From: Caldifarciminota bacterium SM23_42
GTDB lineage: Bacteria; Hydrothermota; Tepidihabitantia; SM23-42
Reading direction: 5' to 3'
DNA: 64,000 bases
Assembly (NCBI GenBank): GCA_001303785.1
Contig: LJUJ01000004.1
Span: 1 to 64,000, forward strand
Shown here: positions 1 to 64,000 of the stretch, piece after piece
Position numbering within the stretch: the stretch's first letter is position 1
Layout: each line of letters begins with the position of its first letter
Translations under genes and position numbers: made by a program
Notes under the pieces: generated by a model
Told to the model about the DNA's origin: nothing
What the model saw: only the letters and a program-made list of their open reading frames with translations
Database searches by the model: none

Positions 1-2594
1 GCACTGTCCGCAGGAATATCACCATAACTCGAGGTATCCGTCAGAATGGTCAGATATGCATCAACCGTAGCAATACTCGCCGCAACATCAGCCGCAGTTG
101 CACTGCCTTGATTCTCTAAGGTAATTAGTAAATCCAAGGTCTCGCCCGGCTCAAGCAATCCATTGCCATTACCACCCACTAACGCACACTCCTGATGAAC
201 TAAAACCGGCGCATAAACCATGATCCCGATGTTCGATGTCCATACACTGTCATTATTGTCGCAGAAGTCTGCGGTGAAGTTAATATTATGTCCATTCGGA
301 CAACTGTCTGCGATCGTGAAAGTGTAGTACGGTGTTGAGAACGCCGAATCGTCTGGGACAATATTACCATACCAGCTTGAATCAATGCCCAGCGTGACGT
401 ATGGATCTGATTCGGATAGTAATCCGTATACAGAATAGGCAGTAGTAACACCAATATTCTTTGCCCAAACGCCGAAGTCAATCGTTTCCCCTGGGTTGGG
501 TTGACCATTATTCCCATCATCTGTTGTGTATGATCCTGCAGTGATATAAGGGCCGGACGGAGCGATGACTATAGCATGACCTTGATACGGTATGAAGTTG
601 TGTTTGGTCACCGTGACATACATCGTGTCACCGGGTGTTGTTGGCGCGATGGTGATTGTCGCACTACCCGAAACGTCTGTGTATTCAGAAAAATGCATTT
701 CTGTTGCTTGATTCGGTATCCAGAGACAAACCAACGCATTCTCAAGCGGGGTTCCACCATCCGTGACCGTAACCGTATAATCTGCACTCCCCGGAACAAC
801 CACACCGTCGTGGACAACTACCATGTTGATGGGTACTTCGGTCCACAGATCCAGAGAGGGATCGCCCAGTACGTGATAACCTTCGTAGTAGTACTGCTTG
901 GAACCGCTGCCCGAAAGTTCAATGCCGTCGTACATGCCATCCAGTGTGAAGCGCGCGTGCTCGTATATAGAGTCTTCATAGATTGCCTCGTACCATTCCC
1001 TTTGCAGCCAGTCATCTTCGTCCCAATACGTTGATGGGCAGGCGCCATAGTATGCAACCGCACCACCATTTTCCTTACGGATCCAGGATTCTCCACCACA
1101 CATGTTTGCCCAACCGAAATTATTCGCGTCGCAGCAGTGGCCTGTAGCAATGGTCAAATAATCTCCGTTGGTCAACTGATTGACGTGCGTGACCTGAAAG
1201 GGTGGTCCGTCATACCAGCCATCATTCGAGCCGTGTCCGGACATGGTAGTCAGGATTCTACCCTCATTTACATTGCTAAAGACATCAGCCGTGGTTGCTC
1301 CATAGGTCTGTTCGTACAGCTTGTAGGTCGTGTAGCCATTGGGATCCATGAAATTGCTCGTGCAATAGTTGTGAGTTCCTTCGGTGATTTGCCAATTGTC
1401 ATTGCCAGCCAGGAATGCGTCTTTCTTGAACCATGTACTGGGGGTGGGCAATTCGGCCTTTTCGTACTTGAGTATTTTATTTACTATTGTGGTGATATCA
1501 CTAGCCGTTTCGACCGACAACCTGCCGTAGAAGATATCTGGGAGATAACCCGAACCATCGGTTTCCGCATAATACAGGTCGGTGACATGGTACGATGCGC
1601 TGCCAATTGGTGCCGGCATGTATCCACCATTCACATCGCCAACCAGGAGTAGATAGGTCGGCTGCGGGGTTTGTGCTTCAATATAATCGTCGATTCCCGT
1701 GGTTGTCCACGAACTTATGCTATCCTGATTTGCCACCTTCACCTTGAAGCCTTTCTTCTTTAGCCAGTAGGCAAGGTTATTGACTTCGTTTTGAAAGTTG
1801 TTATGGGTGATGATGAGGTAGTGGACCGGTAGCGGTACTACATCGCGAGTGACTGTTTCATAGAAACTGTAGTTCAACACCCGATGTCTGATGAAATCTT
1901 CGAAGAGTTGTGAGTAATTGGTTTTGACCATGTCTCTCGTACGTGTCATATCACCGCCGATAAAACTGACTCTTATTTCGATATTGGTGTAGCATCTCAC
2001 CACTTGCGCAACGGGATGGTATTGCATCGGTAGAACTTCGATTACGGCTAGGCGGTGTCCGCGCATCACATCGTCGCTTACGACATTTGTAATGGTCTCG
2101 GGGTGAAATGCATCTTTGCTGTAAGTCTTCTCATTGATGACAAATATCGGTCTCTCGCCTGCTATCTTCAGGACTGAGGCGAGTGCCGGCATGATTTTCT
2201 TTTCGATGCCGAGTGTTTGTAAAGAGATATCTCGATATTCGCTACGTACTACCTCGACATTTATGCTTGCGCCGAAAGGGACACCGATGGTCTGCTTGAT
2301 TGTAGGGAGCTGCGGCTCGCCGATTTCACCCGTATGATATCCATCGAGTAATGTGAATCGAACATAGCTTTCGTTGGGCGTATTAATCATATCTTTCGTA
2401 TCAATTTCCTCTAATGACGTACCTGTGACTTGAACTCTTATGTGAACAGAAAATGCATCTGCAGAGAGCAGTTCGGTCTGCGGCGCGCCTTCAACAGCAC
2501 CTTGCTCAAAGGGTACCCACGTGGCACTCAGCAGCGTGCAGGTGAGGAACGCAACGGCAAGAAACCTGATCTTATTTATTGTTTTAGAGAGCAT
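1..2594 (-). CDS. Gingipain-like C25 cysteine peptidase, secreted, 3' end off the window
   Basis: An open frame of 864 codons starts at ATG 2594, six bases after a GGAGG site, and runs off the left edge without a stop. An N-terminal signal peptide is visible in the first 25 residues, followed by a propeptide-like region and then the C25 catalytic domain. The catalytic pair is clear: His454 in SGHGSNDGW and Cys487 or Cys488 in ATGHCCDANNF. This spacing of about 33 residues matches the His/Cys pair of gingipain R. Beyond residue 570 the protein becomes beta-rich, with repeated Ig-like segments containing NPGETIDFGVW and EPGETLDLLI motifs. The family consists of secreted proteases, often exported by type IX secretion. 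A C-terminal sorting domain would lie outside the window. Substrate is unknown. Family assignment is confident. Confidence 0.9.
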   Translation of the reverse strand, partial: MLSKTINKIRFLAVAFLTCTLLSATWVPFEQGAVEGAPQTELLSADAFSVHIRVQVTGTSLEEIDTKDMINTPNESYVRFTLLDGYHTGEIGEPQLPTIKQTIGVPFGASINVEVVRSEYRDISLQTLGIEKKIMPALASVLKIAGERPIFVINEKTYSKDAFHPETITNVVSDDVMRGHRLAVIEVLPMQYHPVAQVVRCYTNIEIRVSFIGGDMTRTRDMVKTNYSQLFEDFIRHRVLNYSFYETVTRDVVPLPVHYLIITHNNFQNEVNNLAYWLKKKGFKVKVANQDSISSWTTTGIDDYIEAQTPQPTYLLLVGDVNGGYMPAPIGSASYHVTDLYYAETDGSGYLPDIFYGRLSVETASDITTIVNKILKYEKAELPTPSTWFKKDAFLAGNDNWQITEGTHNYCTSNFMDPNGYTTYKLYEQTYGATTADVFSNVNEGRILTTMSGHGSNDGWYDGPPFQVTHVNQLTNGDYLTIATGHCCDANNFGWANMCGGESWIRKENGGAVAYYGACPSTYWDEDDWLQREWYEAIYEDSIYEHARFTLDGMYDGIELSGSGSKQYYYEGYHVLGDPSLDLWTEVPINMVVVHDGVVVPGSADYTVTVTDGGTPLENALVCLWIPNQATEMHFSEYTDVSGSATITIAPTTPGDTMYVTVTKHNFIPYQGHAIVIAPSGPYITAGSYTTDDGNNGQPNPGETIDFGVWAKNIGVTTAYSVYGLLSESDPYVTLGIDSSWYGNIVPDDSAFSTPYYTFTIADSCPNGHNINFTADFCDNNDSVWTSNIGIMVYAPVLVHQECALVGGNGNGLLEPGETLDLLITLENQGSATAADVAASIATVDAYLTILTDTSSYGDIPADS

Positions 2595-2791
2595 TATACC
2601 TCCTATGAAAAACCTTCGTAACTGTCCAGAAACAGCATCCCGCTCAAATAGTCTTAAGTCTCTATATACATAATCCGCCCAAGTATTTGTAAATTTCCGT
2701 TTACCATTTTCTTTGCCTTGCGGTCAAAGGAATGATAATCATCTAACGATGTACTTGGTTGATTATGTACGGTTTGGTTACGGGTTATATT

Positions 2792-2819
2792 ATTATACTT
2801 ATCTAGACGCCCATGTCAA
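2792..2819 (-). promoter_or_regulatory. Sigma-70 promoter of the C25 peptidase gene
   Basis: On the minus strand TTGACA (2819-2814) and TATAAT (2797-2792) are separated by 16 bases. Transcription should start near 2785, giving an untranslated leader of about 190 bases before ATG 2594. Both hexamers match the consensus perfectly. Confidence 0.85.
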
Positions 2820-3116
2820 CCAGTGTGTGCGACACTTGGGTTCGATATGTGCACACCCCCTGCATTGTCAAGATTACCCACCCTGACGATGTGGAGGGGG
2901 GTCCAAAAGGGGGGTTATTAGCATAGGAGGTGTCTTATTGGACCTCCCTCCTTATATCTGACACTGAACTCCTAATATCGGCTATATGTTCTGTAATTAT
3001 AACGATATTTCTATATTTGTCAATAATTTAGCGATATTAGTATTCCGATGTTGCAATATGACCGACCTAATTAGGGTGCTGGCTTTGGAGTAGTCGACCG
3101 GGGAGGATGCCAGGCG
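2820..3116. other. Intergenic stretch between the C25 promoter and the end of fabH
   Basis: No gene is seen here. A short hairpin (GGAGGT and ACCTCC around a 10-base loop, about 2926-2947) lies in a G-rich stretch after the fabH stop. It has no clear U-tract, so I do not call it a terminator. Confidence 0.4.
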
Positions 3117-4091
3117 TCAGTACCGCAGGAGCACACCGCCCCAAGTGAAGCCCGCGCCAAAGGCAATCATCAATATCAGATCACCTTTTTTGGCCCGGCC
3201 TTCTCGAATTGCCTGGTCCAGGGCAATGGGGATTGAGGCGGCAGAGGTGTTGCCATAGCGATCCAGGTTCACCAGTACTTTCTCTGCCGGGATGTGGAGG
3301 CGCTTGGCGCTGGCCTCTATGATTCTGATATTTGCCTGGTGTGGGATTAGCAAATCGATCTGGGAGGTCGATATGCTTGCCTTCTTTAAGGTCTTAAGTG
3401 CGGCTTCTGACATCGCCCGCACGGCTAGTTTAAATACTTCGTTGCCCTGCATCTTTATGTAGTGAAGACGCTTGTCTACTGAATCATGAGATGCCGGAAT
3501 TCTTGAACCGCCACCTGGTTGCTGCAGGAGTTGCCAGGAACTGCCGTCCGCAGCAAAATATGATGAGAGTATGCAATCTTCAAGTTCGGTTCTCTTGATG
3601 AGTGCCGCCCCGGCGCCGTCGCCAAAAAGAACGCAGGTCGTGCGATCGGTGTAATCGGTGATCTTACTCAAAGTATCAGCACCGATGACCAGAATATTGT
3701 CATAGCCGCTTTTCACAAGACTTTCTGCAATGGCGAGGCCATACAGGAAGCCTGTACATCCGGCTGATATGTCAAAAGAGATAACATGCGGGGCCCCGAT
3801 TCTCGTCTGTACCAGGCAGGCGGTTGAGGGGAAAAGCATGTCTGGCGTCGCCGTGGCGACGATGATTGCCTGAACATGTTTAGGCGATAAGTGGGCCGCC
3901 TCAAGCGCGCGTTTGCTAGCAATTACCGACAGATCACTCGTTGCCTGATCGTCGGCCGCGATATGCCTTTCTCTGATCCCGGACCGCGTTCTGATCCATT
4001 CGTCCGAGGTATCAACCATCTTCTCAAAGTCAGCGTTGGTCAGGATTTTCTCGGGTGTGTAACTACCAATGGCGGCGAGGGAAGTCTTCAC
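3117..4091 (-). CDS. fabH: Beta-ketoacyl-ACP synthase III (FabH)
   Basis: FabH condenses acetyl-CoA with malonyl-ACP to start type II fatty acid synthesis in the cytoplasm. The 324-residue length is typical. The catalytic triad is intact: Cys112 in ISAGCTGFLYG (the same number as in E. coli FabH), His in IPHQANIRII and Asn in DRYGNTSAAS. The start overlaps the plsX stop by four bases, so the two are translationally coupled in the order rpmF-plsX-fabH, a conserved bacterial cluster linking ribosome and lipid supply. It is the last gene of a minus-strand run that begins near 9041. Confidence 0.97.
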   Translation of the reverse strand: MKTSLAAIGSYTPEKILTNADFEKMVDTSDEWIRTRSGIRERHIAADDQATSDLSVIASKRALEAAHLSPKHVQAIIVATATPDMLFPSTACLVQTRIGAPHVISFDISAGCTGFLYGLAIAESLVKSGYDNILVIGADTLSKITDYTDRTTCVLFGDGAGAALIKRTELEDCILSSYFAADGSSWQLLQQPGGGSRIPASHDSVDKRLHYIKMQGNEVFKLAVRAMSEAALKTLKKASISTSQIDLLIPHQANIRIIEASAKRLHIPAEKVLVNLDRYGNTSAASIPIALDQAIREGRAKKGDLILMIAFGAGFTWGGVLLRY

Positions 4092-5056
4092 GTGGCGACT
4101 CGCTTTCGTATTTCTTCGGTGAGGTTACGCTCGGCACAAGTCTTGGCCAGCCCGATGGCGTTCTTCAAGGCCTGTGGAGAGGAATGTCCATGGCACACGA
4201 TGACGACACCGTTTACGCCCAGTAGGATGCCTCCGCCGTATTCTTCGTAGTTGAATTTTGCCTTCAGATCCTGCACGGCGGGTTTCACCAGGTAACGGCC
4301 AAATCTACGACGCACCACGGCGTCCACGGTTTCTCTTAGCATCTTCCAGATAATGTCGATCATTCCTTCCGAGAATTTTAGTATGACATTACCGGTGAAA
4401 CCATCGCAGACGATCACGTCCGCGAAACCTTTCATTATGTCATTGCCTTCAATATTACCGATGAAGTTGAGGCCACTCGTTTGTAGGTTCTGATATGCCT
4501 TCTGGCGTATTTCGTCGCCTTTTACACTTTCAACGCCGATGTTTAGCATTGCGACGCGTGGTTTCTTCTTGCTGAAGACGATTTCGGCAAACGCCGCCCC
4601 CATCAAACCGTAATTGTAGTAATCAATGGTCTTCGGATGGATATTAGCACCGATGTCGATCATCACAGAGTAACCAGACGCCGTGGGTACGGTTATCGCG
4701 AGTCCAGCCTTGGACACATCCTCGATGGTTCTCAGATGTATCATGCTGAAGCCGAGTATTGCACCGGTGTTGCCGGCGCTCACAATTGCATCCAGCTTTT
4801 TGTTCTTGAGCATGTCGACGAGAATGCCCAAGGAAGAATTTCTTTTCTGACGTACAGCAACTGCCGGGATTTCGTGCATGCCCACGACCTCGTCGGCCAG
4901 TCGGAAATCATATCCGAGATCCTGAACCTCGTTTTCGTAGTCACCCCTGCCAACTACCAACAGGTCGCATACTGGATCTTCTTTAAATAGCTCCAAGGCC
5001 TGTAGTTCATTGATTGGTGCCTTATCAGAACCCATCAAATCGAAGCCAACGATCAA
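4088..5056 (-). CDS. plsX: Phosphate acyltransferase PlsX
   Basis: PlsX converts acyl-ACP to acyl-phosphate for the PlsY route of phospholipid synthesis and is peripheral at the membrane. The 322-residue protein begins with IVGFDLMGSDKAP and carries the family segments VSAGNTGAILG, IDIGANIHPK and VCDGFTGNVILKFSEG. It overlaps rpmF upstream and fabH downstream by four bases each, so the three genes form one tightly coupled unit. Nothing appears altered relative to the family. Confidence 0.97.
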   Translation of the reverse strand: MIVGFDLMGSDKAPINELQALELFKEDPVCDLLVVGRGDYENEVQDLGYDFRLADEVVGMHEIPAVAVRQKRNSSLGILVDMLKNKKLDAIVSAGNTGAILGFSMIHLRTIEDVSKAGLAITVPTASGYSVMIDIGANIHPKTIDYYNYGLMGAAFAEIVFSKKKPRVAMLNIGVESVKGDEIRQKAYQNLQTSGLNFIGNIEGNDIMKGFADVIVCDGFTGNVILKFSEGMIDIIWKMLRETVDAVVRRRFGRYLVKPAVQDLKAKFNYEEYGGGILLGVNGVVIVCHGHSSPQALKNAIGLAKTCAERNLTEEIRKRVAT

Positions 5057-5247
5057 TCTTTCTCCTTTTCTTCTTTTGGTGGTAACACGAGTTTGCCGTT
5101 ATAAGTGCCACAGTTCGGACATATACGGTGCGGAAGCTTCGGGCTGTGGCATTTTGGGCATTCTACAAAATCCGCAGTATTGATTTTCTTCTGAGAACGT
5201 CGCTTGTTTTTTCGGGCATGGGAATGTCTTCTTTTTGGTAAAGCCAT
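5053..5247 (-). CDS. rpmF: 50S ribosomal protein L32
   Basis: This is a 64-residue zinc-ribbon L32. The basic N-terminus (ALPKRRHSHARKNKRR) is typical, and four cysteines in CPKCHS and CPNCGTYNG form the zinc site. A strong AAGGAGGT site precedes ATG 5247. The acidic-basic tail (PPKEEKEKD) overlaps plsX. About 97 bases separate it from the GlmL-like gene upstream. I see no good promoter there, so it is probably transcribed with the upstream genes. Confidence 0.95.
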   Translation of the reverse strand: MALPKRRHSHARKNKRRSQKKINTADFVECPKCHSPKLPHRICPNCGTYNGKLVLPPKEEKEKD

Positions 5248-5343
5248 CTAACCTCCTTCTAAAAATGCATGTTCCATATTACCGAACTCATATGGTCTGT
5301 TCATTTCTGCAAGACAAGTTTTTCCAATTCAGTTATGCAGTTA

Positions 5344-7143
5344 CTATTCGCTGGGATACAGACCAGTTGCAGCAAACCAGTTATGCAGGGACTCAATGCG
5401 CTTGCGTTTGTCCTCATATAATCTGAAGGGTCGTCCGCGACAATCAACTATCACGCCGACTATGCCGCCTTGTATCGTAGCGTCGATCGTCTTGCCTCGG
5501 CCTTCGCCAATATCGAATCCCTTTTCAGGTTGCAGCACCACCTTCGCCTTTTCATCGGCTCCCAAGGATAATAACTTGATTTCACCAAATTTCATTGGGT
5601 GTTCATCGGCCTTTCCATTACCGTATTCAATCTTGATGTTCAAGACCTTGGCACCCTCTTTGCCTACACCAACTGGCGCGATACAGGTGCCAAGCTGAAT
5701 TAGACAGTCTTTATTGAATACTTCGGTCGCCGACTTTTCGTGTACAGTGGATAACACACCGAGATGTGGCATCATGAAAATCGAGTCGACAGCCAGCCTA
5801 GTTATTCCCTCAGGCAAAAAGGCATCAGTGAGCATCAATGCGGCCTGATTGCGGCGCGGCGCATGTGATAGAATCCCGCCTGAGCCAATGATTAGGTTCA
5901 ATCCCATAAGGTCAATCAGAGTCTCGCCGGTCATGGTTTGGCTAAAAGCATCGGAGATCGTTCTCTCTTGCTGAACGCCTTTCAATCCTACAGCCATTGA
6001 TTTGTGCTGTTCGAAAGCCAACCGCAATGCCTCACGCGCAATCGCCTGTTCGATCTTAAGATCTTCTAAGGTATGGGGAATCGTTGTTGGCCGTATCATT
6101 TTATTTCTTATTCGGTTCCTCAGGTCACGCTCGTCGATTTCGAGCGGCAGCCAGCGCATGATATTCTCAATACCAGTCTCGGCCAAAACGTTGCTGATTG
6201 AGTAGGACATACCGAGATTAGCACTGACCGTGCGGTTGAATATCTCCTGAAATACAGAAAATACGTCGGTTGTGGCGCCTCCGATGTCGACACCGATTAC
6301 CGAGATTTTTTCCTTCTTGGCTACGGTCTCAACAAGCAGACCGACCGCACCCGGGGTGGGCATGATCGGAACGTCGGTTCTCTCCATTAGTGTTTTGTAC
6401 CCGGGGGCATGTGCCATGACGTGTTCCATGAATTGATCGTGGATCTTATGCCGTGCAGGATTCAGATTTTCCCTTTCGAGTACCGGCCTGAGATTTTCAA
6501 CGACTACCAATGCGGTGCTCTCCCCCAGTGTCTTTAGTATCATATCCCGCGCATCTTTATTGCCTGCGTAGATAACTGGTAGCTGATAACCAACGCCGAA
6601 CCGCGGCCTTGGATCGGCGGCTTTGATTAATTCTGCTAATTCTACCACGTGCGATACTGTCCCACCATCAATGCCACCGGAAAGCAGAATCATGTCTGGT
6701 CTGAGATTTCTTATGCGCTCAATTTTCTCGTGGGGTAGCCGGCCATCGTTGGATGCAATTACATCCATGACGATTGCACCGGCACCCAGGGCGGCACGTG
6801 CGGCACTTTCCGCGGTCATGGTAAGCACGACGCCCGCCACCATCATCTGTAAACCACCGCCGGCCGATGATGTTGAAACATAAAAATCCACTCCTTCACC
6901 ATCTTTCACCTGCTTGATGATGTCCTCGCCATCGAGGATCTTGACCTTGGAAAGTTCCTCAACTTCCATTACCGAATTGAGTACGCCTTTGGTGACATCT
7001 TCATAAGGTGCCTCGACAGTAGTTGGTGCTTCACCCCTAACAATCAATCGATATTCGTCTCCGCGTTTTTCGATCAGAATAGCCTTGGTTGTGGTACTTC
7101 CACAATCAGTGGCGAGAATTCTTGTCGGTTCTTTTTGCTTCAT
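5344..7143 (-). CDS. GlmL/MutL-like ASKHA ATPase (glutamate mutase accessory family)
   Basis: This 599-residue protein belongs to the GlmL family, ATPases of the actin/Hsp70/acetate-kinase fold found near glutamate mutase. Their proposed role is to assist the B12 enzyme. Phosphate-binding motifs are visible: ATDCGSTTTKAIL at the N-terminus and GVDIGGATTDVFS in the middle, plus LLSGGIDGGTVSHV. I place the start at ATG 7143 because GGAGGAAAGGG lies just upstream; an in-frame start 15 bases earlier has no comparable site. No glutamate mutase S or E subunit is visible in this window. The gene overlaps the small upstream gene and follows the glycine dehydrogenase subunit, so its real partner here is unclear. 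Confidence 0.88.
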   Translation of the reverse strand: MKQKEPTRILATDCGSTTTKAILIEKRGDEYRLIVRGEAPTTVEAPYEDVTKGVLNSVMEVEELSKVKILDGEDIIKQVKDGEGVDFYVSTSSAGGGLQMMVAGVVLTMTAESAARAALGAGAIVMDVIASNDGRLPHEKIERIRNLRPDMILLSGGIDGGTVSHVVELAELIKAADPRPRFGVGYQLPVIYAGNKDARDMILKTLGESTALVVVENLRPVLERENLNPARHKIHDQFMEHVMAHAPGYKTLMERTDVPIMPTPGAVGLLVETVAKKEKISVIGVDIGGATTDVFSVFQEIFNRTVSANLGMSYSISNVLAETGIENIMRWLPLEIDERDLRNRIRNKMIRPTTIPHTLEDLKIEQAIAREALRLAFEQHKSMAVGLKGVQQERTISDAFSQTMTGETLIDLMGLNLIIGSGGILSHAPRRNQAALMLTDAFLPEGITRLAVDSIFMMPHLGVLSTVHEKSATEVFNKDCLIQLGTCIAPVGVGKEGAKVLNIKIEYGNGKADEHPMKFGEIKLLSLGADEKAKVVLQPEKGFDIGEGRGKTIDATIQGGIVGVIVDCRGRPFRLYEDKRKRIESLHNWFAATGLYPSE

Positions 7144-7426
7144 CCCTTTCCTCCTCAAGACGCTCTATCTCGCAAATCAGCGCCTCAATGTTGCGACGGT
7201 CTTCCAACATCGTGGCGATTTCTTCATATTCGCGAAAAGAGAATAACGCGCGATAAAAAGGTTGCATGAAAATAAGAAATTGGTTTCCTAGAAAAGATAA
7301 AGGCTTTGATGATTCCAAAAATATTATTGCTACAGGAGAAAGGCGGTAGTCGACCACCTTCTGAGCAATTTTGCTAAGCAAGAATTTCTTGCGGTCTTCG
7401 GTGACCTCAAAGCCTATGTCTTCCAT
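7106..7426 (-). CDS. Small conserved-looking protein between gcvPB and the GlmL-like gene
   Basis: I do not recognise a named family. The 106-residue protein starts inside the end of gcvPB (13-base overlap) and its end overlaps the GlmL-like start by 38 bases, so coupling in one operon is likely. The middle is hydrophobic and aromatic (PLSFLGNQFLIFMQPFY). The C-terminal part is a charged helix, probably coiled coil (MLEDRRNIEALICEIERL). No signal peptide or clear membrane span is visible. Its position suggests a partner of one of the neighbouring proteins, but this is inference. Confidence 0.7.
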   Translation of the reverse strand: MEDIGFEVTEDRKKFLLSKIAQKVVDYRLSPVAIIFLESSKPLSFLGNQFLIFMQPFYRALFSFREYEEIATMLEDRRNIEALICEIERLEEERDEAKRTDKNSRH

Positions 7427-8847
7427 CGTACCTTAAGTTCTTTGATCGCCTTGACCTCGTCGAGACGGCGCACCGGTGTATGGTGTGGTGCGTTCTTCAA
7501 TAGATCAGGGTTTTCTTTTGCTTCATCAAGAATTTTCTTCATCGCCTCGATGAAAGCATCGAGGGTCTCCTTGGATTCGCTGTCGGTTGGTTCGATCATG
7601 AGCGCTTCGCTGACGATTAGTGGAAAGTAAACGGTTGGCGCGTGCAGACCATAGTCCAACAACCTCTTCGCTACATCGAGGGTTCTCAATCCAGATTCCT
7701 TAAGCTTTCTTCCGGACAAAACGCCCTCGTGCATGCAGTAGTCAGGGTATGGTAAGTAGTAATAGTCTTTCAAAGATTGGACGACGTAATTCGCGTTGAG
7801 GATGGCCGATTTGGCTATCTGCCTCAGGCCATCGCGCCCCACGATTCTTAGAAACGTGTACGCTCTTGCCATCACGAGGAAATTCCCGTAGAATGTTTGC
7901 ACCTTTCCTATCGAATCGGGTACGTTGTAGTCGAAGCTGTAGGTTTCCCGCTGCTTGGTAATCACCGGGGTCGGGAGAAATGGTGCGAGCAGCTTGGTCA
8001 CGGCGACGGGTCCAGCGCCTGGACCACCACCACCATGGGGTGTGGAAAACGTCTTGTGGAGATTGAAGTGCACGGCATCGAACCCTAGGTCGCCGGGTCG
8101 CGTAATCCCGAGCAGCGCATTGAGATTCGCTCCATCCAAATAAACCAGACCACCCTTGTCGTGCACGATACTGGTGATTTTCGTTACCTGTTTCTCAAAA
8201 AGCCCAAGGGTGTTTGGATTGGTTAACATGAGCCCAGCAACCCGAGGCGTCATTAACTCAAGCAATTTTTCAACATCTACCAGTCCTTTTTCATTCGAGG
8301 GTAAGGTAAGCGGCCGAAAACCCGAGAAGTTGACGCTTGCTGGATTCGTACCATGTGCTGAGTCGGGCACGAGTATATATGCACGCGATTCTTTTTTCTT
8401 ATTATGGTACGCTTTGAACATGCTTATCGCGGTGAATTCGCCTTGGGCACCGGCGGCCGGTTGGAGGGTAACGGCATCAAGATTAACGATTGCCTTCAAA
8501 TGCTCGCCGAGTTCGTACATCATTCGGAGTGCACCTTGAACAGTAGCCATTGGTTGTAGCGGATGCACCTTAGTGAAACCAGCCAATCGTGATAGCTCTT
8601 CGTTTATTTTTGGATTGTATTTCATTGTGCAGGAGCCAAGGGGATAGAAATTCTTATCAACATGGTGGTTCATGACGGAGAGATTGACAAAGTGCCTCAT
8701 GATATCTGGTTCGCTGACCTCAGGTAGACAAGCAGTCTTCTGACGGCTCAGAACACCCGGCAGCTCATACGCTGGCACGTCGCGTTTGGGCAACGCGTAG
8801 CCCTTTCGGTCGGGTTTCGAGCGCTCAATAATCAGTTCGATGGTCAT
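7414..8847 (-). CDS. gcvPB: Glycine dehydrogenase (decarboxylating) subunit 2
   Basis: This is the C-terminal half of the split P-protein of the glycine cleavage system, a PLP enzyme that decarboxylates glycine and passes the aminomethyl group to the H-protein. The 477 residues are typical of subunit 2. The PLP lysine lies in HFNLHKTFSTPHGGGGPG. Other family segments are NPNTLGLFE and YLDGANLNALLG. Subunit 1, H- and T-protein genes are not in the window, so they must lie elsewhere if the system is complete. It starts four bases inside the DUF6485 gene. Confidence 0.96.
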   Translation of the reverse strand: MTIELIIERSKPDRKGYALPKRDVPAYELPGVLSRQKTACLPEVSEPDIMRHFVNLSVMNHHVDKNFYPLGSCTMKYNPKINEELSRLAGFTKVHPLQPMATVQGALRMMYELGEHLKAIVNLDAVTLQPAAGAQGEFTAISMFKAYHNKKKESRAYILVPDSAHGTNPASVNFSGFRPLTLPSNEKGLVDVEKLLELMTPRVAGLMLTNPNTLGLFEKQVTKITSIVHDKGGLVYLDGANLNALLGITRPGDLGFDAVHFNLHKTFSTPHGGGGPGAGPVAVTKLLAPFLPTPVITKQRETYSFDYNVPDSIGKVQTFYGNFLVMARAYTFLRIVGRDGLRQIAKSAILNANYVVQSLKDYYYLPYPDYCMHEGVLSGRKLKESGLRTLDVAKRLLDYGLHAPTVYFPLIVSEALMIEPTDSESKETLDAFIEAMKKILDEAKENPDLLKNAPHHTPVRRLDEVKAIKELKVRWKT

Positions 8848-9041
8848 TTTTTCTCGTAGACCTGTATGAATCTAGCGAACGACCTGTCGTAGGTTCGTTC
8901 CGTGTCATTTGGAAAACAGCATGCCGGTAGTTCTTGCATGGCCAGGTGATAACTCAAGCAATCACAGCATTTCCCTTTTCTTGAACATGGTTCATAACTG
9001 CAATTGCAATTCTTTTGATTGTCGCTTGTTTTGCATTCCAT
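8844..9041 (-). CDS. DUF6485 cysteine-rich small protein
   Basis: A 65-residue protein with eight cysteines, seven of them in the first half (MECKTSDNQKNCNCSYEPC, then KGKCCDCLSYH). The pattern matches my recollection of DUF6485, a family of small cytosolic proteins with no assigned function, probably metal-binding. ATG 9041 lies only five bases after the -10 box and no ribosome-binding site precedes it, so it is expected to be translated from a leaderless transcript. It heads the run gcvPB, small protein, GlmL-like gene, rpmF, plsX, fabH. Confidence 0.85.
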   Translation of the reverse strand: MECKTSDNQKNCNCSYEPCSRKGKCCDCLSYHLAMQELPACCFPNDTERTYDRSFARFIQVYEKK

Positions 9042-9046
9042 TTGGA

Positions 9047-9074
9047 ATTATACCAAAAAAGAACGCCATGTCAA
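9047..9074 (-). promoter_or_regulatory. Sigma-70 promoter of the DUF6485-gcvPB operon
   Basis: TTGACA (9074-9069) and TATAAT (9052-9047) with a 16-base spacer. The start codon follows after five bases, so the transcript start should coincide with the A of ATG 9041. Confidence 0.88.
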
Positions 9075-9111
9075 CTGGACAGAGTTGATTGATTTCGGTT
9101 TCGTAGAGTGG

Positions 9112-9139
9112 TTGACATAAGCCTGGACATCATTAGAAT
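9112..9139 (+). promoter_or_regulatory. Sigma-70 promoter of the DUF1622-transaldolase operon
   Basis: TTGACA (9112-9117) and TAGAAT (9134-9139) with a 16-base spacer, diverging from the DUF6485 promoter. The expected leader is about 90 bases. Confidence 0.75.
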
Positions 9140-9235
9140 AGACGTAGACATTACACTCGCGGGTTGTTAGAAATCGTGAACTATCTTTTTGCGTTTGAGT
9201 GAGTACAGAGTCATTAGCACAATTGGGAGGTTGAA

Positions 9236-9589
9236 GTGCAAATATTACATTATGTTTCGTTGATAATCGGGATAGCAGGTATCGTGATCATATGTTGGGG
9301 GGTGTTTCTCGGACTCTTGGATTTCATATGCATAGAATATGATCACATCCGAGGGACAAATATACGCAATCGCAGGTATCTGCTCAGGCATAATCTTGGT
9401 TCGTACTTACTCGTGGGTCTTGAATTTCTGATTGCGGCGGATGTCGTGAGAACGATAATAAAACCAACGCTCATGGAATTGGCAATACTGGGGTCGATTA
9501 TCGCAATCAGAACGGCCATTAGCTTTTTTCTGAACACGGAGATGAGACATCCACATTACCGTACCGAGGGCGAGTCTAAATCATCATGA
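9236..9589 (+). CDS. DUF1622 membrane protein
   Basis: A 117-residue inner-membrane protein with three hydrophobic segments: residues 5-30 (YVSLIIGIAGIVIICWGVFL), about 58-75 and about 80-100. The central GSYLLVGLEFLIAADVVRT segment is characteristic of the DUF1622 family, whose function is unknown. The start is GTG 9236, five bases after GGGAGG. It precedes transaldolase by 75 bases on the same strand, so co-transcription is likely. No functional link is apparent. Confidence 0.88.
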   Translation: MQILHYVSLIIGIAGIVIICWGVFLGLLDFICIEYDHIRGTNIRNRRYLLRHNLGSYLLVGLEFLIAADVVRTIIKPTLMELAILGSIIAIRTAISFFLNTEMRHPHYRTEGESKSS

Positions 9590-9664
9590 CATCACGATTA
9601 TCGCCTCGAGGTTTCAGGTATTCCCTACAGCAAAAAGGAATTCGTTTCCAAAAAAGGAGGCTTT

Positions 9665-10789
9665 GTGGCCAGGACGACGGTTCAGCAACTCAATGAATAC
9701 GGTCAGAGTGTCTGGTTAGATTATATAAGTCGCGCCCTGCTCGATACGGGAAGATTGAGAAAGCTAATCGAACAAGGTGTGCGAGGTCTGACATCAAATC
9801 CCAGCATTTTTGATAAGGCAGTCAGCAAAAGCAGTGATTATGATAAGAGCATAGGTGAGTTGAGGAGAAAACAGAAGAGTACGTTCGAAATATACGATGA
9901 CATCACGGTTAAGGATATTCAGGATGCCGCGGATGCATTCAGGTCTGTATACGATGCAACCAATGGCTTGGATGGTTATGTGAGCTTAGAGGTGAATCCC
10001 AAGCTCGCCCATAGTACGGAACAGACAATAGCCGAAGGTAAGAGACTACATGGGAAGGTGAATCGACCCAATGTTATGTTCAAGGTGCCGTCAACCGACG
10101 CCGGATTTCCTGCGATCGCGGCGTTGTTGGCCCAAGGCATCAATGTGAACGTAACACTCATATTTTCTGTACAGCAATACGTTAATACGGCTAAGGCCTA
10201 TCTGCAGGGTGTCGAAAACCTGCTACAGCGGGGTGGCGATGTGCGTCGAATACGATCGGTTGCGAGTGTTTTCGTGAGCCGTGTTGATACACTAATCGAC
10301 AAAATGATTGATGAAACGCTGCAAAGGTATTCTGAGGTCAATATCCAGCAGAAATTGCAGAACTTAAAAGGGAAGGCGGCGGCTGCAAACTCGGCCTTGA
10401 TATACGCAAAATACCGTGAAACGTTTGATACCAAAAGGTTCGCGGATTTGAGTAGAAAAGGCATTGGGATTCAAAGAGTACTCTGGGGGTCCACCAGCAC
10501 CAAAAACCCTGCGTACAGCGATACAAAGTATGTTACGGAACTCATTGGTAAGGATACTGTCAACACACTTCCTGAGCACACCTTGACGGCATTCTTGGAG
10601 CACGGTGTTGTGGCTGAGGCCTTGCCTGCCGATATTGCCAAGGCGCGCGCAACTATCGGAGAGTTGAAAGATTTTGGCATAGACATCGATGATGTGTGTA
10701 CGAAACTCCTCCAGGACGGTGTCATTGCCTTTGAAAAATCGTTCGATTCACTCCTGAAATCGGTTGAGGAAAAAGCCTCAAAACTATGA
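9665..10789 (+). CDS. tal: Transaldolase
   Basis: Transaldolase moves a dihydroxyacetone unit between sugar phosphates in the non-oxidative pentose phosphate pathway. The 374-residue length and the motifs GLTSNPSIFDKAV, SLEVNPKLA and VMFKVPSTDAGFPAI fit the longer bacterial (TIGR00876) type. The lysine in FKVPST is the Schiff-base residue. A later motif, QRVLWGSTSTKNPAYSD, is also typical. The start is GTG 9665 after AAAGGAGG. No other pentose phosphate gene is adjacent. Confidence 0.95.
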   Translation: MARTTVQQLNEYGQSVWLDYISRALLDTGRLRKLIEQGVRGLTSNPSIFDKAVSKSSDYDKSIGELRRKQKSTFEIYDDITVKDIQDAADAFRSVYDATNGLDGYVSLEVNPKLAHSTEQTIAEGKRLHGKVNRPNVMFKVPSTDAGFPAIAALLAQGINVNVTLIFSVQQYVNTAKAYLQGVENLLQRGGDVRRIRSVASVFVSRVDTLIDKMIDETLQRYSEVNIQQKLQNLKGKAAAANSALIYAKYRETFDTKRFADLSRKGIGIQRVLWGSTSTKNPAYSDTKYVTELIGKDTVNTLPEHTLTAFLEHGVVAEALPADIAKARATIGELKDFGIDIDDVCTKLLQDGVIAFEKSFDSLLKSVEEKASKL

Positions 10790-10832
10790 AAACGCGTGGG
10801 CATTTGCATGTGACCCGAGATTTCCTGATTTC

Positions 10833-10860
10833 TTGACAAAACTAAACTTTTGGATATAAT
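10833..10860 (+). promoter_or_regulatory. Sigma-70 promoter in front of tRNA-Val and groESL
   Basis: TTGACA (10833-10838), a 16-base spacer and TATAAT (10855-10860) lie 11 bases before the tRNA. Only 35 bases separate the tRNA from the next gene and no further promoter is visible, so this promoter probably also serves the downstream groES-groEL operon. Confidence 0.9.
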
Positions 10861-10871
10861 AGATGTCTAAA

Positions 10872-10945
10872 GGGCGAATAGCTCAGTTGGCGAGAGCGTC
10901 TCTCTTACAAGGAGAAGGTCACCCGTTCAAGTCGGGTTTCGCCCA
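10872..10945 (+). tRNA. tRNA-Val (anticodon UAC)
   Basis: A complete cloverleaf folds by eye: acceptor GGGCGAA with TTCGCCC, D stem GCTC with GAGC, anticodon loop CTTACAA with TAC at 10906-10908, and T stem ACCCG with CGGGT around TTCAAGT. The discriminator base is A and the CCA end is not encoded. Confidence 0.96.
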
Positions 10946-10980
10946 TATTCAGTTAGGCAAAGTAATAAAAGGAGAGGAAT

Positions 10981-11483
10981 GTGCCTAAGGGTCAAAGAGG
11001 TATAAGAGGGGGACTAAAGCCCCATCTTGAGGATCCCTATCTGACAAGGAAGAGCTACAAAGAGCCAACCGTGTGTCCACGCTGCGGCTTGGTTTACCGG
11101 TACCGACGCTGGCAGAGAATGTCTAACTTTGATGCGAATGAAGCAGTCCAGAGGCATAAGTGTCCTGCCTGCCGTAAGGAAGAAGATCATTATGTAATGG
11201 GGATTGTCTACATTTCGGGGGATTTCTTCAAGCCGAGGCGTGAAGAAATCGTGAATATGTTGAGAAACGAGGAAAAGAAGACATTAACCCATAACCCCCT
11301 GGATCGGATTATGGGTATAATTGAGGACAAGTCTGGTACGAGAATAGAGACTACTTCGGAAAATCTGGCGATACACCTGGGGCGTATGCTTTATCATGCC
11401 TACGGTGGCGATGTTGAATATCGATTTTCCGATGAGCAGAAGTTAGTAAGGGTCTTTTGGCATAGAGAAAAGAAGGAGGATAG

Positions 11484-11487
<4 letters not shown>
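10981..11487 (+). CDS. BCAM0308-like zinc-ribbon protein
   Basis: A 168-residue protein with a treble-clef or ribbon-type zinc site: [14 protein letters not shown], then CPACRKEE about 30 residues later. The middle ([18 protein letters not shown]) and the C-terminal segment ([21 protein letters not shown]) match the BCAM0308 family as I recall it. Distant similarity to NMD3-type ribosome-associated zinc proteins is possible but not shown. The start is GTG 10981 after AGGAGAGG. Its last codons overlap groES by four bases, so it is coupled to the chaperonin genes. Function is unknown. Confidence 0.78.
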
Positions 11488-13417
<1,930 letters not shown>

Positions 13418-13437
13418 TAACACAATATAGGAGGTTG

Positions 13438-13472
13438 GGGTCATGGAGGCAGGCATTCGAGCCTCCTGACCC
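13438..13472 (+). terminator. Hairpin after groEL
   Basis: GGGTCA-T-GGAGGC pairs with GCCTCC-TGACCC across a 10-base loop, with a single bulged T. There is no U-tract, so it may protect the groESL mRNA 3' end or attenuate rather than terminate fully. Confidence 0.5.
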
Positions 13473-13493
13473 TGACTCTCCTGCTATGTAGAA

Positions 13494-13775
13494 ATGCCGA
13501 CCTACGAATACGAATGTTCAAAGTGTAAGCATGCCTTTGAGGAATTCCAGAAGATTACAGACAAACCGTTGGTTCAATGCCCGAAATGCGGTGGACGGTT
13601 GAGGCGTCTGATAAGTGGCGGGGCAGGTTTGATATTCAAGGGCAGTGGGTTTTATGTAACCGATTACAAGAAGGCAAACTTGCCGCAGAAGAGCGAAGAA
13701 AAAGGTAGGACTCTGCAGAAAAGCGGTGATAAGCCGAAACCACCAGCGACTACAGAAAAATCACAAGAGTCGTAA
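13494..13775 (+). CDS. FmdB-type zinc-ribbon protein
   Basis: A 93-residue protein starting MPTYEYECSKCKHAFEEFQ, the hallmark of the FmdB regulatory family, with a second CxxC in VQCPKCGGRLRRLISGG. The C-terminal third is low-complexity and charged (KPKPPATTEKSQES). The family is annotated as putative regulators from the formamidase context, but its actual role is poorly defined. It lies 76 bases after groEL and 18 bases before a DUF2905 gene on the same strand. Confidence 0.9.
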   Translation: MPTYEYECSKCKHAFEEFQKITDKPLVQCPKCGGRLRRLISGGAGLIFKGSGFYVTDYKKANLPQKSEEKGRTLQKSGDKPKPPATTEKSQES

Positions 13776-13793
13776 CCACGGTACGACAATTTC

Positions 13794-14006
13794 ATGCACG
13801 GTGTTGCACGTTTCTTGATTCTATTGGGCATCGTGTTCTTGGTGCTCGGTGGCCTGCTCTTATTGTTTCCAAAAATTTCATCACTGCGCATGCCGGGCGA
13901 CATTGTCATCAAGCAAGATAACTTTGTAATGTATTTCCCGATCATGACGAGCATAATAATCTCAATCATTTTAACGATAATTTTGAATTTCATATTACGA
14001 AGATAG
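13794..14006 (+). CDS. DUF2905 small membrane protein
   Basis: A 70-residue protein with two transmembrane helices: residues 5-27 (FLILLGIVFLVLGGLLLLF) and about 46-66 (YFPIMTSIIISIILTIILNF). The loop LRMPGDIVIKQDNF between them is the DUF2905 signature. Function is unknown; in other genomes it is often found near unrelated housekeeping genes. Confidence 0.88.
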   Translation: MHGVARFLILLGIVFLVLGGLLLLFPKISSLRMPGDIVIKQDNFVMYFPIMTSIIISIILTIILNFILRR

Positions 14007-14047
14007 CTATTCAAAATAACCCACGTAGGTTTCTATTAACAAGGCAC

Positions 14048-15103
14048 ATGTTCCTAGAGATGCCTGCGTTCTTTTGTGCCGGAGAACCATCGGGTGATTT
14101 ATACGCTGGGCTATTCATAAGGGAACTCAAGAAGCAATTCCCCGATGCCAGGATTCTGGGTGTCGGTAATGGCCAAATGCGCGATAGCGGTGCAGAAATC
14201 ATATTTGAGTACACCCGATTAATGTCCCTCGGATTGAAAGACAGCGTGATGTCGGCATGCCACAATTATTCGGCGTACCGGAATATTGCACGGTGGCTAT
14301 GCCGCCTGCGCCCTAGAGTATTTGTCGCAATAGCGTACCCTGGCATGAACCTCCTGCTGTGCCGATATGCGAAGAAAATAGGCGTTAGGGTTTACTACCT
14401 TATGCCGCCGCAAATCTGGGCATGGGGTAAGTTTCGTAAATTCTTTGTCAGGAAGTGGGTCGACTCGGTCGTTTCGGTTTTTCCTTTCGAGGCTGAATTT
14501 TACAGAGGACTAGGAATTGAGACGATAGAAATAGAGAACCCACTTGTTAGTAAGTTGAGTGTATACAAGAGAAATGATCACCACAAGAGAATTGGATTCA
14601 TGCCTGGTTCAAGGCCGTCACATGTTAGGCGGAATATGCCGGTTGTCCTAGAATTGACTGATCTTGTGTATGGGCATATAGCAGACGTTGAATGTTGCTT
14701 AATCGCATATGATTCGAGGCAAGCCAATGATTTTAAAAAGGATGTGAAGGATGGAGTGCGGGTTGTTCATGAAAATCGATACCAGGTGATGAAAAACTGT
14801 GATTTGCTTGTCATTGGTTCAGGCACGGCATCACTCGAGGCTGCATTGCTCGGTGTACCTCAGGTGTTCTTCAACCGGCCATCTTTTCTCGATTTCCATA
14901 TACTGCGAAGGTTTGTTCGTATCAGTGAATACAACCTGGCCAATATCTATTTTGGTAAGAAGGTCGTGCCGAGCTATGTTGGATACGGCAGAGCTAGACT
15001 GGTGAATAGCATTTGTGAAGTCATAACCAATACTGTGAAGTTGGAAAAGAATAAACCTTACGGCACACGAGGGAGTCCAATGTTCACGAAGGAGGTACAA
15101 TGA
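14048..15103 (+). CDS. lpxB: Lipid-A-disaccharide synthase
   Basis: LpxB joins UDP-2,3-diacylglucosamine and lipid X to make the lipid A disaccharide, so the cell should have an outer membrane with LPS. The 351-residue GT19 protein has the N-terminal FFCAGEPSGDLYAG motif, then PPQIWAWGKFR and the C-terminal GSGTASLEAALLGVPQVF. The other lpx genes are not in the window. The start codon 14048 has only a weak ribosome site; the alternative at 14060 is less likely. It overlaps the next gene by four bases (ATGA). Confidence 0.94.
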   Translation: MFLEMPAFFCAGEPSGDLYAGLFIRELKKQFPDARILGVGNGQMRDSGAEIIFEYTRLMSLGLKDSVMSACHNYSAYRNIARWLCRLRPRVFVAIAYPGMNLLLCRYAKKIGVRVYYLMPPQIWAWGKFRKFFVRKWVDSVVSVFPFEAEFYRGLGIETIEIENPLVSKLSVYKRNDHHKRIGFMPGSRPSHVRRNMPVVLELTDLVYGHIADVECCLIAYDSRQANDFKKDVKDGVRVVHENRYQVMKNCDLLVIGSGTASLEAALLGVPQVFFNRPSFLDFHILRRFVRISEYNLANIYFGKKVVPSYVGYGRARLVNSICEVITNTVKLEKNKPYGTRGSPMFTKEVQ

Positions 15104-15627
15104 GGACAATACTATTGGCTGCGTTGCTGTTTACGTTTACCACGGGATTTGCGCAGGAAATGACCATGACTTGTTGCGAGGGGGCGCACATGCATTCTGG
15201 TATGGAACATGGATTGAAGAATCTTGACTTGACACCCACGCAGACAGAAAAGATTGATGCAATAAAGATGGAGACGGAAAAGAGTATTATTCCTGTAAAG
15301 TCGGATATTGAGTTGAAGCGGCTAGATTTGGATAAAGAAATGAAGCTTGAAACTCCGAATCGTGATAAAGTCATGAGATTTGTTAAAGAAATACACGATC
15401 TGGAGTTAAAGATAAAACAGGCAAGGGTTGATCAGCACTTGAAAGTCAATAGTGTGCTGACATCGGAGCAAAGAGTCAAGTTTTCGAAAAAGATGCATAA
15501 GGGTACAAAAATGGATGTGACGGAAGGCGGTCGTGAGCACCGTGTTAAAATCATACACAAATCGGCTGAAGGATGTAAGGGTGAGAGCGGGGTTCGCGCC
15601 CCCTGCGACAAGCATAAGACTGAGTAG
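15100..15627 (+). CDS. Spy/CpxP-like periplasmic protein
   Basis: A 175-residue exported protein: a signal peptide ends near residue 18 (TFTTGFAQE), followed by a His/Met/Cys-rich stretch (CCEGAHMHSGMEHG) that could bind metal. Two LTxxQ-type motifs are present (LDLTPTQTEKIDAI and LTSEQRVKFSKKMH) with a long alpha-helical middle, as in Spy, CpxP and ZraP. These proteins act as envelope stress chaperones or metal sensors. Translational coupling to lpxB suggests an outer-membrane context, which is inference. Confidence 0.82.
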   Translation: MRTILLAALLFTFTTGFAQEMTMTCCEGAHMHSGMEHGLKNLDLTPTQTEKIDAIKMETEKSIIPVKSDIELKRLDLDKEMKLETPNRDKVMRFVKEIHDLELKIKQARVDQHLKVNSVLTSEQRVKFSKKMHKGTKMDVTEGGREHRVKIIHKSAEGCKGESGVRAPCDKHKTE

Positions 15628-15653
15628 AGTCTAGAGTTGTCCGAAATTTAACA

Positions 15654-15680
15654 AGAAGGCGGATACAATATCCGCCTTCT
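15654..15680. terminator. Shared terminator hairpin between converging genes
   Basis: A perfect 12-bp stem (AGAAGGCGGATA and TATCCGCCTTCT) with the loop CAA sits between the Spy/CpxP-like gene (+) and the DUF3160 gene (-). The plus strand continues into a pyrimidine-rich CTTCTT tract. It probably works in both directions. Confidence 0.8.
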
Positions 15681-15709
15681 CTTCTTGGTAGTAACGTATC
15701 TGGTCGCTT

Positions 15710-17671
15710 CTACTTCACAAAAGATTCAATCCATTCGGGCTTGGTTGGTTTGGGGGACAAGCTTTGCCACTCTTCATCGGTTAGTCTCTCGCCGATGGGC
15801 ACGGCGAATTCATAGTAATCGTACATTCCACCCACGTAGATCTGGATTTTGCCGTCGGTTCTCACCGTCGTGTATATCAAAGCAGGGACATCGTTGCCGA
15901 TCTCTAGTGACAATTCATTCCAAGGGTCAGTGTGGACATCGGCGATGAGTGCGGCACTCTCGTCGGTTTCGGTCGTGTAATCGGCGCCCGGAAGGGTCTC
16001 AATGTTTCCTAAGGTCTTACCGATATTCCAAATAACGTAGTAGTCTTCTTCACTCGATTCCCGGTTGGCTAACTCATCTTCGGCAATGCTTTTTAGCCGT
16101 GTGAGCAAATCTGAGAATTGCTTGAATTTCTGTTTGACACCCTGTTCAAGGTAACCGCTTTTCGATAATTCACGTTCACTCATGTCGACCAGTTTCCTCA
16201 GTCGCGCAAAACAAGCTGGTATTGGCTCGACATAACCCTTCACGACTTCGGGTTGGGGTGGTATTGCGGTTATCATTTCGGTGTAGGATTGCTTGGCATA
16301 CAGTATTGTATCATGCCTCAATTCAGCCCAGCTGCCCAAAGCGGTCTGCAGTAGTTTGTCCTGATATGCAGGAAGGAATTGGGGAAGCGGTAAGAGCAAT
16401 GATTTCAATGTATACAACCATCCATAGTAGAGATTGAAAGACCAGTCCTCCTCTTTGAGGTCTGCAAACTCCGCGGTGAGTTTCTCGAGCTGGCTTTCAT
16501 AATTCAAAAACCTGTTCTCTTTGTAAATATTAATCAAGATATCCCTTGCCCGGTCAGAGCCCAGTACGGCAAAGACATCCAAACCTTTGGGCAAGTGTCT
16601 TGGGTTCTGCCTAGTGCCGACGTCGTCGTAGACGAGATTCTGAAATATGTATGAGTCAAGGATGAATTTTTGACCGAAAAACCTGAATCCCTTGGTGACA
16701 ATTTGACGATCCTCAATGTCAAGAATCTTGGTTGACAGTATCTTCGGCGACCGGTGTTTCATCGCCGTTTCGATGAATTTTACAAGCTTCGCGTCGTCTG
16801 CAGCGATCTCTATTGGGTCAAGATCAGGAAATACTTCATCCTTAATACCAAGGTATTCAACGAGCGTAAAGTCATCACTCTTGCCAACGTAGAGGATGAT
16901 TGGGTCGTTTATCTTCGACCAACTTTCCCGATGGTTCTTTGCGGCCTCGAGAATGCACAAGGCTCTTCTCGTTTCTTCCTTGCCTTTCTTATTCACTTGT
17001 GTAGTATCTGGGCTGAGCCGGAACGATATTCTTCCGTACCACATCATTGCCCGAAAGTATCTCTTCAATGTCTCGTTTCTGGTATAATGTCCACGTGGCT
17101 TGTATTGCGTATAATCTTCCTCATATCCAAATATCGGCGACATGGCTATGCCCTCGGTGGCATTTATCAATTCTAGTTCTGCAGATACCCTATTTTCTAC
17201 TGACTTCGAGGGTAAGAAATCCGGAGTCAGCAGATTCGCCGCTACCTCGAAATATGCAAGATTATCAACGAGCGCTTGCTTGATCGGTCCGTGATTTTTT
17301 CTGATCAATTCCTTGGTCTGTTCAATCATCTGGTCGGTTAGCTCACCCACCTGGTGATGGAGGTATTCAATTTCCAAAACACGTAGCGAATAATCGTAGA
17401 GAATATGATAAGTATGGAGCACACAATCAGTCGTTACGTATATCGGAAGTCCATTTGACTTTAGTGATTCGTAGAGGTCACAATATTTCTTGTACGGCGC
17501 ACGTTTTGCAAAGAAACCAAAATCTTGCAAAAATACCTTTTCGCTCGGACTAAGTAGACTGTAAAGTTCTGCTGGTTCGAAATCATATCTACCCGGCATC
17601 GAACCACGCTGTTTTTTCTGAGCCGTGCAAAACAAAGCTAATAGTAATAAAAATAACAAAGAGTTTTTCAT
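15710..17671 (-). CDS. DUF3160 secreted or lipoprotein-like protein
   Basis: A 653-residue protein of the DUF3160 family, whose function is unknown. The start is placed at ATG 17671 because GGAGG lies just upstream and the N-terminus (MKNSLLFLLLLALFCTAQKK) is a signal peptide. The Cys near residue 15 could be a lipobox cysteine, but Phe before it is unusual. Family segments include LPIYVTTDCVLHTYHILYDY and AMMWYGRISFRL. The C-terminal part contains VADVHTDP-like sequence and KIQIYVGGMYDYYEF. It lies downstream of ribF and may be the last gene of the translation operon. Confidence 0.85.
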   Translation of the reverse strand: MKNSLLFLLLLALFCTAQKKQRGSMPGRYDFEPAELYSLLSPSEKVFLQDFGFFAKRAPYKKYCDLYESLKSNGLPIYVTTDCVLHTYHILYDYSLRVLEIEYLHHQVGELTDQMIEQTKELIRKNHGPIKQALVDNLAYFEVAANLLTPDFLPSKSVENRVSAELELINATEGIAMSPIFGYEEDYTQYKPRGHYTRNETLKRYFRAMMWYGRISFRLSPDTTQVNKKGKEETRRALCILEAAKNHRESWSKINDPIILYVGKSDDFTLVEYLGIKDEVFPDLDPIEIAADDAKLVKFIETAMKHRSPKILSTKILDIEDRQIVTKGFRFFGQKFILDSYIFQNLVYDDVGTRQNPRHLPKGLDVFAVLGSDRARDILINIYKENRFLNYESQLEKLTAEFADLKEEDWSFNLYYGWLYTLKSLLLPLPQFLPAYQDKLLQTALGSWAELRHDTILYAKQSYTEMITAIPPQPEVVKGYVEPIPACFARLRKLVDMSERELSKSGYLEQGVKQKFKQFSDLLTRLKSIAEDELANRESSEEDYYVIWNIGKTLGNIETLPGADYTTETDESAALIADVHTDPWNELSLEIGNDVPALIYTTVRTDGKIQIYVGGMYDYYEFAVPIGERLTDEEWQSLSPKPTKPEWIESFVK

Positions 17672-17749
17672 GATTCCTCCTGATATTAAGAATAATCGAA
17701 AATCATTTCGAGTCAATTGTCTGCCTGTATTCCAAGTACGTCTGAGGTT

Positions 17750-18619
17750 CTATTTTGTGATTTTATCTATGTCGCCGGCAATGGCAGCTTTTAGCGAAGC
17801 ATCATCCTTGAAATGCTCAATGCCACGTAGTCGTTCAAGGAATTTAACGGTTACAATCCTCTTGTATAGGTCGCCATCAAACCGGAGAACGTGTACCTCA
17901 AGCAGGTCGTTGCGGCAGAACATTGCCCCGAGGTACTCCTTCTTGCCCAACTCTACTGTTACCTTGTATACGCCATCGAGGGGAAGCAACTTGTGCTCAG
18001 GAGGTGCGATATTGATTGTGGGGAATCCGAGTCGTTGCCCTCGGCCTTTTCCCTTGATCACCTCGCCGGCAATGCTATATTCGCGCCCCAGCAGGTCATT
18101 TGCGGCTTTGATATGACCCAACAATAGTAGCTCGCGAATTCTCGTACTCGAGATAGTCCCTTCATCAGAAACTCGCGGCATTATTTCAACCATGAAGAAG
18201 TCATGTGCCAAGTCCCTTAGTATCTGGGCAGTGCCCTTTCGGTTTTTACCGAAGTGGAAATTTTCGCCGACTACGACAATTGATGGGGCAATTCTATCCA
18301 CAATACACTCCACAAATTGCCGCGGTTCTAATCGAGCAAATTCTTTTGTAAACTTGAAGTAATACATAAAATCAACGCCGAGTTGTTCGAAGATTTTTTC
18401 TTTGTCTTCCTTGGGTGTCAGGCAACATATGGGTGCTTTCTTCAACGTGAAAAAGGGCAGTGGTGTGAAAGTAATGATTCCCACTTTCTTCCCGCCACTT
18501 GCTAAATGCGTCAAGCGTTTGACGATCGCCTGATGTCCTCGGTGCACGCCGTCAAAGCTGCCAATACCACAGACCGAATCTTTAGTTATTGTGTCTTGGC
18601 CATTCAGTAGCACTAACAT
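17750..18619 (-). CDS. ribF: Bifunctional riboflavin kinase/FAD synthetase
   Basis: RibF makes FMN and FAD from riboflavin. The 289-residue protein has the N-terminal nucleotidyltransferase with GSFDGVHRGHQAIVKRL and SSTRIRELL, and a C-terminal flavokinase domain with GKGRGQRLGFPTINI and DGVYKV. The usual conserved Asn-Ile-Gly segment of the kinase half is poorly conserved here (LGAMFCRNDLLEVHV), a deviation worth noting. It overlaps truB by seven bases, the standard bacterial order. Confidence 0.94.
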   Translation of the reverse strand: MLVLLNGQDTITKDSVCGIGSFDGVHRGHQAIVKRLTHLASGGKKVGIITFTPLPFFTLKKAPICCLTPKEDKEKIFEQLGVDFMYYFKFTKEFARLEPRQFVECIVDRIAPSIVVVGENFHFGKNRKGTAQILRDLAHDFFMVEIMPRVSDEGTISSTRIRELLLLGHIKAANDLLGREYSIAGEVIKGKGRGQRLGFPTINIAPPEHKLLPLDGVYKVTVELGKKEYLGAMFCRNDLLEVHVLRFDGDLYKRIVTVKFLERLRGIEHFKDDASLKAAIAGDIDKITK

Positions 18620-19287
18620 GATTCTGGTGTCAGAATGGCGCCTATCTTCTCAGCTTGTGCCACGTGATAGGTGCCGATTCTGGTTCTTCTCAAGGATACG
18701 AGAGTTCCACCACAGCCCAGCGCATTGCCGAAGTCGTGGGCAAGGGAGCGAAGATATACACCTCTGCCAACGGTTGATCTGAATGTCAAAATGGGAAAAT
18801 CGATATCGACGATTTCAAATGACTTGACCAAAACCTTGCGCGAAGCGATATCTATGGACCGATTCTGACGGGTTAGTTGATAAAGCTTCTTGCCGTCTCT
18901 CTTTAGGGCAGAATAACGGGGTGGTGTTTGTTCGATTTCACCGACAAACTGCTGGGCTGCTCGATTCAGTTCATCCAAGGTCATATCGATAGTTGCAATT
19001 TTCGAGTTACCCGTTTGAGCACCCGTGATATCATAGGTGTCAGTGGATATTCCTAAGATCATCGCACCGATATAATCTTTGTCCCGTTGTTGTATGTTAT
19101 CGAATTGCTTGGTTGCACGGTTAAGTAAGATGATGAGCAGACCGCTGGCAAATGGATCCAGGGTGCCGGCGTGTCCCACTTTTTCATACCGCTTCTTGAG
19201 AATACGTACGATCTGAAAAGAACTGAAACCAATTGGTTTGTCAACTAAGAGTAACGAATCTCTCTCTGCATTTAGCAGTGATTTCAT
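18613..19287 (-). CDS. truB: tRNA pseudouridine-55 synthase
   Basis: TruB forms pseudouridine 55 in the T loop of tRNAs. The catalytic Asp is in GHAGTLDPFASGLL, and VDKPIGFSSFQIV and GVYLRSLAHDFG are typical. At 224 residues it has the catalytic domain but no room for a full PUA domain, like many short bacterial TruB proteins. It lies ten bases after nrnA in the translation operon. Confidence 0.96.
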   Translation of the reverse strand: MKSLLNAERDSLLLVDKPIGFSSFQIVRILKKRYEKVGHAGTLDPFASGLLIILLNRATKQFDNIQQRDKDYIGAMILGISTDTYDITGAQTGNSKIATIDMTLDELNRAAQQFVGEIEQTPPRYSALKRDGKKLYQLTRQNRSIDIASRKVLVKSFEIVDIDFPILTFRSTVGRGVYLRSLAHDFGNALGCGGTLVSLRRTRIGTYHVAQAEKIGAILTPESC

Positions 19288-19296
19288 GAGTGATAT

Positions 19297-20253
19297 TCAA
19301 GATTTATTCTTGATTCTATGCAGTATTGCTCTAAGTATTTCTTTCTTTGCGGCGTGTACATTTTTTCTTAGTCGTAAGCCAGCAGCTAGGCGATGTCCTC
19401 CGCCGCCGTACTGCCGGGCGAGTTTGTCAACATCTATTATGCCATCACTTCTCAGGCTTATTCTTGTACCATCTTTTTCCTCGCGCAGAAACATCGAAAC
19501 GCGCACATCTTTGATCGCTTGGAGAAAAGATATGAAGTTCTCTGAATCCGACATGTCGGCACTGCTGCGTTTCAGCATATCCTGATGTAGGTACATGATG
19601 GCAACACCATCTTTGACCTCAATCGTCTCTAACACCTTGGTCAGGAGTTTTGTACCACCGAGTGTCTTGGCGTTCATCTGTTTGACGAGCGGACCAGGCT
19701 GGACTCCGAGTCCCACCAACTCGCTGGCAATCTGCAGTGCTTCCTTGGTTGTATTAGGATAAACAAACCCACCAGTTTCATTGTATATTCCGCAATAAAA
19801 AATCTCGGCAAGCGCTTTACTGATTCTTATCTTGAGGTTCCTGAAGATGAAATAGATTATTTCACATGCCGAGGACGCGGTCTCGTCGATTATTCTCAAC
19901 GCACCGAAAGAGTTGTTGCTACGGTGATGATCGATATTAATGATTGCCGCACCTTTGAACTTGTCCTCGGCAATTTTCGGGAATATTCTTGAAATATCTG
20001 CTGAATCAACCGCAACCAGCAGATCAAAATCCGGTACCTTGCGCGTGAATTCCCAATCGCCTAAGAGGAATTGATACTTCAATGGTATCCGGGAGTGACA
20101 GAAAAGGATCGGCTTCTTTCTTTTGTAATGCTTTACAAGATAGGCCGAGGCCAGGGCAGCTGCAATACCGTCACCGTCCGGGTCTCGATGGGTGGCGACT
20201 ACAATGTTCCTATTGTTCTTTATCTTCTGTACTAATGTCGTCAAGTAGTGCAT
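19297..20253 (-). CDS. nrnA: NrnA-like DHH phosphoesterase (oligoribonuclease/pAp phosphatase)
   Basis: A 318-residue DHH-family protein that would degrade short RNA oligonucleotides and 3',5'-pAp using Mn ions. Motifs in order: ATHRDPDGDGIAAALA (motif I), VAVDSADISRI (II), NIDHHRSNNSFG (III, the DHH box) and the DHHA1 box GGGGHRLAAG. I prefer ATG 20253; a TTG 45 bases upstream is also possible. Either way the gene starts inside rbfA (44 bases from the ATG), so they are coupled. This placement between rbfA and truB is common. Confidence 0.93.
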   Translation of the reverse strand: MHYLTTLVQKIKNNRNIVVATHRDPDGDGIAAALASAYLVKHYKRKKPILFCHSRIPLKYQFLLGDWEFTRKVPDFDLLVAVDSADISRIFPKIAEDKFKGAAIINIDHHRSNNSFGALRIIDETASSACEIIYFIFRNLKIRISKALAEIFYCGIYNETGGFVYPNTTKEALQIASELVGLGVQPGPLVKQMNAKTLGGTKLLTKVLETIEVKDGVAIMYLHQDMLKRSSADMSDSENFISFLQAIKDVRVSMFLREEKDGTRISLRSDGIIDVDKLARQYGGGGHRLAAGLRLRKNVHAAKKEILRAILHRIKNKS

Positions 20254-20548
20254 CAATTTTCTTCCCGTATTCAAAGCTGTTGTCGATCTTGAATTCAAGA
20301 TTTGGCAGATATTTCATTCTGACTCTGTTTGCAAGGTGTGACCTTATATATCCTTTTGCGCGATTGAGTGTTTCCAACCCCTCTGATTTGTCATTGAGAC
20401 TTGAAAAATAGACAATGGCCGTTTTCAAATCATCGCTGACATCTACTGTCGTGATTGTGACAAAACCAAGACGTGGATCTTTCATTTCATGCGCAATGAT
20501 CTCTGATATTTGACGGCCGATTATTGAAGCTACTCTTTCTTTTCTCAT
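20210..20548 (-). CDS. rbfA: Ribosome-binding factor A
   Basis: RbfA matures the 5' end of 16S rRNA on the 30S subunit. The 112-residue KH-fold protein has RKERVASIIGRQISEIIAHE, DPRLGFVTITTVDVS and a C-terminal GKKIDALLDDI. ATG 20548 overlaps the TGA of the DUF503 gene by one base. Confidence 0.95.
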   Translation of the reverse strand: MRKERVASIIGRQISEIIAHEMKDPRLGFVTITTVDVSDDLKTAIVYFSSLNDKSEGLETLNRAKGYIRSHLANRVRMKYLPNLEFKIDNSFEYGKKIDALLDDISTEDKEQ

Positions 20549-20841
20549 CAACTAACGTGTATATCAAAATCAACCACGGATATTGCGCGGAACTTTCGGA
20601 TATAATCCAATACAGCCTTCAGCGATGAATCGACATGCTGCTTATTGTTACCACACGTCACGACACCCAATCTGGTGCGTTGCCACAATGAGAGATCGCC
20701 AAATTCACACATTGCTACATTATAGCGATTTTTCACCTTCTCTTTGAGACTGGTAATGATTCGTCTCTTGTCCTTCAACGATTGGCAACTGTCGACATGT
20801 AAGTCAAGATTACAGCTGCCAATGAAAAACCTATCAGGCAT
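20548..20841 (-). CDS. DUF503 protein (YlxP-like)
   Basis: A 97-residue protein of the DUF503 family, typically encoded between infB and rbfA. It has the family segments SLKDKRRIITSLKEKV and YNVAMCEFGDLSLWQRTRLG. Biochemical function is unknown, but the conserved context implies a role linked to translation or ribosome assembly. It overlaps infB by eight bases. Confidence 0.92.
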   Translation of the reverse strand: MPDRFFIGSCNLDLHVDSCQSLKDKRRIITSLKEKVKNRYNVAMCEFGDLSLWQRTRLGVVTCGNNKQHVDSSLKAVLDYIRKFRAISVVDFDIHVS

Positions 20842-22918
20842 TCTTGCTTGCTTCTTCCTCTATCTTGTAGAATTGCAGCATGTCGTCTTTTTGAATGTCT
20901 GAGACATCCTCCAGCCCGATGCCACACTCATACCCGACCATTACTTCTCTTACGTCTTCCTTGAAGCGTTTCAAGGATACGACCTTGGCGGTAAGAATCT
21001 CCTGTTTATCACGTATCAGGTGTGCGATTGAATTGCGTAAGACCTTTCCGTCCTTAACATAGCATCCGGCAATGACACCCACACGGGGAATATTAAAGAC
21101 TTCTCTGACTGCGGCCTCGCCAATGAGGATTTCTTGGATCTTGGGTTCCAGCATGCCGAGCATCGCCGATCGCAAGTCGTCGAGTGCTTCATAGATTAGC
21201 CGGTAGGTTCTGATTTCGACGCCTTCGCGTTCCGCGCTTTCGAGAGCATTGCTGTCGGGGCCAACGTGAAAACCAACACAAATGGCTCCCGTGACTTCTG
21301 CCAGGAGAATGTCCGAGACATTCAATTTGCCTACTCCTTTGTGTACGATTTTGATCGTCGCTTCCTCGGTATTCAACTCCAGTAGTTTTTCATCCAGGGC
21401 TTCCACTGAGCCAGCTGAATCGGCTTTGAGTACGATGCGCAGTTCCTTCGTTTCTCCGGCCTTTATTTTCTCTTGCAGATTCAATAGGGTTAGCTTCGAT
21501 TTTGGAGCCAGGCGTCGGCTTCGGTCAATCAATTCACGTTGTGCGGCGAGCTCGCGCGCGCGGTGCTCGTTATCAATTGCGAGGAATATTTCGCCAGCCT
21601 GCGGGAGACCGCTGAATCCCAAAACCAATACCGGGGTTGAAGGGCCTGCTTCATTCACCTTTTCGAATTTTTCGTCCAGCAATTCGCGGACACGACCAAA
21701 GTGTGGTCCGCAGACAAAGGGCTCGCCTTTTCGAAGGGTTCCTTCTTGGACCAATACCGTGGAGACGTTGCCTTTACCGCGGTCAAGGCGTGCCTCGAGG
21801 ACCACTCCCTTGGCCAGTTTTTCGGCGGGCGCCTTCAGACTCAGTTCTTCAGATTTCACCAGAATCGCATCGAGCAAGTCTGGTATGCCCTTACCCTTGA
21901 TTGCAGATACTTCAACGCATATGGATTTGCCACCGAAGTCCTCGATGACGACGTTGGCCTTGGCGAGTTGTGTCTTGACCAGATTGATGTTGGCGTTTGG
22001 AAGATCAATCTTATTGATGCAGACGATTATAGGTACATTTGCCGCTTGGGCGTGGTCTATCGCCTCCACTGTTTGAGGCATTACCCCGTCGTCGGCGGCG
22101 ACCACGAGGATGACGATATCGGTAACCTGGGCTCCTCTAGCTCTCATGGCGGTAAAGGCCTCATGACCAGGCGTGTCGAGGAATGTGACTGCCTTATCGC
22201 GATATTCAACCTGGTAAGCAGCCATTTTCTGCGTGATTTTGCCGAATTCCTGTTCGGCCACCTGGAGTTTTGTGATCGCATCGAGCAACGTGGTCTTGCC
22301 ATGATCGACATGTCCCATCACCGTGACCACGGGCGGCCGCTCCATCGAGACTGCTTCCTCAGTGGTCTTCACCTGTTCTTCTATTGAAACAGTCCTCACC
22401 TTGCACTGGAACTCATCACAAAGAATCGATATCGTGTCAAGGTCTAGGCGTTGGTTCAGGCTGACCATCATGCCCAAATCCATGCACTTCTTTATTACCT
22501 CGCTGACTTGCTTCCCGAGTGCCTGTGCAAGCTCGGCGACAGTCATGAAGTCGGTTACTTCCACAACCTTTTCTTGAGGGGCGATTTCCACTTTCTGCGG
22601 TACCTCGCGCTTATAATGTTTTTTTGTCTCACGCTTTTCCATCCTGGCGAGGGTCGACTTGACTTTTTCCTTAATTTCTTCCTTGTTGATTTTTTTCTTC
22701 TTTTCCTTAGCTCTTGGTTTTGTGTATCGCCGTGTGAATTCTTTTTTGACTCGCTTCTTCTCTTCTGATATTTTGGCTTTCACCTTTTTGATTTCGTCAT
22801 CGGTGAGGGTTGACATGTGGCCTTTGGCCTTAATGCCGATTTCCTCAAGCAGTTTGATCAATGCGGCACTTGAGAGACCAAGGCTCTTCGCTACACTATG
22901 AACCTTCTTGGGGGGCAT
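20834..22918 (-). CDS. infB: Translation initiation factor IF-2
   Basis: IF-2 is the GTPase that brings initiator tRNA to the 30S subunit. In 694 residues it has a short lysine-rich N-terminal domain (residues 1-115), the G domain with GHVDHGKTTLLDAI, DTPGHEAF and NKIDLP, then domains II to IV. The N-terminal region is much shorter than in E. coli, which is common in this type of genome. ATG 22918 lies 23 bases inside nusA, so translation is coupled. Confidence 0.98.
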   Translation of the reverse strand: MPPKKVHSVAKSLGLSSAALIKLLEEIGIKAKGHMSTLTDDEIKKVKAKISEEKKRVKKEFTRRYTKPRAKEKKKKINKEEIKEKVKSTLARMEKRETKKHYKREVPQKVEIAPQEKVVEVTDFMTVAELAQALGKQVSEVIKKCMDLGMMVSLNQRLDLDTISILCDEFQCKVRTVSIEEQVKTTEEAVSMERPPVVTVMGHVDHGKTTLLDAITKLQVAEQEFGKITQKMAAYQVEYRDKAVTFLDTPGHEAFTAMRARGAQVTDIVILVVAADDGVMPQTVEAIDHAQAANVPIIVCINKIDLPNANINLVKTQLAKANVVIEDFGGKSICVEVSAIKGKGIPDLLDAILVKSEELSLKAPAEKLAKGVVLEARLDRGKGNVSTVLVQEGTLRKGEPFVCGPHFGRVRELLDEKFEKVNEAGPSTPVLVLGFSGLPQAGEIFLAIDNEHRARELAAQRELIDRSRRLAPKSKLTLLNLQEKIKAGETKELRIVLKADSAGSVEALDEKLLELNTEEATIKIVHKGVGKLNVSDILLAEVTGAICVGFHVGPDSNALESAEREGVEIRTYRLIYEALDDLRSAMLGMLEPKIQEILIGEAAVREVFNIPRVGVIAGCYVKDGKVLRNSIAHLIRDKQEILTAKVVSLKRFKEDVREVMVGYECGIGLEDVSDIQKDDMLQFYKIEEEASKNA

Positions 22919-24176
22919 TTTCGGGCTCCTGTTCTCCTTGTGGTCTTAAGGTTTCAAGCAGTTTACTGACCGCTTCATCGTCGAGCGACAGTAGGAATTT
23001 TAGTTCATCAACTGGGGCCTTGAGTACGACGAGTATATTCGTATAGCCTTTCTCAATCAGAGCTTTCTTCAATTTCGAATCCAGCCCTTTGACATCTTCG
23101 ATTTTGGTTTGCGCCAATTCCTTGTCTTTCATCTCTTTTTCATACTCGGAGACCTTCTTTATTTCAATATCAACTTCACATAATCTTGAAGCTAGGTCAA
23201 CGTTAACTCCGTTCTTGCCGATTGCCTTGGAGTAGTCGTCGTCGGGCACGATCGCTAAGACGTGTCCTTCGCCGAGGCCGATTACCTGTTTCACCTTTGC
23301 GGGTGACAGGCTGCGTGAGACTTGAATTGTGGGTTCTTTACTCCATTGTATTACGTCGATGCGCTCGCCTGAGAGTTCCTTCACGACGGATTGTATACGG
23401 CTCCCGCGGTAACCAACACATGCGCCGATGGGATCAATCTTGGGGTCAATAGTCTGCACGGCAACTTTGGCTCGGACCCCGGGCTCGCGGACGATCTTGA
23501 TGACCTGAATAATACCGTCCTTGATTTCTGGTATTTCGTAGAAGAGCAGGCGCTCGAGGAATTTAGGATCGGTCCGGGATAAGATGATTTTCGGTCCCCA
23601 TTGTGCTCGGTCAACTCTGTGCACAACTGCCCGGATCGGTGAATCCAGTCGGTAATGCTCGGTGCGCATTATACCATAATTCGGTATTACTGCTTCCACG
23701 GGGCCTAGGTCAACGAGTATCTCATTCCGACTGACTACCTTCACGATGCCCTTTACGATCTCGCCGATTTTCTTTTCATACTCGGCGAGAATGCGGTTGC
23801 GTTCCGCTTCACTGACTTTCTGTGTGAGGGTTTGCTTGACCATTTCGATGGCGGTACGTCCTAGATCGGTGATCGAAACCGATGTGCGAAACGTATCACC
23901 AACCTTGTAGCTGTCCTTTTTTACTAAAGCTTCCTGCAGTGATATCTCGGTTTCCGGATCGGTGACGTCATCGACGACTTTTTTCACAACGTAGATCTTG
24001 ATTTCGCCGGTGGATTTGTTTACCGATATTTCAGACTCGGTGTTCTTGCCGAATTTTCTTTTCACCCCACTGGACAGCGCTTCGGACAGTGATTGAATGA
24101 CGTAATCGAATTTCACACCCCGTGCCCGGGCAATGGCTTTCATGCTTTCAATTATCAGGTTAGCTTCGTTTACCAT
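22896..24176 (-). CDS. nusA: Transcription factor NusA
   Basis: NusA binds RNA polymerase and modulates pausing, termination and antitermination. The 426-residue protein has the N-terminal polymerase-binding domain, an S1 domain (GIVKVVSRNEILVDLG), two KH domains (VGYRGSRIQSVVKELSGERI and IGKNGVNVDLASRL) and a C-terminal helix-hairpin-helix segment (KGLDSKLKKALIEKGYTNI). It overlaps both rimP and infB. Confidence 0.97.
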   Translation of the reverse strand: MVNEANLIIESMKAIARARGVKFDYVIQSLSEALSSGVKRKFGKNTESEISVNKSTGEIKIYVVKKVVDDVTDPETEISLQEALVKKDSYKVGDTFRTSVSITDLGRTAIEMVKQTLTQKVSEAERNRILAEYEKKIGEIVKGIVKVVSRNEILVDLGPVEAVIPNYGIMRTEHYRLDSPIRAVVHRVDRAQWGPKIILSRTDPKFLERLLFYEIPEIKDGIIQVIKIVREPGVRAKVAVQTIDPKIDPIGACVGYRGSRIQSVVKELSGERIDVIQWSKEPTIQVSRSLSPAKVKQVIGLGEGHVLAIVPDDDYSKAIGKNGVNVDLASRLCEVDIEIKKVSEYEKEMKDKELAQTKIEDVKGLDSKLKKALIEKGYTNILVVLKAPVDELKFLLSLDDEAVSKLLETLRPQGEQEPENAPQEGS

Positions 24177-24621
24177 GAACTATCTCCTCGACGACTCTTG
24201 CTTTCCTTATGGAACTGTAGGGTATGATATTTTCACGACTCTCCGTTGCGACGACGATACCATCACTATTTGTTCCTCTTAAATATCCTTTTATCTTGGA
24301 TTCTCCGGTATCGATTTCCACGACATTGCCAATAGCCCAGAAATAGTGTTCAGGTCTTTTTAGTACGCGTTGGATGCCGGGCGATGAAACCTCGAGGGTA
24401 TATGGGAAATGTATCAGTTCTGAAGCATCGAGTTCACGCGATATTGTGTTGCTCACTTTCTGACAATCTTTGATTGTGACGCCTCCTCTTTCCTTATCTA
24501 TGTATATGCGCAGAGTCCTAGAAACATCGTTAAACTCCAAGTCATAAAATCTCAAACCCATGTTCTCGATCGATTCCTTTATCAATTGCACAACCATGGT
24601 CAAATCAATATTAGTGACCAT
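24160..24621 (-). CDS. rimP: Ribosome maturation factor RimP
   Basis: RimP helps assemble the 30S subunit. The 153-residue protein has the typical RIYIDKERGGVTIKDCQKV and LEVSSPGIQRVLKRPEHY segments. It overlaps proS by 11 bases and nusA by 17 bases. The order rimP-nusA-infB is nearly universal in bacteria. Confidence 0.95.
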   Translation of the reverse strand: MVTNIDLTMVVQLIKESIENMGLRFYDLEFNDVSRTLRIYIDKERGGVTIKDCQKVSNTISRELDASELIHFPYTLEVSSPGIQRVLKRPEHYFWAIGNVVEIDTGESKIKGYLRGTNSDGIVVATESRENIIPYSSIRKARVVEEIVHGKRS

Positions 24622-26332
24622 TGATCCTCCGATACAGCATATCTTTAATATCTGAGCACTTAGCCACTATTTCCGATTTGGCGACGTCGAAGCGCTCATC
24701 CGTTTCTCTGATGAAAATATCGACAAGATTATTCTTGACCCCCTTTGGTCCTACCGTCACCCGAATAGGAATGCCAATTAGATCTGAATCGTTGAACTTG
24801 ATGCCAGCCGAAACGTTTCTGTCATCAATAATAGTCGAGAAGCCAGCCTCCGTCAACAACTGAGTAACTTCGTCACTCAACTGTGTGACATCTTTGTCGA
24901 GCGGGTTCAGGATCGCCACGTAGATATCATAAGGTGCTAGGGAGATTGGCCAGGCTGCACCCCGTTCGTCGCCTTTCTGCTCACAGGCACAGGCCATTAT
25001 TCTTTCCAATCCAATGCCATAACTGCCCATGATAATGGGTTTTTCCTGACCCTTCTCATCGAGGAAATTAGCCCCGAGGCTGATCGAATACTTGGTTCCG
25101 AGTTTAAATATGTGACCGAGTTCGAGTGCTGTTTGGGCAACCATTTTGCCGCCGCATTTGATGCAGCGATCTCCAATTTTCATCTTCCTGAGGTTGGCGA
25201 ATTCCTTGATTTGAACATCACGTCCGATATTCAACCCCTTGATGTGATACCCATCTCGATTCGCACCCGTGATCATACCCTTCGCGTCGTGCAACAATTC
25301 GTCGGCATAGATGTTCAGGTCTTGTATGCCCACCGGACCGATGAAACCGGGTTCGGCGCCAAAATGCCTCTTTATCTCTTCTGCTGTTGCTGGTCCGTAG
25401 TCGTGACCAAGTAGAGTCGTAATCGTTTCCTCTCTGATTTCATAATCGCCGCGGATGAGTATCAGGACAGGCTCTTTGTTAGGAGCAGTAAAGAACATGC
25501 TCTTCACAAGATTCTGGGGTGAGACGTTTAAAAATTGCGTTACTTCTTCGACCGTCCGTTTCTCGGGCGTCGCGACTTCTTCGACAGCTGTGTCGGCGAA
25601 CGACTTGTGCTCGCCCTTGCACTCGGCGATCTGTATGTTGGCGCGGTAATCGCATTGTTCACACATGGCGAGCTGGTCTTCGCCGCCGTCGACAAGAGCC
25701 ATGAATTCTTTTGACTCGCCGGTGCCCATGAGGCCGCCTGATGCTTCGACAATTACAAAATCGAGGCCGCAGCGGTTGAAGATTTTCATGTAGGCATCTT
25801 TATGGAGGTTGAAGCTCTTGTCTAACCCTTGTTCATCAGAGTCCAGGCTGTACGAGTCCTTCATGATGAACTGACGGGATCGGAGCACGCCAAAGCGTGG
25901 TCTGGGCTCGTCGCGGAATTTTGTCTGTATCTGATACCATATCTGTGGTAAATCGCGGTACGAACGTATCTTGTTGCGTGCAATGTCGGCAACGATCTCT
26001 TCATGAGTCGGACAGAGACAGTAATCACGTTCTTTTCTGTCGGTAAGCCGAAACATATCATCACCATATTCGTTCCAGCGCCCGGATTCTTCCCATAGCT
26101 CCTTGGGTGAGAGCGCGGGCATGAGTAATTCCTGACCACCGATGCGGTCCATCTCTTCTCGTATGATGCTACTAATTTTCAAAAGGATACGCCAACCCAA
26201 CGGTAGATAAGTATGAATACCCGAGGCAAGCTGTCTTATGAAGCCACCGCGTAGAAGTATGCGATGACTCTTGCTCTCGGCTTCTTTTGGGTCCTCCCGG
26301 AGGGTGGCGATCAATGATTTATTATATTTCAT
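24611..26332 (-). CDS. proS: Prolyl-tRNA synthetase
   Basis: A bacterial-type class II enzyme of 573 residues that charges tRNA-Pro. It shows the class II motif 2 region (TKFRDEPRPRFGVLRSRQF), an inserted editing domain (about residues 230-400, with TPEKRTVEEVTQFL), motif 3 (MGSYGIGLERIMAC) and the C-terminal anticodon-binding domain. It is first in the nine-gene translation operon. ATG 26332 lies seven bases after a TATACT box and has no ribosome site, so the transcript is probably leaderless. Confidence 0.97.
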   Translation of the reverse strand: MKYNKSLIATLREDPKEAESKSHRILLRGGFIRQLASGIHTYLPLGWRILLKISSIIREEMDRIGGQELLMPALSPKELWEESGRWNEYGDDMFRLTDRKERDYCLCPTHEEIVADIARNKIRSYRDLPQIWYQIQTKFRDEPRPRFGVLRSRQFIMKDSYSLDSDEQGLDKSFNLHKDAYMKIFNRCGLDFVIVEASGGLMGTGESKEFMALVDGGEDQLAMCEQCDYRANIQIAECKGEHKSFADTAVEEVATPEKRTVEEVTQFLNVSPQNLVKSMFFTAPNKEPVLILIRGDYEIREETITTLLGHDYGPATAEEIKRHFGAEPGFIGPVGIQDLNIYADELLHDAKGMITGANRDGYHIKGLNIGRDVQIKEFANLRKMKIGDRCIKCGGKMVAQTALELGHIFKLGTKYSISLGANFLDEKGQEKPIIMGSYGIGLERIMACACEQKGDERGAAWPISLAPYDIYVAILNPLDKDVTQLSDEVTQLLTEAGFSTIIDDRNVSAGIKFNDSDLIGIPIRVTVGPKGVKNNLVDIFIRETDERFDVAKSEIVAKCSDIKDMLYRRINGH

Positions 26333-26339
26333 AACTTGC

Positions 26340-26368
26340 AGTATAGCACATATCTTTAATTATGTCAA
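26340..26368 (-). promoter_or_regulatory. Promoter of the proS operon (17-base spacer)
   Basis: TTGACA (26368-26363) and TATACT (26345-26340) on the minus strand with a 17-base spacer, the only promoter of its set here that departs from 16. The start codon follows after seven bases. Confidence 0.8.
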
Positions 26369-26377
26369 TAACTTCTC

Positions 26378-26405
26378 TTGACTTTCATTATGGAAAACAT
26401 ATCAT
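26378..26405 (+). promoter_or_regulatory. Promoter of deoC
   Basis: TTGACT (26378-26383), a 16-base spacer and TATCAT (26400-26405). ATG 26412 follows after six bases, so a leaderless transcript is expected. The -35 boxes of this and the diverging proS promoter are nine bases apart, so the two polymerases may compete. Confidence 0.75.
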
Positions 26406-26411
26406 AAATCT

Positions 26412-27065
26412 ATGAAGGACATCAATCAATATATTGACCAGACGATTCTGAGGCCCGATGCAACACGGGGCGAGATACTCGCGTTTCTTGAAGGTGTAAG
26501 CGAACACCGATTCTTTGCCGCGGTGGTCAATCCATGCTGGGTGCCCATCGCAGCCTCGAGTCTGTCCAAGGGTATCAAGATATGCAGTGTCGTCGGCTTT
26601 CCGTTGGGGGCGTCGAGCACCAATACGAAGGTATTTGCGGCCGAAGATCTTGTCCAAATGGGATGTCATGAAATCGATATGGTAATGAACATTGGAAAGT
26701 TAAAGGATAAAGACTTCAAATACGTGGGCCAAGAGATAAAGGCGGTGGCCAAGGCGTGTCAGGGTAGAGTTGTGAAGGTGATTATTGAGACGTGTCTGCT
26801 CACGCGGGACGAGAAGATCGCGGCCGCCAAACTCATCACGGAAAATGGGGCGCATTTTGTGAAGACCTCGACCGGTTTTTCAAGGGAAGGAGCCAAGGTC
26901 GAGGATGTACGGCTGCTACGCTCAACAGTGGGCAGCGATTTCGGTGTCAAAGCTTCGGGAGGCGTTAGAACCTATGCGGAGGCAGTACAATTCATCAAGG
27001 TTGGGGCAAATCGGATTGGAACCTCGAGTGGCGCTGCAATCATGAGCGAAACGCAGCATTCGTGA
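26412..27065 (+). CDS. deoC: Deoxyribose-phosphate aldolase
   Basis: DeoC cleaves 2-deoxyribose-5-phosphate to glyceraldehyde-3-phosphate and acetaldehyde in nucleoside salvage. The 217-residue protein has VVGFPLGASSTNTKVFAAED, the EIDMVMNIG segment, VKVIIETCLL and the Schiff-base lysine region FVKTSTGFS. It stands alone, diverging from proS, with a probable leaderless start at ATG 26412 and no ribosome site. No other deoxyribonucleoside gene is adjacent. Confidence 0.96.
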   Translation: MKDINQYIDQTILRPDATRGEILAFLEGVSEHRFFAAVVNPCWVPIAASSLSKGIKICSVVGFPLGASSTNTKVFAAEDLVQMGCHEIDMVMNIGKLKDKDFKYVGQEIKAVAKACQGRVVKVIIETCLLTRDEKIAAAKLITENGAHFVKTSTGFSREGAKVEDVRLLRSTVGSDFGVKASGGVRTYAEAVQFIKVGANRIGTSSGAAIMSETQHS

Positions 27066-27198
27066 TTGGTGAAGAGAAAAGGCCATAATGATAATTTCCA
27101 CGTTTTTACGAGATTAAGTAGATAGATATTAAAGCAAAACATTCATTAGTTCTTCAAGAAAAAAGTATCGTAATATAGAGCCTTTTTGATGTTACCCC

Positions 27199-27226
27199 TT
27201 GACAAATCACGATTTTTCAATATAAT
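27199..27226 (+). promoter_or_regulatory. Sigma-70 promoter of the rpsU-mutS2-dnaG-rpoD operon
   Basis: TTGACA (27199-27204), 16 bases, TATAAT (27221-27226). The leader is about 35 bases and ends with a strong AAAGGAGGTG site before rpsU. Confidence 0.9.
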
Positions 27227-27268
27227 TAACTAGCAAGACAAAAATACCTGAAAGGAGGTGCCAATTTA

Positions 27269-27463
27269 ATGACGAAAGTCACGGTTTACGAAGGTGAATC
27301 TTTTGATAACGCCTTGCGTCGTTTCCGCAAGTCAGTAGAACGAGCCGGCATATTGAGAGACGTCAAGCGACATGAAATATATGAAAAACCGAGCGAAAAA
27401 CGCAAAAGACGTCTTATCGCGGCGCGTAAGAAAGAATGGAAGCGACAAAGGGAGGAGTTATAA
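27269..27463 (+). CDS. rpsU: 30S ribosomal protein S21
   Basis: A 64-residue S21 (TKVTVYEGESFDNALRRFRK at the start, basic tail KKEWKRQREEL). It opens the macromolecular synthesis operon and is followed by an overlapping mutS2 frame, then dnaG and rpoD. Its strong promoter and ribosome site fit a highly expressed ribosomal gene. Confidence 0.95.
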   Translation: MTKVTVYEGESFDNALRRFRKSVERAGILRDVKRHEIYEKPSEKRKRRLIAARKKEWKRQREEL

Positions 27464-29427
27464 CCAGAACCCATGCCGAGGGCGTCTTAGAGCTCCCCAA
27501 GGTCCTCCAGCTACTCTCCAATCATTGTAATACCGAGCCTGCCAAGAAAAGGGCGGAAAATTTAGCACCTTTGAAAACGCAGTCCCTGGTTGAGCAGGAG
27601 TTCGAGCAGGTAGCAGCAATAAGGAGATCAGGCGAAACCGCAAATTTCTACATTCCTTTTGAACCTGGGTACGTCAGGACTCGAGTTCATGGGGTGGCTT
27701 TTCTGCCCCTTGAGGAATTGGTGTTGGTGGTTAAGTTCTTGAGGTTTGTCGGCACTTTGAAGAGGGATTTCAGGGATAGCAGGCTGTGTAGGTTTGTCAC
27801 CAAGTTACACAACTATCACGACCTAGTCAAAGACATCGACGCACGGGTCGATGAGAGCGGCGCGCTCAAGGATAGTGCGAGCCCGGTGCTCTTTCAGATT
27901 AGAACGAAGAAGAGGCAGATGAAAAACCGGATTAGAGAAATCCTGAACAGCATGCTCGTCAATCAGCCAAATATGTTCACGGACACCAATATTGTCGAGC
28001 GTGCCGGCCATTTTGTGCTGCCACTGAAGAGCAATTTCAAGAAACAGATGAAAGGGATTGTCCACTCGTATTCGAAATCCGGTGAGACCGTGTTCATCGA
28101 ACCGATCGGGGTCACCGACGACACCGCCCATCTTCTCGAGCTTGAGGAAAACGAGCGTACCGAGATAGAGTCGATTCTGCGCCACATGACCGTACTCATT
28201 CGCAGCAACGTGGAGATGATTGAGCATGATGTTGAACACATAGTAGGGCTCGATCTGTTATTTGCCAAGGCGCGCTTTGCGGACGAGCTGCACGCGAATC
28301 GGCCGGTGTTTGATGAACGGCTCAACATTGTAAATGGCTTTCATCCGATTCTTAAGCGAATTAATGACCAAATAGTGCCGCTCAACTTGAAACTGAATAC
28401 GGGTAACCGAGTGCTTCTCATCTCAGGTCCGAATGCCGGGGGGAAGACGATTGTCCTTAAGACCGTTGGTCTGATTGCCCTAATGGCAAAGTGCGGGTTG
28501 TTCATTCCTGCGGACGAGGATAGTTCGGTTCCTTTTTTCAATGAGCTGTATGCTGATATCGGTGATGAGCAGAGTATTGAGTCACAGCTCTCGACCTTTG
28601 CCGCACATCTTAAGCAGATCAAGAAGGCGCTCGATGCTGATGGTAATTCATTGGTCCTCCTCGACGAGTTAATGAGTCAAACTTCGGTCGAAGAGGGGTC
28701 GGCACTAGCCTCAGCAGTGCTTGACGAGCTGAGTAGGGACAAGAACCTAATCCTGGCGACGACGCATAATGAGAACCTCAAGATCTTTGTCAGCAATCGG
28801 TCGGATATGATAAACGGGGGCATGGAATTTACCGATCGCCCAACGTATAGACTAATTCTTGGCGTTCCCCAACCGAGTAATGCGATTAGTTTGGCTCACC
28901 AGCTCGGGCTCAAGCGCGATGTCCTGGCAAAGGCCAAATCTTACCTGGACGAAGACAAGATGAGCGTGAATCGGCTCTTCGAGGATCTGTCACGGGAGTT
29001 AAAAGCAGTTGAAGCAGAGCGAGAGAAATTGTCCGGTTTGACCAGTAATTATGAGAATAAACTCGCGGTGTTCAACGTAAAGAAAAAACAGGAATTTGAT
29101 GAATTGAGGTCCAAGTATCGCAATGAACTTACCAGGGCAAAGAGAGATATTGAAAAACTTATTAAGACCCTGAGGAAGGAAGGACCAAGGCCGGACATGG
29201 TGCACAAGGCACGGCGCTTCTTCGGTGATAAGCTCGAATTCGAAACGATCCATGAGCCATACCATCCCGACATCGGCGAGCTTGTGCGGATAAGAGAGCT
29301 CAAAAGAATCGGACAGGTTGTAGCCGAGAAGCAAGGGAAGTACAAGATAGGCCTTGAGAATATTTTTTACTGGGTAGAACCGACCGATATTGAGTCGATA
29401 AGGGAAGACAGGGGGTCCAGTAGTTGA
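27436..29427 (+). CDS. mutS2: MutS2-type ATPase lacking the Smr nuclease domain
   Basis: A 663-residue MutS2 family protein. MutS2 acts at stalled or collided ribosomes and in recombination control. The ATPase part is intact: Walker A ISGPNAGGKTIVLKTVG, Walker B SLVLLDELMSQT and the LATTHNENL switch. A long coiled coil (about residues 500-590) and a KOW-like segment (IGQVVAEKQGKYKIGL) follow. The protein then stops about 100 residues short of the usual length, with no C-terminal Smr endonuclease domain. The only canonical start is ATG 27436, inside rpsU. The ribosome-like GGGAGGAG lies after it, so the true start is uncertain. Confidence 0.9.
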   Translation: MEATKGGVITRTHAEGVLELPKVLQLLSNHCNTEPAKKRAENLAPLKTQSLVEQEFEQVAAIRRSGETANFYIPFEPGYVRTRVHGVAFLPLEELVLVVKFLRFVGTLKRDFRDSRLCRFVTKLHNYHDLVKDIDARVDESGALKDSASPVLFQIRTKKRQMKNRIREILNSMLVNQPNMFTDTNIVERAGHFVLPLKSNFKKQMKGIVHSYSKSGETVFIEPIGVTDDTAHLLELEENERTEIESILRHMTVLIRSNVEMIEHDVEHIVGLDLLFAKARFADELHANRPVFDERLNIVNGFHPILKRINDQIVPLNLKLNTGNRVLLISGPNAGGKTIVLKTVGLIALMAKCGLFIPADEDSSVPFFNELYADIGDEQSIESQLSTFAAHLKQIKKALDADGNSLVLLDELMSQTSVEEGSALASAVLDELSRDKNLILATTHNENLKIFVSNRSDMINGGMEFTDRPTYRLILGVPQPSNAISLAHQLGLKRDVLAKAKSYLDEDKMSVNRLFEDLSRELKAVEAEREKLSGLTSNYENKLAVFNVKKKQEFDELRSKYRNELTRAKRDIEKLIKTLRKEGPRPDMVHKARRFFGDKLEFETIHEPYHPDIGELVRIRELKRIGQVVAEKQGKYKIGLENIFYWVEPTDIESIREDRGSSS

Positions 29428-31121
29428 TTGAACGCGATAAGATAGAAGAGATAAAGCGACAGACCGACATCGTCGCGCTCATCGGTCAATACGTGCCGTT
29501 GAAAAAAATGGGGCGGAACTACCGCGGGCTGTGCCCTTTCCATAGCGAAAAGAATCCATCATTTTATGTGAGCCCGGAAAAGGCTATTTACTACTGCTTC
29601 GGGTGTAAGAAAGGCGGCAACGCGATCAACTTTCTCATGGAATACGAAAAGTTGGATTTCCCCGATGCGATCAAGCGCCTGGCAAAGAACCTGGGCATTG
29701 AGATTGACACCACGCGAGGATTACGGTACAAAGAAATTTACGAGGTGAACGAAGAGGCGTGTCAGTTCTACACAGAATGCCTTAGTAAGGATATTGGTCG
29801 CCGTGGTCAGGACTATCTGACACGACGCAAACTGAGTCTGGATAAACTCGGCGATTTTCGACTCGGATATGCCCCGGCTTCGGGCGGTTTGGTTGCTTAC
29901 ATGAGGCAGAAGGGATTCTCGGTTGAGCGTCTGCAAAAGGCTGGTCTCATATCAACGAGTCGCGAGATCTTCCGCGACCGGCTTATGTTCCCGATATTCA
30001 ATCTTTCCGGGCGGGTCATCGGTTTTGGCGGACGCGGCATCGATGATTATATACAGCCCAAATATTTAAACTCACCCGAGACGCCAATTTTCAAGAAGGG
30101 CGATGGTCTATATGGGTTGTATCAGTCGAAAGAAAGGGCGCGCGTCAAGGGCGAGGTAATTCTCGTTGAAGGTTATTTTGACCTGCTGAGTATTTATCAA
30201 CATGGGTTCGACAGCATATGCGCGCCATTGGGTACGTCATTGACCGAACGGCAGGCAATGCTGCTCGCGCGGTTTGTCAAGAAAGTTTTGATTCTCTTTG
30301 ATGGTGATCTTTCCGGTATTAAGGCCGCATTGCGCGCCATAGGCTTGCTGATCGACGCTCAGGTTGACGTGCATGTTGTTTTACTGCCCGACAACTCTGA
30401 CCCTGATAGTTATATCAACGCGCACGGGGCGACGGCGCTACGCGCGCTGCTCGGGAAAGCCACCGATTTCTTTCACTTCTACAAGAGTGTTGTGAAAGTT
30501 GAATCGCTGGAACAAGAGATTGCGTTGATAAAGGATTTAATCCAAATCATCGCTAGGATACAGGACCCGATTCGATATGATCGTTATCTCAAATACGTAT
30601 CACGTGTTTTCGGCATCGAGATTGCAACGATCGAAAAAGAGATGGGGAAAACGTCACCGGCACCAGAAAAAATCCCCAGAGATCCCAAAGTATCCCAGGA
30701 AGAGAAATTGATGGCCATGATTTTAATTGGGTATGAACATTTTTCACTGGTAAAGAAGTATTTGCATCCGAATGATTTTGCTGAGGAGGGAATCAAAAGA
30801 CTGTTCAAGAGACTCATCAAGGAGCAGAATTTTGATATTGCCGATTTGTCAGATGTTGTCGATGAACATTTAAGGGAAAAGTTACTGTCGATTATTATGC
30901 GTGGGGAACCAGTTTCCAGAGAGAGCATATTGGAAGCCATAAGGACATACAAGGGGAGGGTTGAGAAGGCAAGACTCATGCAGAAGATTAATGAAGCAGC
31001 CAAACGTGGGGATGAGGAAGCGCGACAGCTACTCAATAGGGAGCTAGATGCTCTGAAGCGAGAGCTTTTGAATATCCATGTTGAGAGTGCCAGAAAAACG
31101 GAAAATGTAAGGAGTGAATAA
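29424..31121 (+). CDS. dnaG: DNA primase
   Basis: DnaG makes RNA primers at the replication fork. The 565-residue protein has the N-terminal CHC2 zinc domain (LCPFHSEKNPSFYV and YYCFGCKKGGN), the Toprim catalytic core (ILVEGYFDLLSIYQHGF, ILIFDGDLSG-like LILFDGDLSGIKAA) and a C-terminal helicase-binding region. The start is TTG 29424, overlapping the mutS2 stop by four bases. Confidence 0.97.
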   Translation: MIERDKIEEIKRQTDIVALIGQYVPLKKMGRNYRGLCPFHSEKNPSFYVSPEKAIYYCFGCKKGGNAINFLMEYEKLDFPDAIKRLAKNLGIEIDTTRGLRYKEIYEVNEEACQFYTECLSKDIGRRGQDYLTRRKLSLDKLGDFRLGYAPASGGLVAYMRQKGFSVERLQKAGLISTSREIFRDRLMFPIFNLSGRVIGFGGRGIDDYIQPKYLNSPETPIFKKGDGLYGLYQSKERARVKGEVILVEGYFDLLSIYQHGFDSICAPLGTSLTERQAMLLARFVKKVLILFDGDLSGIKAALRAIGLLIDAQVDVHVVLLPDNSDPDSYINAHGATALRALLGKATDFFHFYKSVVKVESLEQEIALIKDLIQIIARIQDPIRYDRYLKYVSRVFGIEIATIEKEMGKTSPAPEKIPRDPKVSQEEKLMAMILIGYEHFSLVKKYLHPNDFAEEGIKRLFKRLIKEQNFDIADLSDVVDEHLREKLLSIIMRGEPVSRESILEAIRTYKGRVEKARLMQKINEAAKRGDEEARQLLNRELDALKRELLNIHVESARKTENVRSE

Positions 31122-31170
31122 ACACATTTTTTGATGATTTGTCTTAATAATTGTGTGAAAAAAGGAGATT

Positions 31171-32754
31171 ATGAAAATAAAGAAGGGACTTTTAAAGACT
31201 AAAGATTCTAAGAAAATAATTGAAAAAGCGAAATCGGAAGGCAGTATTTCGCTTGGTGAGGTCGATAAGCTGATTCCTGATAACGCCACTGCGGAAGACA
31301 TAGACAAGATCCTTGATACCCTCTCTAATTATGGGATAACCATTGTACAGGAGGGTAAGGAACATACGACCCGACGTCGGCCCAAGACAACCCTTAGACC
31401 GGAAGAACCGATAAGGGCGTACTTCAAGGAACTGGCCAAGTACGATTTGTTGACTAAGGAGGAAGAGTACGAACTTGCGGTGAAGATCGAGACCGGGTAT
31501 CGAATGATTGAAAGGCAATTCCTGCCTTATCCCTGTACGGTTAGTAAGTTGATTGAAATCTGCAAGCAGGTTGAATTCTGCCACCGTAGTCTTGATCAGA
31601 TATCGCGTATTGAGATCGAAGCGATGATGGACAAGCGTGCTTTCTGGGCTGAAAGACAGCGGTTCGTGCGCAGGGTCAAGTCAATAGAAAAAGATTATGG
31701 TTCATTGCATCACCTTTATAAGAAATCCCGGCGTGATAAGTCAAAGACCCTGGAATGGCGTATTTTTGAAAAAGAGGAGAGGATACTGCGCAAACTGACG
31801 ATCCTTTCACTGCAGCATGCGGTGGTGAATTCAGCGATTCAGGCATTCAAGGAGAATATCGCACGCCTTGAGAAGGTTGTGCGTACGTTGCCTCGGTTGC
31901 GCAATACTGATGAGATCAAACAATACAAAAAGGAAAAGAAGCTACTTAACATAGCACTGGGTGGCGATCACAACGATATCAATGAAACATCGCGCATCGT
32001 TAAGGCCTGGGAAGATTTGATCAACCGGGCACGACAACGGATGATCGAGGGCAATATGCGCTTGGTGATCTCGATTGCTAAGAAATACGTTAATCGGGGT
32101 CTGGAGTTTGCCGACCTCGTAGGTGAGGGCAACAATGGTTTGATCAAGGCGGTCGAGAAATTTGATTATCGTAAAGGCTACAAGTTTTCAACCTATGCAA
32201 CCTGGTGGATACGCCAGGCGATCACTAGGGCGATTGGCGATCAGGCACGCACGGTCCGGGTGCCTGCCCACATCCTCGATACGATGAACAAAGTTGCGCG
32301 TGCACAGCGTGATATGATACAAGACCTGGGACGCGAGCCGACGGTGGAGGAGATCGCGGATCGTCTCGATATCCCAACCGACAAGGTCAGAATGGCGCAC
32401 AATATTGCTCTGATACCGATTTCCCTTGATAAGCCAATCGATGATGAGGAGTCGAGCTTTGTTGGCGACTTCATCAGCGACCCGATGGGTGATTCACCGT
32501 CGCGCCGGGCTGCTATCTCGATTCTCAAGGACCGGTTCAACGATATTCTGCGTGATTTACCGAAGCGTGAAGAAAAGATCATTCGTTTGCGTTTCGGTCT
32601 CAACGATGGCATGCCGAGAACGTTGGAGGAAGTCGGCAGGATGTTTAATATCACCCGCGAAAGGGTGAGGCAGATTGAAGCGAAGGCCCTGAAAAAGCTC
32701 CGTCATCCAACGCGTTTGCGCAAACTCCAGATGTACAAAGACTTGATTGATTAG
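31171..32754 (+). CDS. rpoD: Primary sigma factor RpoD
   Basis: A 527-residue sigma-70 with all regions: 1.1 (residues about 14-58), 1.2 ([16 protein letters not shown]), a medium non-conserved region, 2.1-2.4 ([34 protein letters not shown]), 3, and 4.2 ([20 protein letters not shown]). Region 2.2 reads [14 protein letters not shown] where most relatives have EGNIGL or EGNLGL. The gene closes the operon and is followed by a terminator. This factor should read the TTGACA/TATAAT promoters of the window, whose spacer is nearly always 16 bases. Confidence 0.98.
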
Positions 32755-32760
32755 ACAGGT

Positions 32761-32788
32761 AGGGGGTCTTGACGCCCCCTTTCTTTTC
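32761..32788 (+). terminator. Rho-independent terminator of rpoD
   Basis: AGGGGG pairs with CCCCCT across a short loop and is followed by TTCTTTT, just after the rpoD stop. Confidence 0.85.
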
Positions 32789-32848
32789 ACCCTTGCCATT
32801 GACCCCCGAAACTGAAAGAAAAACCGAGTCTGGTGATACCGAAGTTGC

Positions 32849-32876
32849 TTGACATATGATGCATTTTCAATATAAT
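32849..32876 (+). promoter_or_regulatory. Sigma-70 promoter of rpsT
   Basis: TTGACA (32849-32854), 16 bases, TATAAT (32871-32876). ATG 32882 follows after five bases, so the transcript should begin at or within a base or two of the start codon. Confidence 0.9.
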
Positions 32877-32881
32877 TGGGC

Positions 32882-33136
32882 ATGAAAAGATCAATGAGTG
32901 TTTTGAAGAATATTCGACAATCAACCAGCCGGCGGATTGTTAATCGGCAGAAAAAGAAGAGATTGAAAGAGGCTTTCAAGAGAATAAAGAAATTGAAGAC
33001 AAAGAAATCCGCCCTTAAAGCCTATCCTGAGGTCCAATCAATTATCGACAAATCAGTTCAGGATGGCATCATTAAGAAAAATACCGCAGCGCGTCATAAA
33101 ACGCATCTGGTTAAACACATCAGCACCCTGAAGTAA
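32882..33136 (+). CDS. rpsT: 30S ribosomal protein S20
   Basis: An 84-residue S20, basic and helical. Aligned to the family start MANIKSALKRIRQ, the sequence MKRSMSVLKNIRQ fits without gaps, which supports ATG 32882. This start lies five bases after the -10 box and lacks a ribosome site, so rpsT is probably translated from a leaderless mRNA. That is unusual for a highly expressed ribosomal gene. It is a single-gene unit. Confidence 0.93.
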   Translation: MKRSMSVLKNIRQSTSRRIVNRQKKKRLKEAFKRIKKLKTKKSALKAYPEVQSIIDKSVQDGIIKKNTAARHKTHLVKHISTLK

Positions 33137-33189
33137 CCACGGGGTCAGCTCTCGAAATTCGAAAAGGACGGGCGTTAGAAGCCGTTGCG

Positions 33190-33217
33190 TTGACATCTAT
33201 TACCGGACATTTATAAT
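33190..33217 (+). promoter_or_regulatory. Sigma-70 promoter of the alpha-2-macroglobulin gene
   Basis: TTGACA (33190-33195), 16 bases, TATAAT (33212-33217). The leader is about 65 bases with an AAGGAGG site before ATG 33288. Confidence 0.9.
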
Positions 33218-33287
33218 AGGTTGTCTCCTATTGGATTTGGGGAATATTTTCGTGAATGATTTGTATTATTTCTAGAAGGAGGCTAGG

Positions 33288-36200
33288 ATGAAAAAAGCAG
33301 TGCTCATAGTACTCACCATAACTTCGGTCGGTATTGTGTCCGGGTTAAACCTGTACCGCGGATCAGACAGGATAGAAGTCAACGTGCCGGTTGAAGGTAT
33401 GAAGGGCAAGTTAGGCAAGATAGATGTAAGAGTTCTTGACGTCGATGATGAGATGATAGGACAAGCATACAAATACATATACGTGACTCGTGACTACTAT
33501 TCGGTTCCATTCAAGATAAATTTGAAGCGAAGACCGCAAGATCGCGATCTGCTCCGTGTACGGGTGACTTTTAAGAAAAAAGAAGCGATATACTCGACAT
33601 ATCAGCTGGAAGACCGCATGGTCGTCAAGATATTAGGCCAAAACGAATTCATAAAGGGTACACCGATAGATTATCGAATCATCGTACGTAATCAGCGTGA
33701 CAATGCTCCGATCGAAGATGCTCGCGTAAAGATCTCGATGAAGACAGCGGATTCAGACAGGGTGATCTTCGAGGGCAAGACCGATCGCTCCGGGACCTGC
33801 GAAACGGATCTGAAAATACCCGAGCAGATAGATGAAGCCGACCTTCACTTCGTGATCAGCTCGAGATTTGGTGAAGACGAATATGATACAATGATCAAGA
33901 TGCTAAGCGGGAATCTGACCTATGTGGTTACTGATAAGCCCATCTACCAGCCTGGACAGACTATACATATCAGGTCGCTATCCCTACGCAGGCCAGACCT
34001 GAATGCGGTGCAAGGGCACACGCTCATCTACGAGGTCGAGGACAGCAAGGGCAATAAGGTATTCAAAAAACAGGTCGAAACCGATGATTTTGGTGTCGGT
34101 TATGTGCAGTTCGTGCTCGCCGATGAGGTGAATCTTGGCGACTATACGATTAGGGTGATCCTTGATCAGGAAAAGGTGGAAAAGACGGTTAATGTAATGA
34201 GATACGTCTTGCCGAAGTTTAAGGTGGCACTGACGACCGACAAAGAATACTACATGCCAGGTGAAAAAATGGAAGGCGACATCGATGTGCAGTATTTCTT
34301 CGGTAAACCGGTTGTCAATGGCATAGTGAAGATTACGACTTACAAATACGATATCGGATTTCAACAGGAAGCCGTGATCGAAGGCAAGACCAACCAAGAG
34401 GGTCGTTATCACTTCAGTTATCAATTACCCGATCACTTCGTTGGCCAGCCACTGGAAAAAGGTGATGCATTCGTGCGCCTGGATGTTGAGGTGATCGATC
34501 CGGCCAAACATGGTGAAAAAATTTCCGCGAAGAAGAAAATCGTACAAGGTGTGATCAACCTGGCGGTCGTTCCTGAAGGCGGTGTTCTAAAACCTGGGCT
34601 CGAGAATCGCATCTATGTGCTGGCAAGCTACCCGGATGGCACGCCTTGTTTTGCCAATATCGAGATGAGAATAGATGGCCGACGATTCACTGGGCGGACC
34701 GATGAGTACGGAATCGCCGAGTTCAATTACAAACCAGGGAACTGGAAGGCCCTCATCGCGGTCAGGGCAACCGATGACAAGGGAGAGACTGCTCAAGTGC
34801 AAAAGTCATTTGAGATGACCACAGACCAAGAGCAGATAGTGATGAAAATGGCACGTGGTATATACGAAGTCGGTGAGGCAATCGAGCTTACCTTACTGAC
34901 TACGAAAAGATCAGGCCGCGCATACCTTGATATAATCAAGGATAATCAAACGGTATTGACGAAATCGATCACCATTAAGAATGGTGAGGGTAGGTTCAAA
35001 CTGAATCTGACACATGATATTACTGGGTCTTTGTGGTTACATGCCTATATCGTCACACACGGGAGCAGCATTATACGAGACACGCGATTCTGCTACGTGC
35101 ATGCGGCCGATGACTTGTTGATTAACGTCAAAGCCGGCAAAGATGAATATGTACCAGGTGAGGATGGCAATATCGTGTTCAAGGTGACGGACCAAAAAGG
35201 CCGGCCCACCGTCGCGGCGTTGTGTGTTGCGGTTGTCGATGAAGCAGTCTTTGCGGTTTCCGAGCTGCAGCCTGGTTTGGAAAAAGTCTATTTTAGATTA
35301 GAAGAAGAGATAATGAAGCCGCGCTACGAAATACACGGTTTCTCACCAGTTGATATAGTTAAGAAACAGACTGGCGAGGCACGCGCCGAGAACGTGATGT
35401 TTTCGACCCTGGTGCCGCGAAATCACTACGCGGTCAGTTACACGACACCACAGTTGGTGAACGAAAAGATCAAATCGGCATTCTTCGAAAAGTTGCAGCA
35501 TGCCCGTAATAAGATCTACGAAGCGATAAATGAATATTATCGGCTCAATGATACGTATCCGAAAACTGACGGTGCCATTGCTACACTTCTCGAAAAGCGT
35601 TTGCTACAGGAAGTTGATCTGCGCGACCCCTGGGGCAGAAGGTACCGTGTAGATTCGACCGTAGAACTCTTCCACTACTTCACAATCGTCTCGGCTGGCC
35701 CTGATGGCGTATTCGACAATGAAGATGATATAAATGAGATGATGTGGCAAGATTTCATGGCAGACGGGCCGATGGTCGTCGCCGAGATGGCGGCAGTTGC
35801 CCCCGGTGCGGGTGCGCGTATGGCAGAGGCAAAATCTAAGACGAGCATGGATCTTGACAAGCCGGGCAGCGAGCCGAGGGTTCGTGAATTCTTTCCGGAA
35901 ACTTTCATTTTTGAGCCGGCACTCATCACCGACTACCAGGGACATGCACAACTCTCTGTGACCATGCCCGATGCGATTACCACCTGGCGCATAACGACTT
36001 TTGCATCATCGTCAAGTGGTCAGCTCGGTTCGGCATTGGCTCAACTGAAGGTGTTCCAAGACTTTTTTGTTGATATCGACTTGCCGGTCGCGCTAACTGA
36101 GGGTGATGAGATTGCCATTCCGATCGCCATCTACAACTACTTGCCAAGAGACCAGAGGATAAGGCTAGTCCTCGAAGCGGAGGATTGGTTTGAAGCCTTA

Positions 36201-37970
36201 GAGGCCACAGAAATCGTACGCGACCTCAAGCAGGACGAAGTCAGCGTCGCCTATTTCCCGATTAGGGTCAAGCAGATTGGCTACCATTCACTTCTGGTCA
36301 AGGCTTATGGTGAGGTGAAATCAGATGCGATCAAGAGAGCGGTTGCGGTTTTGCCTGATGGCAAGCTGTTTGAGGAGTTGATATCAGACCGGCTCTCTGG
36401 TACAGTCAAACAGAGAGTTGCGTTTCCGCCAGACGCCATCGAGGATGCAAACTGGTTAGGCTTGAAGATATTCCCGGGTATCTTCTCGCAAGTCGTAGAA
36501 GGTTTGGACAACTTGCTAGGCGTACCGTTTGGCTGTTTTGAACAGACGACGTCGGTTACTTATCCCAATATCTTGATTCTCGACTATCTCAGGCAGACTG
36601 ATCAGATCAAACCGGAGACCGAGATGACCGCTGAGGAATACATTAGTCTTGGTTATCAGCGCTTACTCACGTTTGAGGTTGCTGGTGGTGGATTCTCATG
36701 GTTTGGCGATGCACCGGCCAACAAGGTACTGACCGCATACGGGTTAATGGAATTCAACGACATGGCTCAGGTCTACGATATCGATGAGCGGATTATCGAA
36801 CGCACTGCGCGCTGGTTACGCGACCAGCAAAACAAAGATGGCTCGTGGTCGCCCGATGCCCAATACCTCCACGCCGAGGCATGGTCACGAATACAGAAAA
36901 ACGAAATTCTGCCGACCGCTTATATCTGTTGGGCTCTAGGTGAAATCGGTGACCGCGGCCCGGCGATAGACAAGGGACTCGATTTTCTCAAAAAGAATCT
37001 AAAGGCGGCGAACGATCCATACATACTGGCCTTGGTGGCGAATGCTTTTGTTGCGGTGGATCCGAAATCACCCACCACACTCGAAATACTGAAGAAACTT
37101 GTTGGTATGGCTAAGAAGGAAAAGGATGCGGTTTACTGGCAATCGGATATTCCGTCAATCACGTTCACCCGCGGTCAGGGTGCGGATATCGAGGCGACGG
37201 GACTTGCCCTTTATGCCTTGATCAAGTCAGGTAAGTACAGCGATGTCGTGACCGATGCTCTGACCTATCTGATACGCACTAAAGACAAAAACGGCGTATG
37301 GTATACCACTCAGGGGACCATTATCGCGCTTCGCTCGCTCGTTGCCGTCTTAGTTAGTATTAGCGAGGATATTGATGCGCAGCTAACCGTAATTATTAAC
37401 GGGCAGGAGGTAGCCGAGCTTAATGTCGACAAGAGCAATGCCGACCTAATGCATCAAATCGACCTGAGTAAGCATATCAAGACGCAGAACACCGTCGAGA
37501 TAGAAGTCAAGGGTGAAGGAAATTTCCTCTACGAAATCGTCAGTAAATACTACTTGCCTTGGGAGATCATACCCCGAGCCCATAAGGCGCCGTTCACGAT
37601 TTCGGTCGACTACGATCGCACGAGTCTCACCTTGAATGACATTGTGGATGTTGACGTAAGAGTCGATCTGGAGAGGCCGGGTCGTGCGCAGATGGTGATG
37701 GTCGATCTGGGAATTCCGCCAGGTTTTGAAGTGCTAACACCGACGCTTGACGAGCTCGTGGGTAAGACGATTCAGAAGTACAGCCTCACCCCGCGTCAGA
37801 TAATTATTTATCTTGACGAAGTCAGCTTTGGCAAATCTGTAAACCTTTCGTACCAGCTCCAGGCAAAGTTCCCAATACGCGCTAAGGTTCGTGCTTCCCG
37901 GGTCTATGAGTATTACAATACGACCGACGAAGCTATTGAACAGCCATTCGAGATGCGCGTAACCATGTAG
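33288..37970 (+). CDS. Alpha-2-macroglobulin family protein with thioester and a GspG-like insert
   Basis: A 1560-residue exported protein with an N-terminal signal peptide (MKKAVLIVLTITSVGIVSG). Bacterial alpha-2-macroglobulins trap proteases in the periplasm or at the cell surface. MG2-type domains (TDKPIYQPGQTIHIRSLSLR near residue 214) are followed by further MG domains. The thioester motif is intact at Cys1083-Gln1086 (FGCFEQTTS), inside an alpha-alpha toroid (GLDNLLGVPFG, then WLRDQQNKDGSWS). A bait-like segment rich in Ala, Gly and Met lies at about residues 830-865, and the macroglobulin core resumes at FIFEPALITDYQGHAQ. Just before the bait, residues about 725-820 look like the C-terminal domain of type II pseudopilin GspG, ending DPWGRRY and SAGPDGVFDNEDDIN. 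The gene stands alone with its own promoter. The C-terminal receptor-like domain is present. Confidence 0.93.
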   Translation: MKKAVLIVLTITSVGIVSGLNLYRGSDRIEVNVPVEGMKGKLGKIDVRVLDVDDEMIGQAYKYIYVTRDYYSVPFKINLKRRPQDRDLLRVRVTFKKKEAIYSTYQLEDRMVVKILGQNEFIKGTPIDYRIIVRNQRDNAPIEDARVKISMKTADSDRVIFEGKTDRSGTCETDLKIPEQIDEADLHFVISSRFGEDEYDTMIKMLSGNLTYVVTDKPIYQPGQTIHIRSLSLRRPDLNAVQGHTLIYEVEDSKGNKVFKKQVETDDFGVGYVQFVLADEVNLGDYTIRVILDQEKVEKTVNVMRYVLPKFKVALTTDKEYYMPGEKMEGDIDVQYFFGKPVVNGIVKITTYKYDIGFQQEAVIEGKTNQEGRYHFSYQLPDHFVGQPLEKGDAFVRLDVEVIDPAKHGEKISAKKKIVQGVINLAVVPEGGVLKPGLENRIYVLASYPDGTPCFANIEMRIDGRRFTGRTDEYGIAEFNYKPGNWKALIAVRATDDKGETAQVQKSFEMTTDQEQIVMKMARGIYEVGEAIELTLLTTKRSGRAYLDIIKDNQTVLTKSITIKNGEGRFKLNLTHDITGSLWLHAYIVTHGSSIIRDTRFCYVHAADDLLINVKAGKDEYVPGEDGNIVFKVTDQKGRPTVAALCVAVVDEAVFAVSELQPGLEKVYFRLEEEIMKPRYEIHGFSPVDIVKKQTGEARAENVMFSTLVPRNHYAVSYTTPQLVNEKIKSAFFEKLQHARNKIYEAINEYYRLNDTYPKTDGAIATLLEKRLLQEVDLRDPWGRRYRVDSTVELFHYFTIVSAGPDGVFDNEDDINEMMWQDFMADGPMVVAEMAAVAPGAGARMAEAKSKTSMDLDKPGSEPRVREFFPETFIFEPALITDYQGHAQLSVTMPDAITTWRITTFASSSSGQLGSALAQLKVFQDFFVDIDLPVALTEGDEIAIPIAIYNYLPRDQRIRLVLEAEDWFEALEATEIVRDLKQDEVSVAYFPIRVKQIGYHSLLVKAYGEVKSDAIKRAVAVLPDGKLFEELISDRLSGTVKQRVAFPPDAIEDANWLGLKIFPGIFSQVVEGLDNLLGVPFGCFEQTTSVTYPNILILDYLRQTDQIKPETEMTAEEYISLGYQRLLTFEVAGGGFSWFGDAPANKVLTAYGLMEFNDMAQVYDIDERIIERTARWLRDQQNKDGSWSPDAQYLHAEAWSRIQKNEILPTAYICWALGEIGDRGPAIDKGLDFLKKNLKAANDPYILALVANAFVAVDPKSPTTLEILKKLVGMAKKEKDAVYWQSDIPSITFTRGQGADIEATGLALYALIKSGKYSDVVTDALTYLIRTKDKNGVWYTTQGTIIALRSLVAVLVSISEDIDAQLTVIINGQEVAELNVDKSNADLMHQIDLSKHIKTQNTVEIEVKGEGNFLYEIVSKYYLPWEIIPRAHKAPFTISVDYDRTSLTLNDIVDVDVRVDLERPGRAQMVMVDLGIPPGFEVLTPTLDELVGKTIQKYSLTPRQIIIYLDEVSFGKSVNLSYQLQAKFPIRAKVRASRVYEYYNTTDEAIEQPFEMRVTM

Positions 37971-37987
37971 AAGGCTTTGCCTTATTC

Positions 37988-38118
37988 GATTACAGTGATA
38001 AAAAACAGATTGCAGCGATGTTCTTTCTGTTCCACGTAAATCAGATCTTGAAGGGCCAAGCTCCTTTAAGAGCTTGGCCCTCAGATGATTACAGAGATAC
38101 AAGGCAGATCACAGCGAT
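37988..38118. repeat. Two paired GATTACAG-type direct repeats after the macroglobulin gene
   Basis: Copies of a 12-mer lie in pairs spaced exactly 20 bases apart: GATTACAGTGAT at 37988 with GATTGCAGCGAT at 38008, and GATTACAGAGAT at 38087 with GATCACAGCGAT at 38107. Related pairs occur at 40935 and 60028, each time shortly after a stop codon. Confidence 0.75.
38052..38081 (+). terminator. Strong hairpin downstream of the macroglobulin gene
   Basis: A perfect 12-bp stem (AGGGCCAAGCTC and GAGCTTGGCCCT) with a six-base loop. No U-tract follows, so termination is plausible but not certain. It lies between the two repeat pairs. Confidence 0.6.
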
Positions 38119-38134
38119 ATTTCTGAAGAGTAAG

Positions 38135-38152
38135 GCAAGGCTTGAGCCTTGC
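38135..38152 (+). terminator. Second hairpin before the rpsF promoter
   Basis: GCAAGGCT and AGCCTTGC pair around a two-base loop (TG). No clear U-tract. Together with the hairpin at 38052 it may insulate rpsF from the macroglobulin gene. Confidence 0.5.
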
Positions 38153-38173
38153 TTGGCTACTCACACAATCTCC

Positions 38174-38201
38174 TTGACGCATGACCATATATAGATATAA
38201 T
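38174..38201 (+). promoter_or_regulatory. Sigma-70 promoter of the rpsF operon
   Basis: TTGACG (38174-38179), 16 bases, TATAAT (38196-38201), about 85 bases of leader before rpsF. Confidence 0.82.
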
Positions 38202-38292
38202 AATGCTGGCTTAGCATGCGTGGGTTCACGGCCAAGTTGATTATATAGTTTTTATAATAGAGAACAAAAGGATAAATAAAAGGACAAAGATT

Positions 38293-38586
38293 ATGAGAGA
38301 GTACGAGGCAATGTTTATTTTTCATCCCGAACTTACCGAAGAGAAGCTGGAAGAGAACGTCAAGGCGGTTGAGAAGATTATCCAGGATAATGCCAAGGGT
38401 CGTTTGAATACCGAAGTCTTGGGTAAGAAGACGCTGGCTTATCCTATCAGAAAGGTGAATGAGGGTTACTACGTTAACTACGATTTCGATGCGCCACCGG
38501 TTGCTATCGATAAGATTAAAGCAGCGCTCAAGCATAGTGATAATATTTTACGCTTCATTATTTTTGCAAAGGATTCCAAGAAATGA
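38293..38586 (+). CDS. rpsF: 30S ribosomal protein S6
   Basis: A 97-residue S6 (MREYEAMFIFHPELTEEKLEE at the start, YPIRKVNEGYYVNYDF in the middle). It opens the conserved cluster rpsF-ssb-rpsR-rplI and overlaps ssb by four bases. The usual S18-binding role applies; rpsR lies two genes downstream. Confidence 0.96.
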   Translation: MREYEAMFIFHPELTEEKLEENVKAVEKIIQDNAKGRLNTEVLGKKTLAYPIRKVNEGYYVNYDFDAPPVAIDKIKAALKHSDNILRFIIFAKDSKK

Positions 38587-39017
38587 GTCAGATTCGATTA
38601 GGATATTTGAACGCGGTTCAATTGATTGGTAGATTGGTTGCTGACCCTGAGTTGCGCTACACTCAGAAGGGCGCTCCTGTGTGTGCTTTCCGTATCGCCT
38701 CAACTCGAAGATATAAGAACCGGGAAAGTGGTGAGCAACAAGAAGAAACTCTGTTCATAAACGTCGTCGCCTGGCGTCGGCAAGCAGAGCTGGCTAATGA
38801 TTACTTGAAGAAAGGTAGTGCGGTGCTCATCGAGGGTAGATTACGGTCGCGGCAATGGGAATCAGCTCAGGGCGAGAAGCGCTCTGCAATCGAGATTGTG
38901 GCTCGACGCATTCAGTTCCTCGACATGCCAGATAAGGAAGTCAGTGCTCAGCCGACCACAGAACCCGAAGAGGATACAAAAGACGATAGTGAAGGTGGGA
39001 TTGATACACCTTTCTAG
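38583..39017 (+). CDS. ssb: Single-stranded DNA-binding protein
   Basis: A 144-residue SSB with an OB fold: LNAVQLIGRLVADPELRYT at the N-terminus, FINVVAWRRQAELANDYLKK and VLIEGRLRSRQWE. The tail is acidic (EPEEDTKDDSEGG) and ends DTPF, close to the protein-binding DDxPF tip. It sits between rpsF and rpsR, the normal order. Confidence 0.95.
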   Translation: MSQIRLGYLNAVQLIGRLVADPELRYTQKGAPVCAFRIASTRRYKNRESGEQQEETLFINVVAWRRQAELANDYLKKGSAVLIEGRLRSRQWESAQGEKRSAIEIVARRIQFLDMPDKEVSAQPTTEPEEDTKDDSEGGIDTPF

Positions 39018-39035
39018 AAATGCAAAAGGAGAAAG

Positions 39036-39239
39036 ATGGCAAAAAGGTGTCGCTTCTGCAAGCAACATATAGACGAAATCAGCTATAAAGATACATCTGT
39101 CTTGAAAGGCTTCGTAAATGAGCGGGGCAAGATATTATCTACGAGGATTACGGGTACTTGTGCTTTTCACCAGCGGCGGCTTTCGCAAGCAATAAAACGG
39201 GCGCGTGAGATTGCGCTTTTACCTTATGAGACAAGATGA
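39036..39239 (+). CDS. rpsR: 30S ribosomal protein S18
   Basis: A 67-residue S18. It retains cysteines ([19 protein letters not shown]), as in zinc-binding S18 variants, and has [22 protein letters not shown]. It overlaps rplI by four bases. Confidence 0.95.
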
Positions 39240-39685
39240 AGGTTATCCTGCTTAAACCATTAGAAAAGATTGGTAAACCACTTGACATAGTGGAAGTGAA
39301 AGACGGCTATGCAAGAAACTATTTGTTTCCGAGAAAAATAGCTATCGAGGCCACCAAAGGTAACTTGAGCGGTCTAGAAAAATCAAAGAAAAGATTCTCA
39401 AAACAGATGGAGAAGATAAGAACGATAGGCATGGATCTTGCGGAACGTATCAATAATCTATCTGTTAAAACAACAATCAAGACCGGTATGGATGGCAAGT
39501 CGTTCGGTAGCATAACATCTGCTGATTTGGCATCATTATTGGAAGCAGAAGGCATTGAGATTGATAAGAAACATATAGTGCTCAAGGAATCGCTGAAACA
39601 CCCAGGGATTTATGACGTGAAGGTACATCTCGGCGAGAATCTGGATGCGGTGTTCAAAGTTGCAGTATTGGAAGAAGGGGTATAG
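39236..39685 (+). CDS. rplI: 50S ribosomal protein L9
   Basis: A 149-residue L9 with the N-terminal RNA-binding domain ([33 protein letters not shown]), a long connecting helix and the C-terminal domain ([17 protein letters not shown]). Full length and typical of the family. Confidence 0.95.
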
Positions 39686-40169
39686 AATCCTAGAGGTCTT
39701 TGTAAACGCTGTCATCGAAGACCAGCAGTGGCATACTTACGTTGTATTGCTAAAGGAGAAATTCGGCGAGCGCACCCTCCCGATATGGATCGGCGAGAGC
39801 GAGGCGATGGCAATAGCGCTTACCCTCGAGGGTGTGAGTCCCAAGCGTCCCTTAACCCATGATTTGCTTAAGTCAGTCCTGGATGCGTTCCAGGCTAAGG
39901 TGTCTAAAATCGGTATCGTAGATTTAAAGGATGAAACGTATTATGCAAAGATCTTCGTCGAGGTCGACTCGAAAGTGTACGCAATTGATGCACGCCCTTC
40001 AGATTCAATTGCGTTAGCCTTGCGTACCAGAAGTACCATATGGGTTCAAGATAGAATAATGAATCAAAACGGGATTGTCCTGCAAGGTGACAAGACCATA
40101 GATGAATTGAAGCGCCGTTTGCGAAACACCAAACCCGAGTCTTTTGGTGAAGTCGATTTTGGAAAGTAG
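39645..40169 (+). CDS. Bifunctional nuclease domain protein (DUF151)
   Basis: A protein of up to 174 residues in the BFN/DUF151 family, which includes plant bifunctional nucleases and many bacterial proteins without a proven role. Visible motifs are VVLLKEKFGERTLPIWIGESEAMAIAL, split by the family as an N-terminal strand, and YAIDARPSDSIALALRT. The start is unclear: the only upstream ATG (39645) overlaps rplI by 41 bases, and family homology begins around ILEVFVNAV at 39687. A purine-rich site (AAGAAGGGG) precedes that point, so an unusual start codon is possible. It is probably co-transcribed with rplI. Confidence 0.85.
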   Translation: MRCSKLQYWKKGYRILEVFVNAVIEDQQWHTYVVLLKEKFGERTLPIWIGESEAMAIALTLEGVSPKRPLTHDLLKSVLDAFQAKVSKIGIVDLKDETYYAKIFVEVDSKVYAIDARPSDSIALALRTRSTIWVQDRIMNQNGIVLQGDKTIDELKRRLRNTKPESFGEVDFGK

Positions 40170-40185
40170 CACCCCAAAATAAAGT

Positions 40186-40920
40186 TTGAGTACAAAAAAG
40201 AAAATAATCGACCTTAGAGAGCTTTCCGATCCGGAAAGCAGGATGATTGGCGAGATTCTTGAAATAAAGAACAGGGAAGTAAATAAGGTAATGATTCCCA
40301 AGAACGAAGTCATTGCCCTGGCTTACAACACCCAACTCGAAAAAGTCGTTGAGACCTATAAGCAGTATCATTACTCGCGGTATCCAGTCTACTTCGATAA
40401 CCTCGATCAAGTAATTGGTATATTTTACATCAAAGATGTAGTATCCTTCTGGAAAGAATACAGCGGCTATCCGATTGTTGAATTCGTCAGATTACCTCAT
40501 TTTGTGTACGAAGACCGGTCTGCTCTGAGTGTTTTTTTGGAACTCCAGCGTTTGAAACTATCGCTGGGCGTTGTGATCGATGAATTTGGAGGTGTGTCCG
40601 GTATCATCACGGTCGAGGATTTGATCGAAGAAATCGTGGGCGACATTGAGGACGAGTTTGATAAGAAGAAGAAACCATTGATCGAGAAGATTTCCGAGAG
40701 TGAGTATTACCTGAATACGCGTATGGAATTGGATGATTTTGCTGAGAAGTTCGGTATCGCAATTGATGAGGACGATGTCTCCACAGTGGGCGGGTTGATC
40801 ATAAAACACGCCGACCGTATCCCCAAGGTGGGGGAGGAGATCAAGTATAAGAATTTTGTCTTCAAGATAACCGAAGCAACCCGCAGGAAAATAAGCAAGG
40901 TAAAACTCAAAAAACTCTGA
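40186..40920 (+). CDS. CorC/HlyC-like CBS domain protein
   Basis: A 244-residue cytosolic protein with two CBS motifs (NKVMIPKNEVIALAYN, YPVYFDNLDQVIGIFYIKDV; then LGVVIDEFGGVSGIITVEDLIEEIVGDIEDE) and a C-terminal CorC_HlyC transporter-associated domain (GIAIDEDDVSTVGGLII). It lacks the DUF21 membrane domain, so it resembles CorC, proposed to act in Mg/Co homeostasis. The start is TTG 40186 with a weak ribosome site, 16 bases after the nuclease-like gene. Confidence 0.9.
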   Translation: MSTKKKIIDLRELSDPESRMIGEILEIKNREVNKVMIPKNEVIALAYNTQLEKVVETYKQYHYSRYPVYFDNLDQVIGIFYIKDVVSFWKEYSGYPIVEFVRLPHFVYEDRSALSVFLELQRLKLSLGVVIDEFGGVSGIITVEDLIEEIVGDIEDEFDKKKKPLIEKISESEYYLNTRMELDDFAEKFGIAIDEDDVSTVGGLIIKHADRIPKVGEEIKYKNFVFKITEATRRKISKVKLKKL

Positions 40921-40934
40921 GTCTTCGACTCATT

Positions 40935-40968
40935 GATTACAGTGATATACAACTATGATTACAGTGAT
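40935..40968. repeat. Paired GATTACAGTGAT repeat after the CBS protein gene
   Basis: Two identical copies of GATTACAGTGAT at 40935 and 40957, 22 bases apart, starting 14 bases after the stop codon. Same family as the repeats at 37988 and 60028. Confidence 0.75.
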
Positions 40969-41062
40969 GCTAACTGGCTGCTTTTACTCTCTCTTGATGA
41001 AAGCGACCGTCTCTTTCTTTTCCTCTCCCTTGAGGGGAGAAACTACCATCATACAGAAATTC

Positions 41063-41212
41063 TAAATCCTAAATCCGAAACTCTAATCAAATTCCAAATC
41101 CAAAGCACGAATGACCAAAACAGAAAAATCGAAAATCTATTATCGTTCGAGTGAGTCCCGCCAACGGTCTCGAGGGTACCGAGAGGAGTTTATCGAGGGG
41201 CGAATCGAGAAC
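41063..41212. repeat. Composite intergenic repeat, copy A
   Basis: About 150 bases starting with AAATCC-type words and ending with ATCGAGGGGCGAATCGAGAA. The same series of blocks (AAATCCTAAATCCGAAA, CAAAGCAC, ACAGAAA, TGAGTCCCG and the end block) occurs in the same order at 51741-51876 on the other strand. No reading frame is apparent. Confidence 0.7.
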
Positions 41213-41238
41213 CATCTAAGCAAACAAAATGTGCAATA

Positions 41239-41297
41239 TCCTCTCCCTTGAGGCGTGTCCGCCTCAGGAAGATGAGAGGAAAAAGGTGAGGGTGTGA
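41239..41297. repeat. REP-like hairpin element, copy 1
   Basis: TCCTCTCCCTTGAGGC, a small inner hairpin (GAGGCGTGTCCGCCTC), then GAGAGGA and AAAAGGTGAGGGTGTGAT. The same outer pattern recurs at 41841-41885. A shorter relative lies at 41022-41041. Confidence 0.65.
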
Positions 41298-41318
41298 TAT
41301 CCGATGAGCCCTTTGTAC

Positions 41319-41346
41319 TTGACCTTGTAGCATATATGGATATAAT
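41319..41346 (+). promoter_or_regulatory. Promoter of the HapK-like gene
   Basis: TTGACC (41319-41324), 16 bases, TATAAT (41341-41346). The leader is about 95 bases. Confidence 0.75.
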
Positions 41347-41449
41347 TAAATACAGACCGATAGTATGAATATTCGTGATACATGCCCAGTTAGAAACAAT
41401 GCGGTCCTACGTGTAAATGATACTGAATCATGCAAGAAGGAGGTGTGGT

Positions 41450-41788
41450 ATGCCGACTCTCTTTTGTGTATACAATCTGAAAAAAGATGCAAACGCTGAG
41501 GAATATGGTGCTTATCTAACCAAAACGAAGATTCCCGGGATCAGGGGTGCACCTTGGTGTACAGACTTTAAAACCTGGAAGATAGACAAAGTCCTTGCTC
41601 CGGCTGTCTCTGAACCCGAGGGGGATATGCCAAAAGAATCTCCCTACCAGTATATCGCCAAGCTGGAGGTTTCTGATTTAGGCGCGATGGTGAGTTTTCT
41701 CGGGACTGATGCGGGTAAGGATTTTATGAAATCGTGGAGTGTGTTCCTCGATCCGACATCGATATTCACTATGGCACATGAGGTATAA
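41450..41788 (+). CDS. Small protein, possibly a dimeric alpha/beta-barrel (REDY/HapK-like)
   Basis: A 112-residue single-gene unit. ATG 41450 follows AAGGAGGTG, so I prefer it to an in-frame start 33 bases upstream. The N-terminus MPTLFCVYNLKKDANAEEY and the spaced segment TKIPGIRGAPWCTDFKTWK resemble small ferredoxin-like dimeric barrels annotated as REDY-like HapK proteins; the match is from memory and weak. The C-terminus is SWSVFLDPTSIFTMAHEV. It has its own promoter and is isolated among repeats. Function is unknown. Confidence 0.65.
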   Translation: MPTLFCVYNLKKDANAEEYGAYLTKTKIPGIRGAPWCTDFKTWKIDKVLAPAVSEPEGDMPKESPYQYIAKLEVSDLGAMVSFLGTDAGKDFMKSWSVFLDPTSIFTMAHEV

Positions 41789-41840
41789 CGATATAAACTG
41801 ACATTTTTATTTAAAACAGGACCGCACTGCTTTTCCCAAT

Positions 41841-41885
41841 CCTCCTCCTCTCCCTTGATGGGAGAGGAAAGAGGTGAGGGTGTAA
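41841..41885. repeat. REP-like hairpin element, copy 2
   Basis: CCTCTCCCTTGATGGGAGAGG forms a hairpin and is followed by AAAGAGGTGAGGGTGTAAT, matching the element at 41239-41297 on the same strand. Confidence 0.7.
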
Positions 41886-41926
41886 TTTCCTCCTGCCGCG
41901 GGAAAGTTGTGGGGACGAAATTTACG

Positions 41927-42002
41927 GGGACAGACACCAACTTTTATACTTTTATCCAGGGAAAGTTGTAGGGACAGGCACCAACTTTTGCACTTTTGTC
42001 CA
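41927..42002. repeat. Two 32-base tandem units with a 44-base period
   Basis: A 32-base unit beginning GGGACAG and containing CACCAACTTTT is present at 41927-41958 and 41971-42002 with 28 of 32 bases identical. Each copy is preceded by GGGAAAGTTGT. An inverted CCTGTCCCC lies 20 bases further on. No reading frame is seen between 41789 and 42068. Confidence 0.75.
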
Positions 42003-42068
42003 TGAGGAAGTCGTTTTTACGCTCAAAACCTGTCCCCAATAGCAACTTCCAACTTCCCACTTATGATG

Positions 42069-44670
42069 TTATTTTATTAGTAGCACCTTCTCGGCCGCCG
42101 TGTGCTCGCCTGAACGTAGAGTCACGAAGTAAACGCCGCTCGGTAATCGACGATTCGATTCATCTGTGCCATGCCAACTGATGCGGTCTGATAGTCTCAT
42201 AGTCGGATAGTCCCATTGTCTAACTAAACGACCTGTCGCATCGTAGATTGTCAGTTTTGGTTTCGGATTTTCTTGTATCATGCATCCTGTATCATGAATC
42301 GTGTATCTAATCTTTGTAGTATTTCGGAATGGATTTGGGGAAATCTGTAATAGTCGTCTAGCGTAAGGCGCCGAGCGTTGGGCGTCTTCTGCAACTCCCA
42401 CTGACGGATAGAATTTTCCCCGTATGCGCATTTTGTTGTAGGTCTTGCCGCCATACTCGCCGGTCCACCCAGAATAGGTAATAAGAGATGTCTCTCCTGC
42501 GCCGTGCGCGAGAGCGGGTGAAATCTGGTCACCTGGTTGAAGAGAGACACTAAGACTATCAATCACAATACCCGAAGTGTTCAGTTTTGCGCCATAAATA
42601 TCCCAAGAACTATTGCGATTATCTTGCCAAACAACCAGATAGTTTGTCCCATCAAAGGCGACTGATGGATACCATTGCTCACCTGCAGCTGTCGAGATGG
42701 GAATCCCGTCTGGATCGAGAACATCTCCGCTCGGAGTCACGCGAGCACCGTATATGTCAGAATCTGGCCCGTTGCGGCCATCCGACCACACGAGCAAATA
42801 ATTGGTGCCATCGAAGGCAATTGAAGGACCTCCTTGCGACCCCTCAGCAGTCGAGATGGGAATGCCGGCAAGGTCAAGTACAGCGCCTGCTTGGTTCACC
42901 CGGGATCCGTAAACATCGTAAAACGACCCGCCTCGATCGCAGGTCCATCCGACTAAATAGTTAGTGCCGTCAAAAGCAGCTGAGGCGTACAAACTCGTGT
43001 AAGTAGTTGTTATATCAAACCCACCTGGGTCCATGACCCAACCACCTTGGTGTACACGGGCACCCCGGACTCGCCGTAGCTCAGGAGGCTGCCGCATGGT
43101 ATGCCACACCACTAGGTAGTGTAAGCCACCTGAGGCAACCGAGGCAGAATACTCCGGTCCACCGGAAGAGATGTGAATCTCTGCCGTGTCAAGGACATTG
43201 CCAGATTGATTCACGCGTGCGCCGCTTATGGGAGTTTGTGCCGTCAAAACTAACCACGGGGTTTCTTTGTTCATTCACATCTGTGGACATACCGATGCCG
43301 CGTGGGTCAAGGACAATTCCGGCTTGGTCTACTCGCGTACCATAAATATCACTATGCCAAATGAAGCGTGTATCACTCCAGACGACAAGATAGTTCGTGC
43401 CGTCAAAGGCAACTGTGGGATCGAGTTCACGCCAATCGCCCGTTGCGATGGCAATTCCGGCCGGGTCGAGGACCACCCCTGATTGATTCACGCGAGCCCC
43501 ATAGACATTACCAGGAGTCCAATAATCTTCGTGGTGCCACACGACAAGATAATTCGTGCCATCAAAACTCACTGAGGGGAAGAAAAGTTCGCCGGTTGAG
43601 ATGGTAATTTCGTTAGTATCAAGGACCACTCCGGATTGATTGATGCGCGCACCGTAAATACCCAATCCGGCAGGATGAACGTACTCACCCCACACAACAA
43701 GATGATTCGTGCCATCAAAAGCAATTGAAGGATATGCGTGAACATTTGCAGAGTTTGAGATGGCAATTCCCGCTGTATCAAGCACGTTCCCTGATTGGTC
43801 TACTCGGGCACCACAAATATAGGGGGCATTTGGATTATCACGTCCATCTCCCCACACAACAAGGTAATTGGTGGAGCCAAAGGCAACTGAGGGAAACGCT
43901 TGGTGCTGCGATGCGGTTGAAATGGCGATTCCAATTGAATCCAGCACATTTCCTGAAGTATCTACTCGCGCGCCGTAGATATCAGGATAATTTGGATCGC
44001 TGCGCCCGTCTTCCCATACGACTAAATAGTTTGTACCATCAAAGGCAACTGAAGGAGTATATTGATTATCGATAGCAGTTGAGATAGCAAAGCCCGCTGT
44101 GTCGAGCACATTCCCGGATCGATCCACTCGGGCACCGTAAATATCAGAACCAGAAGATGACGCGTTACGCCAGTCTCCCCATGCCACCAAATAATTTACG
44201 CCATCAAACGCAACTGCAGGTGCTGATTGATCTTCTCTGACTGTTGAGATTGGAATTCCAAGTGGGTCGAGGACAATACCAGATTGTTCTACCCGTGTAC
44301 CATAAATGTCCCACGAGCCGTTGCGTTCATCCTGCCACACGACGAGGTAATTTGATCCGTCGAAGGCCACCGAGGGAGAATGTTGGCTGTCTATGGATGG
44401 AGCATATATGATATTTGTATCAATCAGAAACTCACCGTCTCTTGACAATTCAAATACCTGCTCACTTTCCGATCTAACGACGTCGCAAGAATATGGCGTG
44501 GTACGACTATGTGATACTTGTTCAATGATTTCTGTTACATCAAAAGTAGCGCTGCAATCTTCAGGGTATGAAGATGAGATGGGTTTTTGTGGGTATATCA
44601 ATGTGGCGGAAATAGTAAGTAGCGTTACTGTCTTCACAATACTTCTCCTCTTACAATACATCTTCACCAT
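42069..44670 (-). pseudogene. Secreted repeat protein with type IX sorting domain, frame broken by a deletion
   Basis: Two overlapping frames (44670-43189 and 43274-42069) form one gene. It encodes about 12 repeats of 50-56 residues, consensus PSVAFDGTNYLVVWxDxR then DIYGARVxQSGxVLD, probably a beta-propeller-like surface protein (inference). In the eighth repeat the first frame reads VVSFDGTN and then shifts; the second frame resumes at GARVNQSGNVLD. About 20 residues (the YLVVW to DIY part) are missing together with the reading frame. A signal peptide is likely at the N-terminus (KTVTLLTISATLIYPQ). The C-terminus is a Por/type IX sorting domain (ISPNPFRNTTKIRY, then LPSGVYFVTLRSGEH). The start is ATG 44670 after GAGGAG. 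It may be intact in the real genome if the deletion is an assembly error. Confidence 0.82.
42178..42307. repeat. 130-bp near-identical block in a sorting domain, copy 1
   Basis: This block matches 46500-46629 at 126 of 130 positions, while the flanking parts of the same domain have diverged. It is made partly of short reiterated words: ATAGTC units in ATAGTCTCATAGTCGGATAG, and GTATCATG units. Confidence 0.85.
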
Positions 44671-44725
44671 TTACTCCTCGAATTCTGCAAGTATATAGTT
44701 CACGCCCAAGCGTAAATACTTAACT

Positions 44726-44753
44726 ACTATAGTCCTACAGAGATGAAAGTCAA
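44726..44753 (-). promoter_or_regulatory. Promoter of the secreted repeat protein gene
   Basis: TTGACT (44753-44748) and TATAGT (44731-44726) with a 16-base spacer on the minus strand. About 50 bases of leader precede ATG 44670. Confidence 0.7.
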
Positions 44754-44785
44754 GATAACTCCCTTGAGCGTTGTACATATATTGC

Positions 44786-46363
44786 TCATCTTATCAATAA
44801 TAGCTTTTCTGTGATGTCGTAGTCCCCGATTCGGCCTTTCAGGAAATATACGCCACTTGGAACACTATTTCCTGCATCGTTCTGTCCCTGCCAATATAAT
44901 GTATGATTCCCTGGATTTTGCACACCACAAACGATTTCATTGATCCGTTTTCCAAGCGCATCGTATACTGTCATGATAATGTCTGAGCGTATTGGGAAGC
45001 TGAATTGAATTGTGAATTGAGTGCTTGCTGGGTTTGGCAATAACGAAAATTGAAGTTGGTCGGAGGGCGCGGTCACAGGTCGTTCTTGAACACCGGTGAA
45101 GCCTTGTAGGAAATGCCACCAGTATGGATAATCCTGCACAAAACACAGGCTTGCATAATCATAATTTAGATATGTGGTATCTGTAGGGTAGTAAATAGCT
45201 ATACCATGAGAGCTATCGACATTCATTCCATATGGCACGGTGTAATGACCTTCTGCTAGAACCGCATTGCTAAATGCAGCCAAGACAGAATCCGCTGATG
45301 CTCTTAAAGAAGTAGGCAGGTTGTCTGTGTTCTTGATTCTTTGGGCGAAATCGTAAAGATCAATATGTCTTTGGTTGCCGTACTGTTGTGAATAATACCT
45401 GGCTGCGGATATTTCAGTTTGATACAAACCGCCAGCGTCGATGAGGTCTTGAGCAAACAGATCAACTCTTTGAGTGAGGTCCTCGAATGGAGTTCCCAGA
45501 ATCAAAGCCGAGTGAGTAGCACTAATCGATGTTTGATATTGTGAGCCTCCGGGTTGATAAGATTCAACATATTTCTCTACAATAGTAGTGGCAAGCTGCT
45601 CGGGGGTCGCGTTGGGATTTTGATTCAACCAGCTAAAGATATCTTCATATGGATACCCATCTAAAGGTTCCCAGTGTTCAGAGAATACTATCACATCGAC
45701 AAAGTCGTTTACTTCGTATGCGACTTCTTGCATGGCCATTAAGCAAGCATCATGAGCTAGAATGTCGAGTGGTTCTCCAAGGCTATTATTTAGCGAATCG
45801 AGTATAAAGTAATACTCGCCATTAGCAACACCGATAGAATCGTGGTCTGTCCAGTCGTAGCCGATACCTCTAAATAGCGGATCAGGTGAACCTGCTCCGT
45901 CATACCAACCGTTGCCATGGTCACAAAGAATGAGAAGATAATGATCAGCAGGGAACAACGTTTTGCAGTACTCTACAAAATCTATCACAACATGGGGGTC
46001 ACCCATATTTAATTCACCAAGATCCCTTAAGAGTTCCGAGCGAATAATCCTATCGCCACTAGGGTCATAGGTTATGTAATAGTCTCTTGTTGTTGTCCAA
46101 TCCCCGTTCGAATTGTCATATCCAGGAATTCTGTCCATTTCAACAATAGCATTGTAGAATGTAGTATCCACTGCCGTCTCCATATTGTTTATATCGTCGA
46201 TTAAATCAGCTTCTAGGTTATTATCTCCGTTAAAGAAGGCGAGTATTGTCCATGGTTTTTGCCGGCACGGCTCTCTTTGCTTTGGCTCAAGGGTCATCTG
46301 TCGATGTGATAACGCCATACATGGTAAGATCAACGTCATAACTATCATTGTCACTTTTGTCAT
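44786..46363 (-). CDS. Clostripain-like C11 cysteine peptidase, secreted, with type IX sorting domain
   Basis: A 525-residue exported peptidase. A signal peptide is followed by the C11 core ILAFFNGDNNLEADLIDDIN. The catalytic His is in LILCDHGNGWYDG and the Cys in LAHDACLMAMQEV, the clostripain pair. The nearby VIVFSEHWEPLDGYPYEDI is typical of the family. The last 90 residues are a type IX sorting domain (LLPNPASTQFTIQFSF, VPSGVYFLKGRIGDYDITEKLLLIR). It follows the M14 gene by 27 bases with its own GGAGG site, so they form an operon. Specificity (usually Arg) is not deducible here. Confidence 0.92.
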   Translation of the reverse strand: MTKVTMIVMTLILPCMALSHRQMTLEPKQREPCRQKPWTILAFFNGDNNLEADLIDDINNMETAVDTTFYNAIVEMDRIPGYDNSNGDWTTTRDYYITYDPSGDRIIRSELLRDLGELNMGDPHVVIDFVEYCKTLFPADHYLLILCDHGNGWYDGAGSPDPLFRGIGYDWTDHDSIGVANGEYYFILDSLNNSLGEPLDILAHDACLMAMQEVAYEVNDFVDVIVFSEHWEPLDGYPYEDIFSWLNQNPNATPEQLATTIVEKYVESYQPGGSQYQTSISATHSALILGTPFEDLTQRVDLFAQDLIDAGGLYQTEISAARYYSQQYGNQRHIDLYDFAQRIKNTDNLPTSLRASADSVLAAFSNAVLAEGHYTVPYGMNVDSSHGIAIYYPTDTTYLNYDYASLCFVQDYPYWWHFLQGFTGVQERPVTAPSDQLQFSLLPNPASTQFTIQFSFPIRSDIIMTVYDALGKRINEIVCGVQNPGNHTLYWQGQNDAGNSVPSGVYFLKGRIGDYDITEKLLLIR

Positions 46364-46390
46364 AAATCCTCCCTAAATGCTTGAAATCTA

Positions 46391-48538
46391 CTATCTTATT
46401 AACAACAACTTCTTAGTTTCGCTAGACTCGCCCGTCTGGAACATTAAGATATAGACACCGCTGGGAAGGAGACGGCTAGCATGGTCTGTGCCGTCCCAGC
46501 TGATGCGGCCTGATAGTCTCATAGTCGGATAGTCCCATTGTCTAACTAAACGACCTGTCGCATCGTAGATTGTCAGTTCTGGTTTCGGATTTTCTTGTAT
46601 CATGCATCCTGGATCATGTATCGTGTATCGTATATTAGTGGAATGTCGGAATGGATTTGGATACGCTGTGAGCACGTGTAGAGGTTCGAATGCGGGGCGT
46701 CTTGTGGTTTCTTCGATCCCGGTTGCGTGGAAGAATTTAATTGCATCAAGGTCAAAACCTGAATATTGCCCACTTGCAACGTCACCATCATCTACGACTT
46801 TTAAATAACGCGCTTGATTCAATCCGGCTGTGGAGAGATCAAATGCTGCCGTTCCCGTGTCAATTCCACACGAATACCACGGCCCGTCCCAATTGTTTGA
46901 TGCAAAGACTTCGTATCCCTCAGGAATGCCATCGTCACCTTCATATACCATGAAATCATCACCAGGTCCATCTGCGATGATCGAGTTGGGCCCCATATCG
47001 AGTATCACATAACCAGTGCGGTAACCATATTTCCCAAGAGAAAAGAACAGACTGTCTTCAGCCCCGAGCGCGAGCCTCGGTCTCGTCTTGTTACTGTATT
47101 CTGCATGACCGGCATAGCGACAGGCAACAGCCCTGAATGCATAAAGGTAACTTGAATCTGGCGTGAGTAAAACATCACTTATTGATACACTGCCCATCGC
47201 TGGTACAGTCACATTCTCCACTGCCTTTGGAGCATAACCGTTTGCCGAAAATCTCAAGTCATACGTTCCTTGTTCAATCATCTTGTGAAAGTCGCCAAGA
47301 TTTGGGTCAGTGTAGACATCGATTCTGTCCGGGTTCATGAATTCGACCCTGGCATATAGCGGAGTGTTTGTGATAGAATCTCTGACAATACCTTTAATGC
47401 CCCAGCCGGCTCGGTCACACACTTCCATTAAAGCGTCCCGATGTTCGTAGCAAATCGAATCAATACCTAGAGAATCTACGTAACGAGGGTTCTCGGTTGC
47501 ATAACTAAAGGCACCACTTATACCAATGGGATAGTCTCCCGATGAGCCACAAATTTGATACCAGTCATAGCCATTACCATAATAATAATTCGCAGCATTA
47601 GCATAGACCTGAGTCATGGCAATAATGTGCTGACTATCCGGCGGGTCGGCCTGATGGTAGTCCCATGAATAGTAAATCCAACTTTCCGTCCCAAGATAAG
47701 AGTGGTAATCGAATTCCAATGACATATTATTTTCTTCGTGATGCTGCACAAGTGCTTTGGTTTCAATCTGTGAGCAGGGACCAGGACTGCTGCCCCAGCC
47801 ATCCCAGAAATAGCCATAATCGCGGTTTAGATCAACCGAATTTAGGTTTGTTCTCATATTGAGAACCTTTCCGTCGGGATTCAATGTCGGCAGTATCCAG
47901 AATTCGATATTGTTCACTAAATCTTGTACCTGTGGAACAGTTGCATAGTTCGTTAGTAGATGTCTGATAAAATATAGTGTGATTTCAGTCCCTATGTGTT
48001 CGTCACCATGTATATTTCCTTTTAACCTGACTTCAGGTTCATTTTCTTCAATTTGAGGGTCGTCTGTTACCCTCATTGCCCAAATCGCCCGCCCCTGGAG
48101 ACTGAAACCAATCGTATCGAGTCTACAGATTTCTGGATAGTTTGTGACAAATGAATCGAGGACCAGATAGGTTTGATCATATGTGTGATAGAATCCTCTT
48201 TGGAATAGCTCATCCATATGTGACTGGTAATCTTTCACGAGAATTTCAACATGATAGCCTGCAGCTCTTAACTCGGCGATTTCAGCATCGTTGGCGAGAA
48301 CTTGCGCAAAATTCTTTCCAGCGTGGACAATGGTAACAAAGAATTTGTTCAGTTTGTACACCTCGCTATGGGCGAGCAGGTGAACCTTGGCTAGCCTTAT
48401 TGTCTGATCTTGTGTTATAATTCCCGTTTGAATCTGATTCAGCGCATGGCTTTGTTGTCCAGGTGAAGCAACTGCATATGCTATTCCGGAAACGAGCAGC
48501 AGTACAACTTTTGCCATTGATATACTATCTTTCTTCAT
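46391..48538 (-). CDS. M14 zinc carboxypeptidase, secreted, with type IX sorting domain
   Basis: A 715-residue exported metallopeptidase. I place the start at ATG 48538, after AAAGGGGA; an ATG 21 bases upstream has no such site. After a signal peptide and propeptide, the catalytic domain has the zinc ligands HGDEHIGTE (His-x-x-Glu), then TLNPDGKVL and DLNRDYGYFW. A carboxypeptidase regulatory-like domain follows (GIKGIVRDSITNTPLYARVEF), then a beta-sandwich module (VILDMGPNSIIADGPGDDF) and a C-terminal sorting domain (TAYPNPFRHSTNIRY). Expression is probably controlled by the adjacent response regulator, because an operator-like element shared with that gene lies upstream. Confidence 0.93.
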   Translation of the reverse strand: MKKDSISMAKVVLLLVSGIAYAVASPGQQSHALNQIQTGIITQDQTIRLAKVHLLAHSEVYKLNKFFVTIVHAGKNFAQVLANDAEIAELRAAGYHVEILVKDYQSHMDELFQRGFYHTYDQTYLVLDSFVTNYPEICRLDTIGFSLQGRAIWAMRVTDDPQIEENEPEVRLKGNIHGDEHIGTEITLYFIRHLLTNYATVPQVQDLVNNIEFWILPTLNPDGKVLNMRTNLNSVDLNRDYGYFWDGWGSSPGPCSQIETKALVQHHEENNMSLEFDYHSYLGTESWIYYSWDYHQADPPDSQHIIAMTQVYANAANYYYGNGYDWYQICGSSGDYPIGISGAFSYATENPRYVDSLGIDSICYEHRDALMEVCDRAGWGIKGIVRDSITNTPLYARVEFMNPDRIDVYTDPNLGDFHKMIEQGTYDLRFSANGYAPKAVENVTVPAMGSVSISDVLLTPDSSYLYAFRAVACRYAGHAEYSNKTRPRLALGAEDSLFFSLGKYGYRTGYVILDMGPNSIIADGPGDDFMVYEGDDGIPEGYEVFASNNWDGPWYSCGIDTGTAAFDLSTAGLNQARYLKVVDDGDVASGQYSGFDLDAIKFFHATGIEETTRRPAFEPLHVLTAYPNPFRHSTNIRYTIHDPGCMIQENPKPELTIYDATGRLVRQWDYPTMRLSGRISWDGTDHASRLLPSGVYILMFQTGESSETKKLLLIR
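46500..46629. repeat. 130-bp near-identical block in a sorting domain, copy 2
   Basis: Matches 42178-42307 with four substitutions, in the same orientation and the same frame of the M14 gene's sorting domain. The third sorting domain in the area, at the end of the C11 gene, lacks this block. Confidence 0.85.
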
Positions 48539-48585
48539 CTTTTCCCCTTTCCAAGCCAATTTTGGCTTAGTTCTGGTTACACTAA

Positions 48586-48645
48586 ATTATAGGTTGAGTC
48601 ACGTGAAACCACAATTAGTCAATTCCTAAAATTGTGGTGTTAAAA
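48586..48645 (-). promoter_or_regulatory. Promoter and 39-bp operator-like element of the M14-C11 operon
   Basis: A 39-bp element (48607-48645) contains the dyad CCACAATT-N13-AATTGTGG. On the minus strand it ends 15 bases before TATAAT (48591-48586). No consensus -35 is present at the right distance; TGTGGT occupies that place, as expected for an activator-dependent promoter. The transcript leader (about 40 bases) can fold a 7-bp hairpin at 48553-48568 just before the ribosome site. Confidence 0.75.
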
Positions 48646-48712
48646 TGCTATGTTGGTTGTAACCTGTGGAGTAAGTGAATTATAAGGAGGAAACGTAGTC
48701 TGCGGGATTTCA

Positions 48713-49366
48713 CTACCCCTCCAGAGACGTCAGCCCCTCGCTAATGGCATATTTTGTTAGCTCTGCAACGCTGCGAATGTGTAGTTTCTTCATGATTCGC
48801 CTACGATGAGCCTCAATAGTCTTTGAACTTAGATGCATTTTCAAGGCCATTTGCTTGGTGTTTCTACCCTCAGCTATGAGCTGAAGGACTTCGCGTTCAC
48901 GGGGCGTCAGGATAGACTGAACAGATGAAGCTGCTGGTGGCTGTTGAGCAATACTTTCGTCAACGACAATGTGAGCTATCTGCGGACTGATGTATACTTG
49001 ATTCAGTGCAACAATATGGATGGCATTGCTTAATTCCTTGTAGGCACAGTTCTTCAAGAGATAGCCAGAGACGCCGGCACGAAACATGTCCAGAACATAT
49101 CGTCGGTCTGAATGCATGGACAAGCAGAGCACTTTTGTATCAGGAATCCTCTTCTTGATTTGGCGTGTTGCCTCCATGCCATTCAAATCAGGCATTGTTA
49201 TGTCCATTACGATTACATCCGGCTTTAGTTCACGGGCAAGTCTGACAGTATCTCTACCATTTTCTGCACCGCCTACTACTTCAATATCAGGTTCTCGAGC
49301 AAGCAGGCTGCGCATGCCTTCACGAAAGATCAAATGATCATCAGCCAAGAGAATTCTTATGCTCAT
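48713..49366 (-). CDS. NarL/FixJ-family response regulator
   Basis: A 217-residue two-component regulator. The receiver domain has the acidic pocket (ILLADDH), the phospho-Asp in KPDVIVMDITMPDLNG (about residue 55) and the late Lys in LLKNCAY. The C-terminal LuxR-type helix-turn-helix is LTPREREVLQLIAEGRNTKQ then LHLSSKTIEAHRRRI. ATG 49366 follows GAAGGAG. It lies after the kinase gene and before the secreted peptidases, on the same strand. Its promoter carries the same 39-bp element as the peptidase operon, so autoregulation and control of the peptidases are likely. Confidence 0.94.
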   Translation of the reverse strand: MSIRILLADDHLIFREGMRSLLAREPDIEVVGGAENGRDTVRLARELKPDVIVMDITMPDLNGMEATRQIKKRIPDTKVLCLSMHSDRRYVLDMFRAGVSGYLLKNCAYKELSNAIHIVALNQVYISPQIAHIVVDESIAQQPPAASSVQSILTPREREVLQLIAEGRNTKQMALKMHLSSKTIEAHRRRIMKKLHIRSVAELTKYAISEGLTSLEG

Positions 49367-49408
49367 TTCTCCTTCAACCCTATTTCGATTTGTTTTTGCC
49401 TATATATA

Positions 49409-49468
49409 ATTATAAAGCGAACCATACTTAACCACAATTAGTCAATTCCTTAATTTGAGGTGTTAAAA
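49409..49468 (-). promoter_or_regulatory. Promoter and 39-bp operator-like element of the response regulator gene
   Basis: The element at 49430-49468 matches 48607-48645 at 36 of 39 positions. It ends 15 bases before TATAAT (49414-49409), exactly as at the M14 promoter. One arm of the dyad is degenerate here (CCTCAAAT). The leader is about 35 bases. Confidence 0.75.
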
Positions 49469-49528
49469 GCCCTATCGTCTTAGTTCCAGGAACACTTGTT
49501 GTGGTGCCGATATCAATTAACCAGCGTC

Positions 49529-51465
49529 TCATACTCGTCTTCTCTTTCTATTTGCGTCTTGCCGGGATGATGTCAACGGTGCCATAATGATAACCGAGGT
49601 TCCTTTCCCTACCTTGGATGAAACCTCAAGCTTGCCATGCAGATGCCGTAGCCGTTCTTTGAGATTGAATAGACCAAAACCCTCATTTTTTGTGATCTTC
49701 TGATTGAGGATCTTTGTATTGAAGCCAACACCATCATCCGTCACTTCGACACGTATTGTCTTACCCTTTTTCTCTGTCAATACTCTGACAGTCCGCGCCT
49801 GCGCATGCTTGGCGACATTTGTCAGTAACTCACGAACAGATTGAAAAAGGATGACCTTTGTGTCGCGACTAACAGGTTTGGGCAAGCCGTCATTTTTGAG
49901 TTCGCAAACAATGTCGTGTTTGTTTTGAAATTGCTCGGCATGATTTCTTTGATTGCCTCTAACTCCTTCTTGATATTCTTCTTAGAAATCATATCCCGTA
50001 GCAGTTCCAATCTAACTGTAGCAAGTGCCAGTGCCTGCGCTATGTCATCATGCAAGTAAGTTGCGATCTTACGACGCTGTTTTTCCTCAACTAAAGATAG
50101 CTCATGAGCTAGGGACCTTAGCTGTTTTGTGCGTTCCTCCACCAATGTTTCAAGATACTCACGGTGTTGCTTCAGCTCTTTTTCCGCCTTCTTTCGTTCC
50201 TTGATTTCTTTACGTAACTTGACGTTCTTCAGGTGATATACTTCAGCCTCTCTTTCTTTCTTCTCAGTTTCATACTTGGCATGCATTTCAGCAATTTGCT
50301 TGCTTTTTTCAGTGTTGAAGATTTGTTTGTCGACCTCGGCGTATTTCTTGTAATAACGTAGGGCTTTATTATGATCCTGTTGTGCTTCATACAATTCAGA
50401 AAGAGATTTGTAACCATCTATTTGGTCTTCTTTTATACCGATTTCTGCAGCGATACGCAGACCTTTTCGGAGATAGCGAAGGGCTGAATCATACTTCTTC
50501 AGCTTCGAGTTAGCGAATCCAGCACGGATGTAGGAACGTGCAGTGCCTGCCTTATCTCCGATTTCGTTTTGGATTTTCAGGGCTCTGAGGTGATGTTTCG
50601 ATGCCCGTTTATACTCGTTTTGCTTTGCATGAATGGCACCAATATTGTTGAGAGAGGCGGCAATGCCTTCTTTATCGTCGATCTCTTCTCTGATCTTCAA
50701 ACCTTTGAGAAGAAACTTCAATGCCTTATCATTCGAACCAAGCTTATCATACGCAAGCCCAATATTGTTGTACGAGGGTGCTATATGCACCTTGCTGCCG
50801 ATTTCTTCAAAGATTCTTAAAGATTTGAAATAGTATTGCAACGCTTGTTCGTAATCGCCTTGCAGGTCAAAGATAATTCCCAAATTCGCATAACATTCAG
50901 TGATGCCCATTCTATTTTCGATTTCCTCGAATATGTTTAAGGCCTTTAGAGTATGCTCCAATGCATGGTCATAATCGCCGCGCTTACCATATATCATACC
51001 AATATTGCGGGAGGTAATCGCAGCGGCTTTTTTATCACCAGTTTCTTCTTTGATTCTTAAAGCCCTCAAATAGTAATCCAACGCCTCTTCATAATTGCCC
51101 AGCCTGCCAGAAATGATTCCGAGGCTGTTGTAAGAAGCCGCGACGCCGTCTTTATCTCTAATTTCTCTGCTTATTTTCAGAGATTCGAGAAGGTTCCTCG
51201 TTGCCTTATCATACTCGCATTTTCTGAGATATACAAAACCAATGATTCGATTACAGGTGGCCTTACCTTTTCTGTACTTCAATTTCTCGGCTAAGGTAAG
51301 GGCTTCGCATACGTAGTCTTCTGTCTTTTGAAGATCAGAATTACAGAGTTCGAAAGCCAATTCATTTAACGTGTTCACCTTTTCTTTACCAGATATGCCC
51401 GTGTTAGACTTGGAACGAAGAGCTTTCAGCCGTTTCTCGAGACGCTGTATTTTGCTCTCGGGCAT
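49529..51465 (-). pseudogene. Soluble TPR-containing histidine kinase, frame broken by a deletion
   Basis: Two overlapping frames (51465-49822 and 49885-49529) encode one kinase. Residues about 30-385 are tandem TPR repeats (SYNSLGIISGRLGNYEEALD and relatives), followed by a coiled coil. A HisKA_3 dimerisation domain has the phospho-acceptor His472 in KIATYLHDDIAQALA. The second frame supplies the HATPase domain (SVRELLTNVAKHAQ, VTDDGVGFN, GFGLFNLKERL). No membrane segment is visible, so it senses a cytoplasmic or protein signal. Between EAIKE and EQFQNKHD about 34 residues normally present in the family are absent, and the frame shifts there. Either the kinase is disabled or the sequence is in error. 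The start is ATG 51465 after AGGAGGG. Confidence 0.85.
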
Positions 51466-51665
51466 GAGCCCTCCTATTGTTTGGTTAAATGAATTGGTGG
51501 CATTTGTTTGCCGAGTATTGTGTGATTGTCGTATGCCGGTTTACAGCATACTAGCTTTACAGTTACATGTTTGACGTAGCTTAGCAACTTCATCTCTTTT
51601 TCTCTACCTAAAGATTCTTAAATTATGCACATTACTTATGTACTTATGATGGCATTAGGCAAAAT

Positions 51666-51693
51666 ATTGTAGCAAGATGGCATGGGATGTCAA
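51666..51693 (-). promoter_or_regulatory. Promoter of the histidine kinase gene
   Basis: TTGACA (51693-51688) and TACAAT (51671-51666) with a 16-base spacer. The leader is about 195 bases. The 39-bp element of the regulator is not present here. Confidence 0.75.
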
Positions 51694-51740
51694 TAGTGTT
51701 TTACTCGAGGGTGAAATTCAATGCTAGGAGCACTGATTGC

Positions 51741-51876
51741 GAGGAGTTCTCGATTCGCCCCTCGATTCACTCGGGACTCAGTCGAACAGTAATTTACATT
51801 CGAACTTTCTGTCTTGGCTATTAGTGCTTTGAATTTCGAATTTGTTTAGGGTTTCGAATTTCGGATTTAGGATTTG
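51741..51876. repeat. Composite intergenic repeat, copy B
   Basis: The reverse complement shares with 41063-41212 the ordered blocks AAATCCTAAATCCGAAA, CAAAGCAC, ACAGAAA, TGAGTCCCG and ATCGAGGGGCGAATCGAGAA. It lies between uvrC and the kinase promoter. No reading frame is seen in it. Confidence 0.7.
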
Positions 51877-51880
51877 ATTA

Positions 51881-53638
51881 TTAGGTATGTAATGCTTCGT
51901 ATATGCGCTTCGCGATATGGAGACCGATGCCCGGTACCTTGGCGATTTCTTGTTCACTCGCTTTCTTCAGTGCCCCGATGCTGCCAAAGTACTTTAATAT
52001 CTCGTATTTCCTCAACTTCCCAATGCCCTTGATATCGTCGATTGCAGACTTGGTCAAGCGCTTGCCGCGCAGCTTGCGGTGATAGCCGATGGCGAAGCGG
52101 TGTGCTTCGTCGCGCAGTCTCTTGAGTATGTTGAAACCCTTGGCCGTTTGTGGTATCGAGATAACGCGGCCATTTGGATAATATAACTGGTCGCTTCGCT
52201 TCGCTAAGGCGAACGTCGGTATGCTGATATCAAGTTCGTTGATGGCCCGGAGCGCTGAGTAGAGCTGTCCCTTGCCGCCATCAATGAGTAAAAGATTTGG
52301 CTTGCGTTTTCTTTTCTTCAGATCCTTGAGCCGACGTCCCACGATCTCCTTAATCATTGCAAAATCGTCTTGACCAGTTACCCTCTTGATACGATATCTG
52401 CGGTAATACTGTTTGTACGGCTTACCATCCTTGAACGCCACTGATGAGCCAACTGCGAACTTGTCGCCCAGATTGGAAATGTCAAACCCCTCGATCCAAC
52501 GCGGCGGATCATCTAAATGTAACCTCTCCTGAATCTCGATGAGCGGGGTTGGCACTCTTCGTTTTGTGACCTTGGTCGCTATTTCACTTTCAGCGTTTTT
52601 TCGCGCCCATTCCAGAAGTTCCTTAACCGCGCCCCTCGGTTTAACCACGATCTGTACATCGAATCCTTTTTCCTTAAACCACCTTGATTGAATATCCCAA
52701 TCACTGGGTGTGGATGTAATAACGATCTGTTCCGGTAGAAATGATAAGTGAGTGTATATTAACCTGATGAATGAACTGGCAATTTCTTCGTCGCTGTTCT
52801 TGGGAATAATTTTGAGGTCGTATATCTCTCTGGAAAAGAGGCGATTCTCCCGGATCCTGAACAGGCAGGCAACGCAATGGAATCGAGTGCGTGCAGTACC
52901 GATTACGTCACGGTTAATATTGTCTTTTGTTACTATTTGCTGACGCTGGGATATTTTGCGAATCGCAAATAGCTGGTCGCGCAGTATCTTCGCGGCTTCA
53001 AAATTCTCGTTCTTTGCATGCTGCCACATCTGATTGTCAATTGCCTTTTCGAGTTCGTCAGAATTGCCGCGCAGGAACTTAATACCCTTGTCGACCAGAT
53101 GCTGATACTCGCTTTTAGTAATGCTCTGGGTACAGGGGGCGCTGCATCTTCCCAGATAGTATTCGAGGCAAGGTCGTGAATATTTCTTGGATAAATCCTT
53201 GGTGCACGAGACCAGTTTGAAGATGCGACAAAGGGCATCGCGGGCTCTGCGTAAAGCCTTAGCATTGGTATAAGGACCAAAAATGAGCGAACCATCTTCC
53301 TTGAGGTCGCGCGTGAACAGAATGCGCGGGAAGTCTTCCTTAATGGTGATTTTCAGGTAGGGGAACTTTTTGTCATCTTTAAGGCGGACATTGTATTTTG
53401 GTTTGTGTAGTTTTATCAGCGATTCTTCAAGTGTTAGGGCTTCAACATCAGAATTAGTGATAATGGTATCGACATCTGCCGCCTGTGCCATGAACGGTGA
53501 GTCCAAATAGGACTTCAACCGGTTTTTCAAATTTGACGCCTTACCAATGTAGATGATTCTGTTCTTCTGATTCTTGAACAGATAGACGCCCGCGTTTAAC
53601 GGTGCTTGCTTTACCTTTTGCTTTAATGATTCAGTCAT
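51881..53638 (-). CDS. uvrC: Excinuclease ABC subunit C
   Basis: UvrC makes both incisions in nucleotide excision repair with UvrA and UvrB. The 585-residue protein has the N-terminal GIY-YIG nuclease (GVYLFKNQKNRIIYIGKASN), a zinc or Fe-S type cysteine cluster (SCTKDLSKKYSRPCLEYYLGRCSAPC), the UVR motif, the RNase H-like nuclease (EGFDISNLGDKFAVGSSVAF, LLIDGGKGQL) and C-terminal helix-hairpin-helix motifs (IDDIKGIGKLRKYEIL). Full length. uvrA and uvrB are not in the window. Confidence 0.97.
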   Translation of the reverse strand: MTESLKQKVKQAPLNAGVYLFKNQKNRIIYIGKASNLKNRLKSYLDSPFMAQAADVDTIITNSDVEALTLEESLIKLHKPKYNVRLKDDKKFPYLKITIKEDFPRILFTRDLKEDGSLIFGPYTNAKALRRARDALCRIFKLVSCTKDLSKKYSRPCLEYYLGRCSAPCTQSITKSEYQHLVDKGIKFLRGNSDELEKAIDNQMWQHAKNENFEAAKILRDQLFAIRKISQRQQIVTKDNINRDVIGTARTRFHCVACLFRIRENRLFSREIYDLKIIPKNSDEEIASSFIRLIYTHLSFLPEQIVITSTPSDWDIQSRWFKEKGFDVQIVVKPRGAVKELLEWARKNAESEIATKVTKRRVPTPLIEIQERLHLDDPPRWIEGFDISNLGDKFAVGSSVAFKDGKPYKQYYRRYRIKRVTGQDDFAMIKEIVGRRLKDLKKRKRKPNLLLIDGGKGQLYSALRAINELDISIPTFALAKRSDQLYYPNGRVISIPQTAKGFNILKRLRDEAHRFAIGYHRKLRGKRLTKSAIDDIKGIGKLRKYEILKYFGSIGALKKASEQEIAKVPGIGLHIAKRIYEALHT

Positions 53639-53707
53639 TGTCCGAAGAGCGATATATGATTAGTGCAGTTACAGATTTCGAAGACTGTGTTGCCGATCGA
53701 GACGCAA

Positions 53708-55162
53708 TTATCCTTTGACAACGCCCAATGGTCTCATGCGCGCGACTTTGCGCGATATGCCAGCCTGATGTACCGCGTCTACTACCGTATCGATATCCTT
53801 GTACGCTTCTGGTACTTCTTCACGCAGCACTTGATTACTGGCCGAGAGCACGAAGATGCCCTTGTCGGCAAGCTCCTTGTCGATTCTCCGACCGCGCGTC
53901 CTGGATAATGCCTTTGTGCGCGACATGACGCGCCCCGCGCCATGACACGTTGAACCGAATGTTTCCTTCATGGCTAGATCAGTTCCGAGCAGCAAGTACG
54001 AATGTGTGCCCATGTCTCCGGGAATGAGCACTGGTTGACCGATGCTTTTGTACATTTCCGGTACGTCTTTGTGCCCAGCCGCAAATGCCCTGGTTGCGCC
54101 TTTGCGATGTATGCACAGTTCCTTGATTTCATCACCAACCTTGTGTTGTTCGAACTTTGCGATGTTGTGAGCTACATCGTAGATTAGATGCATACCAAGA
54201 TCTTCGGCCTTTTTGTTTAGCACCTTTTCGAATGATTCTCTTATCCAGTGCATTATGCATTGACGATTGGCCCAGGCATAATTCGCGGCACAAGCCATCT
54301 GCTCGAAGTATGCCCTGCCTTCGGGAGATTTTATGGGCGCGCAAGCCAATTGGCGATCAGGAATACTTATTCCGTATTTCTGAGTGACACTACCCAATGT
54401 TTTGACATTATCGTCACACACTTGATAACCAAGACCTCTTGAACCGGTGTGTATCATCACGGTTATCTGTCCTACATCATTAATGCCCATTTCTTGGGCT
54501 GCGGCGCGCTCATAGATATCTTCCACGACCTGTATTTCGAGAAAGTGATTACCTGCGCCGAGTGTTCCGAGCTGAGGCCGTCCCCTTTGAAGCGCGCGCC
54601 TGGAAACCTTGTCTGGATTGGCACCTTCGAGTGCGCCGTGCGCCTCGATGTGCTCGATATCTTCCTCCCAACCGTAACCTTTTCTCATAGCCCATTGTGC
54701 ACCGTGAATTAGTACTTGCTTAACTTCTTTTTCATCAATGCGAATCTTACCGGTTGAGCCGACGCCTGAAGGAACATTATTGAATATGGAACGAACCAAC
54801 TCTTTGATTTTATGCTGAATGTCTTTGTCAGTGAGGTCGGTACGAAGCAGCCGGACACCACAGTTGATGTCATAACCCACGCCGCCCGGTGATATTATGC
54901 CTTTTTCCACATCAAAGGCTGCAACCCCACCAATAGGGAACCCGTAACCCCAGTGTATGTCTGGCATTGCCATTGCACACCCGACAATGCCTGGCAGAAA
55001 CGCGACATTGGCGACCTGTTCAGGTGCTTGGTCAGAAGTAATCTGCGGCAGCATTTTCTCTGATGCATAGATGATGCCATCGGTCTTCATGCCTGTCTTG
55101 TAACTGCGAGGAATCCTGTATCGGAAATCGTCGATTTTTTTCAACTCACCTTGCCACGACAT
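53708..55162 (-). CDS. rtcB: RNA-splicing ligase RtcB
   Basis: RtcB joins 2',3'-cyclic phosphate or 3'-phosphate RNA ends to 5'-OH ends using GTP and Mn ions, in tRNA or RNA repair. The 484-residue protein has GGVGYDINCGVRLLRTD, MIHTGSRGLGYQV and the guanylylated His region TCHGAGRVMSRTKA. ATG 55162 is preferred to a TTG six bases upstream because it lies at the proper distance from GGAGG. No archease gene is adjacent. It is a single-gene unit with its own promoter. Confidence 0.96.
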   Translation of the reverse strand: MSWQGELKKIDDFRYRIPRSYKTGMKTDGIIYASEKMLPQITSDQAPEQVANVAFLPGIVGCAMAMPDIHWGYGFPIGGVAAFDVEKGIISPGGVGYDINCGVRLLRTDLTDKDIQHKIKELVRSIFNNVPSGVGSTGKIRIDEKEVKQVLIHGAQWAMRKGYGWEEDIEHIEAHGALEGANPDKVSRRALQRGRPQLGTLGAGNHFLEIQVVEDIYERAAAQEMGINDVGQITVMIHTGSRGLGYQVCDDNVKTLGSVTQKYGISIPDRQLACAPIKSPEGRAYFEQMACAANYAWANRQCIMHWIRESFEKVLNKKAEDLGMHLIYDVAHNIAKFEQHKVGDEIKELCIHRKGATRAFAAGHKDVPEMYKSIGQPVLIPGDMGTHSYLLLGTDLAMKETFGSTCHGAGRVMSRTKALSRTRGRRIDKELADKGIFVLSASNQVLREEVPEAYKDIDTVVDAVHQAGISRKVARMRPLGVVKG

Positions 55163-55184
55163 GTACAACCTCCTTATTCATAGA

Positions 55185-55212
55185 ATTATATCACATTTCC
55201 ACAAGTTGTCAA
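55185..55212 (-). promoter_or_regulatory. Sigma-70 promoter of rtcB
   Basis: TTGACA (55212-55207) and TATAAT (55190-55185) with a 16-base spacer, leader of about 15 bases including the GGAGG site. Confidence 0.88.
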
Positions 55213-55641
55213 TCTTTCCCCAAACCTGGACACGCTTCTTAACGTAGAAACTGCTCAGTTCACTTGGCTTCTGAAGCCTCACCCACTTTGCTCTATGGCA
55301 GCATACCAGATCATCGGATAGCAAAACTCCGCACACTTTACACTATAATCCTGATATTCTGTTGTTCTGATAATCTGCCTACTGATCTTCTGGTATTCTG
55401 ATGTGCTTCTTAGCAGGACAGGTTGACCCCACTATTAAGTATTAATGTTCGAGCTTGTCGAGAACATATCTGGAAAAAACTTCAGGGAACTTCTCGACTC
55501 GCTGATGCTCGCTCGAAGAGTAAACGTTTATCGTTTTTCGTAGGTCGTGCTCTTAAAACCCTATAGCCTGGGTTTCGTTTACGAATACAATTCACGATTA
55601 ACTAATACGTTCTTCTGCCAGTCATTCCAACGCATTTACTA
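55213..55641. other. Intergenic spacer between rtcB and carA with word-like repeats
   Basis: No gene is seen. A stretch at about 55350-55404 is made of degenerate words such as CTGATATTCTG, TTCTGATAATCTG and GGTATTCTGATG. A stretch near 55449-55517 (TTCGAGCTTGTCGAGAAC, CGCTCGAAGAG) resembles part of the composite repeats at 41063 and 51741. Confidence 0.5.
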
Positions 55642-55669
55642 TTGACAACTATTCGGTTGTATGTATACT
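55642..55669 (+). promoter_or_regulatory. Promoter of carAB
   Basis: TTGACA (55642-55647), 16 bases, TATACT (55664-55669). ATG 55681 follows after 11 bases, so the leader can be only about four or five bases and has no ribosome site. Confidence 0.82.
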
Positions 55670-55680
55670 TATATTTTAGA

Positions 55681-56745
55681 ATGCAGGATGCAATCCTTGT
55701 CCTTGAGGATGGAACAGTCTTCAAAGGCAAGGGTTTTTTTGTTGACGGCGAGGTTTTTGGCGAGGTGGTTTTCAATACCTCGATGACTGGGTATGAAGAA
55801 GCCTTTACTGATCCGTCATATGCCGGTCAAATACTGGTCATGACCTACCCGCTCATCGGTAATTATGGATTTCACAAAAAGCATCGTGAGTCAGAGAAGA
55901 CTCAAATACGAGGGCTCGTCGTAAAGGAGCCCTATTTTTTTTCAACCCGCGGCATGCGTTTAGGGCGTTTTTTGAAAGAAGCACGTTTGCCATGCCTTCA
56001 TGGCATTGATACGCGTGCCCTGACATTGAAGATCAGAAATCATGGTACGATGAAAGGGGTTCTTGTCAGCGGGGCGCCGTGTAAAGACATCAAGCAGTTG
56101 GTCAGTAGTATCCAAGAGACTCCCCATCCGGATAAAGAAAATCTCGTCGCCGATGTTTCCTGCAAGAGGGTAATCATTCACAAGAACCGGAACAGGAAAA
56201 AGGTGGTCTTGATCGATTGTGGTGTCAAGAAGAGTATCATCAATAACCTCTTGCGCTACGCGACTGTCGTGCAGGTGCCGTACGACGCAGACAAGGAAAC
56301 GATCGATGAATTCCATCCCGATGGCATCGTAATATCCAACGGGCCTGGTAACCCGGAGCATCCTGAGGTCTTAAGCGCTACGGTTAGAACAATCGAGAAT
56401 ATGTTGGGGAAATATCCTATTATGGGGATATGCTTCGGGAATCAGATTCTCGGTATCGCGCTTGGGTTCAAGACTTACAAAATGAAGTTCGGCCATCGCG
56501 GCAGCAATCATGGGGTGAAAGATCTGGCAAGCAATGCAGTATATATAACATCGCAAAACCATGGATATGCGATCAGGGAGAAAGATGTGCCCGATGTTGA
56601 AATATCCTGGATGAACGTAAACGATCATACCATCGAAGGCATCCGACACAAAAGGTTGCCGGTTTTCTCTGTGCAATTCCACCCAGAAGCAGGCCCTGGA
56701 CCCTATGATACGACGTTTGTTTTCCGGGATTTTCTGGATGCCTAA
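55681..56745 (+). CDS. carA: Carbamoyl-phosphate synthase small subunit
   Basis: CarA releases ammonia from glutamine and channels it to CarB for carbamoyl phosphate, used for pyrimidines and arginine. The 354-residue protein begins MQDAILVLEDGTVFKGKGFF at ATG 55681; an upstream in-frame TTG would lie within the promoter. The glutaminase triad is visible: Cys in GICFGNQILGIA, His and Glu in VQFHPEAGPGPYD. The stop overlaps carB by eight bases. Confidence 0.96.
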   Translation: MQDAILVLEDGTVFKGKGFFVDGEVFGEVVFNTSMTGYEEAFTDPSYAGQILVMTYPLIGNYGFHKKHRESEKTQIRGLVVKEPYFFSTRGMRLGRFLKEARLPCLHGIDTRALTLKIRNHGTMKGVLVSGAPCKDIKQLVSSIQETPHPDKENLVADVSCKRVIIHKNRNRKKVVLIDCGVKKSIINNLLRYATVVQVPYDADKETIDEFHPDGIVISNGPGNPEHPEVLSATVRTIENMLGKYPIMGICFGNQILGIALGFKTYKMKFGHRGSNHGVKDLASNAVYITSQNHGYAIREKDVPDVEISWMNVNDHTIEGIRHKRLPVFSVQFHPEAGPGPYDTTFVFRDFLDA

Positions 56746-59700
56746 ACGCAAGGATATCAAGAAATTGATGATCATTGGCTCGGGGCCGATTGTGATCGGC
56801 CAGGCCGCGGAATTTGACTTCTCTGGCTCACAGGCCAGCAGGTCATTGAGGGAGGAAGGTTATCAGACCGTGGTCGTAAATTCGAACCCGGCGACGATTC
56901 AAACCGATTCTCAAATCGCGGATGTCATCTATATCGAACCTTTGACCGTGGAGACGCTAGCCAAGATCATCGAGATTGAAAGGCCGGATGGTTTGTTGTC
57001 CGGCTTTGGCGGACAAACAGGCCTGAATCTTTCGTTTCGTCTGGCGCGCGACGGAATTCTGGACCGCTATGGTATTGAACTTCTCGGGTCGGATCGGGAA
57101 ACGATCGAGGCGGCCGAGAATCGTGATAGTTTTCGAAGATTGATGTCCGAACTCGACGAACCGATTCCTAAGAGTGTAGCATGTCATGGTATTGAGCAGA
57201 TACGAGAAGCAATGCTCGCCATGTCATATCCGGTTTTGGTCCGTCCTGCTTACACACTGGGCGGCACAGGAAGTGGTGTTGCCCATGACTGGCTGGAACT
57301 TCAAGAAATCGCCATGGCCGGGATTAGACAGTCGCAGATTGGCCAAGTGCTCATCGAGGAGAGTGTGCTTGGCTGGAAAGAATTCGAATACGAGGTCATG
57401 CGTGATGGTAATGATAACTGCATTACGATTTGTAGCATGGAAAATTTGAACCCAATGGGCGTGCACACCGGCGAGAGCGTAGTTTTCGCACCAGCCCAGA
57501 CCCTTACGGATAAGGAAAATCAAATACTGAGAAGCGTCAGCTTGAAGATCATAAGAGCACTGAGAATTTGCGGCGGTTGTAATATCCAATTCGCCGTAGA
57601 TCCTAAGCGTTGGGCTTATCGTGTAATCGAAGTCAATCCCCGCGTGTCGCGCTCTTCAGCTCTGGCTTCGAAAGCCACCGGCTATCCCATTGCGCGGGTT
57701 AGTGCCAAGATCGCAGTGGGCATGAATCTGGATGAAATTCCCAATGCAGTCACCAGGAAGACCACGGCGGCGTTCGAACCCACACTCGACTATGTGGTCG
57801 CGAAAATACCTCGGTGGCCTTTTGATAAATTTCCGACAGTCGATCGCCGCATAACCACCCAAATGAAGTCGACGGGTGAAGTGATGGCGATCGGCAGCAC
57901 GATCGAGGAAGCCATGCTCAAAGCGATACGATCATTGGAGATAAATCAATCGGGGTTCGAGCCCGAACCGGTTAAGGAATATGAATTGATAAAACAGCTT
58001 GAAGAACCCACTGACCGTTTGCTATTCAGCATTGCTGAATCTCTGCGCAGGGGTTACACGGTCAAAAAAATCTCCCATCTCAGTGGCGTGGATCCGTTTT
58101 TCATTACCAAGATAGCCAATATCGTTAAGGTTGAAAGAAGATTGCAGAAGGAGCCGTTGGATTCAGATTTGCTGTACGAGGCCAAAAGGCTTGGCTATGC
58201 AGATGAAGAGATTGGCCGCATATTGAGTAAGCCGACCGAAGAGATAAGGTCGATGCGTGAATTATTTGGGATCGTACCGTGCTTCAACATGGTCGATACG
58301 TGCGCTGGAGAGTTTGAAGCGGTGACGCCATACTATTACTCGACTTATATGTCAATAAACGGTATCAGGCCTCGCGGCGAGAATAAGAAGCGCATTTTAA
58401 TTATCGGGTCAGGGCCGATTCGTATTGGCCAAGGTATTGAATTTGACTACTGCTGTGTGCATGCTGCACTCGCATTGAAGGATGCCGAGTACGAGGCAAT
58501 AATGATGAATAACAATCCGGAAACGGTCTCGACTGATTTTGATGTATCGAGCCGTCTCTATTTTGAGCCGCTCGTAGTCGAGGATGTGCTCAATGTGATC
58601 GAAAGAGAAAACCCAGGTGGTGTCATTCTGCAGTTTGGAGGCCAGACTTCAATTAATCTGGCAATACCCCTGGCCGATCTGATCGTAAACCGTGGATTGG
58701 ATATTGAAATTCTGGGGACCCAACCTGTCGATATCCATCGTGCTGAAGATCGAAAGCAGTTTTCTGCCCTTCTGGGGAGCATGGATATCCGGCAACCACC
58801 TTTTGGGACAGGGCATACATTCACTGACGTGAAGGCGGTTGCTGCTTCGATAGGATACCCTGTTATCGTGCGGCCCAGTTACGTCTTGGGTGGTCGTGCC
58901 ATGGAGATCGTGTACGAAGAACATGGACTCGAGCAATATATGGAAGCCGCCGTGCGCGTTTCAAGAAAACATCCGGTGCTTGTCGATAAGTACATTGTCA
59001 ACGCTACGGAGGTCGATGTTGATGCGCTATGCGATGGCGATGAGGTTTTCATCGGTGGTGTCATGGAGCATATCGAACAGGCCGGCGTACATTCAGGCGA
59101 TTCATATTGTGTGATTCCGCCCAGAACACTCACCCATGATACGATACGCAACATAGAAATCATTACAAAGAAGATTGCCCGCTCGCTGAACACAAGGGGC
59201 CTGATAAACATACAGTTCGCGGTTCAAAATGGCGAGATATATGTACTCGAAGCAAACCCGCGCGCTTCGAGGACAATCCCTTATGTCTCCAAGACAATAG
59301 GCATCCCGCTCGCGAGACTCGCGACCTTGATTTTGATTGGTCATAGCATGCAGAAACTCAGACAATCCCATATTTTACCGAATCTTGCCAAGCGCCGATA
59401 CGTTTCTGTGAAGGGGCCGGTGTTTCCTTTTCAGAAATTGACCGGGGTCGACCCGATTCTGGGGCCGGAGATGAAATCGACTGGCGAGGTGATGGCGATT
59501 GACCGTAATTTTGGGGCAGCATATTACAAGGCAATACTGAGTGATGAGAGATTCAGCAAGAAGGGTACGGTCTATGTCACGGTACGTGATGACGATAAGC
59601 CAAAGGTGCTGAATCTTGTGAAGTCATTTCTTGACTTGGGTTTCAAACTCGTGGCCACGCGGGGGACGGCCGATTATCTACGACGACAGGGCATCGAGGT

Positions 59701-59971
59701 TGAAACGGTTTACCGGATTGGTGAACACAAATCGCCTAACGCGTTGGATCTCATGCGCCAGCGGCGGATAGATCTAATCATCAATACGCCGAGTATGACT
59801 CATAGTGCAAAGCGTGATGGGTATATGATGAGACGTCTGGCAGTTGAACTGGGTATTCCATTCATTACCGCGCTCACATCGGCTGAGGCCGAGGTGGAAG
59901 CGATAAAATTTGCGCAGCGACATTGTCTTGTAACGCGACCTCTGCATGAATATCACCGGCGACCCGGTTGA
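56738..59971 (+). CDS. carB: Carbamoyl-phosphate synthase large subunit
   Basis: CarB (1077 residues) builds carbamoyl phosphate from bicarbonate, ammonia and two ATP. It has two ATP-grasp halves (IGSGPIVIGQAAEFDFSG near the N-terminus and GSGPIRIGQGIEFDYCC near residue 555), each with its own lid (VLVRPAYTLGGTGSG, VIVRPSYVLGGRAME), and a C-terminal MGS allosteric domain (LVATRGTADYLRRQGIEV). I choose ATG 56738, which overlaps the carA stop; the longer frame upstream lies entirely within carA. Confidence 0.97.
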   Translation: MPKRKDIKKLMIIGSGPIVIGQAAEFDFSGSQASRSLREEGYQTVVVNSNPATIQTDSQIADVIYIEPLTVETLAKIIEIERPDGLLSGFGGQTGLNLSFRLARDGILDRYGIELLGSDRETIEAAENRDSFRRLMSELDEPIPKSVACHGIEQIREAMLAMSYPVLVRPAYTLGGTGSGVAHDWLELQEIAMAGIRQSQIGQVLIEESVLGWKEFEYEVMRDGNDNCITICSMENLNPMGVHTGESVVFAPAQTLTDKENQILRSVSLKIIRALRICGGCNIQFAVDPKRWAYRVIEVNPRVSRSSALASKATGYPIARVSAKIAVGMNLDEIPNAVTRKTTAAFEPTLDYVVAKIPRWPFDKFPTVDRRITTQMKSTGEVMAIGSTIEEAMLKAIRSLEINQSGFEPEPVKEYELIKQLEEPTDRLLFSIAESLRRGYTVKKISHLSGVDPFFITKIANIVKVERRLQKEPLDSDLLYEAKRLGYADEEIGRILSKPTEEIRSMRELFGIVPCFNMVDTCAGEFEAVTPYYYSTYMSINGIRPRGENKKRILIIGSGPIRIGQGIEFDYCCVHAALALKDAEYEAIMMNNNPETVSTDFDVSSRLYFEPLVVEDVLNVIERENPGGVILQFGGQTSINLAIPLADLIVNRGLDIEILGTQPVDIHRAEDRKQFSALLGSMDIRQPPFGTGHTFTDVKAVAASIGYPVIVRPSYVLGGRAMEIVYEEHGLEQYMEAAVRVSRKHPVLVDKYIVNATEVDVDALCDGDEVFIGGVMEHIEQAGVHSGDSYCVIPPRTLTHDTIRNIEIITKKIARSLNTRGLINIQFAVQNGEIYVLEANPRASRTIPYVSKTIGIPLARLATLILIGHSMQKLRQSHILPNLAKRRYVSVKGPVFPFQKLTGVDPILGPEMKSTGEVMAIDRNFGAAYYKAILSDERFSKKGTVYVTVRDDDKPKVLNLVKSFLDLGFKLVATRGTADYLRRQGIEVETVYRIGEHKSPNALDLMRQRRIDLIINTPSMTHSAKRDGYMMRRLAVELGIPFITALTSAEAEVEAIKFAQRHCLVTRPLHEYHRRPG

Positions 59972-60027
59972 CGCCTTAAGAAAACTCGATTCTTGCGAGA
60001 ACTCTGAAACGAAGTCACCGCCCTCAA

Positions 60028-60083
60028 GATTACAGTGATGTCAGAAATATGGCAGGATGTTGCAGTGATTCTTCGTCACTGTA
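60028..60083. repeat. GATTACAGTGAT element after carB, with inverted copy
   Basis: GATTACAGTGAT at 60028 and TTGCAGTGAT at 60060 are followed by TCACTGTAAT, which can pair with the preceding CAGTGA to make a hairpin. Same family as the repeats at 37988 and 40935. The rest of 59972-60146 shows no gene. Confidence 0.65.
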
Positions 60084-60146
60084 ATGCATGGAATATCGTT
60101 GTGACCAACGGATTCTGTTCTTTTTCAGAAATCTTCTTGCCTTTGG

Positions 60147-60174
60147 TTGACACACTTAATATCATGTCTATAAT
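60147..60174 (+). promoter_or_regulatory. Sigma-70 promoter of cstA
   Basis: TTGACA (60147-60152), 16 bases, TATAAT (60169-60174). The transcript should start about 60181, immediately at the GGAGG site, giving a leader of roughly nine bases. Confidence 0.88.
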
Positions 60175-60189
60175 CGATATGGAGGTTTG

Positions 60190-61815
60190 ATGAGTGCCAT
60201 TACACTTGCGGTCGGTGCGATTTTCGTCTTTTTATTTGCCTACAGAATTTATGGCGGTCTGCTTGGTAAGTTCTTTGATGTTGACCCGAGCAGAAAAACT
60301 CCGGCTCATGAGTCATATGATGGGCGCGATTATGTGCCGGCAAAACACTGGTTGTTTCTTTTTGGTCATCACTTCGCCTCGATCGCCGGTGCCGGTCCGA
60401 TCTTGGGTCCGGTTATCGCAGTTGCTATCTGGGGTTGGGGACCGGCTGTATTATGGATTTTCCTGGGCTCGATATTCATCGGCGGGGTCCATGACTTCTC
60501 GGCCTTGATGGTTTCAATCAGGGAGGGAGGAAGGTCGATTGCGTATGTTGCTGAGCATGCTTTGAGTTATAAGGCGAAGCTGTTCTTTTCGATATTCTTA
60601 TGGTTGACTCTTGTTCTGGTGATTGCGGTTTTTGCTGCTTCTGCAGCGAAGACGCTAAGCACAACACCCCAGGTAGTCTTACCCACCTTTGGCCTTATTG
60701 TTGTCGCCTTGCTTGTCGGCATTCTGACGTATAAATACAATCTGAATTTAGTTCTCTCTACCGCCATTGGCATATTGTTGCTTTTTGGGCTGATCGTTCT
60801 TGGTTATCATGTGCCGATTAATGCGTCTTTTCATTGCTGGCTCTGCATCTTATTAGGATATGCTTTTCTCTCTTCGGTGTTACCAGTTAATATTCTGTTG
60901 CAACCAAGAGACTACATCGCTTCGTTTGTTCTCCTGTTTGGCCTTGTGTTTGGATATGTGGGTCTATTCATCACCCATCCTCAGATAAACGTTCCGTTTT
61001 ATATTCAGTGGCAAGGTGCGCAAGGGAATCTGTGGCCGATGATGTTTGTGATTATTGCTTGCGGGGCTATATCCGGGTTCCATTCGCTGGTGGCTAGCGG
61101 TACGACCGCAAAACAGCTGTCCAATGAGAAGCACGCGCGGAAAATCGGATATGGAGCAATGCTTACCGAGGGCTTGCTTGCGGTGCTGGCCATCCTGGCG
61201 GTGTCAGCAGGACTCTATTGGAAGGATGGCCCGCCTGGTTTGGTCTATCCTGAACTGATGAAGGACGGTAATTGGATAGCAACGTTTGGTACTGGTTACG
61301 GTGAGATTATCAAGCCGATGTTTGGTGCCCTGGGGATGTTGATTGGTGTTACTATGCTCAAGACCTTTATCATGACGACCCTCGATTCGGCAACGAGAAT
61401 CACTCGGTACATCGGTGAAGAGCTATTTGGCGAAGCTTTGGGAATGAAGCTTTTCAAGAACTGCTATTTCAACACTCTTATCGTCATCGGTTTTGCGCTC
61501 TGGTTGTCCCTCGGTTCCTGGCAGGCCATATGGCCGGTTTTTGGCGCGGCAAATCAATTGGTTGCCGCACTTGCTCTTTTTGTGGTCACGGCTTGGTTAC
61601 TGGCCAGGAACAAGACCCTGAGATATACTTTATATCCAGCGCTCTTCATGCTGGTGACTACCGTGATCGCTCTTGCCTACCAGCTTCTGCAATTTATCGA
61701 GCAGGGTAAGATCACGTTGAGTGTGATTGCTGCGGTACTGATTGTCCTGGCGATTTTCATGCTACTTGAAGTCACAAAGGTTATAAAAAAACGCGCCGGA
61801 AAGGATTCACCTTGA
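60190..61815 (+). CDS. cstA: CstA-family carbon starvation/pyruvate transporter
   Basis: A 541-residue inner-membrane protein with about 14 to 16 hydrophobic segments. Signature sequences are GRDYVPAKHWLFLFGHHFASIAGAGPI (given here as the region around residues 47-73), WIFLGSIFIGGVHDF and MTTLDSATRITRYIGEE. CstA proteins take up pyruvate or peptides, mainly under carbon limitation. ATG 60190 follows GGAGG. The protein is shorter than E. coli CstA, as in the compact bacterial subgroup. It is a single-gene unit with its own strong promoter. Confidence 0.95.
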   Translation: MSAITLAVGAIFVFLFAYRIYGGLLGKFFDVDPSRKTPAHESYDGRDYVPAKHWLFLFGHHFASIAGAGPILGPVIAVAIWGWGPAVLWIFLGSIFIGGVHDFSALMVSIREGGRSIAYVAEHALSYKAKLFFSIFLWLTLVLVIAVFAASAAKTLSTTPQVVLPTFGLIVVALLVGILTYKYNLNLVLSTAIGILLLFGLIVLGYHVPINASFHCWLCILLGYAFLSSVLPVNILLQPRDYIASFVLLFGLVFGYVGLFITHPQINVPFYIQWQGAQGNLWPMMFVIIACGAISGFHSLVASGTTAKQLSNEKHARKIGYGAMLTEGLLAVLAILAVSAGLYWKDGPPGLVYPELMKDGNWIATFGTGYGEIIKPMFGALGMLIGVTMLKTFIMTTLDSATRITRYIGEELFGEALGMKLFKNCYFNTLIVIGFALWLSLGSWQAIWPVFGAANQLVAALALFVVTAWLLARNKTLRYTLYPALFMLVTTVIALAYQLLQFIEQGKITLSVIAAVLIVLAIFMLLEVTKVIKKRAGKDSP

Positions 61816-61863
61816 GCGCAGTGTTTGTAGCGGGGGCATTTTGCTCACGGATGGGCAATAATC

Positions 61864-61891
61864 TTGACATTTCAACGGTTTTGAATAGAAT
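61864..61891 (+). promoter_or_regulatory. Promoter of tRNA-Phe
   Basis: TTGACA (61864-61869), 16 bases, TAGAAT (61886-61891), ten bases before the tRNA. Confidence 0.85.
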
Positions 61892-61901
61892 GATAGGTTG
61901 A

Positions 61902-61974
61902 GCCAGGGTAGCTCAGTTGGTAGAGCACCGGACTGAAAATCCGGGTGTCCGCAGTTCGATTCTGCGCCCTGGCA
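61902..61974 (+). tRNA. tRNA-Phe (anticodon GAA)
   Basis: A full cloverleaf: acceptor GCCAGGG with CCCTGGC, D stem GCTC with GAGC, anticodon stem CCGGA with TCCGG and loop CTGAAAA carrying GAA at 61935-61937, T loop TTCGATT. Discriminator A; the CCA end is not encoded. Confidence 0.97.
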
Positions 61975-62046
61975 TTCCTGTTGCAGCAATTCCGCCACAA
62001 CTTATTGCGTTTTCCTTATTCACCTGCTTTCATTACCAAGATTTGC

Positions 62047-62074
62047 TTGACATGATGACGAAATTTAATAAAAT
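62047..62074 (+). promoter_or_regulatory. Promoter of the small frame and TPR gene
   Basis: TTGACA (62047-62052), 16 bases, TAAAAT (62069-62074). An ATG follows after seven bases at 62082. Confidence 0.72.
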
Positions 62075-62081
62075 AACATAT

Positions 62082-62171
62082 ATGGCATGGGCTATAGTTG
62101 TCCAAAACGTGAGGGCTTTGGTATTGAACGAGACAATAAGTGGGTTTCTCATGAACGGTGTAGTACTATGA
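62082..62171 (+). CDS. Possible 29-residue leaderless leader peptide coupled to the TPR gene
   Basis: ATG 62082 lies seven bases after the -10 box, as in the other leaderless genes here. The frame codes for 29 residues, hydrophobic and without charge clusters (MAWAIVVQNVRALVLNETIS as its first 20), and stops at TGA 62169-62171. This stop overlaps the ATG of the TPR gene (ATGA). The TPR gene has no ribosome site of its own, so translation could be coupled through this frame. I see no similarity to a known leader peptide. It could be only a chance frame. Confidence 0.45.
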   Translation: MAWAIVVQNVRALVLNETISGFLMNGVVL

Positions 62172-64000
62172 TCTCACCTGAAGAGCAAAAGGTCCTGAGG
62201 GGCTTTGCAGACAGAATACCTGAGGACGATCCTGGGGCGCATAACAATTTGGCCATTGTTTACTATAACAAAGGATTATATCAAGAGGCAATCGGAGAAT
62301 TGGAAAAAGCCCTTCAGCTGAATCCTAACTTTGTACTCGCACGCAACAATCTTGAGATAATTCTCAGAAAAACCGGTAAACTGGAGGAAAGAGTTGAGCA
62401 ACTCTCGAGAAGTATCGAGGAAGATCCTCACGATGAGAAAAAGATATTGGAACTTGCCAACACATATCTCAAGTTGAACAAACATTCCCACGCGATAATT
62501 TACTATAAGAAGGTCTTGGATGCTAATCCGAATTCATTTGACGCCCATTTTGGTCTCGGCACAACCTTGAAACACCTTGGAAAATACGATGATGCGCTTG
62601 ATGAGATGAACCGCGTTTTGGATATTAAGGCGTCACATGAAGTCTATCGCGCCCTAGGTGAGATCTACCTCCGTAAAGGTGTGGTTGATCTAGCAATAAG
62701 GAATTTCGAGGAGGCTCTAAAGCTGAATGAATCTTCGGCTGAAGCCTATTTTCTTCTGGGTTTTGCTTTAGGTGAAAAGGGCCGGGCTCAAGATAGTATT
62801 GAGGCCGTCAAGAAGGCTATTGCCTTAAATCCTTCTCTGGCTCAAGGGGAAGCGATTATGCCGATTGACGTTGAGACGCACCGTGACCACTGGGAATTCT
62901 TGAAGGAGCAACTCGGTATTTCTAAGACCTCAAGCGATTCTTATAAGGTTCACTATAATATGGCTATGTCTTATTTCAATAAGGGTCTGTTCGACGAGGC
63001 GGAGCGGGAATTCAATGAGTGCTTGAAAACGAGGGAAGACGATCCCGAATTGTACTATGCGATTGCCGAAGCAGACATTTTTCTTGGCAAATTTGACGAT
63101 GCGGTTCATAACTTGCAGCGGGCCTTGCAGCGCGATTTTGATGCTGTAAAGTACGCTAATGCACTTGGAGTCGCTTATGTCATGCAGGGACAATTCAGTA
63201 ACGCATTGGAATGGTTTGAAAAGGTGTTAGTGCAGGATGAACATGATGCCCTGGCACTTAATAACGTCGCCGTAGCACAATATAATCTCGGAGACATCGA
63301 CCGAGCCGTAGAGAACTACAGGAAATCCGTTGATGCTGGGAATGCCGATGCGCACCTCAATTTGGCGATGCATCACCTTAAAGGTGGTGACTATGATAAA
63401 GCACTGGAGTTACTGAAGCATGAAACTGCGGATGCGCACTTTGGTCGTGCCCTCGTATATATGGAAAAGGGTGATGACGAAAAAGCACTCAGTTTGTTCA
63501 AGCGTGTGCTAGAGTTGGTACCCCATCATGCTGGAGCATACTACAACATGGGGTTCATTGCCACACGTCAAGGAAGATACGAGGAAAGTCTGTCCCATAT
63601 TAGAAAGGGCATGGAAATCGAACCTAATTATGATAATGAGAAATATCATCTTTCTTTAGATTCTGCACTTTCTGAATTCGGTCCATACTATGTGCCGAAA
63701 TTACAGACTGCTCCGGCCGACGTCATCGATAATGTATTCACTCCAAGTGCGGTTAGCGCCGAGGAACTCTTGGTTGAGGCCGAGAAGCTCTTGAGCTGTA
63801 GTGATACAGGAAGTGCTTTGAAAAAGGTAGATGAGGCGCTTGATGTCGAGCCCGAAAGCGAGAGGGCGGTTGTTCTAAAAGCCGAGATATTATATCATCA
63901 TGACGATGTGGATGCCGCAATAGATCTCTTGGAAGGCTACAACGACAAGCATGCAGGCGTTTCTCAGGTTCTGGAATCATTGGCGCGTATGCTCAAGGAA
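62168..64000 (+). CDS. Large TPR repeat protein, 3' end off the window
   Basis: An open frame of 611 codons starts at ATG 62168 and runs off the right edge. It consists of many TPR units with the A/G-Y-F pattern, for example NNLAIVYYNKGLYQEAIGEL at residues about 26-45 and YYNMGFIATRQGRYEESLSH near residue 459. No signal peptide is visible, so it is probably a cytoplasmic scaffold; similar proteins are common in this kind of genome. A short non-TPR link lies at about residues 495-530. The start lacks a ribosome site and overlaps the stop of a small upstream frame, which suggests coupling. Confidence 0.85.
   Translation, partial: MISPEEQKVLRGFADRIPEDDPGAHNNLAIVYYNKGLYQEAIGELEKALQLNPNFVLARNNLEIILRKTGKLEERVEQLSRSIEEDPHDEKKILELANTYLKLNKHSHAIIYYKKVLDANPNSFDAHFGLGTTLKHLGKYDDALDEMNRVLDIKASHEVYRALGEIYLRKGVVDLAIRNFEEALKLNESSAEAYFLLGFALGEKGRAQDSIEAVKKAIALNPSLAQGEAIMPIDVETHRDHWEFLKEQLGISKTSSDSYKVHYNMAMSYFNKGLFDEAEREFNECLKTREDDPELYYAIAEADIFLGKFDDAVHNLQRALQRDFDAVKYANALGVAYVMQGQFSNALEWFEKVLVQDEHDALALNNVAVAQYNLGDIDRAVENYRKSVDAGNADAHLNLAMHHLKGGDYDKALELLKHETADAHFGRALVYMEKGDDEKALSLFKRVLELVPHHAGAYYNMGFIATRQGRYEESLSHIRKGMEIEPNYDNEKYHLSLDSALSEFGPYYVPKLQTAPADVIDNVFTPSAVSAEELLVEAEKLLSCSDTGSALKKVDEALDVEPESERAVVLKAEILYHHDDVDAAIDLLEGYNDKHAGVSQVLESLARMLKE

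Follow-up and report, generated by a model that had tools for sequence, protein, structure and literature searches.

Two copies of a promoter element stand on either side of a response regulator gene in a 64,000-nucleotide stretch of DNA (the window) from the genome of an uncultured bacterium of the group named candidate division WOR-3. From the sequence evidence we consider it quite probable that this element serves a local two-component system as operator-promoter; the system's NarL/FixJ-type regulator would activate both its own promoter and the adjacent operon of secreted proteins.

Genes of the two-component locus

The genes concerned lie on the minus strand in the order TPR kinase (in two frames, 49529-51465), element E2, response regulator, element E1, M14 carboxypeptidase, C11 peptidase and more genes. 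The regulator gene (48713..49366, minus strand) encodes 217 amino acids with Response_reg and GerE HTH domains, whose Pfam scores of 96 and 66 bits mark the protein as a NarL/FixJ-type response regulator; residues D9, D10, D55 and K105 are intact and are invariant across six regulator orthologues and paralogues. The gene for a secreted M14 zinc carboxypeptidase (46391..48538, minus strand) likely starts at the ATG at 48538, after an GGAAAGGGG ribosome site, and is followed 27 bp on, on the same strand, by the gene for a secreted C11 (clostripain-family) peptidase (44786..46363). Both proteins carry a type IX secretion (T9SS) sorting domain, which is C-terminal in the carboxypeptidase.

The sensor kinase gene is split in the window. 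Its N-terminal part (49822..51465, minus strand) is rich in TPR repeats and includes HisKA_3, and its C-terminal part (49529..49885, minus strand) holds HATPase_c in another frame; between these domains (49822-49965, minus strand), after the dimerisation helices and before the ATPase N-box, about 31 codons are lost and the frame changes. Intact kinases adjoin the regulator in the relatives compared (G006 and G003), as also at a paralogous locus that this genome carries on contig C10. The lesion may be an assembly error; if it is not, the window kinase is broken, the regulator needs another phosphodonor, and it would by now rely on a different kinase, for which the C10 paralogue would be the obvious candidate.

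Anatomy of elements E1 and E2

The sequence-only reading of the window had noticed two matching 39-base elements, at 48607-48645 and 49430-49468, and had placed them correctly. They stand 823 bp apart, are identical at 36 of 39 bases (minus-strand readings TTTTAACACCACAATTTTAGGAATTGACTAATTGTGGTT and TTTTAACACCTCAAATTAAGGAATTGACTAATTGTGGTT) and each ends, as claimed, 15 bases short of a TATAAT (48591-48586 and 49414-49409, minus strand); ungapped pairs as good as this one are expected by chance about 4e-9 times in the window. The same reading saw no good -35 box in either promoter, and here it was mistaken, since both TATAAT boxes are preceded by TTGTGG at a distance of exactly 17 bp. E1 (48581..48652, minus strand), the predicted promoter of the M14 peptidase gene, is made up of a degenerate distal site (48631-48652), a proximal dyad TTAG-N7-CTAA (48615-48629), the -35-like TTGTGG (48609-48614), an N17 spacer and TATAAT (48586-48591), all on the minus strand. 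E2 (49404..49475, minus strand; TATAAT at 49409-49414) has the same anatomy, is placed between kinase and regulator and is the predicted promoter of the regulator gene. The window has no TTGNNN-N17-TATAAT arrangements other than these two, and E1 and E2 are the only places in the 2.53-Mb assembly where the core GGAATTGACTAATTGTGGTT is found with up to three mismatches.

The dyad that had been proposed as the site of a regulator dimer, CCACAATT-N13-AATTGTGG, is indeed present, with no mismatches in the first copy and two in the second, but it is not the conserved unit. We rejected this 29-bp dyad as an operator, as across the genome it hardly exceeds its control (allowing up to three mismatches, 14 places per strand versus 9 for the reversed pattern), and it is not supported as a binding unit because its left arm is conserved in no relative, nor in the second copy.

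The conserved element is a tandem pair of NarL-type sites at a spacing of 22 bp, CTNAGG-N4-TCGAA first and NTMAG-N7-CYRAT second, and the promoter-proximal one runs into the -35-like hexamer. In alignment the invariant part reads AAGGAATT-NN-CC-RATTG, then YGG, 17 bases and TATAAT (the spacer is 16 bases at the downstream copy on C10), and TTGTGG thus occupies the -35 position with ideal spacing. The upstream second site, 22 bases away, is CTAAGGATATCCGAAG in relatives, degenerate in E1 and partly kept in E2. The two sites are two helical turns apart, with centres at about -65 and about -43 from the predicted start (7 bases past the -10; about 48579 and 49402 in the window). A conserved dyad near -42, at a fixed distance from a sigma-70 -10, precedes both the regulator gene and the target gene. 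The sites differ between paralogues, and in most of them the symmetry is imperfect.

Conservation, proposed mechanism and alternatives

Regulator orthologues at 71-81% identity occur in four of the seven other genus genomes, and a related promoter lies downstream of every close orthologue and of the 67% identical paralogue on contig C10. Among 61 genomes of the class, strict matches (core, N17 and TATAAT) were found in five, all of the same genus and all carrying a regulator orthologue that is 71% identical or more; these matches always adjoin the regulator gene, with one per genome in the four relatives at 60-90 bp past the regulator stop, and control patterns gave about none. The strict pattern found no site in G001, G004 and G005, the three genus members without a regulator orthologue, and a simple pattern did not find the element at the approximately 40% identical regulator homologues elsewhere in the class. 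The close orthologues in G002, G003, G006 and G007 have the downstream element only, so autoregulation is not conserved across the genus.

Profiles built from seven WOR-3 sites (R2, sequence only) and from 22 sites (R1) were both searched against the 61 genomes. They recovered a held-out site present in neither training set (contig C10 of the host genome, 4569-4637; E = 1.9e-5 with R2 and 8e-6 with R1), which lies between kinase and regulator of the paralogous system and reads TAAGGCATTTAGTATTCCAGAATCAGGAATAACCCGATTAC before TATAAT. The sites detectable in the host genome therefore number four, and they flank two paralogous regulator genes, each of which has one site on either side; no dispersed regulon was found beyond these four at E < 0.1 with the two profile models, whose scans scored 81 candidates per genome and may therefore miss weak sites. 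The C10 unit (L047, 331-6864) has an intact TPR kinase, a 67% identical regulator with elements before and after it and, at its end, two secreted proteins bearing T9SS-like tails, and the layout of the window system is thus repeated at a second system in the same genome. Occurrence at random places or inside genes, or a lack of conservation between related genomes, would have counted against the sequence-only reading. The genome-wide search found sites only beside the two regulator genes, with secreted genes following, and the core and its spacing are kept in four other genomes, as the left arm of the dyad is not; the proposal of a shared regulatory element survived these comparisons.

By the mechanism that we propose, the phosphorylated regulator would bind as dimers at the two sites 22 bp apart, and the proximal dimer would touch the poor -35 (TTGTGG) and recruit housekeeping RNA polymerase (class II activation). 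The copy before the regulator gene would give positive autoregulation, and the copy after it would turn on the adjacent operon, here that of the M14 and C11 secreted peptidases.

The regulator might instead act as a repressor whose proximal site blocks polymerase, with negative autoregulation and with the peptidases off until a signal comes. Such an arrangement would suit a proximal site that abuts and partly overlaps the -35 hexamer, and a TATAAT that is perfect. However, the -35 is poor, the distance from site to core is fixed in WOR-3 and nearly so in other phyla, as for polymerase contact, and activators of the NarL/FixJ family commonly have a second site 22 bp upstream. We infer activation over repression from these features and regard a repressor as unlikely. 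That the 39 shared bases are a recent duplication or small repeat without a regulatory role would fit the existence of just two near-identical copies so close together, and because E1 and E2 have common bases that are absent from every relative, TTTTAACACC among them, part of their 36/39 identity probably does reflect recent local duplication or gene conversion. As a full account, however, duplication is most improbable and is largely refuted by the conserved core, which keeps its TATAAT spacing in the four other genomes and at the paralogous locus, where the regulator is just 67% identical, although the genes downstream are unrelated at these places, and which recurs beside homologous regulators across phyla. 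It is also very unlikely that the element is the lineage's ordinary promoter, or that of an alternative sigma factor, and is unrelated to the regulator. The TTGTGG-N17-TATAAT arrangement is what such a promoter might have, but only four such elements were found genome-wide, all adjoining the two regulator genes, those of E1 and E2 have no counterpart in 64 kb, and the genus members that lack the regulator also lack the element.

The sequence-only reading had pictured an autoregulated two-component system that switches on peptidases with type IX sorting tags. Its tags are borne out by Pfam, as Por_Secre_tail is over cut-off on both the M14 and the C11 protein in the genome scan, and the common promoter element, its conservation and its co-occurrence with the regulator hold as well, but the specific T9SS link is weak. 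SprA_N is over cut-off in all eight genus genomes, and a type IX translocon is therefore likely; with sorting domains on the proteins and a translocon in the genome, the two peptidases would qualify as T9SS cargo. A tie between the element and such cargo in particular is weak because the host genome has 96 Por_Secre_tail matches and only two loci with the element, and because different genes lie downstream in other phyla.

Other phyla and related systems

Regulator homologues from other phyla (38-59% identity) were scanned with a matrix made from WOR-3 sites only, and in 11 of 46 loci the top match adjoins the regulator on the same strand, where 0.96 were expected (P ~2e-9). The strongest matches are from Candidatus Zipacnadia, Deltaproteobacteria, Ignavibacteriae and one unclassified bacterium, weaker ones are from Victivallales and Candidatus Roseilinea, and the lowest-scoring of the eleven may be chance. 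Their consensus is CTCAGG-N4-TCGAA-N7-TCAGRGAATNCCCGATTG; the 22-bp spacing is kept, and a TANNNT -10 follows about 20 bases on, at a roughly fixed distance across phyla. Whole-genome searches of eight cross-phylum genomes gave one to three sites in seven, mostly beside the regulator. Candidatus Zipacnadia (L061) has the kinase-element-regulator-element layout of the host genome. As read from translations, the gene under the element encodes a T9SS-tagged protein in Ignavibacteriae, an ammonium transporter at L070, and further receivers or kinases in Deltaproteobacteria and Acidiferrobacterales.

A broader reading, which we put forward tentatively and rate a little short of probable, is that of a portable module: NarL-type regulators of one subfamily, spread over many phyla, would each retain a matching tandem 22-bp operator-promoter just past their own gene, and sometimes ahead of it, and the module would act mainly in cis and not through a dispersed regulon. 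The controlled gene would be freely exchanged, the genes so exchanged being those for secreted peptidases, other secreted proteins, an ammonium transporter and signalling proteins, and possibly a structured RNA. Since related elements adjoin related regulators in several other phyla, a concrete DNA target can now be proposed for this apparently uncharacterised and widespread NarL-type group, which includes members from uncultured phyla, and the gene controlled by each system could be predicted from position alone. For WOR-3 the system offers a first candidate for the control of T9SS-tagged secreted peptidases; in a recent survey of 181 WOR-3 genomes, neither two-component regulation nor peptidases nor secretion systems are mentioned.

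The system is of an ordinary kind. Its family of sites, and the way in which these stay with the regulator gene across phyla, seem undescribed in the literature searched. Searches of that literature turned up no NarL-type regulator with a published ATCAGG/CCTGAT site matching the present one. Regulation of T9SS in the same literature is mainly that by the PorXY-SigP cascade of Bacteroidota. PorX is not known to be a NarL-type DNA binder. The PorX-PorY-SigP system of Porphyromonas is alike in being a two-component system tied to T9SS proteins, but its kinase and regulator are unlinked and it works via an ECF sigma factor on secretion-machine genes, whereas here local cargo genes would be the target (PMC4800418). 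DVU0679 of Desulfovibrio vulgaris is a response regulator that resembles the present one in the position of its target, which directly follows the DVU0679 gene and may also be kept past the orthologues, but that target is a small RNA (PMC3333781). The LuxR-family regulator CrbR depends on an imperfect inverted repeat that spans -52 to -36, directly ahead of the promoter (PMC5715377), which sets an experimental precedent for where a LuxR-type site can lie. The CrbS/CrbR ACTU motif of Pseudomonas shares with the present element a LuxR/NarL-type regulator and an imperfect inverted repeat of about 17 bp that abuts the promoter core and is required for activation; it differs in its site sequence (TACTACCATCGTCGAAT is an example), in its regulon, which is dispersed and made up of acetate genes, and in its kinase, which is an SLC5-STAC hybrid and not a TPR kinase as here, and in the parts of the paper drawn on here a 22-bp tandem pair is not described for CrbR (PMC5715377).

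Several other conserved features were seen near these regulators. In three relatives (G007, G002 and G003), a leader that is rich in GC, poor in ORFs and folded into three hairpins (GAGGGGAGCCACGCG...; GCTGGAGGGCGGCCAGC) by prediction lies right past the -10 of the element (L049 11488-11650, plus strand; L051 9330-9491, minus strand; L050 812-973, minus strand), and exact GAGGGGAGCCACGCG is found in these genomes only at the leader. Double changes affect 6 of its 37 predicted pairs, the covariation term is slightly unfavourable, and Rfam gave no match in the related loci. Transcription of a CsrA-titrating RNA from the element in relatives (GacA/UvrY-type control) was considered and rejected, because CsrA (PF02599) is absent from all eight genus genomes, where positive controls were found; the leader remains a candidate structured RNA, putatively under regulator control. 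Downstream of the element at L051 (about 9000-9250, minus strand) there is a T9SS tail remnant (KLPGGVYFITLRAGNYSEARKVLFVR) without a long ORF, which suggests that in G002 the secreted gene under the element has decayed.

At three Ktedonobacteria loci (L085, L088 and L101), a near-perfect palindrome, ATCAGG-N6-CCTGAT, lies 1.3-2.9 kb ahead of regulator homologues; another ATCAGG half is found upstream at a spacing of 22 bp, and the distance to a -10 is likewise the same. The approximately 40% identical regulators at L023, L024 and L026-L028, which come from another family of the class, are followed within about 160 bp by a different conserved block (for example CTAAGGTTTTTTGCTTAG, then TTGACC-N17-AAAATA), which may be a like arrangement built on another site. 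Finally, a conserved block CCTACCCAYANANAAATACGTA lies upstream of approximately 39% identical regulators of that same family at L038, L040 and L045, and looks like a separate NarL-type operator.
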